42,514 nt of DNA from a virus, in the IMG/VR virus record IMGVR_UViG_3300045453_000087, positions 1-42,514 of that record. One strand, 5' to 3'. The position numbers and the translations under genes were made by a program. The notes below the pieces were generated by a model. That model made no database searches. It was given only the letters and a program-made list of their open reading frames with translations, and was not told the origin of the DNA. Position 1 is the first letter of the stretch. Each line of letters begins with the position of its first letter. Of this stretch, positions 1-42,514 are shown piece by piece.

Positions 1-1611
1 TTAATAGCGAACCAATTTCCCATTAAGCAAAGGCGATCTTGCTTCCACATTCACTGTCACGCCGGACTTAAATTCCACGGTGAATTTATCCTCGTAGATG
101 GTGACCTTCTCAATCAGCCGCCGGACAAACTGATCATCATATTCAGTAATGGCGGCGGTCTGTTCCCACAGGAATGCGCTCATATCGGCAATCCTTTTCC
201 GCAGTTCATCCCGACCGGCGCTCTCCAGTTGTACTTTTTGTTTTTCTCCACGTAGGCGGTAAATCTCATCGGCAACATCCTCGTAATCGGCCTTGGAGCG
301 GGCCAATTTCAGAAGCTCTGCCTGAAGCTCCTGAAGCCGCGCGTCGATGCTTGCCAGAGTCTGGTCATTTTCGTGAATCAGGACGGTTTCGATGTTATTT
401 TGCAGGGTGACAAGGAAGGTGTCCTTGTCGCACAGTGCTTGGTTGATAGCGGTAATCAGCACCTGCTCAATTTGGCATTCCGGCACTGTTCGTGCATCGC
501 AGAACAGGCCGGTGTTTTCCAACCTGCTGATGCAGCGCCAAACAACCGACTTTTTACCTCGATTGTTCCAATGAATCCTGCGGTAAAACTCACCGCAGCC
601 TCCGCAAATAATCATGTTTGAGAAACAGTGGTTACTGCTGAATGTCCTTTTCTTTCCGTTCGGGCTTGTGTGGACGATTCGGCGGCGGATAAGTTCTTCC
701 TGAACCTGCATGAAAATTTCACGCGGTATGATGGCCTCATGGTTGTTTTCCACATAATACTGCGGAACGATACCATGATTCCTTACCCGTGTCTTCGTGA
801 GGAAGTCCGTGGTATATGTTTTTTGCAAAAGGGCATCCCCGATGTATTTCTCATTTCGTAGGATCTGATTAATATTGCTGGTATGCCACTTTACCCTGCC
901 AGCGCCATTTAGGATGCCGTCGGCTTCCAGTCCTCGGGCGATTTTCAGCATACTGGCCCCTTCAAGGTATTCCCGGTAGATGCGCTTTACGATTTCAGCT
1001 TCCTCCGGAACAATGACCAGTCGCTTATTCTCATCCTTGGTATACCCGAGGAACCATTTGCAGTTGACCTGTATTTCGCCCTGCTGGTAGCGGTATTGCA
1101 GGCCCATCTTCACGTTCTGGCTTAAGGATTGGCTTTCCTGCTGGGCGAGGGAGGCCATGATAGTGAGCATGACCTCACCCTTGGAATCCATGGAATTGAT
1201 GTTCTCCTTTTCGAAGTACACGGGAATATTCTTTTCCTTCAGTTGGCGGATATACTTCAGGCAATCCAGTGTGTTTCTGGCAAACCGGCTGATGGACTTG
1301 GTAATGACCATGTCAATGTTGCCTGCCATGCACTCGTCAATCATGCGGTTGAATTCTTCGCGTTTTTTGGTGTTGGTGCCGGAGATGCCATCGTCCGCGT
1401 ATATTCCGGCCAGATCCCAGTCAGGATGGCCGGTGATGTAAGCTGTGTAATGTTCAATCTGCGCTTCGTAGCTGGTGGACTGCTCATCGCTGTCTGTGGA
1501 AACGCGGCAGTAGGCAGCCACCCGGAGTTTAGCTTTTTCCTCATCTTCATTTTTGCCTCTGGCATGCTTTCTGGCTGGGAGCACGGTGACGGTTTTGCTT
1601 ACATTCACCAT
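1..1611 (-). CDS. Large serine recombinase (integrase family)
   Basis: This 536-residue protein is a large serine recombinase, the enzyme class that integrates and excises phages and conjugative elements by a covalent serine-DNA intermediate. The N-terminal resolvase fold starts near residue 30 with [13 protein letters not shown], which holds the catalytic serine, followed by SISRFARN. A recombinase domain follows (about 180-320), then a zinc ribbon with CGGC and a later Cys pair (about 345-385), and a coiled coil near 420-475. It is last of three tandem recombinase genes: its ATG abuts the stop codon of the middle one, with GAGGTG upstream. The module follows the lysis genes, a common place for integrases in Clostridia prophages. 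Whether this protein or its 520-residue neighbour is the main integrase cannot be told from sequence. Confidence 0.93.
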
Positions 1612-2025
1612 TTACACCTCGCTTTCTATCAGGCTGTAGGCGTATTCCGCCTGCTGGAAGGGGTCGTCTAACCGTTCAGTGCCTTCTTTGATGCGGAAGA
1701 CGGTGGGATATATGACTTCATCATTAGCTTTAGGTTCATAGACCCGACCGAGTTTTTCGGCCCGTCTGATGCGTTCCGTTTCGGCAGTCTCAAACGTGTC
1801 CAAATCAATAATTGCCGGGTAGTACTCATCACCGATGTAATGTTTATTACGGAGCATCTTTCCGATAGCCGCATGGGATGTTAGGATTCCTGCCTTTTGC
1901 GCCGCAGTCGCCAAGGAATCACCGGATACATAAGCCCGAAATAGAGCCCTTATCTGTTCGGCAGCAAGCTCATCTATCACGGCTTTGCCGATTTCTATCC
2001 GATAGCCATATGGTGTGTGGCCCAT
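1612..2025 (-). CDS. Short recombinase-domain protein without catalytic domain
   Basis: This 137-residue protein matches only the middle part of a large serine recombinase: YGYRIEIGKAVIDELAAEQ, then a helix-turn-helix-like stretch and NKHYIGDEYYPAIID, which in full-length enzymes binds DNA next to the resolvase domain. The catalytic serine and the zinc ribbon are both absent. It is nevertheless an intact frame placed exactly between two full recombinases, with no untranslated spacing on either side, so it looks like a maintained gene rather than debris. I infer an accessory DNA-binding role such as directing integration against excision. The alternative is a degenerate copy that survives by translational coupling. 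Confidence 0.8.
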   Translation of the reverse strand: MGHTPYGYRIEIGKAVIDELAAEQIRALFRAYVSGDSLATAAQKAGILTSHAAIGKMLRNKHYIGDEYYPAIIDLDTFETAETERIRRAEKLGRVYEPKANDEVIYPTVFRIKEGTERLDDPFQQAEYAYSLIESEV

Positions 2026-3588
2026 TTATTTCACCAGCCTTTCTTTCAATGTAATGCCGCATTTTAATTCAAATCCAATCTCTGTCCGGGAAAGTACAAT
2101 AACCTGTTTGACAAAATTCTTGAAAACATCTCCGTCAAAGCGTTTCAGCATGGTTGCTTTGGTGGCATATTGCAGCAAGGCACTGACCTCGCTCAAATGC
2201 TTGTTCCCGCTATGAAGTAGGCGGTTGATGGACTCTTTCTGGCGCTGCAGTCGATCGGCTTCCTGAAGTAAATTATTGTTGCTTTTCTTATAAACAACGC
2301 GGTCGAGATAACCTTTGGTCATCAGATTGACCAGCACATTTTGCTGTTCTGCGTTTTCCTCGAGCTTTTTATCAATATCTTGAATGCTCACAAGGCTATC
2401 GTCGGTATTCACGCCGCGCAGGCCGATTAGTAGAGGCTTTAGCACTGTTTGATGGCTGAAGATAAGCTTGTTCATCATGGTAACGAAGGCGTATTCAAAA
2501 TCGGACTCCGGAATATATTTCATGGAACATTTCCTGATGTCCGCGATGTGAGTGAAGCAGCACCATGCAATGTATTTTCTGCCGCTGGAGTGGGTTCGGC
2601 GCCTGAATGTGCCGCCACACTGACCGCAAATGATTTTCCCAGAAAAAGCGTAACGGTTCTGGTATTTTTTGTTGTGCTTTTCTACGCCTTTTTCCTTGGC
2701 GCGCTGCTCAATGACTTTCTGAGCAGCCTCAAAATCCACACGACTGATAATCGGTTCATGGTGATTCCGAATCAGATACTGCTCTTTTTCACCATTGTTC
2801 TTATATCTGTTGAATAGACTGTCGCTATAGGTCTTCTGAAAGATAGCATCGCCGATGTATTTTTCGTTACAAGCCATACATCGGATAGTCGTGCCTGTCC
2901 ATCGGCCGCCTTTCTTGGATGGAATACTGCGGCGGTTCAGCTCGTCTGCAATCTTGTAAAGGCTTTTTCCGGACAGAATTTCAGCAAAAATGAACCTAAC
3001 GATTTCAGCCTGCTGTTTATTTACAACCAGCTCACCACTTACGGCATCGTAACCATGAGGCGAACACGCTATTTTGTAAGTGCCGTTTTGGAACCGACGT
3101 GTTACCGACCACTTGCTGTTTTCTGAAATGGATACCGACTCGTTTTCGGCCATTCCACTCAGGATTGACAGCATGAGTTCGCTTTCCATCGACCCGGTAT
3201 TAATGTTTTCTTTCTCGAAATAAATGAAAACTCCAAGGCCAAGCAGCTTTCTGACCAGTTCCAGGCAGTCCGTAGTGTTTCTGGCAAACCGGCTGATGGA
3301 CTTTGTTACGATGAAGTCAATTTTCTTATTTTCACAGTCGGAAATCATCCGAAGCAGCTCCGGCCGTTTTTCCTTTTTGGTGCCTGTGATGCCTTCGTCG
3401 TAATAAAGTCCGGCGAACTCCCAATCAGAATTTGCTCTAATGTAGGATTCGTAGTGCTTTACTTGCGCTTCCAGGCTCACCAACTGTTCATCGCTGTCGG
3501 TAGAGACACGGCAGTAGGCCGCGACACGCAGCTTGGGCTGTTCGATAAAATCAGCAGAATTTTGGGCGATTTTCGTTACCTTTTTCAA
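2026..3588 (-). CDS. Large serine recombinase (integrase family)
   Basis: This 520-residue enzyme is the first of the three recombinases. Its N-terminal resolvase domain carries [13 protein letters not shown] and SISRFARN, followed by the recombinase domain (about 170-290), a zinc ribbon with IICGQCGG plus a distal Cys pair (about 315-365), and a C-terminal helical region. The start is a TTG at 3588, preceded by AAGGAGG at suitable spacing. It is related to the 536-residue recombinase but clearly divergent, so the two are not a recent duplication. Sixty bases separate it from the SHOCT-like gene upstream. It is a candidate integrase for the element; which of the two enzymes acts on the attachment site is undecided. 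Confidence 0.92.
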   Translation of the reverse strand: MKKVTKIAQNSADFIEQPKLRVAAYCRVSTDSDEQLVSLEAQVKHYESYIRANSDWEFAGLYYDEGITGTKKEKRPELLRMISDCENKKIDFIVTKSISRFARNTTDCLELVRKLLGLGVFIYFEKENINTGSMESELMLSILSGMAENESVSISENSKWSVTRRFQNGTYKIACSPHGYDAVSGELVVNKQQAEIVRFIFAEILSGKSLYKIADELNRRSIPSKKGGRWTGTTIRCMACNEKYIGDAIFQKTYSDSLFNRYKNNGEKEQYLIRNHHEPIISRVDFEAAQKVIEQRAKEKGVEKHNKKYQNRYAFSGKIICGQCGGTFRRRTHSSGRKYIAWCCFTHIADIRKCSMKYIPESDFEYAFVTMMNKLIFSHQTVLKPLLIGLRGVNTDDSLVSIQDIDKKLEENAEQQNVLVNLMTKGYLDRVVYKKSNNNLLQEADRLQRQKESINRLLHSGNKHLSEVSALLQYATKATMLKRFDGDVFKNFVKQVIVLSRTEIGFELKCGITLKERLVK

Positions 3589-3647
3589 ATTCTCACCTCC
3601 TTGTCAGTGTCACATATTACCTCTGAACCGAACTAATATCAACGATT

Positions 3648-3860
3648 TTAGGGCATGATCGGTGCTAAAGCCGGAGAGAAAGACTCGCGGTTTAATGTTG
3701 TTATCTTGTTGAATTCATTCACAGTTATCAGGCCTTTTTCCAGCATGGATTCCAAGATTTTTTGCGCCAGAAAGTAATCATGCTCATGCTGCAATTGCTC
3801 CTGTGAAATAGGCTTTTTTTCAAGATTGATTTCCGTTTTTGCATTTGTAACGTATTTCAA
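3648..3860 (-). CDS. Small SHOCT-like protein of the recombinase module
   Basis: This 70-residue protein contains a short helical C-terminal-type segment (QHEHDYFLAQKILESMLEKG then LITVNEFNKI) that resembles the SHOCT motif often encoded just before serine recombinases in Firmicutes mobile elements. The start is a TTG at 3860 with GGGAGG nine bases upstream. That ribosome binding site lies inside a perfect 6-bp hairpin (3870-3884), and copy A of the repeated leader element lies directly upstream. Its function is unknown; position suggests a regulator or partner of the recombinases. Confidence 0.7.
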   Translation of the reverse strand: MKYVTNAKTEINLEKKPISQEQLQHEHDYFLAQKILESMLEKGLITVNEFNKITTLNRESFSPALAPIMP

Positions 3861-3869
3861 ATTTTAATT

Positions 3870-3937
3870 CCTCCCATCGGAGGGATAACTAACCCCCCTA
3901 CCATCCACAGGACAGCAAAGTGCGATTTGAGCACCGA
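3870..3937 (-). promoter_or_regulatory. Repeated phage leader element, copy A, with SD hairpin
   Basis: Read on the minus strand, this holds GGTGCTCAA, then 11 nt, then CTGTCCTGTGGA, the two conserved boxes also found near 34340, 38640 and 38705. Downstream come AGGGGGG, CCCTCC (3884-3879) and GGGAGG (3875-3870). The CCCTCC segment can pair with the G-run upstream or with the Shine-Dalgarno sequence downstream, but not both. This suggests a leader that can switch translation of the SHOCT-like gene. It could instead be a DNA operator or a phage promoter. Confidence 0.55.
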
Positions 3938-3954
3938 GAATATGGAACTTGGAG

Positions 3955-3994
3955 CAAAAAAATAGCCGCCGAGCGAAGGCAATCACTCGGCGGC
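3955..3994 (-). terminator. Rho-independent terminator after the lysis genes
   Basis: On the minus strand a perfect 9-bp stem (3986-3994 with 3965-3973, CTCGGCGGC arm) is followed within three bases by a run of seven or more T residues. It lies downstream of the lysis cassette and upstream of the integration leader, so it probably ends late transcription before the recombinase genes. Confidence 0.85.
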
Positions 3995-4040
3995 CTCTGC
4001 AATCAACTATTCCGTTTAAATAAGAGCATGGGAAAATTCA

Positions 4041-4069
4041 GCCGCCTTGGCTCCGGCAAGAAAGGCGGC
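4041..4069 (-). terminator. Second hairpin after the lysis genes
   Basis: An 8-bp perfect stem (4041-4048 with 4062-4069, GCCGCCTT arm) lies just after the small membrane gene. It is followed on the minus strand by a short TTTT, so it is weaker than the terminator at 3955-3994, with which it forms a tandem pair. Confidence 0.5.
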
Positions 4070-4076
4070 TTTGGTG

Positions 4077-4232
4077 TTACAGCGTCAATCCTTCTTTCGT
4101 CACAACCCGCAACACCAGGTTTATTACCGCTAAAATTGCCACAACGTCTTGTTCATGCAAGTCAACCCCGAGAGAAATGAGCAAGGCCAGCACATTCGCC
4201 CAGACGGTCTTAGACTTATACCACGGCTTCAC
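4077..4232 (-). CDS. Small phage membrane protein, holin-like
   Basis: A short 51-residue frame starts with GTG at 4232, two bases after the amidase stop, and has a strong GAGGGGGTG ribosome binding site. The product begins MKPWYKSKTVWANVLALLIS and contains a hydrophobic segment of about 20 residues near positions 10-22, then a second apolar stretch near 29-42 (VVAILAVINLVLRVV). Small proteins opening with a similar KxWYxSKTxWxN pattern are common beside phage endolysins. It may be a holin or a holin accessory protein, placing pores or scaffolds in the inner membrane. The assignment rests on size, hydrophobicity and position, not on a recognised domain. Confidence 0.7.
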   Translation of the reverse strand: MKPWYKSKTVWANVLALLISLGVDLHEQDVVAILAVINLVLRVVTKEGLTL

Positions 4233-4233
4233 A

Positions 4234-4893
4234 TCATTCACCCCCTCGCAGCCTATTTGCGATATTTACGATTAACGCCGCGGCAAATTCCCCCCGCACC
4301 AGCTTTCCTGGGTTCGCGTTCAAAAGCCAGTAGTCCGGTGAGCGCACAACCCCTTCTTTTACAAGCAGCGCAATGGCTGCTTCCAACGCGCCTTGTTCTT
4401 CGCTCTTGTAGTACGATCCGACCGCTGCCAGGAACTCGTCCCACAGATTACCCGTCCGCAGTATACGCGGGCAATTCTTCTTGTTCCAGTTAAAGTGCTG
4501 CCGAATATCAGCCATAGTTAAACCGTTCTCCCGGAGGAGGGCCGCGATTACCCTAGCCGCGTTGTCAAGCGTTTTTGCCCTATCGCCGCTTTCGCAGATT
4601 TCCACAGCGATGGAATAGGCGTTGCCTTCGCCTTGCCTGCCGTCACCGGCGTGCCACGCCACCTCATTTAGCGGGATAGCCTCGACCGCTTCTTTTTCGT
4701 CCACCGCCACATGCCAGCTTGCCAGGCGTGTATTTTTGGGATTTACAAGCCAAGCCCGCTCGTTCTGGGCGGTGCTCCGCGGGTTGCCGGTGCTGTGGAC
4801 GGTCAGCGTTTTCGGCTTGCGGGATAGCCCCGGCCGCCTGCTTGATAGGGGGATATGGTTGATAATATATGGCACGCTGTTTTTATAGAACAT
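4234..4893 (-). CDS. N-acetylmuramoyl-L-alanine amidase (endolysin)
   Basis: The product is an Amidase_2-type endolysin that cuts the MurNAc-L-Ala bond of peptidoglycan to release progeny. The zinc ligand histidines are visible in TLTVHSTGN near the start, in the ASWHVAVDE and VAWHAGDGR segments, and in QHFNWNKKNCP. The last 60 residues (LVKEGVVRSPDYW onward) resemble the short helical cell-wall binding tail of clostridial phage amidases. I start at ATG 4893 (MFYKNSVPY, 219 residues). A longer reading from TTG 4935 is possible but has its ribosome site directly against the start codon and overlaps the upstream gene. It is followed at once by the small membrane gene. Confidence 0.92.
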   Translation of the reverse strand: MFYKNSVPYIINHIPLSSRRPGLSRKPKTLTVHSTGNPRSTAQNERAWLVNPKNTRLASWHVAVDEKEAVEAIPLNEVAWHAGDGRQGEGNAYSIAVEICESGDRAKTLDNAARVIAALLRENGLTMADIRQHFNWNKKNCPRILRTGNLWDEFLAAVGSYYKSEEQGALEAAIALLVKEGVVRSPDYWLLNANPGKLVRGEFAAALIVNIANRLRGGE

Positions 4894-4924
4894 CCGGCTC
4901 ACATCCTTTTTGTTTTGCTGTCGG

Positions 4925-5218
4925 TCATAGACCAACCCTCCGCGCGGTCATCTCGTCGAGCCTTTTATGCGCCTGCTTGCTCGACTCCTCGACCTTGACT
5001 AAGCGTTCACCGTGCTCTTTTATATCTGCCTTAATCTCACACACATCGTGACGGATAGTCGTAATGCCATCGTTGATGTGTTCCAGGCTTAAGGTAACCC
5101 TTGCCAACATGGCGCTTTCGGCTTGGTCATCCTGGCGCTGGAAGCGGCGCAGGCTGATAACTCCTGCGTAAATAGCGAACAACACAGAGATAATGGACAC
5201 TAAAAGCGCATACTCCAC
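4925..5218 (-). CDS. Membrane-anchored coiled-coil protein, XhlA/holin-like
   Basis: This 97-residue protein has one N-terminal hydrophobic segment (about residues 4-22, LLVSIISVLFAIYAGVISL) followed by a charged helical region to the C terminus (about 35-90) with heptad character and KADIKEHGERLVKVEES. That layout matches small lysis-cassette proteins of the XhlA/BhlA kind, though the order of membrane and coil differs between families. Start is GTG at 5218 with GAGGAGG ten bases upstream. It precedes the amidase and is a candidate holin or holin partner in the cytoplasmic membrane. Confidence 0.6.
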   Translation of the reverse strand: MEYALLVSIISVLFAIYAGVISLRRFQRQDDQAESAMLARVTLSLEHINDGITTIRHDVCEIKADIKEHGERLVKVEESSKQAHKRLDEMTARRVGL

Positions 5219-5244
5219 CGGCTAGCCACCTCCTCAAGTTATAG

Positions 5245-5646
5245 CTAAAGCAACAGATTGAGCAGGAGCTTATGGATACTTTCATACGCCGCTGCCCAGG
5301 CCAACTCGTCTGCCTGTTTGTTGGCAATTGTCAAAGCGGAATCTTTAGTCATGGCGGCAAAGCCTGCTTGCCGCGGGTCATGCATTTGCAGGTACGTCAA
5401 ACAATCATCAATATAGATAAGGTACACTTCCCCATCAGACAGATAATCCTCGCGCGACTTAAGCCGTTCAGCTGAGATGTTGTTAATAGCGGAAACCTTA
5501 TCCCAGATTTCCACCCGATAACGCGCCCGTTCTTCCTCAAACATTTTACGCTGGTCAATATTGAGCAAGGCGTTTTCGACCTCACCGATTGGCCTAACAA
5601 GGCCGATGGCGTTTAACCTCAGCCAAGCATCAACTTTGGTAAGCAT
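5245..5646 (-). CDS. Hypothetical protein between tail and lysis genes
   Basis: I do not recognise this 133-residue, mostly helical, acidic soluble protein. It starts at ATG 5646 after GGAGGAAT and has no signal peptide or membrane segment. The C-terminal part contains ANKQADELAWAAAYESIHK and ends in a leucine-rich stretch. Phages of this layout often carry one or two small genes between the tail fibre region and the holin. A tail-fibre chaperone or minor tail component is possible, but nothing in the sequence proves it. Confidence 0.6.
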   Translation of the reverse strand: MLTKVDAWLRLNAIGLVRPIGEVENALLNIDQRKMFEEERARYRVEIWDKVSAINNISAERLKSREDYLSDGEVYLIYIDDCLTYLQMHDPRQAGFAAMTKDSALTIANKQADELAWAAAYESIHKLLLNLLL

Positions 5647-5670
5647 ATGGACATTCCTCCTTGATAATTT

Positions 5671-6555
5671 CTAAACGCCAGGCATATATTCCGCGTGCCG
5701 GCCCGTTGCACAATGAACATTAAATCTGCCATTCCCAAGAGAAGCCGCTCTAGGCCCGGTTCCAAACGGAAAATGTGCCACGCCCCGCCACATATTCGTG
5801 GCCGGGTTATATTCATCGGTGCGGCCGGGAGACATAACGTTGACGGCATATAGCCTTCCGTTTCCCGGCGTTCCAACCGCGAGGTTGCTTGTGCTTTCGG
5901 GAAGTGGAGCTCTGGAAGCCCAAGTATTCGTTTCAGGATTATATTCATCATTTGCTGTAGTAAGCGGCGAACCACCCACCACGTAAAATCTTCCATTTCC
6001 AGGCGCTCCCGCCGCGGCAGATCTTCTTGCGGTTGGCATCGACGCTAGTGAGCTCCAAGCGTTCCCTCCAGGGTTATACCTATGGTGCGAATTTCTGACG
6101 GAAGAACCGTCAAAACCGCCGAGCGCATGAAACATACCGCCAATCGAAACTCCCGCAACGTCAGTTCTGGCGGTGGCGCCCGAGGCTACCGCGCTCCAAC
6201 TATTCGCTCCTGGGCTATACCTGCGATTAGCTGTAGACCTTACCCCATTAACCATACCAAAAGCGACAAACATGTTAGTGCCCGGGGTTCCCGTTGCCGC
6301 ATTAGAGTGAGTTTCGAGCATTGACGCGGCTGTTGACCAGCTGTTTGTTGAAGGGTTATACCTTTCATTAACCGCTGTCCCTGCGCCAGAAATAGCTCCT
6401 CCCGCAGCATAAATACGCCCATCCCCCGGAGCGCCGAAAGCGAACGCGAACCGGGAGGTAGGCATATGCGCCAATGAATTCCAGGCCCCCGGCCCAGGCG
6501 GTGGCGGCTCAAAAGCAAACGTTTCCAACAGCCCCATAAACCAAGACGCTCTCAA
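5671..6555 (-). CDS. Kelch-repeat beta-propeller protein of the tail tip region
   Basis: Six Kelch-type repeats fill nearly the whole 294-residue protein. The marker tryptophans fall near 25, 73, 120, 167, 212 and 256, each at the end of a [RE]Y[NS]PxxNxW motif, and glycine pairs precede each. Spacing is 44-48 residues, as expected for blades of one propeller. Start is probably TTG 6555 with GGGAG upstream; an ATG at 6537 is the alternative. It follows the tail-tip gene by 13 bases, where receptor-binding proteins usually lie. I infer a receptor- or glycan-binding role at the baseplate. The N terminus is short and shows no classic tail-attachment domain. Confidence 0.85.
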   Translation of the reverse strand: MRASWFMGLLETFAFEPPPPGPGAWNSLAHMPTSRFAFAFGAPGDGRIYAAGGAISGAGTAVNERYNPSTNSWSTAASMLETHSNAATGTPGTNMFVAFGMVNGVRSTANRRYSPGANSWSAVASGATARTDVAGVSIGGMFHALGGFDGSSVRNSHHRYNPGGNAWSSLASMPTARRSAAAGAPGNGRFYVVGGSPLTTANDEYNPETNTWASRAPLPESTSNLAVGTPGNGRLYAVNVMSPGRTDEYNPATNMWRGVAHFPFGTGPRAASLGNGRFNVHCATGRHAEYMPGV

Positions 6556-6568
6556 TGACCCTCACTCC

Positions 6569-9280
6569 CTACGATGGAAGCCTTGTGTAACCGACCAGAT
6601 TAAGCGTTACCACGCAGCCTGTCCCGCCGGCAGTTGCGTTTAAAGATACCGCCTCTCCCGCAAGCGCTTCAATCTCCGCTCTGGTGAGGCCGGTACGGGC
6701 GCCTCTTGGAGAGGCGCTGCCGATTACACTCTTCCAGAGCAAAGTAGTGTTGCGCCGTAACTCTACAATAATGTCAGCCCCCGCCGCGGCACCGGATATG
6801 ACCGCCTCAAAACCGGTCACGACATGGATTCGCCCGGACTCGCCGGCTCTTGAGATACTTAAGCCGGAGTTCGCCGCCGAGTCACCGGTGACAGACCATT
6901 TTGGCCACTCCACTATCCCCACCTCGCTTTTTGGCAGACTCCTCGGGCCTGGTGTGTAAAAGCTCGGCCAGCGCCCCGTGAAGTCTGGCTCTATCTGCAC
7001 CGCGTCTAGATAAAGCGGTGACGTCCCGATATTCTGGAAACAGACCTTCACACGCCCATCTCCCGCTGTAGGCTGAAAGAAGAATGTTCGCAGTCCATTT
7101 TCCCAATTATCCACAGATGAAAAGTCTAGGAAAGCCCCAGTCCTTGGCATAGCGCCGCTGTTGTCCGTCAAAGTATAGGGAAGGTTATCGCTCACCCGCC
7201 GCACCCAGACCCGCGCGGCGGCGCCTTTTTGCCGGAACGACACCCGGGTTTGCAGGGACTGCCACCAGGCGGGGTCAGCCCCGGCGTGGTTCGCGGCGTC
7301 GAGCATGCCTTGCTCTATCGCTTGCCCCGCCATAAGCTCAAGGGATACGTCACCCTCAAAGTTAGCCCAGGTTGTACAGACGCCGTCTCCCGCCCAGTAC
7401 AGCGGCCTGCCGGGGTATTGGGCCGTCGCGCCGCTGTGCACAAAATAATGCTCAAAGCCGCTGTTTAAAATCTTATTGGGAAAGCGCTTGATAAACTCCG
7501 GGTTTAGCCCCCACTCGTCAACGGCGACCGCTTGGTTCCTGGCGGCGATACGCAGGCCGAACCTGCCTGCCTCATACTGCCCCAGATGCGCCCGCAGGAC
7601 GTTTCCCCCATCGTAGACACGCACGCCATCGCCGCCATAATGGGTAAAGCCATCACCTGATTTTCCCTCCATGCGCAGGCCGTTAAAGTCAAGCGCCACT
7701 TGCCAGGTCTGCCCGTTGTCTTTTGTAAAGCGCATGCCTTCCCGGGAGAGGTGGATTTGCTCTTGCTCATTTGCCGGGTTGAGCATGCGCAAACTGTCCC
7801 CGTCCCAGAAAAAGTTGCTGTTTCCAAAGATCTGTACCAAATCAGTCCTGATTCTGCCGGCGTTTATCGCATCCGCGGTAAAGCCGTCGCCGCTGCCGAA
7901 GGTACGCCAGTTCCACATTCCGCTTGCCGGGTCAATGCTATTCGCGATGGCAAAGATGCCGCCGAGTAAGCGCAGGGCTTTTGTTGGAGAGGTGGGGTGG
8001 TCTGTGATGATGATGCCGTTGTGTTCTGTGAGGGTAACCGTGCCTCTGCCCGCCCGGACTTCATTTTGCAAGGTGTTAATCGTACCCTCAAGCCAGCTTG
8101 TGGGGACCGGGCCGGCAAACGGTGTGCCGCCCGCGTCCCATACTCCCTGATGGTCCCGTACCGTCTGGAGCGTAGCTTTTGTCTGCAGGCTCTCATCGGC
8201 CATGGTCTTCGCGAAGTTGCCAAGCGTCAGCCGCGTGTTCTCAGGCTTTGTTAAATCGCGCCTGATTTCGATAACCCGCGCGGCCACAAGCAGCTCCGGC
8301 GCAAACGCCCGGTCAACAACACGCACCGTGTCCCCAAGACGCACCTTTTCATGCCTGTAACCAGACACCCGCTCCAAATCGAGCACATCAAGCCGGTATG
8401 TCAGGCGCGGGTCGCGGCGCTCTTTTAGGGCGTTCCAGGTCTTGGCAAGAAGGATGGCCGCGTCCGCTTCCTCATCCTCAAAGACGCCAAAGCGATGCCT
8501 GCCGCCGGGACGACCCCAGCGCACAAGGGCCTCCGGGTCGCCTACCCAATCTTGCCCGGCAGGCTTGTTAACCGGATGGGGAGGGGAAGTCCAGACTATG
8601 TCCGCAAAGCTCAGCCTCGTACTGACGCCCCCGCTTAAGGCAGCACCGCTGCCTCTGCCTATTAAAGCGGTAACGGTTCCGGACAAATCAACCTCGCGCT
8701 CAATCGACCTGATATCTTTGGCGTAGGCAAACTGCTTGCCGCTGTCTGTGCCGCGCCGGGAGAGCAGATCAACATGCCGCGCGGTGATGGCGCCATCTGT
8801 AACCGTAAGCCGGAAGCGCAGTTCCCCGCCCCAGACAGCGGCTATCTGCCGCAGAGCGGACAGGGCCGAGAGATAATAGCAGCGCGTGCTGTTTTGCCCT
8901 AAATCAGCCGTATAGCCTACGCTCCAACGCGTGCCAAAGAGAACCTGGCTCAGGGCGGAATGCGCGCTGACCGTCTCAAGCGCCACATCCCTGATAAAGT
9001 CATCGATCAGCTCGTAATAGGCGTGTTCGCAAAACGCTCTGCGCAGTAAACTCTCCCCGTGTAGATCCGTTACCTGCTTAATCTCAAAAAGCTGCCAAGC
9101 GCCGTCCAAATCACAAAAGGCGGCAAGGTTCCCCTCTGTGACATGCAGGCTGTCCGCGCGGCCCGCGGGAACCGAAAAAGCAAAGGTGTTTTCTCCGTCC
9201 AGCTTTTCCATGTGCAGGGCGTCAAAATACTCGCGCAGCACCGCCTGCAGCTTTTCAGCAGGGCTGAAGATATAGAGCAT
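6569..9280 (-). CDS. Phage tail-tip / minor structural protein (Prophage_tail type)
   Basis: This long 903-residue protein follows Dit and has the N-terminal hub domain of siphovirus tail-associated proteins: LYIFSPAEKLQAVLREYFDA, then a region (about 10-370) with a VRVVDR segment and ITARHVDLLSRRG, typical of Prophage_tail proteins. A central beta-rich part (about 420-600) with repeated GDG and GM sequences is followed by a C-terminal carbohydrate-binding-like beta region (about 630-800). The ATG at 9280 overlaps the Dit stop codon by one base (TAATG) and has AGAGG eight bases before. A GTG nine bases upstream lacks a spaced ribosome site. It probably forms the tail hub that holds the receptor-binding module. 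Confidence 0.87.
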   Translation of the reverse strand: MLYIFSPAEKLQAVLREYFDALHMEKLDGENTFAFSVPAGRADSLHVTEGNLAAFCDLDGAWQLFEIKQVTDLHGESLLRRAFCEHAYYELIDDFIRDVALETVSAHSALSQVLFGTRWSVGYTADLGQNSTRCYYLSALSALRQIAAVWGGELRFRLTVTDGAITARHVDLLSRRGTDSGKQFAYAKDIRSIEREVDLSGTVTALIGRGSGAALSGGVSTRLSFADIVWTSPPHPVNKPAGQDWVGDPEALVRWGRPGGRHRFGVFEDEEADAAILLAKTWNALKERRDPRLTYRLDVLDLERVSGYRHEKVRLGDTVRVVDRAFAPELLVAARVIEIRRDLTKPENTRLTLGNFAKTMADESLQTKATLQTVRDHQGVWDAGGTPFAGPVPTSWLEGTINTLQNEVRAGRGTVTLTEHNGIIITDHPTSPTKALRLLGGIFAIANSIDPASGMWNWRTFGSGDGFTADAINAGRIRTDLVQIFGNSNFFWDGDSLRMLNPANEQEQIHLSREGMRFTKDNGQTWQVALDFNGLRMEGKSGDGFTHYGGDGVRVYDGGNVLRAHLGQYEAGRFGLRIAARNQAVAVDEWGLNPEFIKRFPNKILNSGFEHYFVHSGATAQYPGRPLYWAGDGVCTTWANFEGDVSLELMAGQAIEQGMLDAANHAGADPAWWQSLQTRVSFRQKGAAARVWVRRVSDNLPYTLTDNSGAMPRTGAFLDFSSVDNWENGLRTFFFQPTAGDGRVKVCFQNIGTSPLYLDAVQIEPDFTGRWPSFYTPGPRSLPKSEVGIVEWPKWSVTGDSAANSGLSISRAGESGRIHVVTGFEAVISGAAAGADIIVELRRNTTLLWKSVIGSASPRGARTGLTRAEIEALAGEAVSLNATAGGTGCVVTLNLVGYTRLPS

Positions 9281-10020
9281 TAAAGCCACCTCTCCCTAAA
9301 CCGTACCGTCGCTGTACATACTCCGGCAGGCATTATGCAAAGCGTGCTTTGCCCGGGAGGCAGGGCAAAAAACTCCGAGTTCTGCCAGTCAAGCTTATCC
9401 AAGGCGGTAAGGCCATTTATGAGCACCTTGCCCGTTGCCGAATCAACATCCAGCGTATCGCCAAAGTTAAACCCGTGAACCACGCGCAGGTATCTGGCAC
9501 CAAGTACTACTTTCCATTCAGAGGCGGCGGCGGTAAAAGAAACCGCAAACACCGGCAAAGCCTCGTGCGTGCCCGCGTTGTTAACCACAGCGCTGTCGGC
9601 GCTGAAAGCGACCTGCTTTTCTTCCGCGGCATAGGAAAACGGGTCAGGACACACCATCTCCAATGTAAAGAGCCCCTGCTTCCCGGTTACCTCCGCGTCA
9701 AGCCCGCCGCCGGCGTAGACGGCCAGATAATACCGGCCCGGGACCCGGTCAAAGATTAACCGCTGTTCTCCGCGCAACGGGTTAAGCCACGCGCGCAACC
9801 TCTCAAACCGGGTATGCAGTTCACTTACGCTACGCGACTCCAGCCAGCACACCAGCGACAGGGTGCGCTCACCAAGATCGGGGATCATCCTTAATGCCCC
9901 GTGGCGGCCGGGCAGGACAATTACTCTGTCCCGCGTGGCAGGCAGGAGCGAAACCGGCGATTTCATCAAACGGAGATGATAAACGCTGCAATGTTCTCCC
10001 GCGAAGGTGAAGCCGCCCAT
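9280..10020 (-). CDS. Distal tail protein (Dit, siphovirus tail family)
   Basis: The product (246 residues) looks like a Dit-type distal tail protein, which forms the hexameric ring joining the tail tube to the tip. The N-terminal beta-rich domain contains LLPATRDRVIVLPGRHGALR, and the second domain includes PDPFSYAAEEKQVAFSAD, a hallmark of this family. The C-terminal half has FNFGDTLDVDSATGKVLING, also typical. The ATG abuts the tape measure stop codon with no gap. Order tape measure, Dit, hub is the standard siphovirus layout and supports a non-contractile tail. Confidence 0.88.
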   Translation of the reverse strand: MGGFTFAGEHCSVYHLRLMKSPVSLLPATRDRVIVLPGRHGALRMIPDLGERTLSLVCWLESRSVSELHTRFERLRAWLNPLRGEQRLIFDRVPGRYYLAVYAGGGLDAEVTGKQGLFTLEMVCPDPFSYAAEEKQVAFSADSAVVNNAGTHEALPVFAVSFTAAASEWKVVLGARYLRVVHGFNFGDTLDVDSATGKVLINGLTALDKLDWQNSEFFALPPGQSTLCIMPAGVCTATVRFRERWL

Positions 10021-12231
10021 TTAACCACCTCCCCGCGCCCTGGTTCCGGCTTGGATATGGCGGTAAAGCTGGCGGCTCACCGCTTCTATGTCCGCCTCAG
10101 AGCGCACAACCATATTCTGCACTACGATAAGCGGGCCGTGATAACCGGCCGTAGCAGCTAAAGCCGGGGAAGGAGTGCCTGCCGGCGCTGCAACCGCCGG
10201 AAGCTGCAATCTTTCCAGCTTGCCGTATTCAGCTTGGATTGCCGCTACGCCCGCGCGCACCTGCTCAACGAGGGACGGGCTGAAACGGGCAAAGGGGTTG
10301 ATTTTATTCAGCGATTCGCGGATGCGCCCGGCGATGCCGCTTATTGTTTCCCCTGCCCGGCGGAACGGGTCGGCGATGGCGGCTACGATACCGGACATGA
10401 TGCCGCGCAGGTGACTGGCCATGGCGCTAAACCTTTCAGACACGGTATGCCAGAGGGTTTGGAGCGTGTTCCGGACGGTTCCAACGGCAGTATTAAACGC
10501 GCCGGTTACATTCGCCCAAAGACGCGCAAAAAAAGGCCCCACCGTACCCCAGTTGCGAATCAACAGCACAACACCAGCGGCAAGGGCGCTAACCGCGGCG
10601 ATTACCAGCCCAATCGGGCCGGTTAAAAGCAAAAACACCGCCTTTAAGGCAGTTATCCCTCCGGCCAAAGCTCCGGCCTTTGCTGTCATCGCGGCAATCG
10701 CCGGTTTAACTTTCGCGAGCACACCAATAACGGCACTTAACGCTGCGAGCACGCTGCCTGTTACCATCAGCAGCGGCCCCAGCGCCGCGGCAAGGGCGGC
10801 GATGGCCAAAATTGTCGTCTGTGCCGCCGGGGAGAGGCGCCCAAAGCCTTCCGCCAGCCCGGCCACACGTTCCAGCACGGCAACAATTTGCGGCATCAAA
10901 GCAGTTAAGGCTTCCACCAGCCGCGCCCCGACGGGTTCAAGCGCGAGGGTGGCGTTGTTGCGCAGTATTGCCAGCTTCTCGGCAAAAGTTTCCGTCTCCG
11001 CGCCCGCGCCGGCGATAGTTTCCGGGCTGGCCTGGATCTGTTTTAGCAGCTCGTCAATGGCAAAGCGGCCCTCCAGGATAGCCGCGGCCATGTCCGGGCC
11101 TGCGCGCGCCCCAAAAACCTCCATGGCCAGTGACGTGGCTTTTGCGCCCGGCCCCAGTTCCCGGATGCGGGCCATTGTTTCGTCCAAGCCTTGGCGCATG
11201 GGGATGCCTTCCCGCGCGAAATGGCCCATGGCCATGCGCAAGCTGCCCAGGACCAGCTCCATGTTGACGCCCTCTTTTTCCCATTTGCCCATCAGCGCGG
11301 CGGACTCTTGCAGGCTAAAGCCCATCTGCCGCAGCGGCGCGCCAAATTGCACCAGGCTTTCTGCTAATCGCTCAACCTGGATGCCGGTCGTCTGGCCCAC
11401 TTTCCAGAGCAGGTCAAGCGAGGCTGCCTGGTCTTCCGTTGCCACGCTCCAGTCGCCGAACATGCGGGTGGTGGCGGCGATCAGCGGCTGTACCTGCCCG
11501 CCGGTTAGGTCGGCAAGCTCTAGCATCTGCAGGCTTAGCTCCCGCAGCGGCTCGCCGGTCAGCCCAAGCCGCGTGTTCAGTTCGGCGATTGCTTGGGACA
11601 CTTCCTGCGCGTTTTGCGGCACTTCCTTAAGCACTTCCCGCAAATCAGCGCCAAGAGCTTGCAGCTCTTCGCCTGTCGCGCCCGTACCGGCGCGGATTTG
11701 CGCCATCGCGTCCTGGATTTGTGTCGCGGAGGCGATGGCTGCTGTGCCGATAGCGGCTAGCGGCAGGGTTATGCCGGTTGTCAAGCCCTGCCCGATGCCC
11801 TGAAGCCGCTCCCCGGCCTGTTGCATGCCTTCCAGCCGCTTTGTAACCCGTGCAAGGAGGCCCTCTTTTTTTTCGAGCGCCTTGACGTTATCCCGCAGCT
11901 CCTTTTCCATGCGGATCAGCTCTGCCTGCGCCTCATTCAGTTTTATCTGCCAGCCCGTGGTGCGTTTATCAGCCTCGCCGAAGGAGGAGGAGGCGTTATC
12001 CAGCGCGGTACGCAGGGTTTCCGTCTTTTTGCGCTGCTCATCAACCTGCCTGCTGAGGACTTCTTTGCGCGCCGCAAGCGCCCGCGTTGACTTGTCGTTC
12101 TTGTCAAACTGGGCGTCAACCAGCTTCATCTCGCTGCCCAGCACCTTAAAGGAGTCGTTGATCTCCCGCAAGGCGTTCTTAAATTCCCTTTCGCCCTCGA
12201 TGCCAATTTTCAGCCCGAAAGTATCAGCCAT
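10021..12231 (-). CDS. Tail tape measure protein
   Basis: This 736-residue protein sets tail length and is thought to enter the host envelope during DNA delivery. The N-terminal 150 residues form a charged coiled coil beginning FGLKIGIEGEREFKNALREI. A TMP core (about 160-400) holds a pattern of G-rich helices, including DGGQVQPL-like and LTGGQVQPLIAATTRMFGDW segments. Hydrophobic stretches lie near 460-510 and 535-570. By the usual 1.5 angstrom per residue, the tail would be near 110 nm. I start at ATG 12231 (MADTFGLKIG) because GAGGAGG lies seven bases upstream; the frame extends 14 codons further but without a good site. Confidence 0.93.
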   Translation of the reverse strand: MADTFGLKIGIEGEREFKNALREINDSFKVLGSEMKLVDAQFDKNDKSTRALAARKEVLSRQVDEQRKKTETLRTALDNASSSFGEADKRTTGWQIKLNEAQAELIRMEKELRDNVKALEKKEGLLARVTKRLEGMQQAGERLQGIGQGLTTGITLPLAAIGTAAIASATQIQDAMAQIRAGTGATGEELQALGADLREVLKEVPQNAQEVSQAIAELNTRLGLTGEPLRELSLQMLELADLTGGQVQPLIAATTRMFGDWSVATEDQAASLDLLWKVGQTTGIQVERLAESLVQFGAPLRQMGFSLQESAALMGKWEKEGVNMELVLGSLRMAMGHFAREGIPMRQGLDETMARIRELGPGAKATSLAMEVFGARAGPDMAAAILEGRFAIDELLKQIQASPETIAGAGAETETFAEKLAILRNNATLALEPVGARLVEALTALMPQIVAVLERVAGLAEGFGRLSPAAQTTILAIAALAAALGPLLMVTGSVLAALSAVIGVLAKVKPAIAAMTAKAGALAGGITALKAVFLLLTGPIGLVIAAVSALAAGVVLLIRNWGTVGPFFARLWANVTGAFNTAVGTVRNTLQTLWHTVSERFSAMASHLRGIMSGIVAAIADPFRRAGETISGIAGRIRESLNKINPFARFSPSLVEQVRAGVAAIQAEYGKLERLQLPAVAAPAGTPSPALAATAGYHGPLIVVQNMVVRSEADIEAVSRQLYRHIQAGTRARGGG

Positions 12232-12256
12232 GCCACCACCTCCTCGAAAAGGGCAC

Positions 12257-12283
12257 AAAAAAAGAGCAACCATTTGATTGCTC
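12257..12283 (-). terminator. Rho-independent terminator upstream of tape measure
   Basis: On the minus strand GAGCAA and TTGCTC (12278-12283 with 12264-12269) form a 6-bp stem with an 8-base loop, followed directly by seven T residues. It ends the two-gene cargo cassette at 12307-13085. It also lies between the tail chaperone and the tape measure, so late transcription must pass it. Confidence 0.75.
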
Positions 12284-12306
12284 CCGCAGATTAAGTTTTC
12301 TTAGAA

Positions 12307-12792
12307 TTAGAAAATCGTCATTCTCAGAGTGAAAACCAGTTCTCGCACAAATCGATGCTGATTACCGTATGCCGGGAAAGGCAAAGAGAAGAAAGTGCTG
12401 CCAACAATAAAGCCGGCATCAAGGATAATTGGCGATGCGAGCTCTATAAAGTCGCCCTTTTTTACAGCAATGACAAATTCCGGTTTTAGTTGCTTTAAAA
12501 TTTTTTCTAACTCCGGAAGGCCGTTTTTAATCTTTTCTCTTCTTTCCACATGGGCAAGATTATTCACCGGTTCGCCGCATACGTCGTAGAGCCAGCATCC
12601 GTGCCGCTTAAACGCCGCACAGTTAAAAGGGACGCCTGATGCCTGCTCAAACGCTTCTTTTGTATACCTGAAAAGATTCGAATTTTCATGATAAAAGAAA
12701 GTCCCCTCTGCAGGCCGCGATTCCCCGACAAATAGGACGCGAACCTTATTTGGCCGGTAATACTCCCTGGCTTTCTCATAGGGCAAAAGCAT
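12307..12792 (-). CDS. Uracil-DNA-glycosylase-like superfamily protein, cargo gene
   Basis: The 161-residue product starts with a helix and then VRVLFVGESRPAEGTFFY, resembling motif 1 (G-E-S/x-P) of the uracil-DNA-glycosylase superfamily. KPEFVIAVKKGDF could be the following central strand, and conserved Cys residues occur near 58, 66 and 71. I do not see a certain catalytic histidine motif, so enzymatic activity is not established. The gene sits between tail chaperone and tape measure, where phages normally have nothing, and is followed by its own terminator. This fits a cargo gene expressed independently. A base-repair, anti-restriction or defence role is inference only. Confidence 0.55.
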   Translation of the reverse strand: MLLPYEKAREYYRPNKVRVLFVGESRPAEGTFFYHENSNLFRYTKEAFEQASGVPFNCAAFKRHGCWLYDVCGEPVNNLAHVERREKIKNGLPELEKILKQLKPEFVIAVKKGDFIELASPIILDAGFIVGSTFFSLPFPAYGNQHRFVRELVFTLRMTIF

Positions 12793-12851
12793 GTTAACAC
12801 ATCCTGACAGAGTTTAATAAAATATGCGGCGTCATGCCATTTGGTAGTTCT

Positions 12852-13085
12852 CTATTGAATTGGTTCAAACAGTATCCCCCTATCTCCCGGGAAAGGGTAT
12901 CTGTGATCATGTTCTCCATCTAAAATTTCACGCGGAATGCGCTTGAACGCTTTACACTTAGACCCAATGCCATCCTTAGGCTGCTTGATGTGCAAGTGCC
13001 GGCACCGTGCGCACTGTTCCCCATATATTGGATAGCTGACACTCCTGTCGTCTAAAACCCATCCACAGTCTTTGGTCCTTGGCAT
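12852..13085 (-). CDS. Small Cys/His-rich protein of a widespread hypothetical family
   Basis: This 77-residue protein has CARCRHLHIK and a third Cys in SKCKAF, then PREILDGEHDHRYPFPGD, ending in a GILFEP-like segment. Small proteins with this C-x2-C, KAF, GIP and pyrophilic PGD pattern occur in many bacteria with no known function. Cysteines and histidines may bind a metal. ATG 13085 has AGGTGAGATAA upstream. It lies 59 bases upstream of the glycosylase-like gene in the same cargo cassette, so the two may act together. Confidence 0.6.
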   Translation of the reverse strand: MPRTKDCGWVLDDRSVSYPIYGEQCARCRHLHIKQPKDGIGSKCKAFKRIPREILDGEHDHRYPFPGDRGILFEPIQ

Positions 13086-13300
13086 TTATCTCACCTATCT
13101 TATATAGATCAACCTAAGGTTTGCGCTGCCTCTTTAAAATATATCATACTGAAGGTGCGATCACCAAGTAAAAATCTAATACCATCACTGATAACATCTG
13201 CAATACTGCAGCCGGAAATTGTTCGCCACATCTTTCAGCGCGCCATACAAGAGAGGGCTTCCCTAACGTATATTGGGACAAAGGCAAAAATGATTAGCGC
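13086..13300. other. Gene-free AT-rich spacer, possible cargo promoter
   Basis: I find no frame here on either strand. On the minus strand TTTACT, 18 bases, TATGAT lies near the cargo genes and could be a weak promoter, which would make the cassette self-sufficient together with its terminator. The match is poor. Confidence 0.25.
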
Positions 13301-13504
13301 CTAAATACCTGCCGGAATCACATCGTCAATGAACAGCTCTCTTTTCGGTTTCGCCATGCCAAGAAACTGCCTGTGGCACTCCCACAGGTCCAGCAAGAGG
13401 CCAATCGGCAAAAGCCACGTTTCTTCCTCGGATCGGTTCAGATGCACAGTGCCGTAATACAGAAGCCGGGTGAACAACTCCGCGTCGTTTACCCGGCTTC
13501 CGTG
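13301..13504 (-). CDS. Tail assembly chaperone, frameshift extension (T part of G-T fusion)
   Basis: This region is read only in the -1 frame relative to the upstream chaperone, as the 67-residue tail of a G-T fusion. The protein continues DAELFTRLLYYGTVHLNRSE, then WLLPIGLLLDLWECHRQFLG and FIDDVIPAGI, before TAG at 13301-13303. This is the known shape of phage tail assembly chaperone extensions. No start codon of its own is needed. The full fusion from ATG 13872 would have 190 residues. It probably binds the tape measure and prevents its aggregation during tail assembly. Confidence 0.85.
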   Translation of the reverse strand, partial: HGSRVNDAELFTRLLYYGTVHLNRSEEETWLLPIGLLLDLWECHRQFLGMAKPKRELFIDDVIPAGI

Positions 13505-13510
13505 TTTTTT
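13462..13510 (-). promoter_or_regulatory. Programmed -1 ribosomal frameshift site
   Basis: On the minus strand the heptamer A AAA AAC (13510-13504) lies in the chaperone frame, preceded by CCC. Three bases later a perfect 10-bp stem starts (13491-13500 with 13462-13471, GAAGCCGGGT arm). The zero-frame stop TAA (13489-13491) is at the loop side of the stem. Heptamer plus stem-loop is the textbook layout for G/GT frameshifting. Confidence 0.88.
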
Positions 13511-13872
13511 GGGTTGTCATCGCTCTCTATATGCCGCTTCGTTCCCTTGAACATCGCCTCGGTGATGGCTTCCTTGTAGCCCGCCAGCTCCAGCGGCGAG
13601 GTTAAGAGCTCCACCTCTTCCGCGGTCAGGAGCGCCTTGGGGTTGTCCTTGTTTTTTAAGTTGTGGATGAGGATGGACTGGTTAGCGAGCAGTGTAATCA
13701 GCCAGATGACCTCCTCCAGCGCCAGCTCAAAGTTCTCCGCTTGCATCAGCTTCTCGCCCAAGTTCTCCAGACCCCCGTAGCGCCGGGCGATTTCCTTAGT
13801 GGCACGGGTGGTCAGCACCAGCTCATAGTCTATGCCGCCGATATTAATAACCGCGCTTCTCTCGTTATCCAT
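13489..13872 (-). CDS. Tail assembly chaperone (G product)
   Basis: This 127-residue protein is the zero-frame product of the tail assembly chaperone gene, which coats the tape measure protein before tail tube polymerisation. It begins MDNERSAVINIGGIDYELVL, followed by TKEIARRYGGLENLG and a helical region with EEVIWLITLLANQSI, the pattern of Gp13/XkdN-type chaperones. ATG 13872 has AAAGGA eight bases upstream; an ATG three codons earlier is too close. A fraction of ribosomes would shift at 13504-13510 to make the longer form. It follows the major tail protein by 13 bases. Confidence 0.88.
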   Translation of the reverse strand: MDNERSAVINIGGIDYELVLTTRATKEIARRYGGLENLGEKLMQAENFELALEEVIWLITLLANQSILIHNLKNKDNPKALLTAEEVELLTSPLELAGYKEAITEAMFKGTKRHIESDDNPKNTEAG

Positions 13873-13884
13873 ACGCACCATCCT

Positions 13885-14475
13885 TTACGTCTGCACGAAG
13901 TCTGGTTCGTAAACCGCGCTAAACCAGTCGTTTATCGTTGCGGGCAACACTGTCGCGTCATCAGAATTTACCTCCGCTTTCCATGGCCTTGTGCCGTTTT
14001 CCGCGACCCTGTTACGGCGGGTCACTGTACCCTCAATAGTGGGGGTTGAGAAGGTGATGCCATCACCTTTGGTGGCCAGGTTTGTGGAGGGAACACCAAA
14101 CTTCACCCGGTACAGCCAAAAGTAGCGGTAATGTCCGCTTGGTTTTCTGGCACGAAAACCGACTGCTACGGCAGGGGCCACGTCGTCACCACTTGATACC
14201 AAAACGCCGCGCAAATCCACCCTGGCGCCGGTAAGCGCCGCGGCCACGGAGCGCCCGATGTTGTCGACGCCTAAGGAAATCGTGCCGCTTTGGAACTCTT
14301 TTACCACCTCCACCGCGCCGTCGTCTGCATAGAGCGTTTCTTCCGCGATCTCTACCGACAGCTCGGCCGAGATCGCCTTCGCCAGGATAACCGGCGTTCC
14401 GTAGGTTTCCTCGCCGGTTAGCGGCGCTTCCGTAATTGTCGCGTAATACAGGGAATCTAGCCCAATCGTTGCCAT
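13885..14475 (-). CDS. Major tail protein
   Basis: This 196-residue beta-rich protein is the likely tail tube subunit. It begins MATIGLDSLYYATITEAP and includes a core of alternating beta strands with GRSVAAALTGARVDLRGV and HYRYFWLYRVKFG. The motif FRARKPSGHYRYFWLY and the terminal DWFSAVYEPDF match the phi13-type major tail family. ATG 14475 has GGGAGG eight bases upstream. The order terminator protein, tube protein, chaperone, tape measure supports the call. Expression should be high because many copies are needed. Confidence 0.88.
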   Translation of the reverse strand: MATIGLDSLYYATITEAPLTGEETYGTPVILAKAISAELSVEIAEETLYADDGAVEVVKEFQSGTISLGVDNIGRSVAAALTGARVDLRGVLVSSGDDVAPAVAVGFRARKPSGHYRYFWLYRVKFGVPSTNLATKGDGITFSTPTIEGTVTRRNRVAENGTRPWKAEVNSDDATVLPATINDWFSAVYEPDFVQT

Positions 14476-14479
14476 TTCC

Positions 14480-14821
14480 TTACCCTCCCAGCTCATACTG
14501 TTTTAATACGTCAATCCCATAGTGGTGATATCCTGTGTCAGCCTCGTAGCCAAGATAACGGCTGTCAGTTACCGTCATTTCCGCGTCAAGCAGGGCTGTC
14601 TTGATTTGCCGTTTGCGTTGCAGGTAATTACCCTTGCTAAACAGCGACAGCCGCGCCTCCTGCGTTTCAAAGCCCGGGCGGTTGTCGGCGTAAAGCTCAT
14701 AGCTATCGACAAGCGGGGTGACGACTATATACTCATCCGGCGCTTTGCCGCTGAATACTCCTGTTTCCACCGGAATCTGCATAGCCGAAAAGATGCTGTA
14801 GAGCTCAGACAAAACGCTCAT
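14480..14821 (-). CDS. Tail terminator / tail completion protein
   Basis: This 113-residue protein fits the small tail completion protein encoded between the HK97 gp10-like gene and the tail tube gene. It has FSGKAPDEYIVVTPLVDSYE, typical of the ring protein that caps the tail and joins the head. The C-terminal half with GYHHYGIDVLKQYE looks like a beta hairpin. ATG 14821 is preceded by GAGGAG and overlaps the upstream stop by four bases (ATGA), so translation is coupled. The function is deduced from position and general shape, not from a diagnostic motif. Confidence 0.72.
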   Translation of the reverse strand: MSVLSELYSIFSAMQIPVETGVFSGKAPDEYIVVTPLVDSYELYADNRPGFETQEARLSLFSKGNYLQRKRQIKTALLDAEMTVTDSRYLGYEADTGYHHYGIDVLKQYELGG

Positions 14822-15249
14822 AGGTTCTTTATCTCCTCATCCAGCTTCGTGATCATCACTTCGATACAAGCCTTCCTTGAGGCTGACTTTGCCGGTTTAA
14901 GGAACGGCTTGGCGGGCTGCCCGGATTTGCCGTGTTCGAGGATATTGGCAATTCTCGCGTTGCTTGCGCCGCCTTCGCGCGGTTCGGCAAACCCCACCTT
15001 CACGTTGTGGTTGCCGTCCCTGTTTAGCTTGGCAGGGGAGAGCCCCAAAGCCTCCAGCAGCTCGCCGGTAGAGCGGGACTCATGTTTGGTGCCGCGCCCG
15101 ATAACGGAACGCAGGTTGCTTTTAACTTTCTCAAGCGCCACTTCGCCGCCTGCTTTAAGCACCCGCGGGATAATCTCGTCGGTCTTTTTATCAAGGCGGG
15201 AAATCTTTAAAAGAAACTCCTCCGGCATTTTCGCGACAACCTTAGCCAC
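14818..15249 (-). CDS. HK97 gp10-like head-tail protein
   Basis: The product has 143 residues from GTG 15249, which has AAAGGAGG nine bases upstream; a longer reading overlaps its neighbour more and lacks a site. The sequence AKMPEEFLLKISRLDKKTDE, AGGEVALEKVKSNL, then NARIANILEHG and QPAKPFLKPA matches HK97 gp10 family proteins, which finish the neck and help attach the tail. It overlaps the preceding head closure gene by eight bases, a sign of a tight operon. Confidence 0.85.
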   Translation of the reverse strand: MAKVVAKMPEEFLLKISRLDKKTDEIIPRVLKAGGEVALEKVKSNLRSVIGRGTKHESRSTGELLEALGLSPAKLNRDGNHNVKVGFAEPREGGASNARIANILEHGKSGQPAKPFLKPAKSASRKACIEVMITKLDEEIKNL

Positions 15250-15577
15250 TGGCCTCTGCCTCCTTTTCTGCGAGCGCTTCCACATACATGCCGCGCCCTT
15301 TCACATCCTCGACGCTTTTGATGTTGTACCTGCCATCCTCGCAGACGAGTACAAGAGAGGGCGTGATGGCTAGCCCCGGGATTTTCCGGAAGCGAAACAG
15401 GGCTGTCGCTTTGGAGAACGCCGCCCTGTTTGCCCAGCTTTCGCTGCCGTGCCTTTCTTCTTTGTAGGCGCGGACAGTGGCCAGAATGTTATCGCTACTG
15501 CTTGCGAACCCCTCGCTGTCCTTTACTGGCGCAGTTGAGATAATATCGATAAAGGTATTCATCTTGCCAAAGCTCAT
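15242..15577 (-). CDS. Head closure / head-tail adaptor protein (SPP1 gp16 type)
   Basis: This 111-residue protein has the signature of head closure proteins: MNTFIDIISTAPVKDSEGF near the start, SWANRAAFSKATALFRFRK in the middle, and DGRYNIKSVEDVKGRGMYVE near the end. They seal the filled capsid and form the neck with the connector. ATG 15577 overlaps the upstream stop codon (ATGA), while a TTG 15 bases earlier lacks a good site. Neighbours on each side belong to the same neck set. Confidence 0.85.
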   Translation of the reverse strand: MSFGKMNTFIDIISTAPVKDSEGFASSSDNILATVRAYKEERHGSESWANRAAFSKATALFRFRKIPGLAITPSLVLVCEDGRYNIKSVEDVKGRGMYVEALAEKEAEASG

Positions 15578-15900
15578 ACGCTTTTCCCCCAATCCCGGTT
15601 AAGCCGCAGCAGCAGATTAACCGTATGCCACACCTGCTGCCCGGCCTGCACGTTGTCCGCGAAAAAGCCCCCCGTCGAGCCGTCCCGGCTTTCATAGAAA
15701 TGGCTGGAGAGCATGATCACGGCCTGCTCAGTGGTGGGCGGCATGGCGTTCCCGGCATAATAGCTCTCGGTGATATACTGGTAGCTTTCGGCGTAAGACA
15801 CGGCGGCGCGGATCATGCCCATGAGGAGCTCGTCGTCCGCGCCGTGTTCTAAAATGAGGTTCGCCTTTACCTTGGGCAGGAGGGAGGAAATCACGCTCAT
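15574..15900 (-). CDS. Head-tail connector protein (gp6/YqbG type)
   Basis: This 108-residue helical protein resembles the phage head-tail connector (HK97 gp6/YqbG) that docks under the portal. It contains GADDELLMGMIRAAVSYAE, then TTEQAVIMLSSHFYESRDGS and ends in WHTVNLLLRLNRDWG, all typical of this family. ATG 15900 has GGAGGTG eleven bases upstream. The gene follows the capsid gene by 19 bases and overlaps the adaptor gene by four. Confidence 0.87.
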   Translation of the reverse strand: MSVISSLLPKVKANLILEHGADDELLMGMIRAAVSYAESYQYITESYYAGNAMPPTTEQAVIMLSSHFYESRDGSTGGFFADNVQAGQQVWHTVNLLLRLNRDWGKSV

Positions 15901-15919
15901 GCCGCTTCACCTCCAGTCT

Positions 15920-17119
15920 TTAAGCAGCTTTTTGCTGCAGCACCTTGACCGCTTCCGGCAGGATCAGCTTGCCGTCCACGCGCTGGGTGGCGATAAAGCC
16001 GACCTGACCAGTTGCCGCGAACAGTTCGCTTAGCCGCTTAAAGACGCGGCCCTGGCGGTCTGCCACCCAGTAGTAGCCAAAGTCCCCGAATACCACGGTC
16101 TTCGCGCTGGCTTCGATGGCGGGCATATAAGCCGAGGTGTAGAGAGGACGGTTGAGGATGGTATCGGGCGTCGCCTCCTTAATGGACGGCTGCCAGAGGT
16201 ACTGGCCGGTGCTGTCTTTGAGTTTGCGGATAGCCTTAATGGTAGAGTCGTTCATCACAAAGGCCGCCTTGTTGCGGTAGGGCGCCTTTAAGCTGTAGAA
16301 CAGGTCGAGGATCTCATCCAGCGTAATAGCAGTAGCCGCCGCCGTGGTCACGCCCGTCTGGCCGCCGCCCGTTGCGGCAAGGATGCCAAGGGGCTTACCC
16401 ACGCCGTCGCCTAAGAAGAAGGCTTCCTCTTCCTTGCTGCCGATGCGGCGGGCAAACTCCTTGGTAATGTAGCTTTCCAGGTCAAACACCGAGTCGTTTA
16501 ACAGCTCCTCGGAAACCTTAATCATGGTGGCAAGCTTATATGCCCCGATAGACACTTGCCCGAAGCTGTCGTCGCTCTCAGGGATGGCGCCTTCCTCATC
16601 CACCCAGGAGGCGCTGCCCTTACTTGCCACAACGGGAATCTTGCGGTCGCCGCTCGAGGTGGTGATAATATGGGCTAACCTCCGGAAGATGTTTTCCTCT
16701 TCCAGGGCCTTGACCAGCGTGCGCTCGAAAGTATCCGGCACAAGGTGGCCGCCTTCGGAGTCAGTGCCGACCTGCAGGGCGTCTAGGACTTCATACCTTG
16801 GCTTTTGCGAGCGCATGGCGGTCCAGAACGCTTGTCTGTACTCAGGGGACGATCTGCCGGTCCTGTGGCCGCCGCCGGTATCCGGCGTGTTGGTGATGGG
16901 GCTGCTCGTGGCCCGTGCGAGTTCCGCATCAATCGCGGCTTGGCGTTCTAGGCGGTCAATCTCCCTGCCAAGAGCCACAACATCGGACTCCATTTTCTCA
17001 TAGGTAGCGGTGTCCTCTGCGGATAAGAGGCCGTTGCCGCCCCGCTTGCTGTCAAGAAAACCTTTGGCCGCGTCCCAGGCTTTGGCGCGCTTCTCGCGCA
17101 GTTCCAGGATTTTGCTCAT
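15920..17119 (-). CDS. HK97-fold major capsid protein
   Basis: The 399-residue product has the two parts of HK97-family capsid proteins. The first about 80 residues are a charged coiled coil (RAKAWDAAKGFLDSKRGG onward) acting as an internal scaffold, removed by the protease next door. The rest is the capsid fold, beginning near 100 with PEYRQAFWTAMRSQ and including ALQVGTDSEGGHLVPDTFE, AFFLGDGVGKPLGIL and FVMNDSTIKAIRKLKD. ATG 17119 has AAGGAGG ten bases upstream. It lies just after the protease gene, as in most phages of this type. Confidence 0.95.
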   Translation of the reverse strand: MSKILELREKRAKAWDAAKGFLDSKRGGNGLLSAEDTATYEKMESDVVALGREIDRLERQAAIDAELARATSSPITNTPDTGGGHRTGRSSPEYRQAFWTAMRSQKPRYEVLDALQVGTDSEGGHLVPDTFERTLVKALEEENIFRRLAHIITTSSGDRKIPVVASKGSASWVDEEGAIPESDDSFGQVSIGAYKLATMIKVSEELLNDSVFDLESYITKEFARRIGSKEEEAFFLGDGVGKPLGILAATGGGQTGVTTAAATAITLDEILDLFYSLKAPYRNKAAFVMNDSTIKAIRKLKDSTGQYLWQPSIKEATPDTILNRPLYTSAYMPAIEASAKTVVFGDFGYYWVADRQGRVFKRLSELFAATGQVGFIATQRVDGKLILPEAVKVLQQKAA

Positions 17120-17140
17120 TGTGTTTGTCCTCCTTAAAAT

Positions 17141-17824
17141 TTAGTGGGAAATTAAAGAGAGCCGCTTATCCAGCGACTCTATCGGGGTACCCGTTTTTGG
17201 TTTTGGCAGTTTGCTGATAAGGGAGTTTGTGACCGCCAGCCGGCTGAAAATTAACCCTTGCCCGGTGTCAAGCGGCTCTTTGCTGTCTGTAAACATAATC
17301 TTGTCCGCAAAGCCGAGCTCCACGGCTTTCTTGGCGTTCATCCACGTTTCCGCGTCCATCAGGTGGGAGAGCCTCACCCTTGAGAGGCCGGATTTCAGCT
17401 CGTAGGCGTTGATGATGCTCTCCTTGACCTCGTCAAGCAAAGCTTTTGCCCGCAGCATCTCCTCACTGTCGCCGATAGCGATGGTGCTGGGGTTATGGAT
17501 CATCAGCATGGAGACGGGGGACATATATACCTCGCCGCCGGCCATGGCGATGACCGAGGCGGAGCTTGCCGCCAGGCCGTCAATCTTGACGGTGACCTGT
17601 CCGGTATAGTCCATGAGCATGTTGTAGATCTGGCTTGCCGCAAAGACATCGCCGCCGGGGGAGTTGATCCAGACGGTGACGTTGCCCGAAGCCGAGAGCA
17701 GTTCGCCTTTAAACAGCTTGGGCGTCACCTCATCGCCCCACCAGGTTTCCTCGGCGATGGGTCCGTTGAGATAGAGGGTGCGTGTCTCGTCTGAATTTCT
17801 CACCCAGTTCCAGAATCTCCTCAT
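17141..17824 (-). CDS. ClpP-like prohead protease
   Basis: This 227-residue protein is a ClpP/S14-type serine protease that cleaves capsid scaffold during head maturation. The nucleophile is S87 in DGLAASSASVIAMAGG, the histidine is H110 in SMLMIHNPS, and an acidic residue in the SHLMDAETWM segment completes the triad. An N-terminal NSPGGDVFAASQIYN motif is part of the oxyanion region. The ATG abuts the portal stop codon with no gap and has AAGGAGG upstream. It is shorter than fused protease-scaffold proteins, in keeping with the scaffold being part of the capsid protein. Confidence 0.94.
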   Translation of the reverse strand: MRRFWNWVRNSDETRTLYLNGPIAEETWWGDEVTPKLFKGELLSASGNVTVWINSPGGDVFAASQIYNMLMDYTGQVTVKIDGLAASSASVIAMAGGEVYMSPVSMLMIHNPSTIAIGDSEEMLRAKALLDEVKESIINAYELKSGLSRVRLSHLMDAETWMNAKKAVELGFADKIMFTDSKEPLDTGQGLIFSRLAVTNSLISKLPKPKTGTPIESLDKRLSLISH

Positions 17825-19075
17825 TTACTGACCTCCTTCGGTTGGTTTTTGGTAAGCCGCGCCCACATCCTTCAGTTTGACCATGTTGCCGTTTAGAACA
17901 TAGACATTTCCGCCATCCTCATCAGGGATGAGGTTCAGATCTTCAAGTTGGCGTACATCGTTCGGAGAGAAAAAGCCGTTTTGAATACCGACGGCATAAC
18001 CGGTCATCCTGCTCTGGTAATCGCCGCGCAGCAGCCCGTCCACATTGAGCCGCACAAAATACCGGGGCTTTTCCGAAGGCAGGAGGAGGGACTGCCGCAA
18101 AGCCTGCTCCCAGCGCACTACCCACGGGTTGAGCGTGTATTTGACAAATTCCAGCGACTGCTGCTCAATATTTGAGAAGCTGGACTTCTCAAGATCGCCT
18201 ATCATGTGCGGAGGTATCCGGAAAATACGGGCGATCTCGTTGATCTGGAATTTTCTTGTTTCCAGAAACTGCGCCTGCTCCGGCGGGATGCCGATAGCCT
18301 GGAATTTCATGCCCTCTTCCAGCACGGCGATGCGGTGGGCCTTGCCGCTGCCCTGGTAGGCGCTGTTCCAGCTGTCCTTCACCCGCTGGATGTCTTTGAT
18401 GACGCCCGGGTGTTCCAGTACGCCGCCTGGGTTAGCGCCGTTGGCGAAGAAGGTCGCCCCGTACTCCTCGGTGGCCAGCGCCATGCCGATCGCGTTTTTA
18501 GCCATGGCGATGGGGCTGTAGCCAATGAGCCCGTCAAAGCCAAGTCCGGGGATGTGGAGCACCTCATCCTTGCGCAGCGTGACGTAGCCGCCTTTTGGCT
18601 TCAGCCCGCTTTCGTCAGCGTCGCGGTAATAGGTGTAGAGCAGCTCGCCGTTCCCTGCGCGGCTGACATCCATTTTGTGCGGAAGCAGGGGGTAGAGCGC
18701 CACAACCTGTCCGCGCCCGTTCCGCACGACTTGCGCGTAGGCGTTGCCCCAAAGCAGAAGATGGCTCATCAGTGTTTCCCGAAAGACAAATGAAGTCATC
18801 TCCGGGTTTGGTTCGTCATGGAGGATGCAGTACAGTGGATGCTGGCTTACGCGCTCCTTGCCGCCGTCAGGGCGGTACCGGTAAACATGCAGCGGCAGCC
18901 CGGCAACAGCTTCAGCCAGTATGCGGACGCAGGCGTACACCGCCGTTGTTTGCATGGCTGTCCGCTCGTTGACCGTCTTGCCGCTGGCCGTGCCGCCGAA
19001 CAGGAAGGAGAACCCGCTGCCCACGCGGTTTTGCGGCCTATCCCGCGATCTGAACAGGTTTGAAAATATACTCAT
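17825..19075 (-). CDS. HK97-family portal protein
   Basis: The 416-residue product forms the dodecameric ring through which DNA enters the head. SGKTVNERTAMQTTAVYACV, VRILAEAVAGLPLHVYRY and HPLYCILHDEPNPEMTSF match the portal family, as do LLWGNAYAQVVRNGRG and the IARIFRIPPHMIGDLEKSS segment. ATG 19075 (MSIFSNLF) has AGGAG about ten bases upstream; a second ATG six bases earlier and a longer reading are less well placed. A GIY-YIG cargo cassette separates it from the large terminase that binds it during packaging. Confidence 0.94.
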   Translation of the reverse strand: MSIFSNLFRSRDRPQNRVGSGFSFLFGGTASGKTVNERTAMQTTAVYACVRILAEAVAGLPLHVYRYRPDGGKERVSQHPLYCILHDEPNPEMTSFVFRETLMSHLLLWGNAYAQVVRNGRGQVVALYPLLPHKMDVSRAGNGELLYTYYRDADESGLKPKGGYVTLRKDEVLHIPGLGFDGLIGYSPIAMAKNAIGMALATEEYGATFFANGANPGGVLEHPGVIKDIQRVKDSWNSAYQGSGKAHRIAVLEEGMKFQAIGIPPEQAQFLETRKFQINEIARIFRIPPHMIGDLEKSSFSNIEQQSLEFVKYTLNPWVVRWEQALRQSLLLPSEKPRYFVRLNVDGLLRGDYQSRMTGYAVGIQNGFFSPNDVRQLEDLNLIPDEDGGNVYVLNGNMVKLKDVGAAYQKPTEGGQ

Positions 19076-19106
19076 GGGCATCTCTCTCCTAAAAATAAAT
19101 GAACGT

Positions 19107-19136
19107 AAAAAAAGCACCTGTTTTGTACAGATGCTT
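19107..19136 (-). terminator. Rho-independent terminator after the GIY-YIG cargo gene
   Basis: On the minus strand a 9-bp stem with one G-U pair (19128-19136 with 19112-19120) closes a 7-base loop and runs into seven T residues. It lies between the GIY-YIG gene and portal, so it completes the cargo cassette and could block late transcription unless that is read through. Confidence 0.8.
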
Positions 19137-19164
19137 AAAATGTTATATTTGCTGACGAACTTAT

Positions 19165-19773
19165 CTATCCATTTGCTTGGTTCTGTATCCCGTGCCTTTT
19201 TCTTGTGCCTTTCGGGAATTCCAGATTAGCGAAGGGGAAGGGATGCTCAGGATCAAATAAATTTCTCCTACTGTATTGCGATACGTTTTTAACAAACATA
19301 TTCAAAAATCTATCCTCAACATTACGTGCCGTTTCTCCCTCTAAAGTGGTCCAATAAATATTCAATTCATTTAAATTGTCCAACGTCTTTATCCAATGTC
19401 CACCTCTGTGCGGTTTGGGGTCTCCAAGCTTGGTTTTATAATATTGGTCTACTCTTGTTTTTAAGGATGTCCCCGCCTTGCCAATGTAAAGGATTGTCTC
19501 ATCGGGCATCCAGAACGCTTTCAGCCGCCGTATTAACTCTTCTGTTTTAGGCAAACCATAATCAAGAGATAGCTTAGGTACATAATCAATCCAACCTTCA
19601 ACCATCTTTTTCGAAATAGGAGCTTCATCGCAGCAAACCATTCTATCTGCTGTTGAGGCCATAGCAATAACATAAACCCCCGGAACAATGCAATTTATTT
19701 TTTGTCCCCATTTCACTTGGCCTAAGATATCCTTACCTACAGCTTGAAACAACTCTTTTACAGTAGTAGGCAT
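19165..19773 (-). CDS. GIY-YIG nuclease-like protein, inserted cargo gene
   Basis: This 202-residue protein carries a GIY-YIG-like core: VPGVYVIAMAST near residue 35 and ETILYIGKAGTSLKTRVDQY near 90, with the Arg of the motif in place. A spaced HRGGHW and an E in LEGETARNVEDRFLN could serve as further active-site residues. It may be a homing endonuclease or a stand-alone nuclease acting on other phages. ATG 19773 has GGAGGG seven bases upstream. Its own promoter (19809-19836) and terminator flank it, and its base composition is more AT-rich than the neighbours, so it looks recently gained. Confidence 0.75.
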   Translation of the reverse strand: MPTTVKELFQAVGKDILGQVKWGQKINCIVPGVYVIAMASTADRMVCCDEAPISKKMVEGWIDYVPKLSLDYGLPKTEELIRRLKAFWMPDETILYIGKAGTSLKTRVDQYYKTKLGDPKPHRGGHWIKTLDNLNELNIYWTTLEGETARNVEDRFLNMFVKNVSQYSRRNLFDPEHPFPFANLEFPKGTRKRHGIQNQANG

Positions 19774-19808
19774 GACATGACCCTCCAAGTTATAAAATTA
19801 TGATTAAT

Positions 19809-19836
19809 TTTATAATATTACAAAGGTTACTTTCAA
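19809..19836 (-). promoter_or_regulatory. Promoter of the GIY-YIG cargo gene
   Basis: On the minus strand TTGAAA (19836-19831), 16 bases and TATAAA (19814-19809) form a sigma-70-like promoter 36 bases before the ATG. A direct repeat AAGGTTACTT (plus strand 19823 and 19845) straddles the -35 box and could bind a regulator. Confidence 0.55.
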
Positions 19837-19871
19837 GGCTAGCAAGGTTACTTCAGGGTACAGCTTTACGC

Positions 19872-21470
19872 CTATAAAACTAGCAGACCCCTTTCATCAT
19901 AAACTGAAGCTCCGGGATCGCCTCTATTCCGGAGTGCCCGGTCGAGGGCCATAATCGTCGCCACCGCGCCATCGATTCTTTCCGTGGATTTTTCTTTGTC
20001 CGGTTTGATGTTGCCGGCGGGATCAGTGCGAATGTAGATATTATCCATCATCCAGCGCAGGACGGGATGGCCGCCGTGGGCGATTCTTTCCTCCAGCGTC
20101 AGCTTCATCAGTTCCTTTGTCGGCGGCGACATATCCTTAAAGCCTTGACCGAAGGGGACGACCGTAAAGCCCAGACCCTCAAGGTTCTGCACCATCTGCA
20201 CCGCGCCCCAGCGGTCAAAGGCGATTTCGCGGATGTTGTAACGCTTGCCCAGTTCCTCAATGAAGCGCTCAATGAAGCCGTAGTGGACCACGTTGCCCTC
20301 GGTAGTCAGAAGATGTCCCTGCCTCTCCCAGTGGTCATACTGCACATGGTCGCGCCGCACCCGCAGATCGATATTGTTCTCCGGCATCCAGAAGAAGGGG
20401 AGGACGCTGTATTTATCGTCCTCATCCTCCGGCGGGAACACCAGCACAAAGGCGGTAATGTCGGTAGTAGAGGAGAGGTCAAGCCCGCCGTAGCAGACCC
20501 GCCCCTCGAGGCTCGCCGCATCCACCGGGAAGGCGCAGGCATCCCATTTCGCCATCGGCATCCAGCGCACAGATTGCTTGACAGGCTGGTTGAGATGGAA
20601 CTGTCTGAAATGGTTCTCCTCCGCCGGATTTTGTTTGGCTGATTCACACATCGAGCGAAGGTATTCCTCTTTAACGGTGATCCCGAGCGACGGGTTGGAC
20701 ATTTTCCACACCTTGGGGTCTGTCCAGTCAGCGTCCTCCGGTGTGCTGAACACGACGGGATAGAAAGTCGGATCTGACTTTCGCCCTTGGAGAATATCCA
20801 GCGCCTTGGCATACACCTCATAACAGATTGAGTTTGTATCGGAACTGACGGTCGTAATGACGAAGTTCAGCGGCTGCCTCCTGGCCGCGCCTGCGCCCTT
20901 TGTCATTACGTCATAGAGTTCGCGGTCTTTTTGCCCGAGTAGTTCATCGAATACCGTCGCGTGTATGTTCAGTCCGAATTTTGTCGACACCTCGCTAGAC
21001 AAGGCTTGGTAGTAACTGCGTGTTGGGTGGTAGATGATGCGCTTAGTGGAATCCAGCAGCTTCACGCGCCGCTGCAGCGCCGGAGGCGCCAGCCGGCACA
21101 TGTCCCGAGCCACATCAAAGACGATGGCGCTTTGTTTGCGGTCGTTGGCGCAGCCGTAGACCTCGGCGGCTTCTTCGCCGTCCGCGCAGAGCATATACAG
21201 CGCGACAGCAGCCGCGAGTTCGCTCTTGCCGTTCTTCTTGCTGCAGGTTATGAACGCGGTCGTAAACTGGCGGTTCCCGTCCGGCTTAATGACGCCGAAG
21301 ATGTCCCGGATAATCTGCTCCTGCCACGGTAGCGGCCTAAACCGTTTACCTGACCACTCACCCTTTGTGTGACAAAGCAGTTTGATGAACTCCACCGCGT
21401 GGTCGGCGCGCTCTTTGTCATACCGCGACGTCGGCAGCATAAAGCGAGTGGGGACAAACTTTTTAGCCAT
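19872..21470 (-). CDS. Terminase large subunit
   Basis: The 532-residue protein is the packaging ATPase-nuclease that pumps DNA into the prohead through the portal. The P-loop is CSKKNGKSE (76-84), and the Walker B segment is HATVFDELLG (170-179) with its catalytic glutamate. The RNase H-like nuclease part begins with YGGLDLSSTTD (D331) and includes AFDRWG near 415 and ERIDGAVATIMALDRAL near 500, providing the metal-binding acids. ATG 21470 has GGAGG nine bases upstream. It is separated from the small subunit by more than 5 kb of modification genes. Confidence 0.96.
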   Translation of the reverse strand: MAKKFVPTRFMLPTSRYDKERADHAVEFIKLLCHTKGEWSGKRFRPLPWQEQIIRDIFGVIKPDGNRQFTTAFITCSKKNGKSELAAAVALYMLCADGEEAAEVYGCANDRKQSAIVFDVARDMCRLAPPALQRRVKLLDSTKRIIYHPTRSYYQALSSEVSTKFGLNIHATVFDELLGQKDRELYDVMTKGAGAARRQPLNFVITTVSSDTNSICYEVYAKALDILQGRKSDPTFYPVVFSTPEDADWTDPKVWKMSNPSLGITVKEEYLRSMCESAKQNPAEENHFRQFHLNQPVKQSVRWMPMAKWDACAFPVDAASLEGRVCYGGLDLSSTTDITAFVLVFPPEDEDDKYSVLPFFWMPENNIDLRVRRDHVQYDHWERQGHLLTTEGNVVHYGFIERFIEELGKRYNIREIAFDRWGAVQMVQNLEGLGFTVVPFGQGFKDMSPPTKELMKLTLEERIAHGGHPVLRWMMDNIYIRTDPAGNIKPDKEKSTERIDGAVATIMALDRALRNRGDPGASVYDERGLLVL

Positions 21471-21507
21471 AAGCGGTTGCCTCCGTGCCTCCTACATAAA
21501 ATTGGGC

Positions 21508-21535
21508 AAAAGAAAAGAGCCTCCGCAGGAAGCCC
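21508..21535 (-). terminator. Rho-independent terminator before large terminase
   Basis: On the minus strand an 8-bp stem with two G-U pairs (21528-21535 with 21517-21524), a TGC loop and a TTTTCTTTT tail lie between the DUF5049 gene and large terminase. It would divide the modification cluster from the packaging and head genes. Confidence 0.65.
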
Positions 21536-21564
21536 TGTTTCTATTTGTTGTCGTTGATTATGAT

Positions 21565-21750
21565 TTATTCCATGTCCGCTTCACCCGTCAGGATAAAGCG
21601 GCTGTACTCGGCTTTGTGCTCCTCCAGGTACAGCACAAGTTCGTAGAAGCCGCGCACATATGCCTCGTGCTGGACGCGCGGCAGGTCAAACATGTTGGTG
21701 ACGCCGCTTGCCCGGATGGAGAGGATTTGCTCCTTTATCTTTTCATTCAT
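21565..21750 (-). CDS. DUF5049 family protein
   Basis: The 61-residue product MNEKIKEQILSIRASGVTNM continues with FDLPRVQHEAYVRGFYELV, EEHKAEYSRFILTGE, the pattern of DUF5049. The family is small and of unknown function, and its members occur beside amidoligase and terminase genes in Firmicutes prophages. I start at ATG 21750, which has GGAGGAG eight bases upstream; a longer frame reaches back but is not supported. It overlaps the gamma-glutamylcyclotransferase gene by eight bases and is followed by a terminator. Confidence 0.8.
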   Translation of the reverse strand: MNEKIKEQILSIRASGVTNMFDLPRVQHEAYVRGFYELVLYLEEHKAEYSRFILTGEADME

Positions 21751-22207
21751 AGGCGGTCTCCTCCGTTTCCGCAGAATCGATGGTCGCCTGGCGCAGGATC
21801 TCCACATCGAAGCCAGCGTCCCTGTAGCCTTCAAGGATAACCGAGTAGTAATAGCAGCTTGGTTGCCCCAGCGGCCTGCCCTCGTTCATGACATACACCA
21901 TCGCGCTGACGGTTTTGCCGTCCAGCGCCACCTCGACCAGCTCCTTGCGGTAAAAGAAGGGCCAGCCCTCATAGCGGTCGAGCGCCGCCTCGTCAGCCGG
22001 GGTGATCTCCCAGACCAGCACGGGGACGCTGCCGCTTGGGCAAGGCTCCAGCGTCGCCACTGCGTTCTCGCGCGCTCCCCGGAACAGGAGCCGCCAGCCA
22101 TCCATCATGCTCGCCCCCAGCACCCTCGCCATGGGGCATCTGTCCGCCATCTGCTCCTGGTTTAAGTTGGAACCGTAGGCGATGTACAGCTTGTTGCGCT
22201 TATCCAT
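21743..22207 (-). CDS. Gamma-glutamylcyclotransferase-like protein
   Basis: This 154-residue protein has the GGCT/AIG2 fold: LYIAYGSNLNQEQM at the start, the hallmark substrate loop, and the catalytic glutamate in DRYEGWPFFYRKE. Such enzymes release gamma-glutamyl groups as 5-oxoproline or cut related amide bonds. ATG 22207 has AAGGAGG nine bases upstream. It is 38 bases after the amidoligase gene, a pairing known from comparative work on amidoligases: one makes an amide bond and the other may edit or reverse it. The substrate is unknown. Confidence 0.87.
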   Translation of the reverse strand: MDKRNKLYIAYGSNLNQEQMADRCPMARVLGASMMDGWRLLFRGARENAVATLEPCPSGSVPVLVWEITPADEAALDRYEGWPFFYRKELVEVALDGKTVSAMVYVMNEGRPLGQPSCYYYSVILEGYRDAGFDVEILRQATIDSAETEETAYE

Positions 22208-22245
22208 TGTCCATGCCCTCCTTGCTCTTTGGCTGCGGGGGCGGC

Positions 22246-23145
22246 TCAAGCCGCCCGAAACCGCCAGGCCGCCGAGCCGTTTAAGTGTGCGGTCAAGTGC
22301 TCCCGGCAGTTGGCGAACTCTTCGCCGATGAAACCGATGCGGTTTAGGTAGGTCCGCATGGCGAATTTTTCGTTCTCGGCCTGGGGCTTTTTCGCTGAGG
22401 CGCATTTTTGCGTCAGCGCCTGGTGGTTCAAGGCCAGGGCGAGGACTATGTAGCTGCGTATCTTTCCTGCGTGAAGCTCGCTGTTGAAGCCTCTTAGCTC
22501 TACTGTGCGGTTGCCGGTGAAAAAGCTGTGCAGGTTGAGGAAGTGGTAGCGGCTGGAATGGTAGTGGCGGTCTTGGCTCTCGCTGTAGCCCCCGTACCAG
22601 ATTTCCTCAATCGCCCGCAGGGTTTTGGGCTTTCCGCGATTCATCTTCTCCACCAGCAGGCTGTCCATCTTTTTGCAGTAGCTCATCCGCTCCGGCGCAA
22701 TCTGCAGCGCTTTGTAGAAAAGGTCGTTCTTGCTGGCGATGATGTTCACGAAGTTGCGGAGGCTGCGCGGCGTGTGGCTGGCTCCGTCAAGGTGGAGGTG
22801 AATGCCGCAGGTGGCGCTCGCGAAGGCTCCTGCCTTGCGCAGTTTGCGCACCAGTTCCTGCAGGGTGGCGATATCCTCGCGGTAGGTGAGGATGGGGCTG
22901 ACCAGTTCCACGCTGTATTCGCGTCCGGCCGGAACCCGTTGCCGCCCTTGCCTCATTTGGCAGGTGATGCTGCCGTCGCTCATAAACTTCCAAACCCTGC
23001 CGTCCGGCGCCGTGACCTTCTTGGTGTCGTAGGAGTCGCCTGCGCTTGTCACCGTGCCGCCGAGGTGTTCCGCCGCGATACGCGCCGCCTCGCTTCTGGT
23101 GATGCCCGTGAACTCGATCTCAATCCCGAATCTTCCCGTTAGCAT
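22246..23145 (-). CDS. Amidoligase (Amidoligase_2 family)
   Basis: The 299-residue protein has the glutamine synthetase-like fold of phage amidoligases, ATP-dependent enzymes that join a carboxyl to an amine. Expected elements are RFGIEIEFTG (5-14), KFMSDGSITC near 53, YSVELVSPIL near 77, CGIHLHLDG near 113 and TVELRGFNSE near 217. Residues about 225-299 form a C-terminal module shared with the virulence-like protein at 23480-24154. ATG 23145 has AAAGGAGG ten bases upstream, and a promoter-like element (23195-23224) precedes it. A role in modifying phage or host proteins or small molecules is inferred from the family. Confidence 0.88.
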   Translation of the reverse strand: MLTGRFGIEIEFTGITRSEAARIAAEHLGGTVTSAGDSYDTKKVTAPDGRVWKFMSDGSITCQMRQGRQRVPAGREYSVELVSPILTYREDIATLQELVRKLRKAGAFASATCGIHLHLDGASHTPRSLRNFVNIIASKNDLFYKALQIAPERMSYCKKMDSLLVEKMNRGKPKTLRAIEEIWYGGYSESQDRHYHSSRYHFLNLHSFFTGNRTVELRGFNSELHAGKIRSYIVLALALNHQALTQKCASAKKPQAENEKFAMRTYLNRIGFIGEEFANCREHLTAHLNGSAAWRFRAA

Positions 23146-23194
23146 GCTGTTTATCCTCCTTTAGGGCGTTTGTTGTGTGCCTTTCGGCATACAC

Positions 23195-23224
23195 ATATAT
23201 CACTCTAAAAGGGGATAATAGCAA
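23195..23224 (-). promoter_or_regulatory. Promoter-like element of the amidoligase gene
   Basis: On the minus strand TTGCTA (23224-23219), then 17 bases, then GATATA near 23196-23201 form a promoter-like element. A matching one with equal spacing precedes the virulence-like gene (24188-24217). The conserved string ACATATATCACTCT (plus strand 23193-23206) covers its -10 side. Confidence 0.6.
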
Positions 23225-23262
23225 GCTATTTCTGTGGAAAAAGCACAGAAATATCAGGGATT

Positions 23263-23487
23263 TTACAGCTTTTTTACCGCGTCCTCGCCGTAGACCACGC
23301 CGAGGCGAGAGCCGTTGTCCCAGATACAAAACAGGGTGCCGCTGTCGTCGACGAAGTCCACGGTTCCCTTATCGCCGGGCTGTAGCCTGGAGTAAGGGTC
23401 GTCCATGCGCACCAGCTCCACGCGGGCGCCGTGGGGATACTCTTTACGCAGCCGCTCCACCGTTTCCTTGGATGGGAACTTAGGCAT
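23263..23487 (-). CDS. DUF4314 family protein
   Basis: This 74-residue beta-rich protein includes YPHGARVELVRMDDPYSRLQ and PGDKGTVDFVDDSGTLFCIW, typical of DUF4314. Family members often accompany amidoligases and virulence-like genes in Firmicutes prophages, and the fold has been compared with KOW or SH3-like modules. ATG 23487 has GGAGGTG upstream and overlaps the virulence-like stop by eight bases. The function is unknown. Confidence 0.82.
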   Translation of the reverse strand: MPKFPSKETVERLRKEYPHGARVELVRMDDPYSRLQPGDKGTVDFVDDSGTLFCIWDNGSRLGVVYGEDAVKKL

Positions 23488-24154
23488 CGGCGTCCACCTC
23501 CGTTTTGGCAGGGGCGCCGCCCTTAAACGCGCTGTTGCCAGAGAGGTTTTTCAGCAGGATTCTCCGCGCTTCCTTGTAATCGTCGCCCACAAAGCCGAGG
23601 CGAAGGAGGAACACCCGGAAGGCGTACTTCTCGTTCTCCACCGCTTTTCCCCTGCCTGTGACCCGTTTCTGGCCTTTAGCCGCCGCGCACAGGGCGCCGA
23701 TGAAGCGGGAGTAGGCGGCGACTGTTGCGCCGTCTATGCCGAACTTAAACCAGGGGAACTTCAGCGTCGTTTCCGACCGCTCGACGGGGAGGGAGTCCGC
23801 GCCGATTGCTTTCTTAATGAGCGCCGCTTTGCCGGCGATGAGCCGGTCGAGGTTCTCCAGCGCCGCCTCGGTAAAGCCCGCCAGCGGCATCTCGATGGTC
23901 AGCGTGTCGGTGTCGATTTCCTCTTCTGCCGGGACAAAGCCCATCTCCCGCAATCTGCCGAGCAGATTGCGCATGGCCGCCTCGTCCGTGCGCTCATCCC
24001 AGGAAAGGGTGCCGTCCCGGCTGATGGTGATATTGCTCACCACATAGGCGAAGCTCGGCGCTCCTTTATAGACCGGCTCCCAGCCGAGGGCTTCTCCTGC
24101 CGCCTTGACGAGCGCTTTGCGGGCCTCGCCGCTTACATTGAATTTTACTTCCAT
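23480..24154 (-). CDS. Virulence-like phage protein sharing a module with the amidoligase
   Basis: The product (224 residues from ATG 24154, AAGGAGG nine bases upstream) belongs to a phage family commonly called virulence protein but without a known role. Its first 130 residues are mixed alpha-beta with GWEPVYKGAPSFAYVVSN and TISRDGTLSWDERTD. The C-terminal 80 residues run ENEKYAFRVFLLRLGFVG and a following LLKNLSGNSAF, matching ENEKFAMRTYLNRIGFIG and LTAHLNGSAAW of the amidoligase. I infer a shared binding surface or joint substrate. The two genes also share a promoter element. Confidence 0.72.
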   Translation of the reverse strand: MEVKFNVSGEARKALVKAAGEALGWEPVYKGAPSFAYVVSNITISRDGTLSWDERTDEAAMRNLLGRLREMGFVPAEEEIDTDTLTIEMPLAGFTEAALENLDRLIAGKAALIKKAIGADSLPVERSETTLKFPWFKFGIDGATVAAYSRFIGALCAAAKGQKRVTGRGKAVENEKYAFRVFLLRLGFVGDDYKEARRILLKNLSGNSAFKGGAPAKTEVDADA

Positions 24155-24187
24155 TTTCATAAGCCTCCTTAGCTTCTTGGTGACTAC

Positions 24188-24217
24188 ATATATCACTCTG
24201 AAGCTGTGGAATAGCAA
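24188..24217 (-). promoter_or_regulatory. Promoter-like element of the virulence-like gene
   Basis: On the minus strand TTGCTA (24217-24212), 17 bases and GATATA copy the element at 23195-23224, with the same string ACATATATCACTCT (plus strand 24186-24199) and the same 26-base phase between landmarks. It lies between the methylase gene and the virulence-like gene. Confidence 0.6.
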
Positions 24218-24242
24218 GTGATTTATGCGAAATATGAGGGAA

Positions 24243-25487
24243 TTATTGTGCAGCGGATCGCAACTGCTCCACATCGCCGAACGCTGCCTTCACGCCGTCC
24301 CGGAGGAGAAATACATTCTCCGCGCCGCCCACCTGCTCGATATACCTTTTGACGATCACGTCGCAGAACTTTTCGTCCAGCTCCACCGTGTAACAAACCC
24401 TATCCGTCTGCTCGCAGGCGATGAGGGTGGAGCCGCTCCCGCCGAAGGGGTCGAGCACGATACAGCCCGTCAGGCTGGAGTTGAGTATGGGGTAGGCCAA
24501 AAGCGGCACCGGCTTCATTGTGGGGTGGTCGGCGTTCTTCCTCGGCTTATCAAACTCCCAGATGGTGGACTGCTTGCGGTCGGAGTACCAGGCGTGTTTG
24601 CCGGATTTCTTCCAGCCAAAAAGGATCGGTTCGTGCTGCCAGTGGTATGGCGAGCGCCCCAGCACCAGCGACTGCTTCTTCCAGATGCATGCGCCGGAGA
24701 GGTAGAAACCGGCGTCGGCAAAGGCCTTACGGAAGTTTAGCCCCTCGGTGTCGGCGTGGAAGACATAGATGCTCGCGTCTCTGGCCATCGCCTTTTCAGT
24801 CAGCGTAAAAGCATACAGCAGAAAACGATAGAAGGCTTCATCCGCCATGTGGTCGTTTTTGATCTTGCCCGCCGCGCCTTCATAATTCACATTATATGGA
24901 GGGTCGGTGACCACCAGATTTGCCGCCTTGCCGTCCATGAGCAGGGCGAAGGTTTCGGCGCGGGTGGAATCGCCGCAGACAAGGCGGTGCCTGCCTAAAA
25001 GCCACAGGTCGCCCGGTTTGGTGACCGCGGGTTTCCGCAGCTCGCTCTCCACGTCGAAATCGTCGTCTTTTACGCCGTCCGCAAAAGCGTCCTTAAACAG
25101 CGCGTCGATTTCGGCAGGGTCAAAACCGGTAAGAGAAAGATCAACGTCCGCCCCCTGCAGGTCGGCGATGACCAGGGCCAGCTTCTCCTGATCCCAGTCG
25201 CCCTGAATCTTATTGAGGGCGAGGTTGAGCGCCTTTTCCTTTGCGGCGTCCAGTTCCACTACCACGCAGTCGATGGCGGCAGCGCCGTCCGCCAGCAGTA
25301 TTTTCAGCCGCTGGTGGCCGCCCACCACGTTGCCCGTGGTCTTGTTCCAGACGACAGGTTCCACATAGCCAAACTCCGCCATGGAGCGGCGCAGCTTCTC
25401 GTATTCCGCGTCGCCTGGCTTTAAGTCTTTGCGGGGGTTGTATTTCGCCGCCTTAATTTTTGTGACGGGGATTTTTTGTATCTCCAA
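24243..25487 (-). CDS. ParB-domain fused DNA methyltransferase (DPPY type)
   Basis: This 414-residue protein has an N-terminal ParB-like domain (1-130) with YNPRKDLKPGD and the CTPase-type box GNVVGGHQRLKIL (52-64), then an amino-methyltransferase domain with TDPPYNVNYEG (194-204) and LDPFGGSGSTLIA near 352. The order catalytic motif then SAM site marks the beta class, and DPPY suggests m6A. TTG 25487 with GGAGG eight bases upstream starts translation. Phages use such enzymes to protect DNA from restriction, or to steer packaging or replication. Target site is not predictable here. Confidence 0.9.
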   Translation of the reverse strand: MEIQKIPVTKIKAAKYNPRKDLKPGDAEYEKLRRSMAEFGYVEPVVWNKTTGNVVGGHQRLKILLADGAAAIDCVVVELDAAKEKALNLALNKIQGDWDQEKLALVIADLQGADVDLSLTGFDPAEIDALFKDAFADGVKDDDFDVESELRKPAVTKPGDLWLLGRHRLVCGDSTRAETFALLMDGKAANLVVTDPPYNVNYEGAAGKIKNDHMADEAFYRFLLYAFTLTEKAMARDASIYVFHADTEGLNFRKAFADAGFYLSGACIWKKQSLVLGRSPYHWQHEPILFGWKKSGKHAWYSDRKQSTIWEFDKPRKNADHPTMKPVPLLAYPILNSSLTGCIVLDPFGGSGSTLIACEQTDRVCYTVELDEKFCDVIVKRYIEQVGGAENVFLLRDGVKAAFGDVEQLRSAAQ

Positions 25488-25490
25488 GCC

Positions 25491-26789
25491 TTATCCCTCC
25501 AGTCTAGCCGCTTTTGCGCCGGTGAAAGTTTCCCAGCGTTTGACCGCCAAGTCGCAGTAAACGGGCGATAGCTCCATAGCGTAGCAGCGGCGCTCGGTCT
25601 GCTCCGCCGCGATGATGGTGGTGCCGCTGCCGGAAAAGGGCTCCAAAACAATGCCGCCCCGGTCTGAGTGCATCTTGATGCAGCGCCAGGGCAGCTCTAC
25701 CGGGAACATGGCCGGATGCTCCTTGTTGGCGCGCACCGTGGTCATCTCCCAGATACCCGCGTAGCCCCATTTTTTGCGCTCGTCTTTAGTCAGCCTTTTT
25801 ACAAATCTGTAGCTGTGCCCGGCGAAGGCCGAGAGCCACAGATATTCCTGGTCGTTGTACTCCTCGGCCTCGCCGTTTTTGCTGAAGGTTGAAATGTACT
25901 CGTACTGCTGTACCGGCTTGTTGGATACCAGGTGATAGGGGCCGACGCCGAAATTCATCCCTTGCTTTTTCCAGACGCGGATCCAGATCGGGCGGTAGCC
26001 GTTTTCGGCAAACATATTGACCGAGTACACGCTGGTCGGCTCGATGAACTGGGAGCCGGTAGCGTATAGGTCGCCTAAGTTCCAGCAGACGATCTCCGCG
26101 TATCTGCACAGGTTTTTAATCACCGGCCGGATAGTCTGAAACCACGGCTCGATGCCCGCCTTTTCGTACTCTTTGCCCACGCCGTAGGGTGGCGAGGTGA
26201 CCGCTGCTTGGGCGCGGCCGCCGTCCATGAGCTTGGCGAAATCAGCTGCGCTGGTGGAGTCTCCGCACATCAGGCGGTGTCTGCCCAAAAGCCAGATATC
26301 CCCCGGCAATGTTTGCGCGCCTTCGACTTCGATGCGTTCCTTTTCCTTATCCACATCGAAGTCGTCCTGCACCGCTTCCTTGGCGTGCCAGCGATTGAGC
26401 AGCTCGTCGATCTCCGCTGCGTCAAAGCCGGTGAGGGAGACGTCGAAGGCGCCCGCGTCAAGCTCCGCCATCAACTCCGCCAGCTTGGTTTCATCCCATT
26501 CGCCCTGAATCTTGTTGAGGGCGAGGTTGAGCGCCTTTTCTTTCTGCGGGTCAAGCTCCACCACCACGCAGTCGATCTCGCTGTGGCCTAAATCAAGCAG
26601 CACCTTCAGGCGCTGGTGGCCGCCCACCACATTGCCTGTGCGGCGATTAAAGATTACCGGCTCCACATAGCCGAATTCCTCGATGGAGCGGCGGAGCTTT
26701 TGATATTCCTTATCGCCGGGCTTTAAATCCTTGCGTGGGTTGTATCGGGCGGGCCTTAGAAGCTCCGCTTTGATTTTTTCTATCTTCAT
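25491..26789 (-). CDS. ParB-domain fused DNA methyltransferase (SPPY type)
   Basis: The 432-residue product repeats the design of its neighbour: ParB-like domain (1-135) with YNPRKDLKPGD and VVGGHQR, then a methylase with TSPPYGVGKEYEKAG (198-212) and LEPFSGSGTTIIAAEQ near 394. The N-terminal halves of the two proteins are about two-thirds identical by eye, whereas the methylase halves diverge, so one may have swapped its catalytic part. SPPY is usual for m4C enzymes or some m6A ones. ATG 26789 has AGGAGG upstream and overlaps the small terminase stop (ATGA). Confidence 0.9.
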   Translation of the reverse strand: MKIEKIKAELLRPARYNPRKDLKPGDKEYQKLRRSIEEFGYVEPVIFNRRTGNVVGGHQRLKVLLDLGHSEIDCVVVELDPQKEKALNLALNKIQGEWDETKLAELMAELDAGAFDVSLTGFDAAEIDELLNRWHAKEAVQDDFDVDKEKERIEVEGAQTLPGDIWLLGRHRLMCGDSTSAADFAKLMDGGRAQAAVTSPPYGVGKEYEKAGIEPWFQTIRPVIKNLCRYAEIVCWNLGDLYATGSQFIEPTSVYSVNMFAENGYRPIWIRVWKKQGMNFGVGPYHLVSNKPVQQYEYISTFSKNGEAEEYNDQEYLWLSAFAGHSYRFVKRLTKDERKKWGYAGIWEMTTVRANKEHPAMFPVELPWRCIKMHSDRGGIVLEPFSGSGTTIIAAEQTERRCYAMELSPVYCDLAVKRWETFTGAKAARLEG

Positions 26790-27367
26790 CTGTCGCCCCT
26801 CCTGGCGGAGAGCAGCCTCTCCATCACGTCGTCCTGCGGATTGCCGACAAAAGCGGTGGTGCAGTTTTGCTTGACGATGTCGAAAATCTCGTACCAGAGA
26901 AGGTTCGCTTGTTTCTGGAACGACTGGCTCATCTGCACAAACGGACTGGCTATGGCGCCGCCCGTGGTTGGGTGCTTGCCCAAAAGCCCGTAGGTGCTGA
27001 TGGCTTCCTCGCACTGGATGTAGCGCGTGAACGCCTGCGCGTAGGCTTCAATCAGCCGCGGGTTGACGAATTTCTCGCAGCCGCGTTCTTTAAGCCATTT
27101 CCAGGTCTCAATGAACAGCGCGTCCGCGCCGAGCGGTTTCCCATCTCTTTGCCGCGCGCTTAAGTAGTCGCTTGGGGAAGGGATATCTTCGCCGAATAAA
27201 TCCACCGCGCCGCCCAGTTCGCCCGCTTCAAGCAGCGACTCAGGAGGCAGTTTAGGGGTTTCCAAAACGCGTGCGGCCTTGCCCGCCGTGATTTTTTCCG
27301 CGAGGGGCTGCGGCTTGTCGCCGGCGCGCACACGGCGGCCGCCCCTGTTTGTCCCGTCTTTAGCCAC
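26786..27367 (-). CDS. P27-type small terminase subunit
   Basis: This 193-residue protein resembles P27-family small terminase subunits, which recognise phage DNA and bring it to the large subunit. Basic N terminus, then PPESLLEAGELGGAVDLF, ALFIETWKWLKERGCEKFVN and TYGLLGKHPTTGGAIASPFV, the last a family hallmark. The start is GTG 27367 with AAGGAGG nine bases upstream. It overlaps the methylase gene downstream (ATGA), so expression is coupled to DNA modification. A plus-strand toxin-antitoxin pair separates it from the HNH gene, with which phages of this type normally pair it. Confidence 0.88.
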   Translation of the reverse strand: MAKDGTNRGGRRVRAGDKPQPLAEKITAGKAARVLETPKLPPESLLEAGELGGAVDLFGEDIPSPSDYLSARQRDGKPLGADALFIETWKWLKERGCEKFVNPRLIEAYAQAFTRYIQCEEAISTYGLLGKHPTTGGAIASPFVQMSQSFQKQANLLWYEIFDIVKQNCTTAFVGNPQDDVMERLLSARRGDR

Positions 27368-27510
27368 ACATCTACACCTCCTTGCCGCGGCGGGGCTTAA
27401 TCCCCTGTTTGAACCGATAATTATTCACGCGATGCCCCGCGCCCGTTGCCCGGGGCGAAGATTGTAGAGATTTTGACCGCCCCTACCGGACGCACACTTT
27501 TTGGCTTGTA

Positions 27511-27548
27511 TTGACAACGTGCATATCATGCAGTATGCTGAATATACT
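27511..27548 (+). promoter_or_regulatory. Promoter and operator of the RelB/YafQ-type pair
   Basis: TTGACA (27511-27516), exactly 17 bases and TATGCT (27534-27539) form a near-consensus sigma-70 promoter. Inverted repeats GCATA/TATGC (27521-27525 with 27534-27538) and AGTAT/ATACT (27533-27537 with 27544-27548) overlap its -10 box, where a RelB-like antitoxin would be expected to repress. Confidence 0.8.
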
Positions 27549-27572
27549 AAGCAGCGAAAGGAGTGCAACGCC

Positions 27573-27845
27573 ATGAGTGAAACTACAAATATCAGCATCC
27601 GGATAGATGTTCAACTTAAGAGGCAGGCCGAAGAACTTTTCTCGGACTTGGGCCTCAATATGACCACAGCTATGACCATGTTCCTTCGTCAGGCTGTACG
27701 CAGCCAAGGAATCCCGTTTGAGATTTCCCGTGTTCCGAACGCGGAAACAATCGCGGCAATGAGGGAAGCGGAAGCCATTGCTCGCGACCCAAACGTAAGG
27801 GGTTACACCGATCTTGACGCGCTGTTTAAAGATTTGAAAGCATGA
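27573..27845 (+). CDS. relB: RelB/DinJ-family antitoxin
   Basis: This 90-residue protein begins MSETTNISIRIDVQLKRQAE, a ribbon-helix-helix DNA-binding fold, followed by LFSDLGLNMTTAMTMFLRQA and GIPFEISRVPN, the DinJ/RelB hallmark. The C-terminal tail (residues about 50-90) would wrap and neutralise the toxin. ATG 27573 has AAAGGAG nine bases upstream. Its stop overlaps the toxin start (ATGA), so the two are translated together. It runs on the plus strand inside the leftward late region, an insertion that may help keep the prophage or block other phages. Confidence 0.9.
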   Translation: MSETTNISIRIDVQLKRQAEELFSDLGLNMTTAMTMFLRQAVRSQGIPFEISRVPNAETIAAMREAEAIARDPNVRGYTDLDALFKDLKA

Positions 27846-28117
27846 AATATACTGTCAAACCCACAAGCAGATTCCGCAAGGACTACAAGCTGATGGAAAA
27901 ACGTAACTTGGATATGTCCTTGCTTGATGAAATCATCGCGAAGTTGGCACAGGGCATCGCGCTTCCTTCGAGCAACCGCGACCATGAACTGACTGGTAAC
28001 TATGCCGGGCATCGGGAATGTCATGTCCAGCCCGATTGGTTGCTTATCTATCGCATTGAGAAAGATGTTCTTGTCCTTACGCTGACCCGCACGGGTACCC
28101 ACAGCGATTTATTCTAA
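27842..28117 (+). CDS. yafQ: YafQ-family mRNA interferase toxin
   Basis: The 91-residue protein belongs to the YafQ/RelE group, toxins that cut mRNA on the ribosome. It begins MKYTVKPTSRFRKDYKLMEK and has the family blocks HELTGNYAGHRECHVQPDWL and LIYRIEKDVLVLTLTRTGTH. The histidine pair of the C-terminal part (H in HRECHVQPD and GTHSDLF) fits YafQ active-site residues. The 3' end overlaps the end of the convergent HNH gene by nine bases. It probably does not act on DNA. Confidence 0.9.
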   Translation: MKYTVKPTSRFRKDYKLMEKRNLDMSLLDEIIAKLAQGIALPSSNRDHELTGNYAGHRECHVQPDWLLIYRIEKDVLVLTLTRTGTHSDLF

Positions 28118-28474
28118 GCGTCTCTGCCAGCGTCCGCCTTCCCTGGCGGTGATCTCCGAGTGGCAGGAAGTACACAAAGCACTGAGGTTGTTGTCGTCGT
28201 TGGTGCCGCCTTGAGCCAACGGCTTGATGTGGTGGACTTCCTGCGTCGGCGTAATCCTTCCCCGCTCTAAGCAGCGTTCGCAAAGCGGATGCGCTGCGCG
28301 GTAACGGTCGCGTACCTTCCGCCACGTCCGGCCGTAGAGTTTGCGCGTCGCCGGGTCGCGCTGGTAGCGTTCGTATCGTTTTGCTTCCTGCTTGGCGTGT
28401 TCTTCGCAGAACCGTCCGTCCGTCAGTTTGGGACAGCCGGGGTGGGAACACGGATGTTTGGGTCTGTAGGGCAT
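28109..28474 (-). CDS. HNH endonuclease (packaging-associated)
   Basis: This 121-residue protein has an N-terminal zinc-binding part (HPCSHPGCPK and RFCEEHAK) and a C-terminal HNH core: PLCERCLERG, EVHHIKPLAQGGTNDDNNL and ALCTSCHSEIT. The HNH enzyme of this class usually sits next to the small terminase and is needed for packaging in related phages such as HK97. Here the toxin-antitoxin pair separates them. ATG 28474 has GGGAGG ten bases upstream. A terminator lies just before it, so transcription must start anew or be antiterminated. Confidence 0.93.
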   Translation of the reverse strand: MPYRPKHPCSHPGCPKLTDGRFCEEHAKQEAKRYERYQRDPATRKLYGRTWRKVRDRYRAAHPLCERCLERGRITPTQEVHHIKPLAQGGTNDDNNLSALCTSCHSEITAREGGRWQRRLE

Positions 28475-28496
28475 CGGGGTTGACCTCCCGGCAAAC

Positions 28497-28529
28497 AAAA
28501 AACCCTCACGGGAAACTCCCATGAAGGTT
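28497..28529 (-). terminator. Rho-independent terminator before HNH
   Basis: On the minus strand a 13-bp stem with two G-U/mismatch positions (28517-28529 with 28501-28513), a 3-base loop and six T residues lie between the regulator genes and HNH. It separates early and late regions, so a late activator or antiterminator is expected. Confidence 0.75.
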
Positions 28530-28568
28530 CTCGTTATATTCTCCTGTAGCCTCGATACTTCTCTGCCT

Positions 28569-28609
28569 ATCATAATACACTATCAAAACCGCATTTAATC
28601 ACAGTGATT
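28569..28609 (-). promoter_or_regulatory. Candidate late promoter region
   Basis: On the minus strand TATGAT (28574-28569) lies 18 bases from a TTAAAT, and a perfect palindrome AATCAC-A-GTGATT (28597-28609) overlaps the end of the gene at 28595. Direct repeats of AATGCG flank the palindrome. This is where an ArpU/RinA-like activator would be expected to act, but no single element is compelling. Confidence 0.3.
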
Positions 28610-28981
28610 TAATCGCATTGTTTTCCGTTTCCAACTCCCCCGCAATCCCACGAGCTTTGCCTGAATCATGCCGTAGTTTTCCAGGCAGTAATCGCGTTGC
28701 TGCTTTATCTCTTTTGGGATTTCAGGGATATCAAGCAGGTCGAAATATAGTTCCCTGTACCCGCTCTCATTTTCCCAAAAACGCATGGCGCTCACTTCAT
28801 CCGGCGTGAAGGTTATATCCTGTTCTCTTCCGCCGTCTAAGGCACGGTAAACATACGCCCTGAGTTTGCCACTGGCAGAGAGTGCCGACAACCGCATTGT
28901 CTTTTTAAACATGCTTCGCATGTCCAGCACGGCAAGCTGCAACACTGCGGCAGCCAGTCCTTTATATGGCTTTTCCGTCAT
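28595..28981 (-). CDS. Hypothetical phage protein next to the late regulator
   Basis: I do not recognise this 128-residue soluble protein. Helical N terminus with basic AAAVLQLAVLDMRSMFKKTM, a middle with DITFTPDEVSAMRFWENESG and a basic C terminus (GSWKRKTMRLNHCD). ATG 28981 is preceded by only a weak GGGGG at a distance, but the frame follows the regulator gene within two bases, so translational coupling is likely. Position between a late regulator and the terminator suggests a regulatory or packaging-related accessory. No membrane or signal sequence is visible. Confidence 0.6.
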   Translation of the reverse strand: MTEKPYKGLAAAVLQLAVLDMRSMFKKTMRLSALSASGKLRAYVYRALDGGREQDITFTPDEVSAMRFWENESGYRELYFDLLDIPEIPKEIKQQRDYCLENYGMIQAKLVGLRGSWKRKTMRLNHCD

Positions 28982-28983
28982 AT

Positions 28984-29481
28984 TCAACCCAACAGCCCCC
29001 TCTTTGCGGCAATCCGCGCCGTGTATTCAATAATCCGATTCCACCAAGTCGTATAGGTATTCGGGTGAGAGATATAAAACTCCGCTACCTTTTTTCCCGT
29101 TCGCTCGGCCATAACCAAAGGGTATTTGCATTGGACATAAGGCACCCAAGCCGGCCTGCCCCGGATATCACCGCGCAAATGTCCGGCTTCACGCCGCAGT
29201 TCCAGGAATATGCGTTGTTTATCCGGCAGGCGCCTTTCTACTTCTTCGATGACAGCTATCCAGCGTTCCGCCTCCATAAGCTCGGTCAGCTTCAATGCCG
29301 CAAACCCGGTAGGATCCGATACTTTGACGCCGCGCGAAGGAATCTTCGGTATCCCAAGGCTTGGTGACTTCAATATTTCTTCCCGCCTAACCTCAATGCC
29401 CGCCTTACGCTCGCTTTTCTCCAGTAGCCAGGCCGCTACCCTCTTGTTATCAGCACGAATTTCCACGCCTATCGCGTTCAT
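28984..29481 (-). CDS. ArpU/RinA-like late transcription regulator
   Basis: This 165-residue protein has the pattern of ArpU/RinA-type activators: a charged helix with ELMEAERWIAVIEEVERRLP, then DKQRIFLELRREAGHLRGD and a C-terminal helix-turn-helix-like FYISHPNTYTTWWNRIIEYTA. Such regulators turn on late genes by binding near a promoter downstream. The ATG overlaps the helicase stop (ATGA) and has GGGAGG. Its place just before a terminator and the late operon fits. The fold is only moderately similar, so a sigma-like or other regulator cannot be excluded. Confidence 0.65.
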   Translation of the reverse strand: MNAIGVEIRADNKRVAAWLLEKSERKAGIEVRREEILKSPSLGIPKIPSRGVKVSDPTGFAALKLTELMEAERWIAVIEEVERRLPDKQRIFLELRREAGHLRGDIRGRPAWVPYVQCKYPLVMAERTGKKVAEFYISHPNTYTTWWNRIIEYTARIAAKRGLLG

Positions 29482-30833
29482 ATCGCACCTCCCTGCAGAT
29501 TCACCTTAACCGCCTCGATCAGGGCGGTCTGTGTTTTGTCCTTACGCTTGAGGGCGGCCATAACCTGTTCGTCAATCGTACCCTTGGCGATGATGTGGTG
29601 GATGACCACCGTGTCTTTCTGCCCCTGCCGCCAGAGTCGGGCGCCTGTCTGCTGGTAGAGCTCCAGGCTCCAGGTAAGCCCGAACCACACGAGGGTAGAG
29701 CCGCCGGCCTGCAGATTCAGCCCATGCCCGGCAGAAGCAGGATGGATGACGGCGATAGGGATTTCACCGTTATTCCATCGCTTGATGGAGTCGGCGCTGT
29801 CCAGCTTTTCTGCGGGAAACCGCTCCAGTATCCGCTGCAGGTCGTGCTTGAACCAATAGGCAATCAATACTGGCTTGCCGTTCGCCGCCTCAATCAGATC
29901 CTCCAGCGCGTCCAGCTTGCGGTCGTGAAGGCGGGCAACTCCGCCATTACCATCATAGACGGCACCATTTGCCATCTGCAGCAGCTTGCCGCTCAAAGCA
30001 GCGGCGTTGACGGCGTCAATCTCTTTATCCTTAAGGGACAGTACCATTTCTTCTTTCATGGTCTGGTAGCATTTCTCCTCAAGGGCTGACATCTTCACGG
30101 GGACCTCGTTTATCACCAGTTCCGGCAGTTTCAAGTAGTCGGTGTTCTTCATACTGATAGTGATATCGGAAATAAGGCGGTAGATGGCCTCCTCGGCACC
30201 GGGCTTTGGCTTGTAGGAAAATACCACCTGGGCGTTTCGCTTGTCTGGAACGAAGAAGGCACTACGGTAGTTGCCGATAAAGCGCCCCAACCGCTGACCC
30301 ATGTCAAGGATACCGATCTCCGCCCATAAATCCATCAGGCCGTTACTGGATGGTGTTCCCGTTAAGCCTACCACCCTTTTCACGCGGGGCCGGACTTTCC
30401 GCAGCGCCCTGAACCGCTTGGAGCTGTACGCCTTGAAAGATGACAGCTCATCGATGACCAGCATGTCATAGTCGAAGGGTAGGCCGCTCTTGTTGACCAG
30501 CCAGTCCACGTTCTCCCGGTTGATGAGGTAGATGTCAGCTTTCTTCCGCAGGGCAGCTTTGCGCTCGGCTTCCGTACCGACTGCAACCGCGTACGTCAGC
30601 CCCCGCAGGTGATCCCACTTGTCGATCTCGGCAGGCCATGTATCTCTTGCCACTCGCAGCGGGGCGATCACCAGTACTTTACGGATTAGGAAGCTGTCCA
30701 GTGTCAGGTCGAAGATGGATGTCAGCGTGATGACACTTTTCCCGAGTCCCATTTCCAGCAGTACGGCCGCTATCGGGCGGCTGAGGATAAAGTTCGTGGC
30801 GTATTCCTGATACTCATGTGGTTCGTATTTCAT
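29478..30833 (-). CDS. SNF2-family DNA helicase/translocase
   Basis: The 451-residue product is a superfamily 2 ATPase with the order of SNF2-like proteins. Walker A is LLEMGLGKSVIT (25-36), a DExH-type box is MLVIDELSSFK near 131, and motif III is VVGLTGTPSSNG near 163. The C-terminal half has AGHGLNLQAGGSTLVWFGL and the arginine finger motif QQTGARLWRQGQ near 405. ATG 30833 has GGAGAG eight bases upstream. It overlaps the end of the VRR-NUC gene. A role in replication or recombination with that nuclease is probable. Confidence 0.92.
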   Translation of the reverse strand: MKYEPHEYQEYATNFILSRPIAAVLLEMGLGKSVITLTSIFDLTLDSFLIRKVLVIAPLRVARDTWPAEIDKWDHLRGLTYAVAVGTEAERKAALRKKADIYLINRENVDWLVNKSGLPFDYDMLVIDELSSFKAYSSKRFRALRKVRPRVKRVVGLTGTPSSNGLMDLWAEIGILDMGQRLGRFIGNYRSAFFVPDKRNAQVVFSYKPKPGAEEAIYRLISDITISMKNTDYLKLPELVINEVPVKMSALEEKCYQTMKEEMVLSLKDKEIDAVNAAALSGKLLQMANGAVYDGNGGVARLHDRKLDALEDLIEAANGKPVLIAYWFKHDLQRILERFPAEKLDSADSIKRWNNGEIPIAVIHPASAGHGLNLQAGGSTLVWFGLTWSLELYQQTGARLWRQGQKDTVVIHHIIAKGTIDEQVMAALKRKDKTQTALIEAVKVNLQGGAI

Positions 30834-31092
30834 CCAGCATCTCTCCGATCTGCCCCTCATCGTCAATGACATACACCTTGAATCCTTGTCGCCTGAGCAT
30901 CTCATGCCTTCGTATCTGCAAAGGCCGGGGTTTCATTCCATGCGCTTTGACCTCAACGAAAGCCATCCTGCCACCGGGGAGAAGCACAAGGCGGTCCGGC
31001 ATTCCATCATAACTGGGCGATATGAGCTTGATCGCGATCCCGCCTGTGTTTTTGACCGCCCGGACCAGTTTTTGCTCTATTTGTTTCTCCAT
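30814..31092 (-). CDS. VRR-NUC domain nuclease
   Basis: This 92-residue stand-alone VRR-NUC domain is a PD-(D/E)XK-like nuclease often found beside phage SNF2 helicases. MEKQIEQKLVRAVKNTGG is followed by the active-site stretch YDGMPDRLVLLPGGRMAFVE and VKAHGMKPRPLQIRRHEML, giving D, E and K. I start at ATG 31092, which has GGAGGAG four bases upstream of it; the frame could extend into the repeat-rich region upstream but without a good site. It probably resolves branched DNA during replication. Confidence 0.88.
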   Translation of the reverse strand: MEKQIEQKLVRAVKNTGGIAIKLISPSYDGMPDRLVLLPGGRMAFVEVKAHGMKPRPLQIRRHEMLRRQGFKVYVIDDEGQIGEMLDEIRTT

Positions 31093-31108
31093 AAGCTCCT
31101 CCGATTTT

Positions 31109-31289
31109 GTTGCCATGTTGCCAACGTTGCCAAGATTGCCATATAAGCTATACGCGCGCATTTACGCGGGCACAGGCGATGCTCTTCCTATATATCAAAA
31201 TACTTATTTATGTTAGCAACATGGCAACATCGGCAAAACCCATATATTATCAAGATTTTTTTGTTGCCAAGGGTTCAGGGCTTGGCAAC
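31109..31289. repeat. Iteron-like GTTGCCA repeats around an AT-rich core
   Basis: Plus-strand copies of GTTGCCAW start at 31109, 31117 and 31126 with ATTGCCAT at 31135, so four units repeat every 8-9 bases. Reverse-oriented ATGGCAAC (31221-31228) and TTGGCAAC (31282-31289) and a further GTTGCCAA (31263-31270) lie on the other side. Between the two groups is an AT-rich stretch (about 31182-31210). This array beside primase genes resembles a replication origin with binding sites for an initiator. Confidence 0.5.
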
Positions 31290-33634
31290 CGCTCCCACAC
31301 CGCAATGACGCCATAACCTTTTACCCTTTGCTTTCTAACAGTCAGCGCCCAGCCGCCGATCTTCTGCATGATGAGCCTGATTTTGTAGCTGTCGGACTGC
31401 CGCTCGAATCTTCCCCGGTCATGGCCGAAGCACTCACACCAGATTTCCATGTTGCTGACATACTCGCGGCGTTTTGTGCCTGCAGGCTGGAGGGGATCAC
31501 CCTGCAGGAAATAGCTTCTTCGACTGAATATATCCATGTCATACCAGTTCTCCGGCAGGAGCATATCCAGATATTCGCGCACCACGCCTTCACGCTCATC
31601 GGTTTCAAGAGCGGCGGTCTGCTCCGCTTTGGCCTGCTTTGCGAGCTCGCCTTCGAGGTAGAGTTTCTCGCCTTGTATCCAGTAGTGCCTTACCTCCGCC
31701 CATATCTGAGGCACCTCACTCTCCGGCAAGTCCCAGCCTTTCCTGCGGCCGCCGGGCACGCGCACCACCCAGAAACGCCGGTTTCCTGTGGCGTCCCGTA
31801 GAAAGCCCGTATTCTCCGCATTGGTGGAGCCGACAATAATGCATTGGCGGGGGTGGCTTTCGACCGTACGTCCGTAAGAGGGGCGGTACTGGTCATCTTG
31901 CCGGGAGAGGAAACCTTTGATGTTGTTTACATCCATCTTGGAAAGCCCAGCCAGTTCCGGTATCTCTACGATCCACACTCCCTGTATCTTTTCAGCCGCA
32001 TCCTTGCCTTTGCCCATATCCGCAAAGGTCAGGCTGTCGGAGAACCATTCGCCCGCAAGCCTTGCGAAAAAAGTGGACTTTCCTAAATCCGTCCGGCCGT
32101 TTAGCACCAGCATGGAGTCGAACTTAATACCGGGACGGTAAATGCGGGCCACGGCCGCCGCGAGAGTCTTGCGGGTCACCTTTCGGGTGTATTCTGTATC
32201 CTCGGCGCCGAAATACCGGATGAGCAGCAGCTCAGCACGCAGTATTCCGTCCCATTCCGGCAGGCTGTCAAGGTAATCCCTGATTGGATGATAGGCGCGG
32301 TCGTCCGCAGTTTTTGTCAGCGCCAGCTCAAAGTTGCGAGAAGAGAAGGCTCCGTAAGTCTTGTCAACATACGCCACGAGCTGCGCCGTGTCGGCGTCGC
32401 GCCAAGATTGGTGCGGACGCTGCCAGGGCAAAGTTACGTCCCCGTATATCTGGTTTGCGAGCCGGTTGTACCGAATGCCTTGCAGCTTCGGGTCGTTCTT
32501 CATGATGAGCAGCAGGTTGCCGAGCGTGTTCTTCAGAACTGTGGAACGCGGCTCGTACTCCAGCTTTTTCTCCCAGCCCGCATCCGCGCCGGCAAATTCT
32601 GTGGTAGCCTGCGCCCGCCGCTCCTCCGCAAGAAGGAGTTTCACATGTTCGTCGTTTATGGACAGTTCCGTCATAGCCTTGTACGAGGGCAGCTTGTTGA
32701 CTGGCGTATCATCCGGAAACTTAGCGTCAAGGCTTTGGAATTTATGGAGTCTGACAAGGTCAAAGGCATTGAGAAGCCTTCCGCAGACGGGGTCTGTGGC
32801 ATGGTGGCTGTATGCGAACTTGCCGTCATAGATTACCAAGCCCGCACTGCTGTCGGCGGGGATATAATCGTATCTTCCGTTCATGGCGGAAGGCTCGTAA
32901 ATGTCAGACAAAAAGGCGCCGATTGCTTCCTCGACGGAATAAGCGCGGTTAAAAGCGCCGATGATCCCTGGTTTGGAAAGAGGGTCGGCGGCTTTGGCCG
33001 TAACGCTGCGGACGATTTCCGACTGGCGGCTGGAGCGCGGCCAGGTGGACTCGTCGCGCCAGTCGTCATAGCGGGAAAGATACGCATCCGGGTCAAGCGG
33101 GTCACCGTCATGCTGCTTGAAGAAAAACTCCCCGTTGCGGGAGGTGGAAGGCCAGTACATCAGGCGGTGCGGCTCATAAGTCGTATCATCAAAGAGGTCA
33201 ATGCCAATATCCTTTGCGACCATTCTTGCTAGCGCCGGATACTCCGCTTCGCTGACATCGCGCGTTAGAGGGATGGCAAGCCGGATGCGGGGATGTTCCG
33301 GCGTGTGTTTGTGCGTGGAGTAGGCGCAGCATCTGAAGTCGTGGAGCATGATGAGTTCTTCCCAGATACCGGGTGTCGCGTAGTCCATGTCCAGCACGGC
33401 CATGGAGCGGCAGAGGACAAAGCCTTTTTTGCGCCTGCCTTCCCGCAGATGCCCGGCCACATAACCGCCAACATCCTTAATGGCGTCTTGCTGGCCTTTC
33501 TTTAGTTTGCGGTACTCCTCGACGGTTTCAGTTGTGCGGATAGTCGTGCTGACGCGGGAACAGAAGTCCTGCCAGGAGATTTCATTGTTTTTCCATTTCT
33601 TGTCCAGACGGCTGTTGCCAACTGCTATTTTCAT
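31250..33634 (-). CDS. VapE-type primase-helicase
   Basis: This 794-residue protein combines an N-terminal primase-like region with a C-terminal VapE-family AAA+ helicase. The N-terminal part has LCRSMAVLDMDYATPGIWEE and HTPEHPRIRLAIPLTRDVSE, an AEP-like active site arrangement. The helicase part (about 450-700) has Walker A NGRTDLGKST (512-521), Walker B-like WIVEIPELAGL and sensor GSTNAENTGFL. ATG 33634 has AGGAGG eleven bases upstream and overlaps the DUF4406-like stop (ATGA). It probably primes and unwinds phage DNA at the origin candidate directly downstream. Confidence 0.9.
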   Translation of the reverse strand: MKIAVGNSRLDKKWKNNEISWQDFCSRVSTTIRTTETVEEYRKLKKGQQDAIKDVGGYVAGHLREGRRKKGFVLCRSMAVLDMDYATPGIWEELIMLHDFRCCAYSTHKHTPEHPRIRLAIPLTRDVSEAEYPALARMVAKDIGIDLFDDTTYEPHRLMYWPSTSRNGEFFFKQHDGDPLDPDAYLSRYDDWRDESTWPRSSRQSEIVRSVTAKAADPLSKPGIIGAFNRAYSVEEAIGAFLSDIYEPSAMNGRYDYIPADSSAGLVIYDGKFAYSHHATDPVCGRLLNAFDLVRLHKFQSLDAKFPDDTPVNKLPSYKAMTELSINDEHVKLLLAEERRAQATTEFAGADAGWEKKLEYEPRSTVLKNTLGNLLLIMKNDPKLQGIRYNRLANQIYGDVTLPWQRPHQSWRDADTAQLVAYVDKTYGAFSSRNFELALTKTADDRAYHPIRDYLDSLPEWDGILRAELLLIRYFGAEDTEYTRKVTRKTLAAAVARIYRPGIKFDSMLVLNGRTDLGKSTFFARLAGEWFSDSLTFADMGKGKDAAEKIQGVWIVEIPELAGLSKMDVNNIKGFLSRQDDQYRPSYGRTVESHPRQCIIVGSTNAENTGFLRDATGNRRFWVVRVPGGRRKGWDLPESEVPQIWAEVRHYWIQGEKLYLEGELAKQAKAEQTAALETDEREGVVREYLDMLLPENWYDMDIFSRRSYFLQGDPLQPAGTKRREYVSNMEIWCECFGHDRGRFERQSDSYKIRLIMQKIGGWALTVRKQRVKGYGVIAVWERLPSPEPLATKKS

Positions 33635-34077
33635 CGCGGCTGCACCTCCTGGCATGTCGAGCTGAAGTGTCGGATGAGCATACTCTTGCGTTTTGCCCGG
33701 TCTATTTCTGCTTTCATGCCGGCTGAGATACGGCTGCCGAACACCCAAACCTCCGCACATTTTGACATCAGCACATTTCCGAAAAACAGGCCCAGTTCGC
33801 GCTCTGCGGGGTCATTATCATCCAAAAACTGCGGGAAAAGCAGGTGCGGAGCGATGGGGATGTACCCCATCACAATCGCAAACCTGCTGTACCGCCTGGC
33901 AGATTCGGTATTCCGTTCTATGTCCCCGGAATAGGGGGAGCAGATGTATGCGAGAGGGCGGAAGGCCCTTGTTGCTTTTTCCTCTTTTTCGATGGCGGTC
34001 AAAGCGGCGAAAGCCGTCGGGTCGTAGTAGCCTTCCGAGTTGAATTTGTAATTGTCCTTGGGTATGAGTTCCTTCAT
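33631..34077 (-). CDS. DUF4406-like / nucleoside-deoxyribosyltransferase-fold protein
   Basis: The 148-residue product has AYICSPYSGDIERNTESARR, then GYIPIAPHLLFPQFLDDN and a C-terminal segment SAGMKAEIDRAKR, the shape of DUF4406/DUF7768 proteins, which share the nucleoside 2-deoxyribosyltransferase fold. It may handle nucleotides or a modified base, or the enzyme may have a different ligand. The first 45 residues are an extension rich in charge. ATG 34077 has GGAGGG seven bases upstream and overlaps the zinc-finger gene (ATGA). Confidence 0.78.
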   Translation of the reverse strand: MKELIPKDNYKFNSEGYYDPTAFAALTAIEKEEKATRAFRPLAYICSPYSGDIERNTESARRYSRFAIVMGYIPIAPHLLFPQFLDDNDPAERELGLFFGNVLMSKCAEVWVFGSRISAGMKAEIDRAKRKSMLIRHFSSTCQEVQPR

Positions 34078-34280
34078 CTGATTCCCTCCAGTCTTGCTCT
34101 GCTGCACTTGGCGCAGTAAACCGACGTGCCATACAGATCGCCTTCGCCGTCGCAGAACAGTTCCGCAAGGTTAACGCAAACCTCACGCCCGCAGCCGGGA
34201 CAGGCGCAGAACACATTGTCGTCGTGCAGCTCAACGCTGAGCTCAGCCGTTTTGCTGATTCTTTCTCTTACATAGAACAT
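34074..34280 (-). CDS. Small zinc-finger-like protein
   Basis: This 68-residue protein contains CACPGCGREVCV and a later YCAKC, four well-spaced cysteines that could bind one zinc ion as a ribbon. It is otherwise acidic. ATG 34280 follows GGAGGTC and the ribosome site is inside the foldback of leader copy B. It opens the DUF4406-like and VapE genes, all overlapping by ATGA, so regulation here would control the whole replication group. The function is unknown. Confidence 0.65.
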   Translation of the reverse strand: MFYVRERISKTAELSVELHDDNVFCACPGCGREVCVNLAELFCDGEGDLYGTSVYCAKCSRARLEGIR

Positions 34281-34288
34281 TTTTTTGA

Positions 34289-34358
34289 CCTCCTCTCTTG
34301 AGGGCAGCATTGCCCTTTAAGCTTCACAGGACAGAAACTGCCGATGTGAGTACCAAGC
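34289..34358 (-). promoter_or_regulatory. Repeated phage leader element, copy B, with SD hairpin
   Basis: On the minus strand GGTACTCAC, 11 nt and CTGTCCTGTGAA repeat the boxes of the element. Downstream AGGGCA, TGCCCTC and GAGGAGG follow: the middle segment could pair with either neighbour, which would hide or free the Shine-Dalgarno of the zinc-finger gene (34289-34295 with 34300-34303 paired). The polymerase stop codon (34360-34362) is adjacent. Confidence 0.55.
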
Positions 34359-34359
34359 T

Positions 34360-36303
34360 TCAGTCCTTTTGATAAAAATCGCATTCGAAACCATCTGCCC
34401 GAAGCAAAAGCCCTTTTGCCCAGGGAGGGGTTTGGCTCATCTGCCTGCATACAGCGTCAACGGACGTTTGTTTGTCGGCTTCAATAACAATCTCATCGTG
34501 GACGTGCATCACGATGGGGCAGTGCCGTAGGTTCTGCATGGCATAGCAGAGGATGTCCCGGCTTGTCGCCTGGACGATGTTCTCGACGAACTTTGGGCCA
34601 TAGCTGTGCAGCCGCTCCCATTTTTTAGTCCCGCCTATGCCCTCGTAAGTCACGCACTCCGAGCCGAACCGGTTCTCACCAATACGCGGTTTCACATAGG
34701 CAAGACGCCTGCCGGACGGAAGCGTGATAAAAAGCATCCCGCTCTGATATGAAAAACGGATGCCGTGTGTTTCCGTGGTGGTGCAATCCTTGACAGCCTT
34801 CATAGCCGCGCGGTCAACATCCCACCAGAACCTGACGATATTGGAGTTTGACGACCTCCAAGTGGAAACAAGCGGCTGAAGCTCGTCCTCCGTCAGTCCC
34901 ATCTCCAGTGCGCCCATAGCTTTGAGCGCCCCGACCGACCCGCCGTAACCGAGGGCCAGTTCTGCGATTTTTCCCTTTTGCCGCAGATGTCCGTTGATAC
35001 CGTTTTTTTCAACCGGCATACGGAACATCCGTGAAGCCGACGCACAGTAGATATCGCCGCCGGAAGCAAATACTTCCTGACGCCACTTTTCTTCCGAGAG
35101 CCAGGCGATTACCCGCGCTTCGATTGCCGCGAAGTCCGCCACAATGAACCTGCTTCCGGGCTTTGGCACAAAAGCCGTACGGATCAGTTCGGATAGTACC
35201 TCAGGGACTGAATCGTACAGCATTGACAGCGCTTCGAAATTGCCGCTTTCCAAAAGGCTTCGCGCCTGACGCAAATCCTCCATATGGTTCTGAGGGAGAT
35301 TCTGTAATTGGATCAGCCTGCCTGAAAACCGGCCCGTCCTGTTTGCGCCATAGAACTGGAACATCCCGCGGGCACGGCCATCGGCGCATACCGCGTTTTC
35401 CATCGCCTGATACTTTTTTACTGAAGATTTTGCCAGCTGCTGACGGAGTGACAACACCACGCCAAGTTGTTTAGGCGCCGTTTTTAGCATCTCTGCAACC
35501 GCCTTTTTGCCGAGCGTGTCGGTTTCAAGCCCGTTATCGGAAAGCCATTGTTTCATCTGTGCCACCGAGTTGGGATTCTTCAGTTCCGTAAGTTCGCGCA
35601 TCATACGGGTCAGCTCTATGCGGGAGCGCTTATCCGTTTCGATGGCATGGCGGACAAGTTCCAGGTCCAGAGCTACGCCCCGGTCGTTGATTTCCTGGTC
35701 AAGGCGGTATTCGGTCCACATGCTTTCTGGCACGGGGAAATTTATCAGTTTTTGCTGTATCGCCATCTCAGCCTCCACGTCCCGGCGGTTGTATTCCTTG
35801 AATGCGAGCCATTTCTCCGGGGCATGGTGCGGCAGGTTGCGCGTTCGGCCGCCATTGGCAGCCGTAGGGTTGCATGGTTTGCTGAAGTATCGGATAAGGT
35901 CTTTTCCCTCAACCAACTTTCGCTTTTCCAGGCCGAGGACAGCGCCGGTTCCCTCAAGAGAGAGGGGAAGACCCATGTAAGCGGCCCAGACCATGGAGCA
36001 GCGCCATGAGCGGGAGTTGAGATACTGTCCTTCGGGTAAACCTAACCACTTTGACAGGCAGATGCGCTCAAACTGGGCGTTGAAGGCCCACTTCGTAACG
36101 GTAGGGTCAATTAAGGCCAAGCGGATATCGTTGTCCGGCAGCGTTTCGCCACAGGCAAGGTCGACTATTTGAACTTCGCCGCCATCGACGGAATAGCCAA
36201 AAATCAAAACTTCAAAATCCTCGGCTTCAACATAGCGGTAAGTGCCAGACTTGGCGAGGTTTATACTGCTGAAGGTTTCAATATCGATTTCGAGTGTTTT
36301 CAT
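34360..36303 (-). CDS. Family A DNA polymerase
   Basis: The 647-residue product is a phage DNA polymerase I-type enzyme. The exonuclease part begins LEIDIETFSSINL with the DxE metal site and continues with FNAQFERICLSKWL. The polymerase part has motif A DFAAIEARVIAW near 375, motif B near RQKGKIAELALGYGG and motif C MHVHDEIVIE (HDE 602-604). ATG 36303 has GGAAAGG upstream. Pol activity with DUF2815, DUF2800 and VapE genes indicates that the phage replicates largely with its own proteins. Confidence 0.93.
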   Translation of the reverse strand: MKTLEIDIETFSSINLAKSGTYRYVEAEDFEVLIFGYSVDGGEVQIVDLACGETLPDNDIRLALIDPTVTKWAFNAQFERICLSKWLGLPEGQYLNSRSWRCSMVWAAYMGLPLSLEGTGAVLGLEKRKLVEGKDLIRYFSKPCNPTAANGGRTRNLPHHAPEKWLAFKEYNRRDVEAEMAIQQKLINFPVPESMWTEYRLDQEINDRGVALDLELVRHAIETDKRSRIELTRMMRELTELKNPNSVAQMKQWLSDNGLETDTLGKKAVAEMLKTAPKQLGVVLSLRQQLAKSSVKKYQAMENAVCADGRARGMFQFYGANRTGRFSGRLIQLQNLPQNHMEDLRQARSLLESGNFEALSMLYDSVPEVLSELIRTAFVPKPGSRFIVADFAAIEARVIAWLSEEKWRQEVFASGGDIYCASASRMFRMPVEKNGINGHLRQKGKIAELALGYGGSVGALKAMGALEMGLTEDELQPLVSTWRSSNSNIVRFWWDVDRAAMKAVKDCTTTETHGIRFSYQSGMLFITLPSGRRLAYVKPRIGENRFGSECVTYEGIGGTKKWERLHSYGPKFVENIVQATSRDILCYAMQNLRHCPIVMHVHDEIVIEADKQTSVDAVCRQMSQTPPWAKGLLLRADGFECDFYQKD

Positions 36304-36329
36304 AGAACGCTCCTTTCCGTATACAAGTA

Positions 36330-36360
36330 CACGGTGGCGGAGAAAAACTCCACCACCGTG
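36330..36360 (-). promoter_or_regulatory. Intergenic stem-loop between DUF2815 and polymerase
   Basis: A 13-bp stem with one mismatch (36330-36342 with 36348-36360) and a TTTTT loop on the minus strand lies just upstream of the polymerase start. No T-run follows, so it is not a plain terminator. It may protect or process the transcript, or tune polymerase expression. Confidence 0.5.
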
Positions 36361-36374
36361 ATCCGTCAGTTTGT

Positions 36375-36953
36375 TTAGGAAAGGAAGTCCTCGTCGATTT
36401 CGGTGGCGAAATCATCCTCAGCTTTTGACTTGCCGCCAAGAGGCTCACCGTCACGGATTTTCTGCAGGTTGTTCAGTCCGCAGGCTATACCTTTATTTCC
36501 GTTGCTGTTAAAGGCGTAGAAGTTGATACTGGCACGTCCGTAAACTCCGCTGTAAACTTCGGAACGGTCAAGGATGGGCTGGCAGCCGGCATCAACGATG
36601 CCTGGCGCGGTTGCGGAGTTGGCGTTAATGAAGTAGGCGTTAGCATAAGCGGGATCATCGGGGCGTTCGGTATCGCCGTCACGCAATGGTGTCTTGATAG
36701 CGGAAAGGGGCGGTATAGTTTTGCCGTTACCTTTCAGTTTCGCTTCGCCCTCGCGGTAGGCCGCTTCAATTGCGGCCTTCAGTTTTGCTATGGTGCGGGT
36801 ATCAGACTTGGGGATGATGAGTGATACCGAGAACTTAGGGGTGCCGCCGTTAATTGACTTAGCCTCCCAGACGTTGGCATAAGACCAGCGGGTGTCGGGA
36901 CCAGTGATAACTTTCATAGGGTTGCTGCTTACTTTGGTTGTGTTGTTTGACAT
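36375..36953 (-). CDS. DUF2815 family protein (ssDNA-binding-like)
   Basis: This 192-residue protein begins VSSNPMKVITGPDTRWSYAN and contains GGTPKFSVSLIIPKSDTRTI, then a repeated ANAYFINANSA segment and VYSGVYGRASINFYAFN, all typical of DUF2815. These proteins are thought to bind single-stranded DNA beside phage polymerases. The C terminus is acidic (EDDFATEIDEDFLS), as in many ssDNA-binding proteins that recruit partners. ATG 36953 has AAGGAGG eight bases upstream. It follows the DUF2800 gene by 13 bases. Confidence 0.88.
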   Translation of the reverse strand: MSNNTTKVSSNPMKVITGPDTRWSYANVWEAKSINGGTPKFSVSLIIPKSDTRTIAKLKAAIEAAYREGEAKLKGNGKTIPPLSAIKTPLRDGDTERPDDPAYANAYFINANSATAPGIVDAGCQPILDRSEVYSGVYGRASINFYAFNSNGNKGIACGLNNLQKIRDGEPLGGKSKAEDDFATEIDEDFLS

Positions 36954-36966
36954 GAGATTTTCCTCC

Positions 36967-38088
36967 TTAAAATTTACTAAAGTCTTGTTCTGCGGTATGG
37001 ATTGCCGGGCGCTTATCGCTTTCCGGCACGAGCGTTGGTTTGCCTGGCGGCTTCTCAACGAGGCCGCCGAGAACTTCTTCGAAACGTTTTTTGCCAAGCA
37101 GAGAGGTCATGGCGGTGATACCTAGTACCTTACGCTCATAAGGGTCATAACCGGAGGCGCTGACCACGGCGGCTACGGCTGCTTCATCCGTATACCTTCG
37201 ATTGGCCCGGCCTTCGACCAGTTTCCACCCATCCCACTGCTTACCGCCGAGGGCGGCCTGCAGGGCGTATTCCTTGATGTCGTTGGCCCACGAGATAAGG
37301 CCATCTAATTTTCCGAGGATATCCCCGACCTCATCATCCTCCAGCAGGGGCGGCAGCTTGAAGTCATATCGGGCAAGTTCCAGGTTGCGTTCGGCTCTGG
37401 CGCGGCAGTCATGCTTTGCTTTGCAGAATTGACACCATTCGCCGCAACTGAATTTACCTTCACCTGCATAAGCGAGTTCGGCTGCTGGCTTCAGGACTTC
37501 CTCAGCCCATTGGTGCAGCGATTCCTTGAACACCGTGTAGGTCGATACATTGTCGCGCCGAGGTTGGTAAATGGTCATGGAAACCGTATCAATGTCATAG
37601 ATGCCGTCGAAGATTTCTAAGGCTCCCAACGCATAGAGCCTCATCTGCGGGTTGTCTTCGGCTTCCACCAGAACGCCCTGGCCATGCTTGTAATCCACGA
37701 TGTGAAGCGTTCCGTCAGCGATAACCAAGCAGTCGCCGGTGCCGAAGCCGCCTTTAACATACTTGGAGAAGTCGAGTCGCTGCTCAATAAGGACAACCGG
37801 GTCAGCACAGGCCTGCCTTGCCGTTTCCACAAGTTCGAGGATATAGGCGGCATAACCGTTGGCGCAGTCCTCCATCTCCGCGTTGTAGTAGGTGAGGTCG
37901 GAGGCGGGGTCTTTGGCACGGATGCCGAGCGCAGCCTTCAGCTTGTATTCGCAGAGCGTATGGGCGTCCGTACCTTCGGCGGCATAATCGCTGCCCTTTT
38001 CCTCATAACTCTCGCAGAGCCTTGCGGAGGGCGGGCAGTTCAGCCACCTGTGGGAAGAGGAAGCCGAAAGTAGCGCGTGTCTACCCAT
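36967..38088 (-). CDS. DUF2800 family PD-(D/E)XK nuclease (Cas4-like)
   Basis: The 373-residue protein belongs to DUF2800. It has SSSHRWLNCPPSARL at the start and AAEGTDAHTLCEYKL, a D/E region with LHIVDYKHGQGVLVEAEDNP, and the cysteine cluster CGEWCQFCKAKHDCRA (about 262-277) that fits an iron-sulphur site. The VDYKHG strand carries the D-x-K of the nuclease core. It is thought to act in phage recombination or end processing. ATG 38088 has GAGGTG upstream and overlaps the next upstream gene. Confidence 0.9.
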   Translation of the reverse strand: MGRHALLSASSSHRWLNCPPSARLCESYEEKGSDYAAEGTDAHTLCEYKLKAALGIRAKDPASDLTYYNAEMEDCANGYAAYILELVETARQACADPVVLIEQRLDFSKYVKGGFGTGDCLVIADGTLHIVDYKHGQGVLVEAEDNPQMRLYALGALEIFDGIYDIDTVSMTIYQPRRDNVSTYTVFKESLHQWAEEVLKPAAELAYAGEGKFSCGEWCQFCKAKHDCRARAERNLELARYDFKLPPLLEDDEVGDILGKLDGLISWANDIKEYALQAALGGKQWDGWKLVEGRANRRYTDEAAVAAVVSASGYDPYERKVLGITAMTSLLGKKRFEEVLGGLVEKPPGKPTLVPESDKRPAIHTAEQDFSKF

Positions 38089-38413
38089 TTCCCAGCACCT
38101 CGGCTTCCGCAAGCAGCGCCGGGTATTCCGCCGGGTTGATTTCCGACAGCTTCGTAGCGCCGTGCTTTTCGAGCAAAGCCCGAACCTCGGCGGTATGCCC
38201 GCTGCGGGATTTCTCCGCAAGAACGGCTCTGACCGTTTCAAGGGCAATGGGCTTTTCATCCAGCGAAGGTGTTTTGGCTTTCGGTTGGTCAACAACCTTG
38301 GCTTTTTCATTACCGCTGAACAACTCGGCCAGCGATTCCGATATGCCGATTAGCGCTTCGCCGCAACGTTTTAGTTCCGTGACTGCAAGGGCCAGTTCAC
38401 TCATCTTGCTCAT
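38081..38413 (-). CDS. Hypothetical early phage protein
   Basis: This 110-residue protein has a helical N-terminal half (LALAVTELKRCGEALIGIS) and a C-terminal half with LETVRAVLAEKSRSGHTAEV and KHGATKLSEINPAEYPALLA. Similar phage proteins are sometimes labelled rRNA biogenesis protein, with no evidence for that role. ATG 38413 has GGAGGG seven bases upstream. It overlaps DUF2800 downstream and the 60-residue gene upstream. A recombination or replication accessory is a reasonable guess from context. Confidence 0.7.
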   Translation of the reverse strand: MSKMSELALAVTELKRCGEALIGISESLAELFSGNEKAKVVDQPKAKTPSLDEKPIALETVRAVLAEKSRSGHTAEVRALLEKHGATKLSEINPAEYPALLAEAEVLGNG

Positions 38414-38579
38414 CCGTTTTCCCTCCTTCCGTGTTTACTTTCTCTTGCTGTGAAAGCGTGGTCAGCTTCCGGGCAAGGCGTTTTGACACCACGCTGATTG
38501 CCGTGAGGACATCCGCCAATTCCTCGTCCATTTCACGGGTGCGGCATTCGGCATCAGATTGCTTTGCCTGTGTCTGCAT
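38397..38579 (-). CDS. Small early phage protein, coiled-coil-like
   Basis: This 60-residue protein has one long helix (DAECRTREMDEELADVLTAI, then SVVSKRLARKLTTLSQQEK) and acidic ends. No known family is recognised. ATG 38579 has GGAGGTT seven bases upstream, and the ribosome site pairs with CCTC in leader copy C. It is the first gene after the tandem leader elements and overlaps the next by 17 bases. Confidence 0.6.
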   Translation of the reverse strand: MQTQAKQSDAECRTREMDEELADVLTAISVVSKRLARKLTTLSQQEKVNTEGGKTDEQDE

Positions 38580-38586
38580 TTTTGAA

Positions 38587-38655
38587 CCTCCGTTCCGAGG
38601 GATGTTTTTTCCCCTCACCCTCCGTAGGACAGAAGAGGGAAGGTTGAGTACCTAT
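38587..38655 (-). promoter_or_regulatory. Repeated phage leader element, copy C, with SD hairpin
   Basis: On the minus strand GGTACTCAA, 11 nt and CTGTCCTACGGA match the element. After it come GAGGG, CATCCCTC and CGGAGG, so the middle segment can pair either way and hide the Shine-Dalgarno of the 60-residue gene. It lies 40 bases after copy D in the same gap. Confidence 0.55.
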
Positions 38656-38679
38656 AGCTGAAAGATTTTCGTAAAAGTT

Positions 38680-38727
38680 CTGCCCTCTGATATCCACAGG
38701 ACACCAGAGGGCAGATTGAGTACCGAG
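38680..38727 (-). promoter_or_regulatory. Repeated phage leader element, copy D
   Basis: On the minus strand GGTACTCAA, 11 nt and GTGTCCTGTGGA start right after the stop codon of the sigma-like gene. A perfect 10-bp stem CTGCCCTCTG/CAGAGGGCAG (38705-38714 with 38680-38689) encloses the second box. No gene follows directly; copy C does. The pair looks like a tandem control region. Confidence 0.55.
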
Positions 38728-38728
38728 G

Positions 38729-39235
38729 TCAGGTTAAATGTTTCAGGCGTTCGCGTAACTGGGCGAACAACTTTGTTTTTCTCTTATTAATGGCTTTCTG
38801 AGACAAGCCGATATCAGCGGCGATTTCCCTCTCGGATTTGCCGATGCTGAAAAGTTGCATGATCCGGCGGTTATCTGGGTCAAGTTCTTCTAGGGCGGCG
38901 TATAGTTCTTCGAGAAACAGCTTGTCTGCCACAATTTCAGCAACATCCACAGGGTCAGATGCTTCAAAACCATCCTCGGTGAACTTTTCCAGCGAAAGGA
39001 CACTGCTAGTTCGCTCTATTGGCTGCAATCCTTTTTTCGCTCGCTCTAAATCGCAAACACGACAGCTCTTGGTGCAGCGGTTGCCGTTTTTATCACGGCA
39101 TTTATTTTCACGTTCCTTTCGCTTTCGCTCTGCCCAAGCCGGACGTTTGTAGGCGAGGTAGACTTCTTCGGATACTGGGATTTGCTGATCATCGATTTCG
39201 ATGGTGCGTTGAGAGATTGACTGATGTTTGTCCAT
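38729..39235 (-). CDS. Sigma-70-like HTH regulator (first early gene)
   Basis: This 168-residue protein ends in a sigma-70 region-4-like helix-turn-helix: LDPDNRRIMQLFSIGKSERE then IAADIGLSQKAINKRKTKLF. The middle has cysteines in KCRDKNGNRCTKSCRVCDLE, which may bind zinc. It is the first gene of the phage early operon and resembles the small sigma-like proteins of Clostridia prophages. ATG 39235 has AAAGGA, locked in a 9-bp foldback (39238-39273). It may recognise phage promoters such as the repeated elements just downstream, an inference from location. Confidence 0.8.
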   Translation of the reverse strand: MDKHQSISQRTIEIDDQQIPVSEEVYLAYKRPAWAERKRKERENKCRDKNGNRCTKSCRVCDLERAKKGLQPIERTSSVLSLEKFTEDGFEASDPVDVAEIVADKLFLEELYAALEELDPDNRRIMQLFSIGKSEREIAADIGLSQKAINKRKTKLFAQLRERLKHLT

Positions 39236-39237
39236 GT

Positions 39238-39273
39238 TTGTCCTTTCCGCCTGTTGCGGGGTGCAAAGGACAA
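39238..39273 (-). promoter_or_regulatory. SD-sequestering hairpin of the sigma-like gene
   Basis: A perfect 9-bp inverted repeat TTGTCCTTT/AAAGGACAA (minus strand 39273-39265 with 39246-39238) hides the ribosome site of the sigma-like gene. The TGTCC arm can also pair with GGACA in the terminator-like stem upstream, so alternative structures are possible. Confidence 0.5.
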
Positions 39274-39276
39274 CAC

Positions 39277-39304
39277 AAAAAGCCTGTGTCCAAGAAGTAC
39301 ACAG
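39277..39304 (-). terminator. Terminator-like stem in the early leader
   Basis: On the minus strand CTGTGT/ACACAG (39299-39304 with 39284-39289) form a 6-bp stem followed by CTTTTTG. It lies in the leader of the first early gene, so it may be an attenuator. Confidence 0.55.
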
Positions 39305-39561
39305 ACCCTAAAAAATGAGTGCAAAAGGGTAAGGGTACTCCTTCGCTTGCATAACACTGTTATTAGTGCTATTGAGGCGATTTGTGTATCCTTTGCCCTT
39401 ATTGCAAGTCAGGCAATGAATGTATTTTTGAGAGATATTAATTGACCGTAGACTGTGCAACGGTCGAAACAGACATCTTAATGTTTATTGTTTTTTTGTA
39501 GTAATTCGTGATAAAATGAACCAGTAGGATTTACTTGGAATTATAATGTTTTGTCTATAAC

Positions 39562-39595
39562 AAAAAGATGATGTCCAAGCTTCTGACATCATCTT
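39562..39595 (-). terminator. Minus-strand terminator in the divergent region
   Basis: A perfect 11-bp stem AAGATGATGTC/GACATCATCTT (39565-39575 with 39585-39595) is followed on the minus strand by TTTTTG. It could insulate the phage early region from transcripts entering from the right. Confidence 0.65.
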
Positions 39596-39651
39596 ACCAA
39601 TATAGTGATTTGCTTCGCATTTGAGCGGATATTGCTTCTTTTTTACAGCGC

Positions 39652-39680
39652 TTTACAATTGATAGATTGCGAGTTACATA
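39652..39680 (+). promoter_or_regulatory. Promoter of the NACHT gene
   Basis: TTTACA (39652-39657), 17 bases and TACATA (39675-39680) form a sigma-70-type promoter ending 34 bases before the start codon, with GGGAG between. Confidence 0.55.
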
Positions 39681-39714
39681 CCTGTTCAACAATATATTTC
39701 AAGGGAGATAAACA

Positions 39715-42198
39715 GTGATGAGATTATGTTTTGGAACATTTGCGCGGGTGCTTCAGCTATGCAAGCTCGACGTTGTAACCGATCCCCGGCTCGTCGGGAC
39801 AATGACACGTACGGTTGATCCGAACTGCCAATATATAAAGAGTGAGAATGCTACATCAGTGCATCGCTTGTTGAATTGCACTGGGAACCTTTCTACTGGC
39901 AATATTATTGATGGCAGGATTGGAGTCATCAGAAGACCCGGTAAGAGCATCAGTAATATTCTTTTGATGGCACCAACAGCAAATAGAGATGATTTGATTC
40001 GTAAATTCGGTGAGGATGTCGTATGCCTGCTAAATGAAGACAAGAAATTTCAAGCAGTCCTTGCTATATTGGATATCATCCAAAAGGATACCGTCCTAGA
40101 TGACGACAGTGCAGAGGGCAAGAAAAGGAGTTTTGAAAAATATGTCGGGACAACAAAAAACGCCTTGCTTTTGCAGAGCGAATACGTTCTTTCTGATTTG
40201 TTGGCTGGTATTTTCCTATATACCGTCGCTGCGGGTGTTGTAAACACCGTCGGCAGAGAGGGTGTTCAGACTATTACGTCAGAGTATATAAGTGGAATCG
40301 AAGACTCAAGGGGTATAACGGTTATTAATTGTTACCCTCAACTGGCGCAAATCGTGCAAAGTGGAACTGTGGATGCAACACCAGTATTTGAGCAAGAAAA
40401 TTTCTTAACATATCTTAATAATGTTAGAAATAAGTACAGCACCATAAAAACACTTCTATACAATGATCAGCCAAAGCCGTTTTACGATTTTTATGTGTGT
40501 AACAATATTACTTGGCGTACACGTGTTGAAGGAGAGATAATTCCATATAAAAGGGAGCTTGTTAGTGATGCCAACATTAAAAAATTGACCGAAATCTCTC
40601 ATTTTATTTTTATAACTGGTGCGGGTGGCCTTGGAAAATCTATGATGATGCGCCATCTTTTACTAAATGCAATTGATAACTACAATGATTTCAAATTAGT
40701 TCCAGTCTTTATTCCGCTAAAAGAATTTGATGACGCTTCTGGCAAACTGTGTGATTATATATTTTCGAAAATTGACGATTTTAATAGCGGTATAACAAAA
40801 TCAGATCTCGAAAACGTTCTAACCGCTGGATGTTGCCTTTTGCTTTTGGATGGGCTTGATGAAATAGGAATGGATAACATTGGTTATTTTGAACGTGAAT
40901 TGGCTTCATTTACTGACAAATATCCAAATAATGACTATGTGATTTCATCGCGCCCTTACCAATCATTTGTATCGTTTGATCGGTTTAGCATTTTACGCTT
41001 GTTGCCATTTAATTTAGAGCAAGCATTGCGCCTGATTGACAATTTGGACTTCCGTCCCGACGATCCTACGATAAAAGTAAAATTCAGAGATGAGTTAGCA
41101 GCAAGGCTCTATCGTACACATAGGGCTTTCACAGAAAATCCTTTGTTACTGACAATCATGCTGATGACATTTGAGATGTTTGCTGAAGTCCCATCGCAAA
41201 TGCATATCTTTTACCGAGAAGCCTTTAATGCATTATCGAGAACACATGACGCAAGTAAGGGTGCTTACAAGCGTGAACTAAAAACAAAACTCTCGGTTGA
41301 TGCCTTTGCGGAAGTGTTTGCGGAGATTTGCTTCCGCACGTACTGGAACGAGAGGTTTGAATTCAGTATGGCTGAATTTGAGGTTTATTTCAAAAAGCTG
41401 ACCAATCCGTACGCCGGATCTGTTTCTCCCGACGATTTTATGTACGACCTGTGTTATAGCCTATGCTTGATGTACCAAGAAGGCGGTAGATACTATTTTA
41501 CGCATCGCTCGTTCCAGGAGTACCTCAGCGCGGTCTTCTTATCAAAACAAAAAGACTCAGTGATTAGTAAACTCGGCGACTTTTTTGAAAAACGAGAAAG
41601 AAGAATGCGCGGTGACCAGACATTCTCCATGCTGAATGACTTGATACCGAACAAAGTAGACGAATTTATTTTTATACCTTATTTAGAAGAATTGTTTGAT
41701 AGGTGTGATAAGGCAGAGGGTTATTGGACTTTCCTTGCTGAAATGCATCCGATCATAGCATATGATACAGGCGAAGCACCAGGTTTTTATCAACCACCGA
41801 ATTCATTTTTGTTTACCTTTTTGCTTTCCTTAATTAAACGGCCGCCACGGGGCTCATATTATGAATTGAAGGATCTTCCAGAATATGATGAGTTTATAGA
41901 AACCAAATTTTTCTGGATGCCAGTAGGTGGTGACGAGGATGAGATGGATATCGTTCCCGAAAGTAGGATTCCCAGTGAATATATAGAAGCTCACGGTGAA
42001 CCAGAAATTGCCGGTCGTCATTTTGAAGCCGATCTTTCCCATGTGCTAGAAAATTCCGAGGATTATAGAGATTTTATTAAAATGTTGGATGACAACAACT
42101 TTATTTATAAGATTCAATATAATCAAGCGCGTGAATACCTTGAACTACTCAAGACAAAGCAAAAGTCCACAGATGCATCGTTGTTGGATTTGTTATAA
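39715..42198 (+). CDS. NACHT-type STAND NTPase, probable defence protein
   Basis: This 827-residue protein has a central NACHT-type NTPase: Walker A ITGAGGLGKSMM (300-311), Walker B CLLLLDGLDEIG (374-385), and YVISSRP (408-414). A helical C-terminal sensor-like region holds HRSFQEYLSAVFLSK near 600. The first about 280 residues match no effector I know: LCFGTFARVLQLCK and LVGTMTRTVDPNCQY come first, and a mildly apolar stretch lies near 160-177. Such proteins sense infection and trigger cell death or block replication. GTG 39715 or ATG 39718 start equally well. The gene is more AT-rich than the phage and faces the other way. Confidence 0.82.
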   Translation: MMRLCFGTFARVLQLCKLDVVTDPRLVGTMTRTVDPNCQYIKSENATSVHRLLNCTGNLSTGNIIDGRIGVIRRPGKSISNILLMAPTANRDDLIRKFGEDVVCLLNEDKKFQAVLAILDIIQKDTVLDDDSAEGKKRSFEKYVGTTKNALLLQSEYVLSDLLAGIFLYTVAAGVVNTVGREGVQTITSEYISGIEDSRGITVINCYPQLAQIVQSGTVDATPVFEQENFLTYLNNVRNKYSTIKTLLYNDQPKPFYDFYVCNNITWRTRVEGEIIPYKRELVSDANIKKLTEISHFIFITGAGGLGKSMMMRHLLLNAIDNYNDFKLVPVFIPLKEFDDASGKLCDYIFSKIDDFNSGITKSDLENVLTAGCCLLLLDGLDEIGMDNIGYFERELASFTDKYPNNDYVISSRPYQSFVSFDRFSILRLLPFNLEQALRLIDNLDFRPDDPTIKVKFRDELAARLYRTHRAFTENPLLLTIMLMTFEMFAEVPSQMHIFYREAFNALSRTHDASKGAYKRELKTKLSVDAFAEVFAEICFRTYWNERFEFSMAEFEVYFKKLTNPYAGSVSPDDFMYDLCYSLCLMYQEGGRYYFTHRSFQEYLSAVFLSKQKDSVISKLGDFFEKRERRMRGDQTFSMLNDLIPNKVDEFIFIPYLEELFDRCDKAEGYWTFLAEMHPIIAYDTGEAPGFYQPPNSFLFTFLLSLIKRPPRGSYYELKDLPEYDEFIETKFFWMPVGGDEDEMDIVPESRIPSEYIEAHGEPEIAGRHFEADLSHVLENSEDYRDFIKMLDDNNFIYKIQYNQAREYLELLKTKQKSTDASLLDLL

Positions 42199-42251
42199 CG
42201 GGGTACATTATAAGTTAATCAAACTGTTTCATGTCAAATCATACTAAAACA

Positions 42252-42280
42252 TTGTAGTTCGAAGCAAGATGTGTTATAAT
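42252..42280 (+). promoter_or_regulatory. Promoter of the small HTH gene
   Basis: TTGTAG (42252-42257), 17 bases and a perfect TATAAT (42275-42280) lie 42 bases before the start of the HTH gene. It is one of the best consensus promoters in the window. Confidence 0.75.
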
Positions 42281-42322
42281 ATTATGGCATGGGCTGTGCG
42301 TGCAAGAAGAGGAGGAACAGAC

Positions 42323-42514
42323 ATGACTAACGAACCTGAAAAATGGTCAAGCCTCGAGGAAATCGCTGAACATCTAGGAGTAAGTAAAGATACGATTAGA
42401 GCTTGGATAAAAAAAGACGTGATTCCATACCGTCGTATTGGTAAGCAATACAAGTTTAAGATATCGGAAGTGGATGCTTGGGTTGACAGCGGTGAAAGTT
42501 CAAAAATCGAGTAA
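42323..42514 (+). CDS. Small excisionase-family (MerR-like) HTH protein
   Basis: This 63-residue protein has a complete winged HTH of the excisionase type: SLEEIAEHLGVSKDTIRAWI and VIPYRRIGKQYKFKISEVDA. ATG 42323 has AGGAGG seven bases upstream. Its stop codon ends the window. Proteins of this kind frequently open multigene defence operons such as restriction-modification or BREX-like systems, and others direct excision. It has its own strong promoter, so it starts a transcription unit whose rest lies outside the window. Confidence 0.82.
   Translation: MTNEPEKWSSLEEIAEHLGVSKDTIRAWIKKDVIPYRRIGKQYKFKISEVDAWVDSGESSKIE

Follow-up and report, generated by a model that had tools for sequence, protein, structure and literature searches.

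Organization of the locus

The window analyzed here is a 42,514-nt stretch of viral DNA and carries a 45-nt repeat in four copies, all on the minus strand: A (3938-3894), B (34357-34313), C (38655-38611), and D (38727-38683). The feature under study (3937-3862, minus strand) belongs to copy A. An earlier note had treated the leaders of A, B, and C as independent sequences. They are instead members of one repeat family that includes the fourth copy D, and all four share one exact motif, GGTRCTCA-N13-TGTCCT, identical in form in each copy. These are the only four matches in the window, where allowing up to two mismatches yielded no fifth, against a chance expectation of 0.0007 and none found in 300 resampled windows.

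Site A (3909-3935, minus strand) comprises a putative -35 element GGTGCTCA at 3935-3928, a spacer at 3927-3915, and a putative -10 element TGTCCT at 3914-3909, with transcription predicted to start at about 3903-3901. Its leader (3870-3898) contains a G-rich arm (GGGGGG, 3898-3893), a C-rich arm (TCCCTCC, 3885-3879), and the Shine-Dalgarno (SD) sequence GGGAGG (3875-3870), followed by a TTG start at 3860. The first gene of the integrase operon encodes a small SHOCT-domain protein (3648-3860, minus strand; PF20612, 1.3e-16). Downstream lies a serine recombinase operon (1-3588, minus strand, with genes at 2026-3588, 1612-2025 [partial], and 1-1611) bearing Resolvase and Recombinase domains, and its downstream end is the window edge. 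Two of its products are full-length recombinases, and the 137-aa protein between them has the Recombinase domain only. On the same strand, an intrinsic terminator (GCCGCCGAG...CTCGGCGGC and a T run, 3956-3994) can be read in the sequence that separates site A from the lysis genes, and most A sites in relatives also have such a terminator just ahead of them. A serine recombinase signature was found after 24 of 27 A-type sites; for the remaining three, the available sequence extended only about 0.9-1.5 kb past the site. In five prophages (L185, L202, L214, L261, and L262) the same type of recombinase operon is headed not by a SHOCT protein but by a small helix-turn-helix-like protein (MNQLQKERI.../MTGEQKNQI...).

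Site B (34328-34354, minus strand) lies within the replication operon and precedes a small gene and then a primase operon. Its leader (34289-34317) has a G-arm AAGGGCA (34317-34311), a C-arm TGCCCTC (34306-34300), an SD GGAGG (34293-34289), and an ATG at 34280. Site C (38626-38652, minus strand; -35 at 38652-38645, spacer at 38644-38632, -10 at 38631-38626) precedes a small gene and then a DUF2800/polymerase operon. Its spacer contains CCCTC (38639-38635), and its leader (38587-38622) has two G-arms (38622-38618 and GAGGGG at 38616-38611), a C-arm CCCTC (38601-38597), an SD GGAGG (38591-38587), and an ATG at 38579. Site D (38698-38724, minus strand; -35 GGTACTCA at 38724-38717, spacer at 38716-38704, -10 TGTCCT at 38703-38698) lacks both an SD and its own gene start. 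It can form a hairpin (38679-38715) in which a spacer arm (38715-38704) and a G-arm (38690-38679) make a 12-bp helix.

Elsewhere in the window, the gene at 39715-42198 (plus strand), beside the phage early region, looks like one for defence: its 827-aa product combines NACHT and SNaCT14 domains, and its N-terminus resembles HamA (DUF1837) of Hachiman. Two neighbouring DNA methyltransferase genes (N6_N4_Mtase; 24243-27014, minus strand) have repeated DNA in common (75-78% identity, spaced by about 1.3 kb), the second of them also bearing a ParB-like N-terminus.

Candidate promoters of a phage sigma-like protein

Directly upstream of D and C lies the gene of a 168-aa phage protein with a C-terminal sigma region 4 (38729-39235, minus strand). 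Its match to Pfam Sigma70_r4_2 (1.7e-5) was just under the cut-off and that to NCBIfam TIGR02937 (1.9e-9) was below the cut-off of that model; its predicted structure resembles region 4 of E. coli sigmaE bound to -35 DNA (TMt 0.82). The N-terminus carries four conserved Cys and is modelled with low confidence, and no sequence match to sigma region 2 was found in the protein. With no recognizable region 2 at its N-terminus, the protein is referred to here as sigma-like and is not classed among the ECF sigma factors; the lack of a recognized reader for the TGTCCT -10 weighs against the promoter reading.

In dozens of Firmicutes prophages, the motif occurs together with the gene of this sigma-like protein; cultured carriers include Brevibacillus reuszeri DSM 9887 and Anaerocolumna sedimenticola CBA3638. 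It was present in the viral records of 15/15 relatives and, across viral contigs and many Firmicutes genomes, occurred with a 13-nt spacer just downstream of the sigma-like gene. The spacer length is fixed in all four window copies and in homologues down to about 32% sigma identity. Viral records searched whole mostly contained two to four sites each, on the same strand as the sigma-like gene: one or two beside the gene and another at a distance of about 4.2-5 kb, to which the longer records add a site about 30 kb away. Sites in genomes were similarly distributed, a few chance matches included.

The -35 element also tracks the recognition helix of the protein. An NKRK helix goes with G at the second -35 base in 54 of 56 sites and an NNRK helix with T in 31 of 32, although the NNRK group may represent a single evolutionary event. 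The motif was not found for sigma-like relatives with other recognition helices. Among these, L154, L155, L156, L166, and L290 lack a GGTACTCA-type motif, and their promoters probably use another -35. On this sequence evidence, the repeats are very probably promoters of the phage's own sigma-like factor, composed of the -35 GGTACTCA, a 13-nt spacer, and the -10 TGTCCT.

The motif looks like an ECF-type promoter. ECF promoters such as those of Mycobacterium tuberculosis sigmaH combine a stringent -35 with a rigid spacer (PMC6411747). The sites described here are similar in their rigid spacer, in a stringent -35 (GGTAC compared with GGAAC-like) read by region 4, and in a short -10 core with GT; they differ in that the phage protein has no recognizable region 2 and that the -10 is TGTCCT. 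An element recognized as RNA (a riboswitch or a put-like element) was rejected as first choice: the spacing is fixed but the spacer sequence varies, and the -35 bases track the sigma helix. A search of leaders A-D with the Rfam 15 covariance models gave no match up to E=5, a tRNA search found none, and we found nothing relevant in the literature on the motif or on such a phage sigma.

Pairing between leader segments

The minus-strand coordinates confirm that in A, B, and C the SD is preceded by a C-rich segment and this in turn by a G-run. The C-rich segment can pair with either, and the two pairings are mutually exclusive, as the earlier note had proposed. In A the two differ little in strength (about -11 kcal/mol for G-arm:C-arm and about -9 kcal/mol for C-arm:SD). 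The note overlooked a further pairing partner, a segment in the promoter spacer, upstream of the G-arm.

We collected 127 distinct sites and tested three pairings by exchanging arms between leaders. The G-arm:C-arm pairing is arm-specific over all types (z=-4.6, P=2e-4, n=67), in B (P=4e-4), and in A (P=0.014); in C it is nearly invariant and hence uninformative in this test. The C-arm:SD pairing is not arm-specific in the same 67 leaders (P=0.71), a test to which the near-constant SD gives little power. Of the two pairings in the earlier note, the first exceeds chance and the second does not. Because the G-arm resembles the SD, a C-arm that pairs with the G-arm usually pairs with the SD too. 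It had also been expected that homologous leaders would not lose one arm without a compensating change, and this expectation failed in part. In three B-type leaders (L124-B, with CGCCCCG, L127-B, and L042-B) the complementarity of C-arm and SD is lost or weakened and the G-arm:C-arm pairing is kept. In L218 and L231 the C-arm is lost entirely, and there the SD is predicted to pair with the promoter spacer itself.

Pairing of the promoter spacer with the G-arm was supported by the exchange test in D (P=0.001) and C (P=0.0014) and was not above chance in B. Within type A alone, exchanging spacers gave no significant result without the -10 and a weakly significant one when the -10 was allowed to pair (P=0.047). 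Compared with B spacers placed on the same G-arms, the own spacers of A, C, and D fit much better (P=6e-5, 0.0014, and 0.00098), and B spacers as their own control were indistinguishable (P=0.89). Most spacer-exchange tests lose significance when the relatives are thinned to 75% identity. The spacer:G-arm helix of the window's site A is weak (-3.9 kcal/mol without the -10) and an outlier among A leaders.

Covariation among leaders was counted as cells with changes on both sides of a helix. In 21 A leaders, the fold predicted for read-through RNA (spacer and -10 with the G-arm, C-arm with the SD) presented 9 double-change cells compared with 3.1 after shuffling (0/500), with contributions from both helices, and the D helix presented 14 compared with 5.3 (0/500); the shuffles keep the relatedness among leaders, so that these 0/500 figures are not probabilities. 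G-arm:C-arm alone presented no covariation beyond shuffles in the same A leaders (380/500). Covariation support for the B hairpin is modest.

Predicted opening of the Shine-Dalgarno sequence

We computed the cost of opening the SD in RNA started about 6 nt past TGTCCT and in RNA started further upstream. For A leaders, the predicted cost rises from 2.56 to 7.50 kcal/mol on read-through and is higher in 22/22 leaders. The read-through cost exceeds that obtained with fully shuffled upstream DNA (6.42, P=0.005), with a shuffled spacer (P=0.0017), and with a shuffled -10 (P=6.5e-5). Base composition explains much of the difference between long and short RNA. Starts anywhere between 0 and +9 nt are predicted to leave the SD of A open, and starts outside that range to close it. 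No closing above shuffles was observed on read-through in B and C.

Where D and C stand in tandem, RNA started at D is predicted to leave the SD of C open (1.96), and shuffling the G-arm of D to close it (3.51, P=3e-4). RNA from upstream of D has a less open SD (4.75), a cost above that with a shuffled D spacer (P=0.02) and not above that with fully shuffled upstream DNA (P=0.26). For the window itself, the predicted costs change from 0.77 to 6.32 in A, from 2.81 (D start) to 6.93 in C, and from 1.96 to 1.86 in B. Site A is thus predicted to be closed on read-through despite its weak spacer helix.

Most A leaders are predicted to adopt the spacer:G-arm and C-arm:SD pairings in read-through RNA. 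In four others (L185, L076, L262, and L256) it is the -10 region that would pair with the SD, and in L214 it is the spacer. That different predicted pairings lead to the same end result is, to us, the strongest single argument that a start-site-dependent switch has been selected.

Possible mechanism and alternative explanations

Taken together, the best explanation of these data, to which we assign a probability of about 0.6, is that promoters of the sigma-like factor are combined at A, C, and D with a switch of the SD that depends on where the RNA starts. For the translational switch taken by itself, the odds appear somewhat better than even. The motif, its link to the sigma-like protein, and the covariation are read from the sequences; the start sites, the effect on translation, and the biological purpose are what we infer from them.

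Sites A, C, and D would encode up to four RNA segments, with a short 5' UTR following the promoter: the pyrimidine-rich promoter spacer (segment 1), the G-arm just past the start (segment 2), the C-arm (segment 3), and the SD (segment 4). Read-through RNA would carry segment 1, which would pair with segment 2 and free segment 3 for segment 4, so that the SD is hidden and the first gene is poorly translated. RNA started at the promoter would lack segment 1, leaving segment 2 free for segment 3 and the SD open. The state of the switch would thus be set by the start of the RNA and not by a choice between two pairings in one RNA. At A, this would prevent leaked late transcripts from yielding integrase. 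At D-C, in RNA started at D, the unpaired G-arm of that site would hold the SD of C open. Site B, inside an operon and without segment 1, would be translated either way. The selected translational switch proposed in the earlier note remains the best reading for A and tandem D-C in a form other than the one proposed, and B gives no sign of it. As a tentative extension to the whole phage, each G-arm may mark RNA begun at its own promoter and the spacer may act as its antidote, so that RNA with the wrong start folds on itself and stays untranslated, with a D-C relay acting over about 70 nt.

Another explanation, which we consider less likely, is that the sites are promoters only. The hairpin after the start would then be a plain 5' stabilizer or a ribosome-standby element, and the C-arm:SD and spacer pairings would be by-products of pyrimidine-rich and purine-rich tracts. 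This would account for an arm-specific G-arm:C-arm hairpin beside a C-arm:SD pairing that lacks such specificity, for the lack of closing above shuffles in B and C, and for the nearly equal closing of the SD with shuffled upstream DNA. It does not account for the double changes that preserve the spacer:G-arm and C-arm:SD helices of A and the helix of D, nor for the spacers of A, C, and D fitting their own G-arms when those of B do not. Inverted repeats around the -10 might also act in DNA, as repressor operators. The near-perfect palindrome of D, overlapping a promoter and lacking its own gene start to control, would suit this explanation, but the sequence and position of the arms differ among D, A, and C, the arms are absent in B, and their changes are compensatory with G-U pairs, which fits RNA better; we therefore regard operators as quite improbable. 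We give still less credence to the version in the earlier note, a two-state leader in a single RNA species (G-arm:C-arm or C-arm:SD) switched by a ligand, a protein, or temperature. Both pairings can indeed form in A, B, and C, with similar strength in A, but the uncompensated loss or weakening of C-arm:SD complementarity in several B leaders speaks against it, and the leaders match no known RNA family or riboswitch.

The start-site-dependent switch works like a known system. In phage T4, the SD sequences of e, soc, 49, and I-TevI are hidden in long early transcripts and free in RNA from late promoters, and the late promoter sits in the 5' strand of the structure that hides them (PMC3014915, PMC2988022). 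The present sites would likewise carry a promoter in the 5' strand of an inhibitory fold, an arrangement found for the spacers of A, C, and D and not for that of B; the start site would decide the state of the SD, and a phage-encoded sigma would be needed. Unlike in T4, the element is found in unrelated Firmicutes phages, has up to four segments and an alternative helper hairpin, is repeated at three or four sites with a putative tandem D-C relay, and would guard an integrase operon. We propose a likeness of function and do not claim relatedness to the T4 system. In phage lambda, int/sib retroregulation limits int from the upstream-initiated transcript, and int can be expressed from its own promoter (PMC5300877). 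The purpose would be similar, as integrase is limited from the wrong transcript; sib acts downstream, whereas control here would be upstream, at the SD. The dual-promoter helD (PMC12802891) was considered as a parallel and set aside, its mechanism being different.

Linking a little-studied family of phage sigma-like proteins to a promoter motif offers direct access to the timing of their genes. If the proposed switch is real, promoter spacers would carry RNA information, and the start-site-dependent control of translation known from T4 would also be used by temperate phages of Firmicutes, where it would insulate integrase from late read-through.
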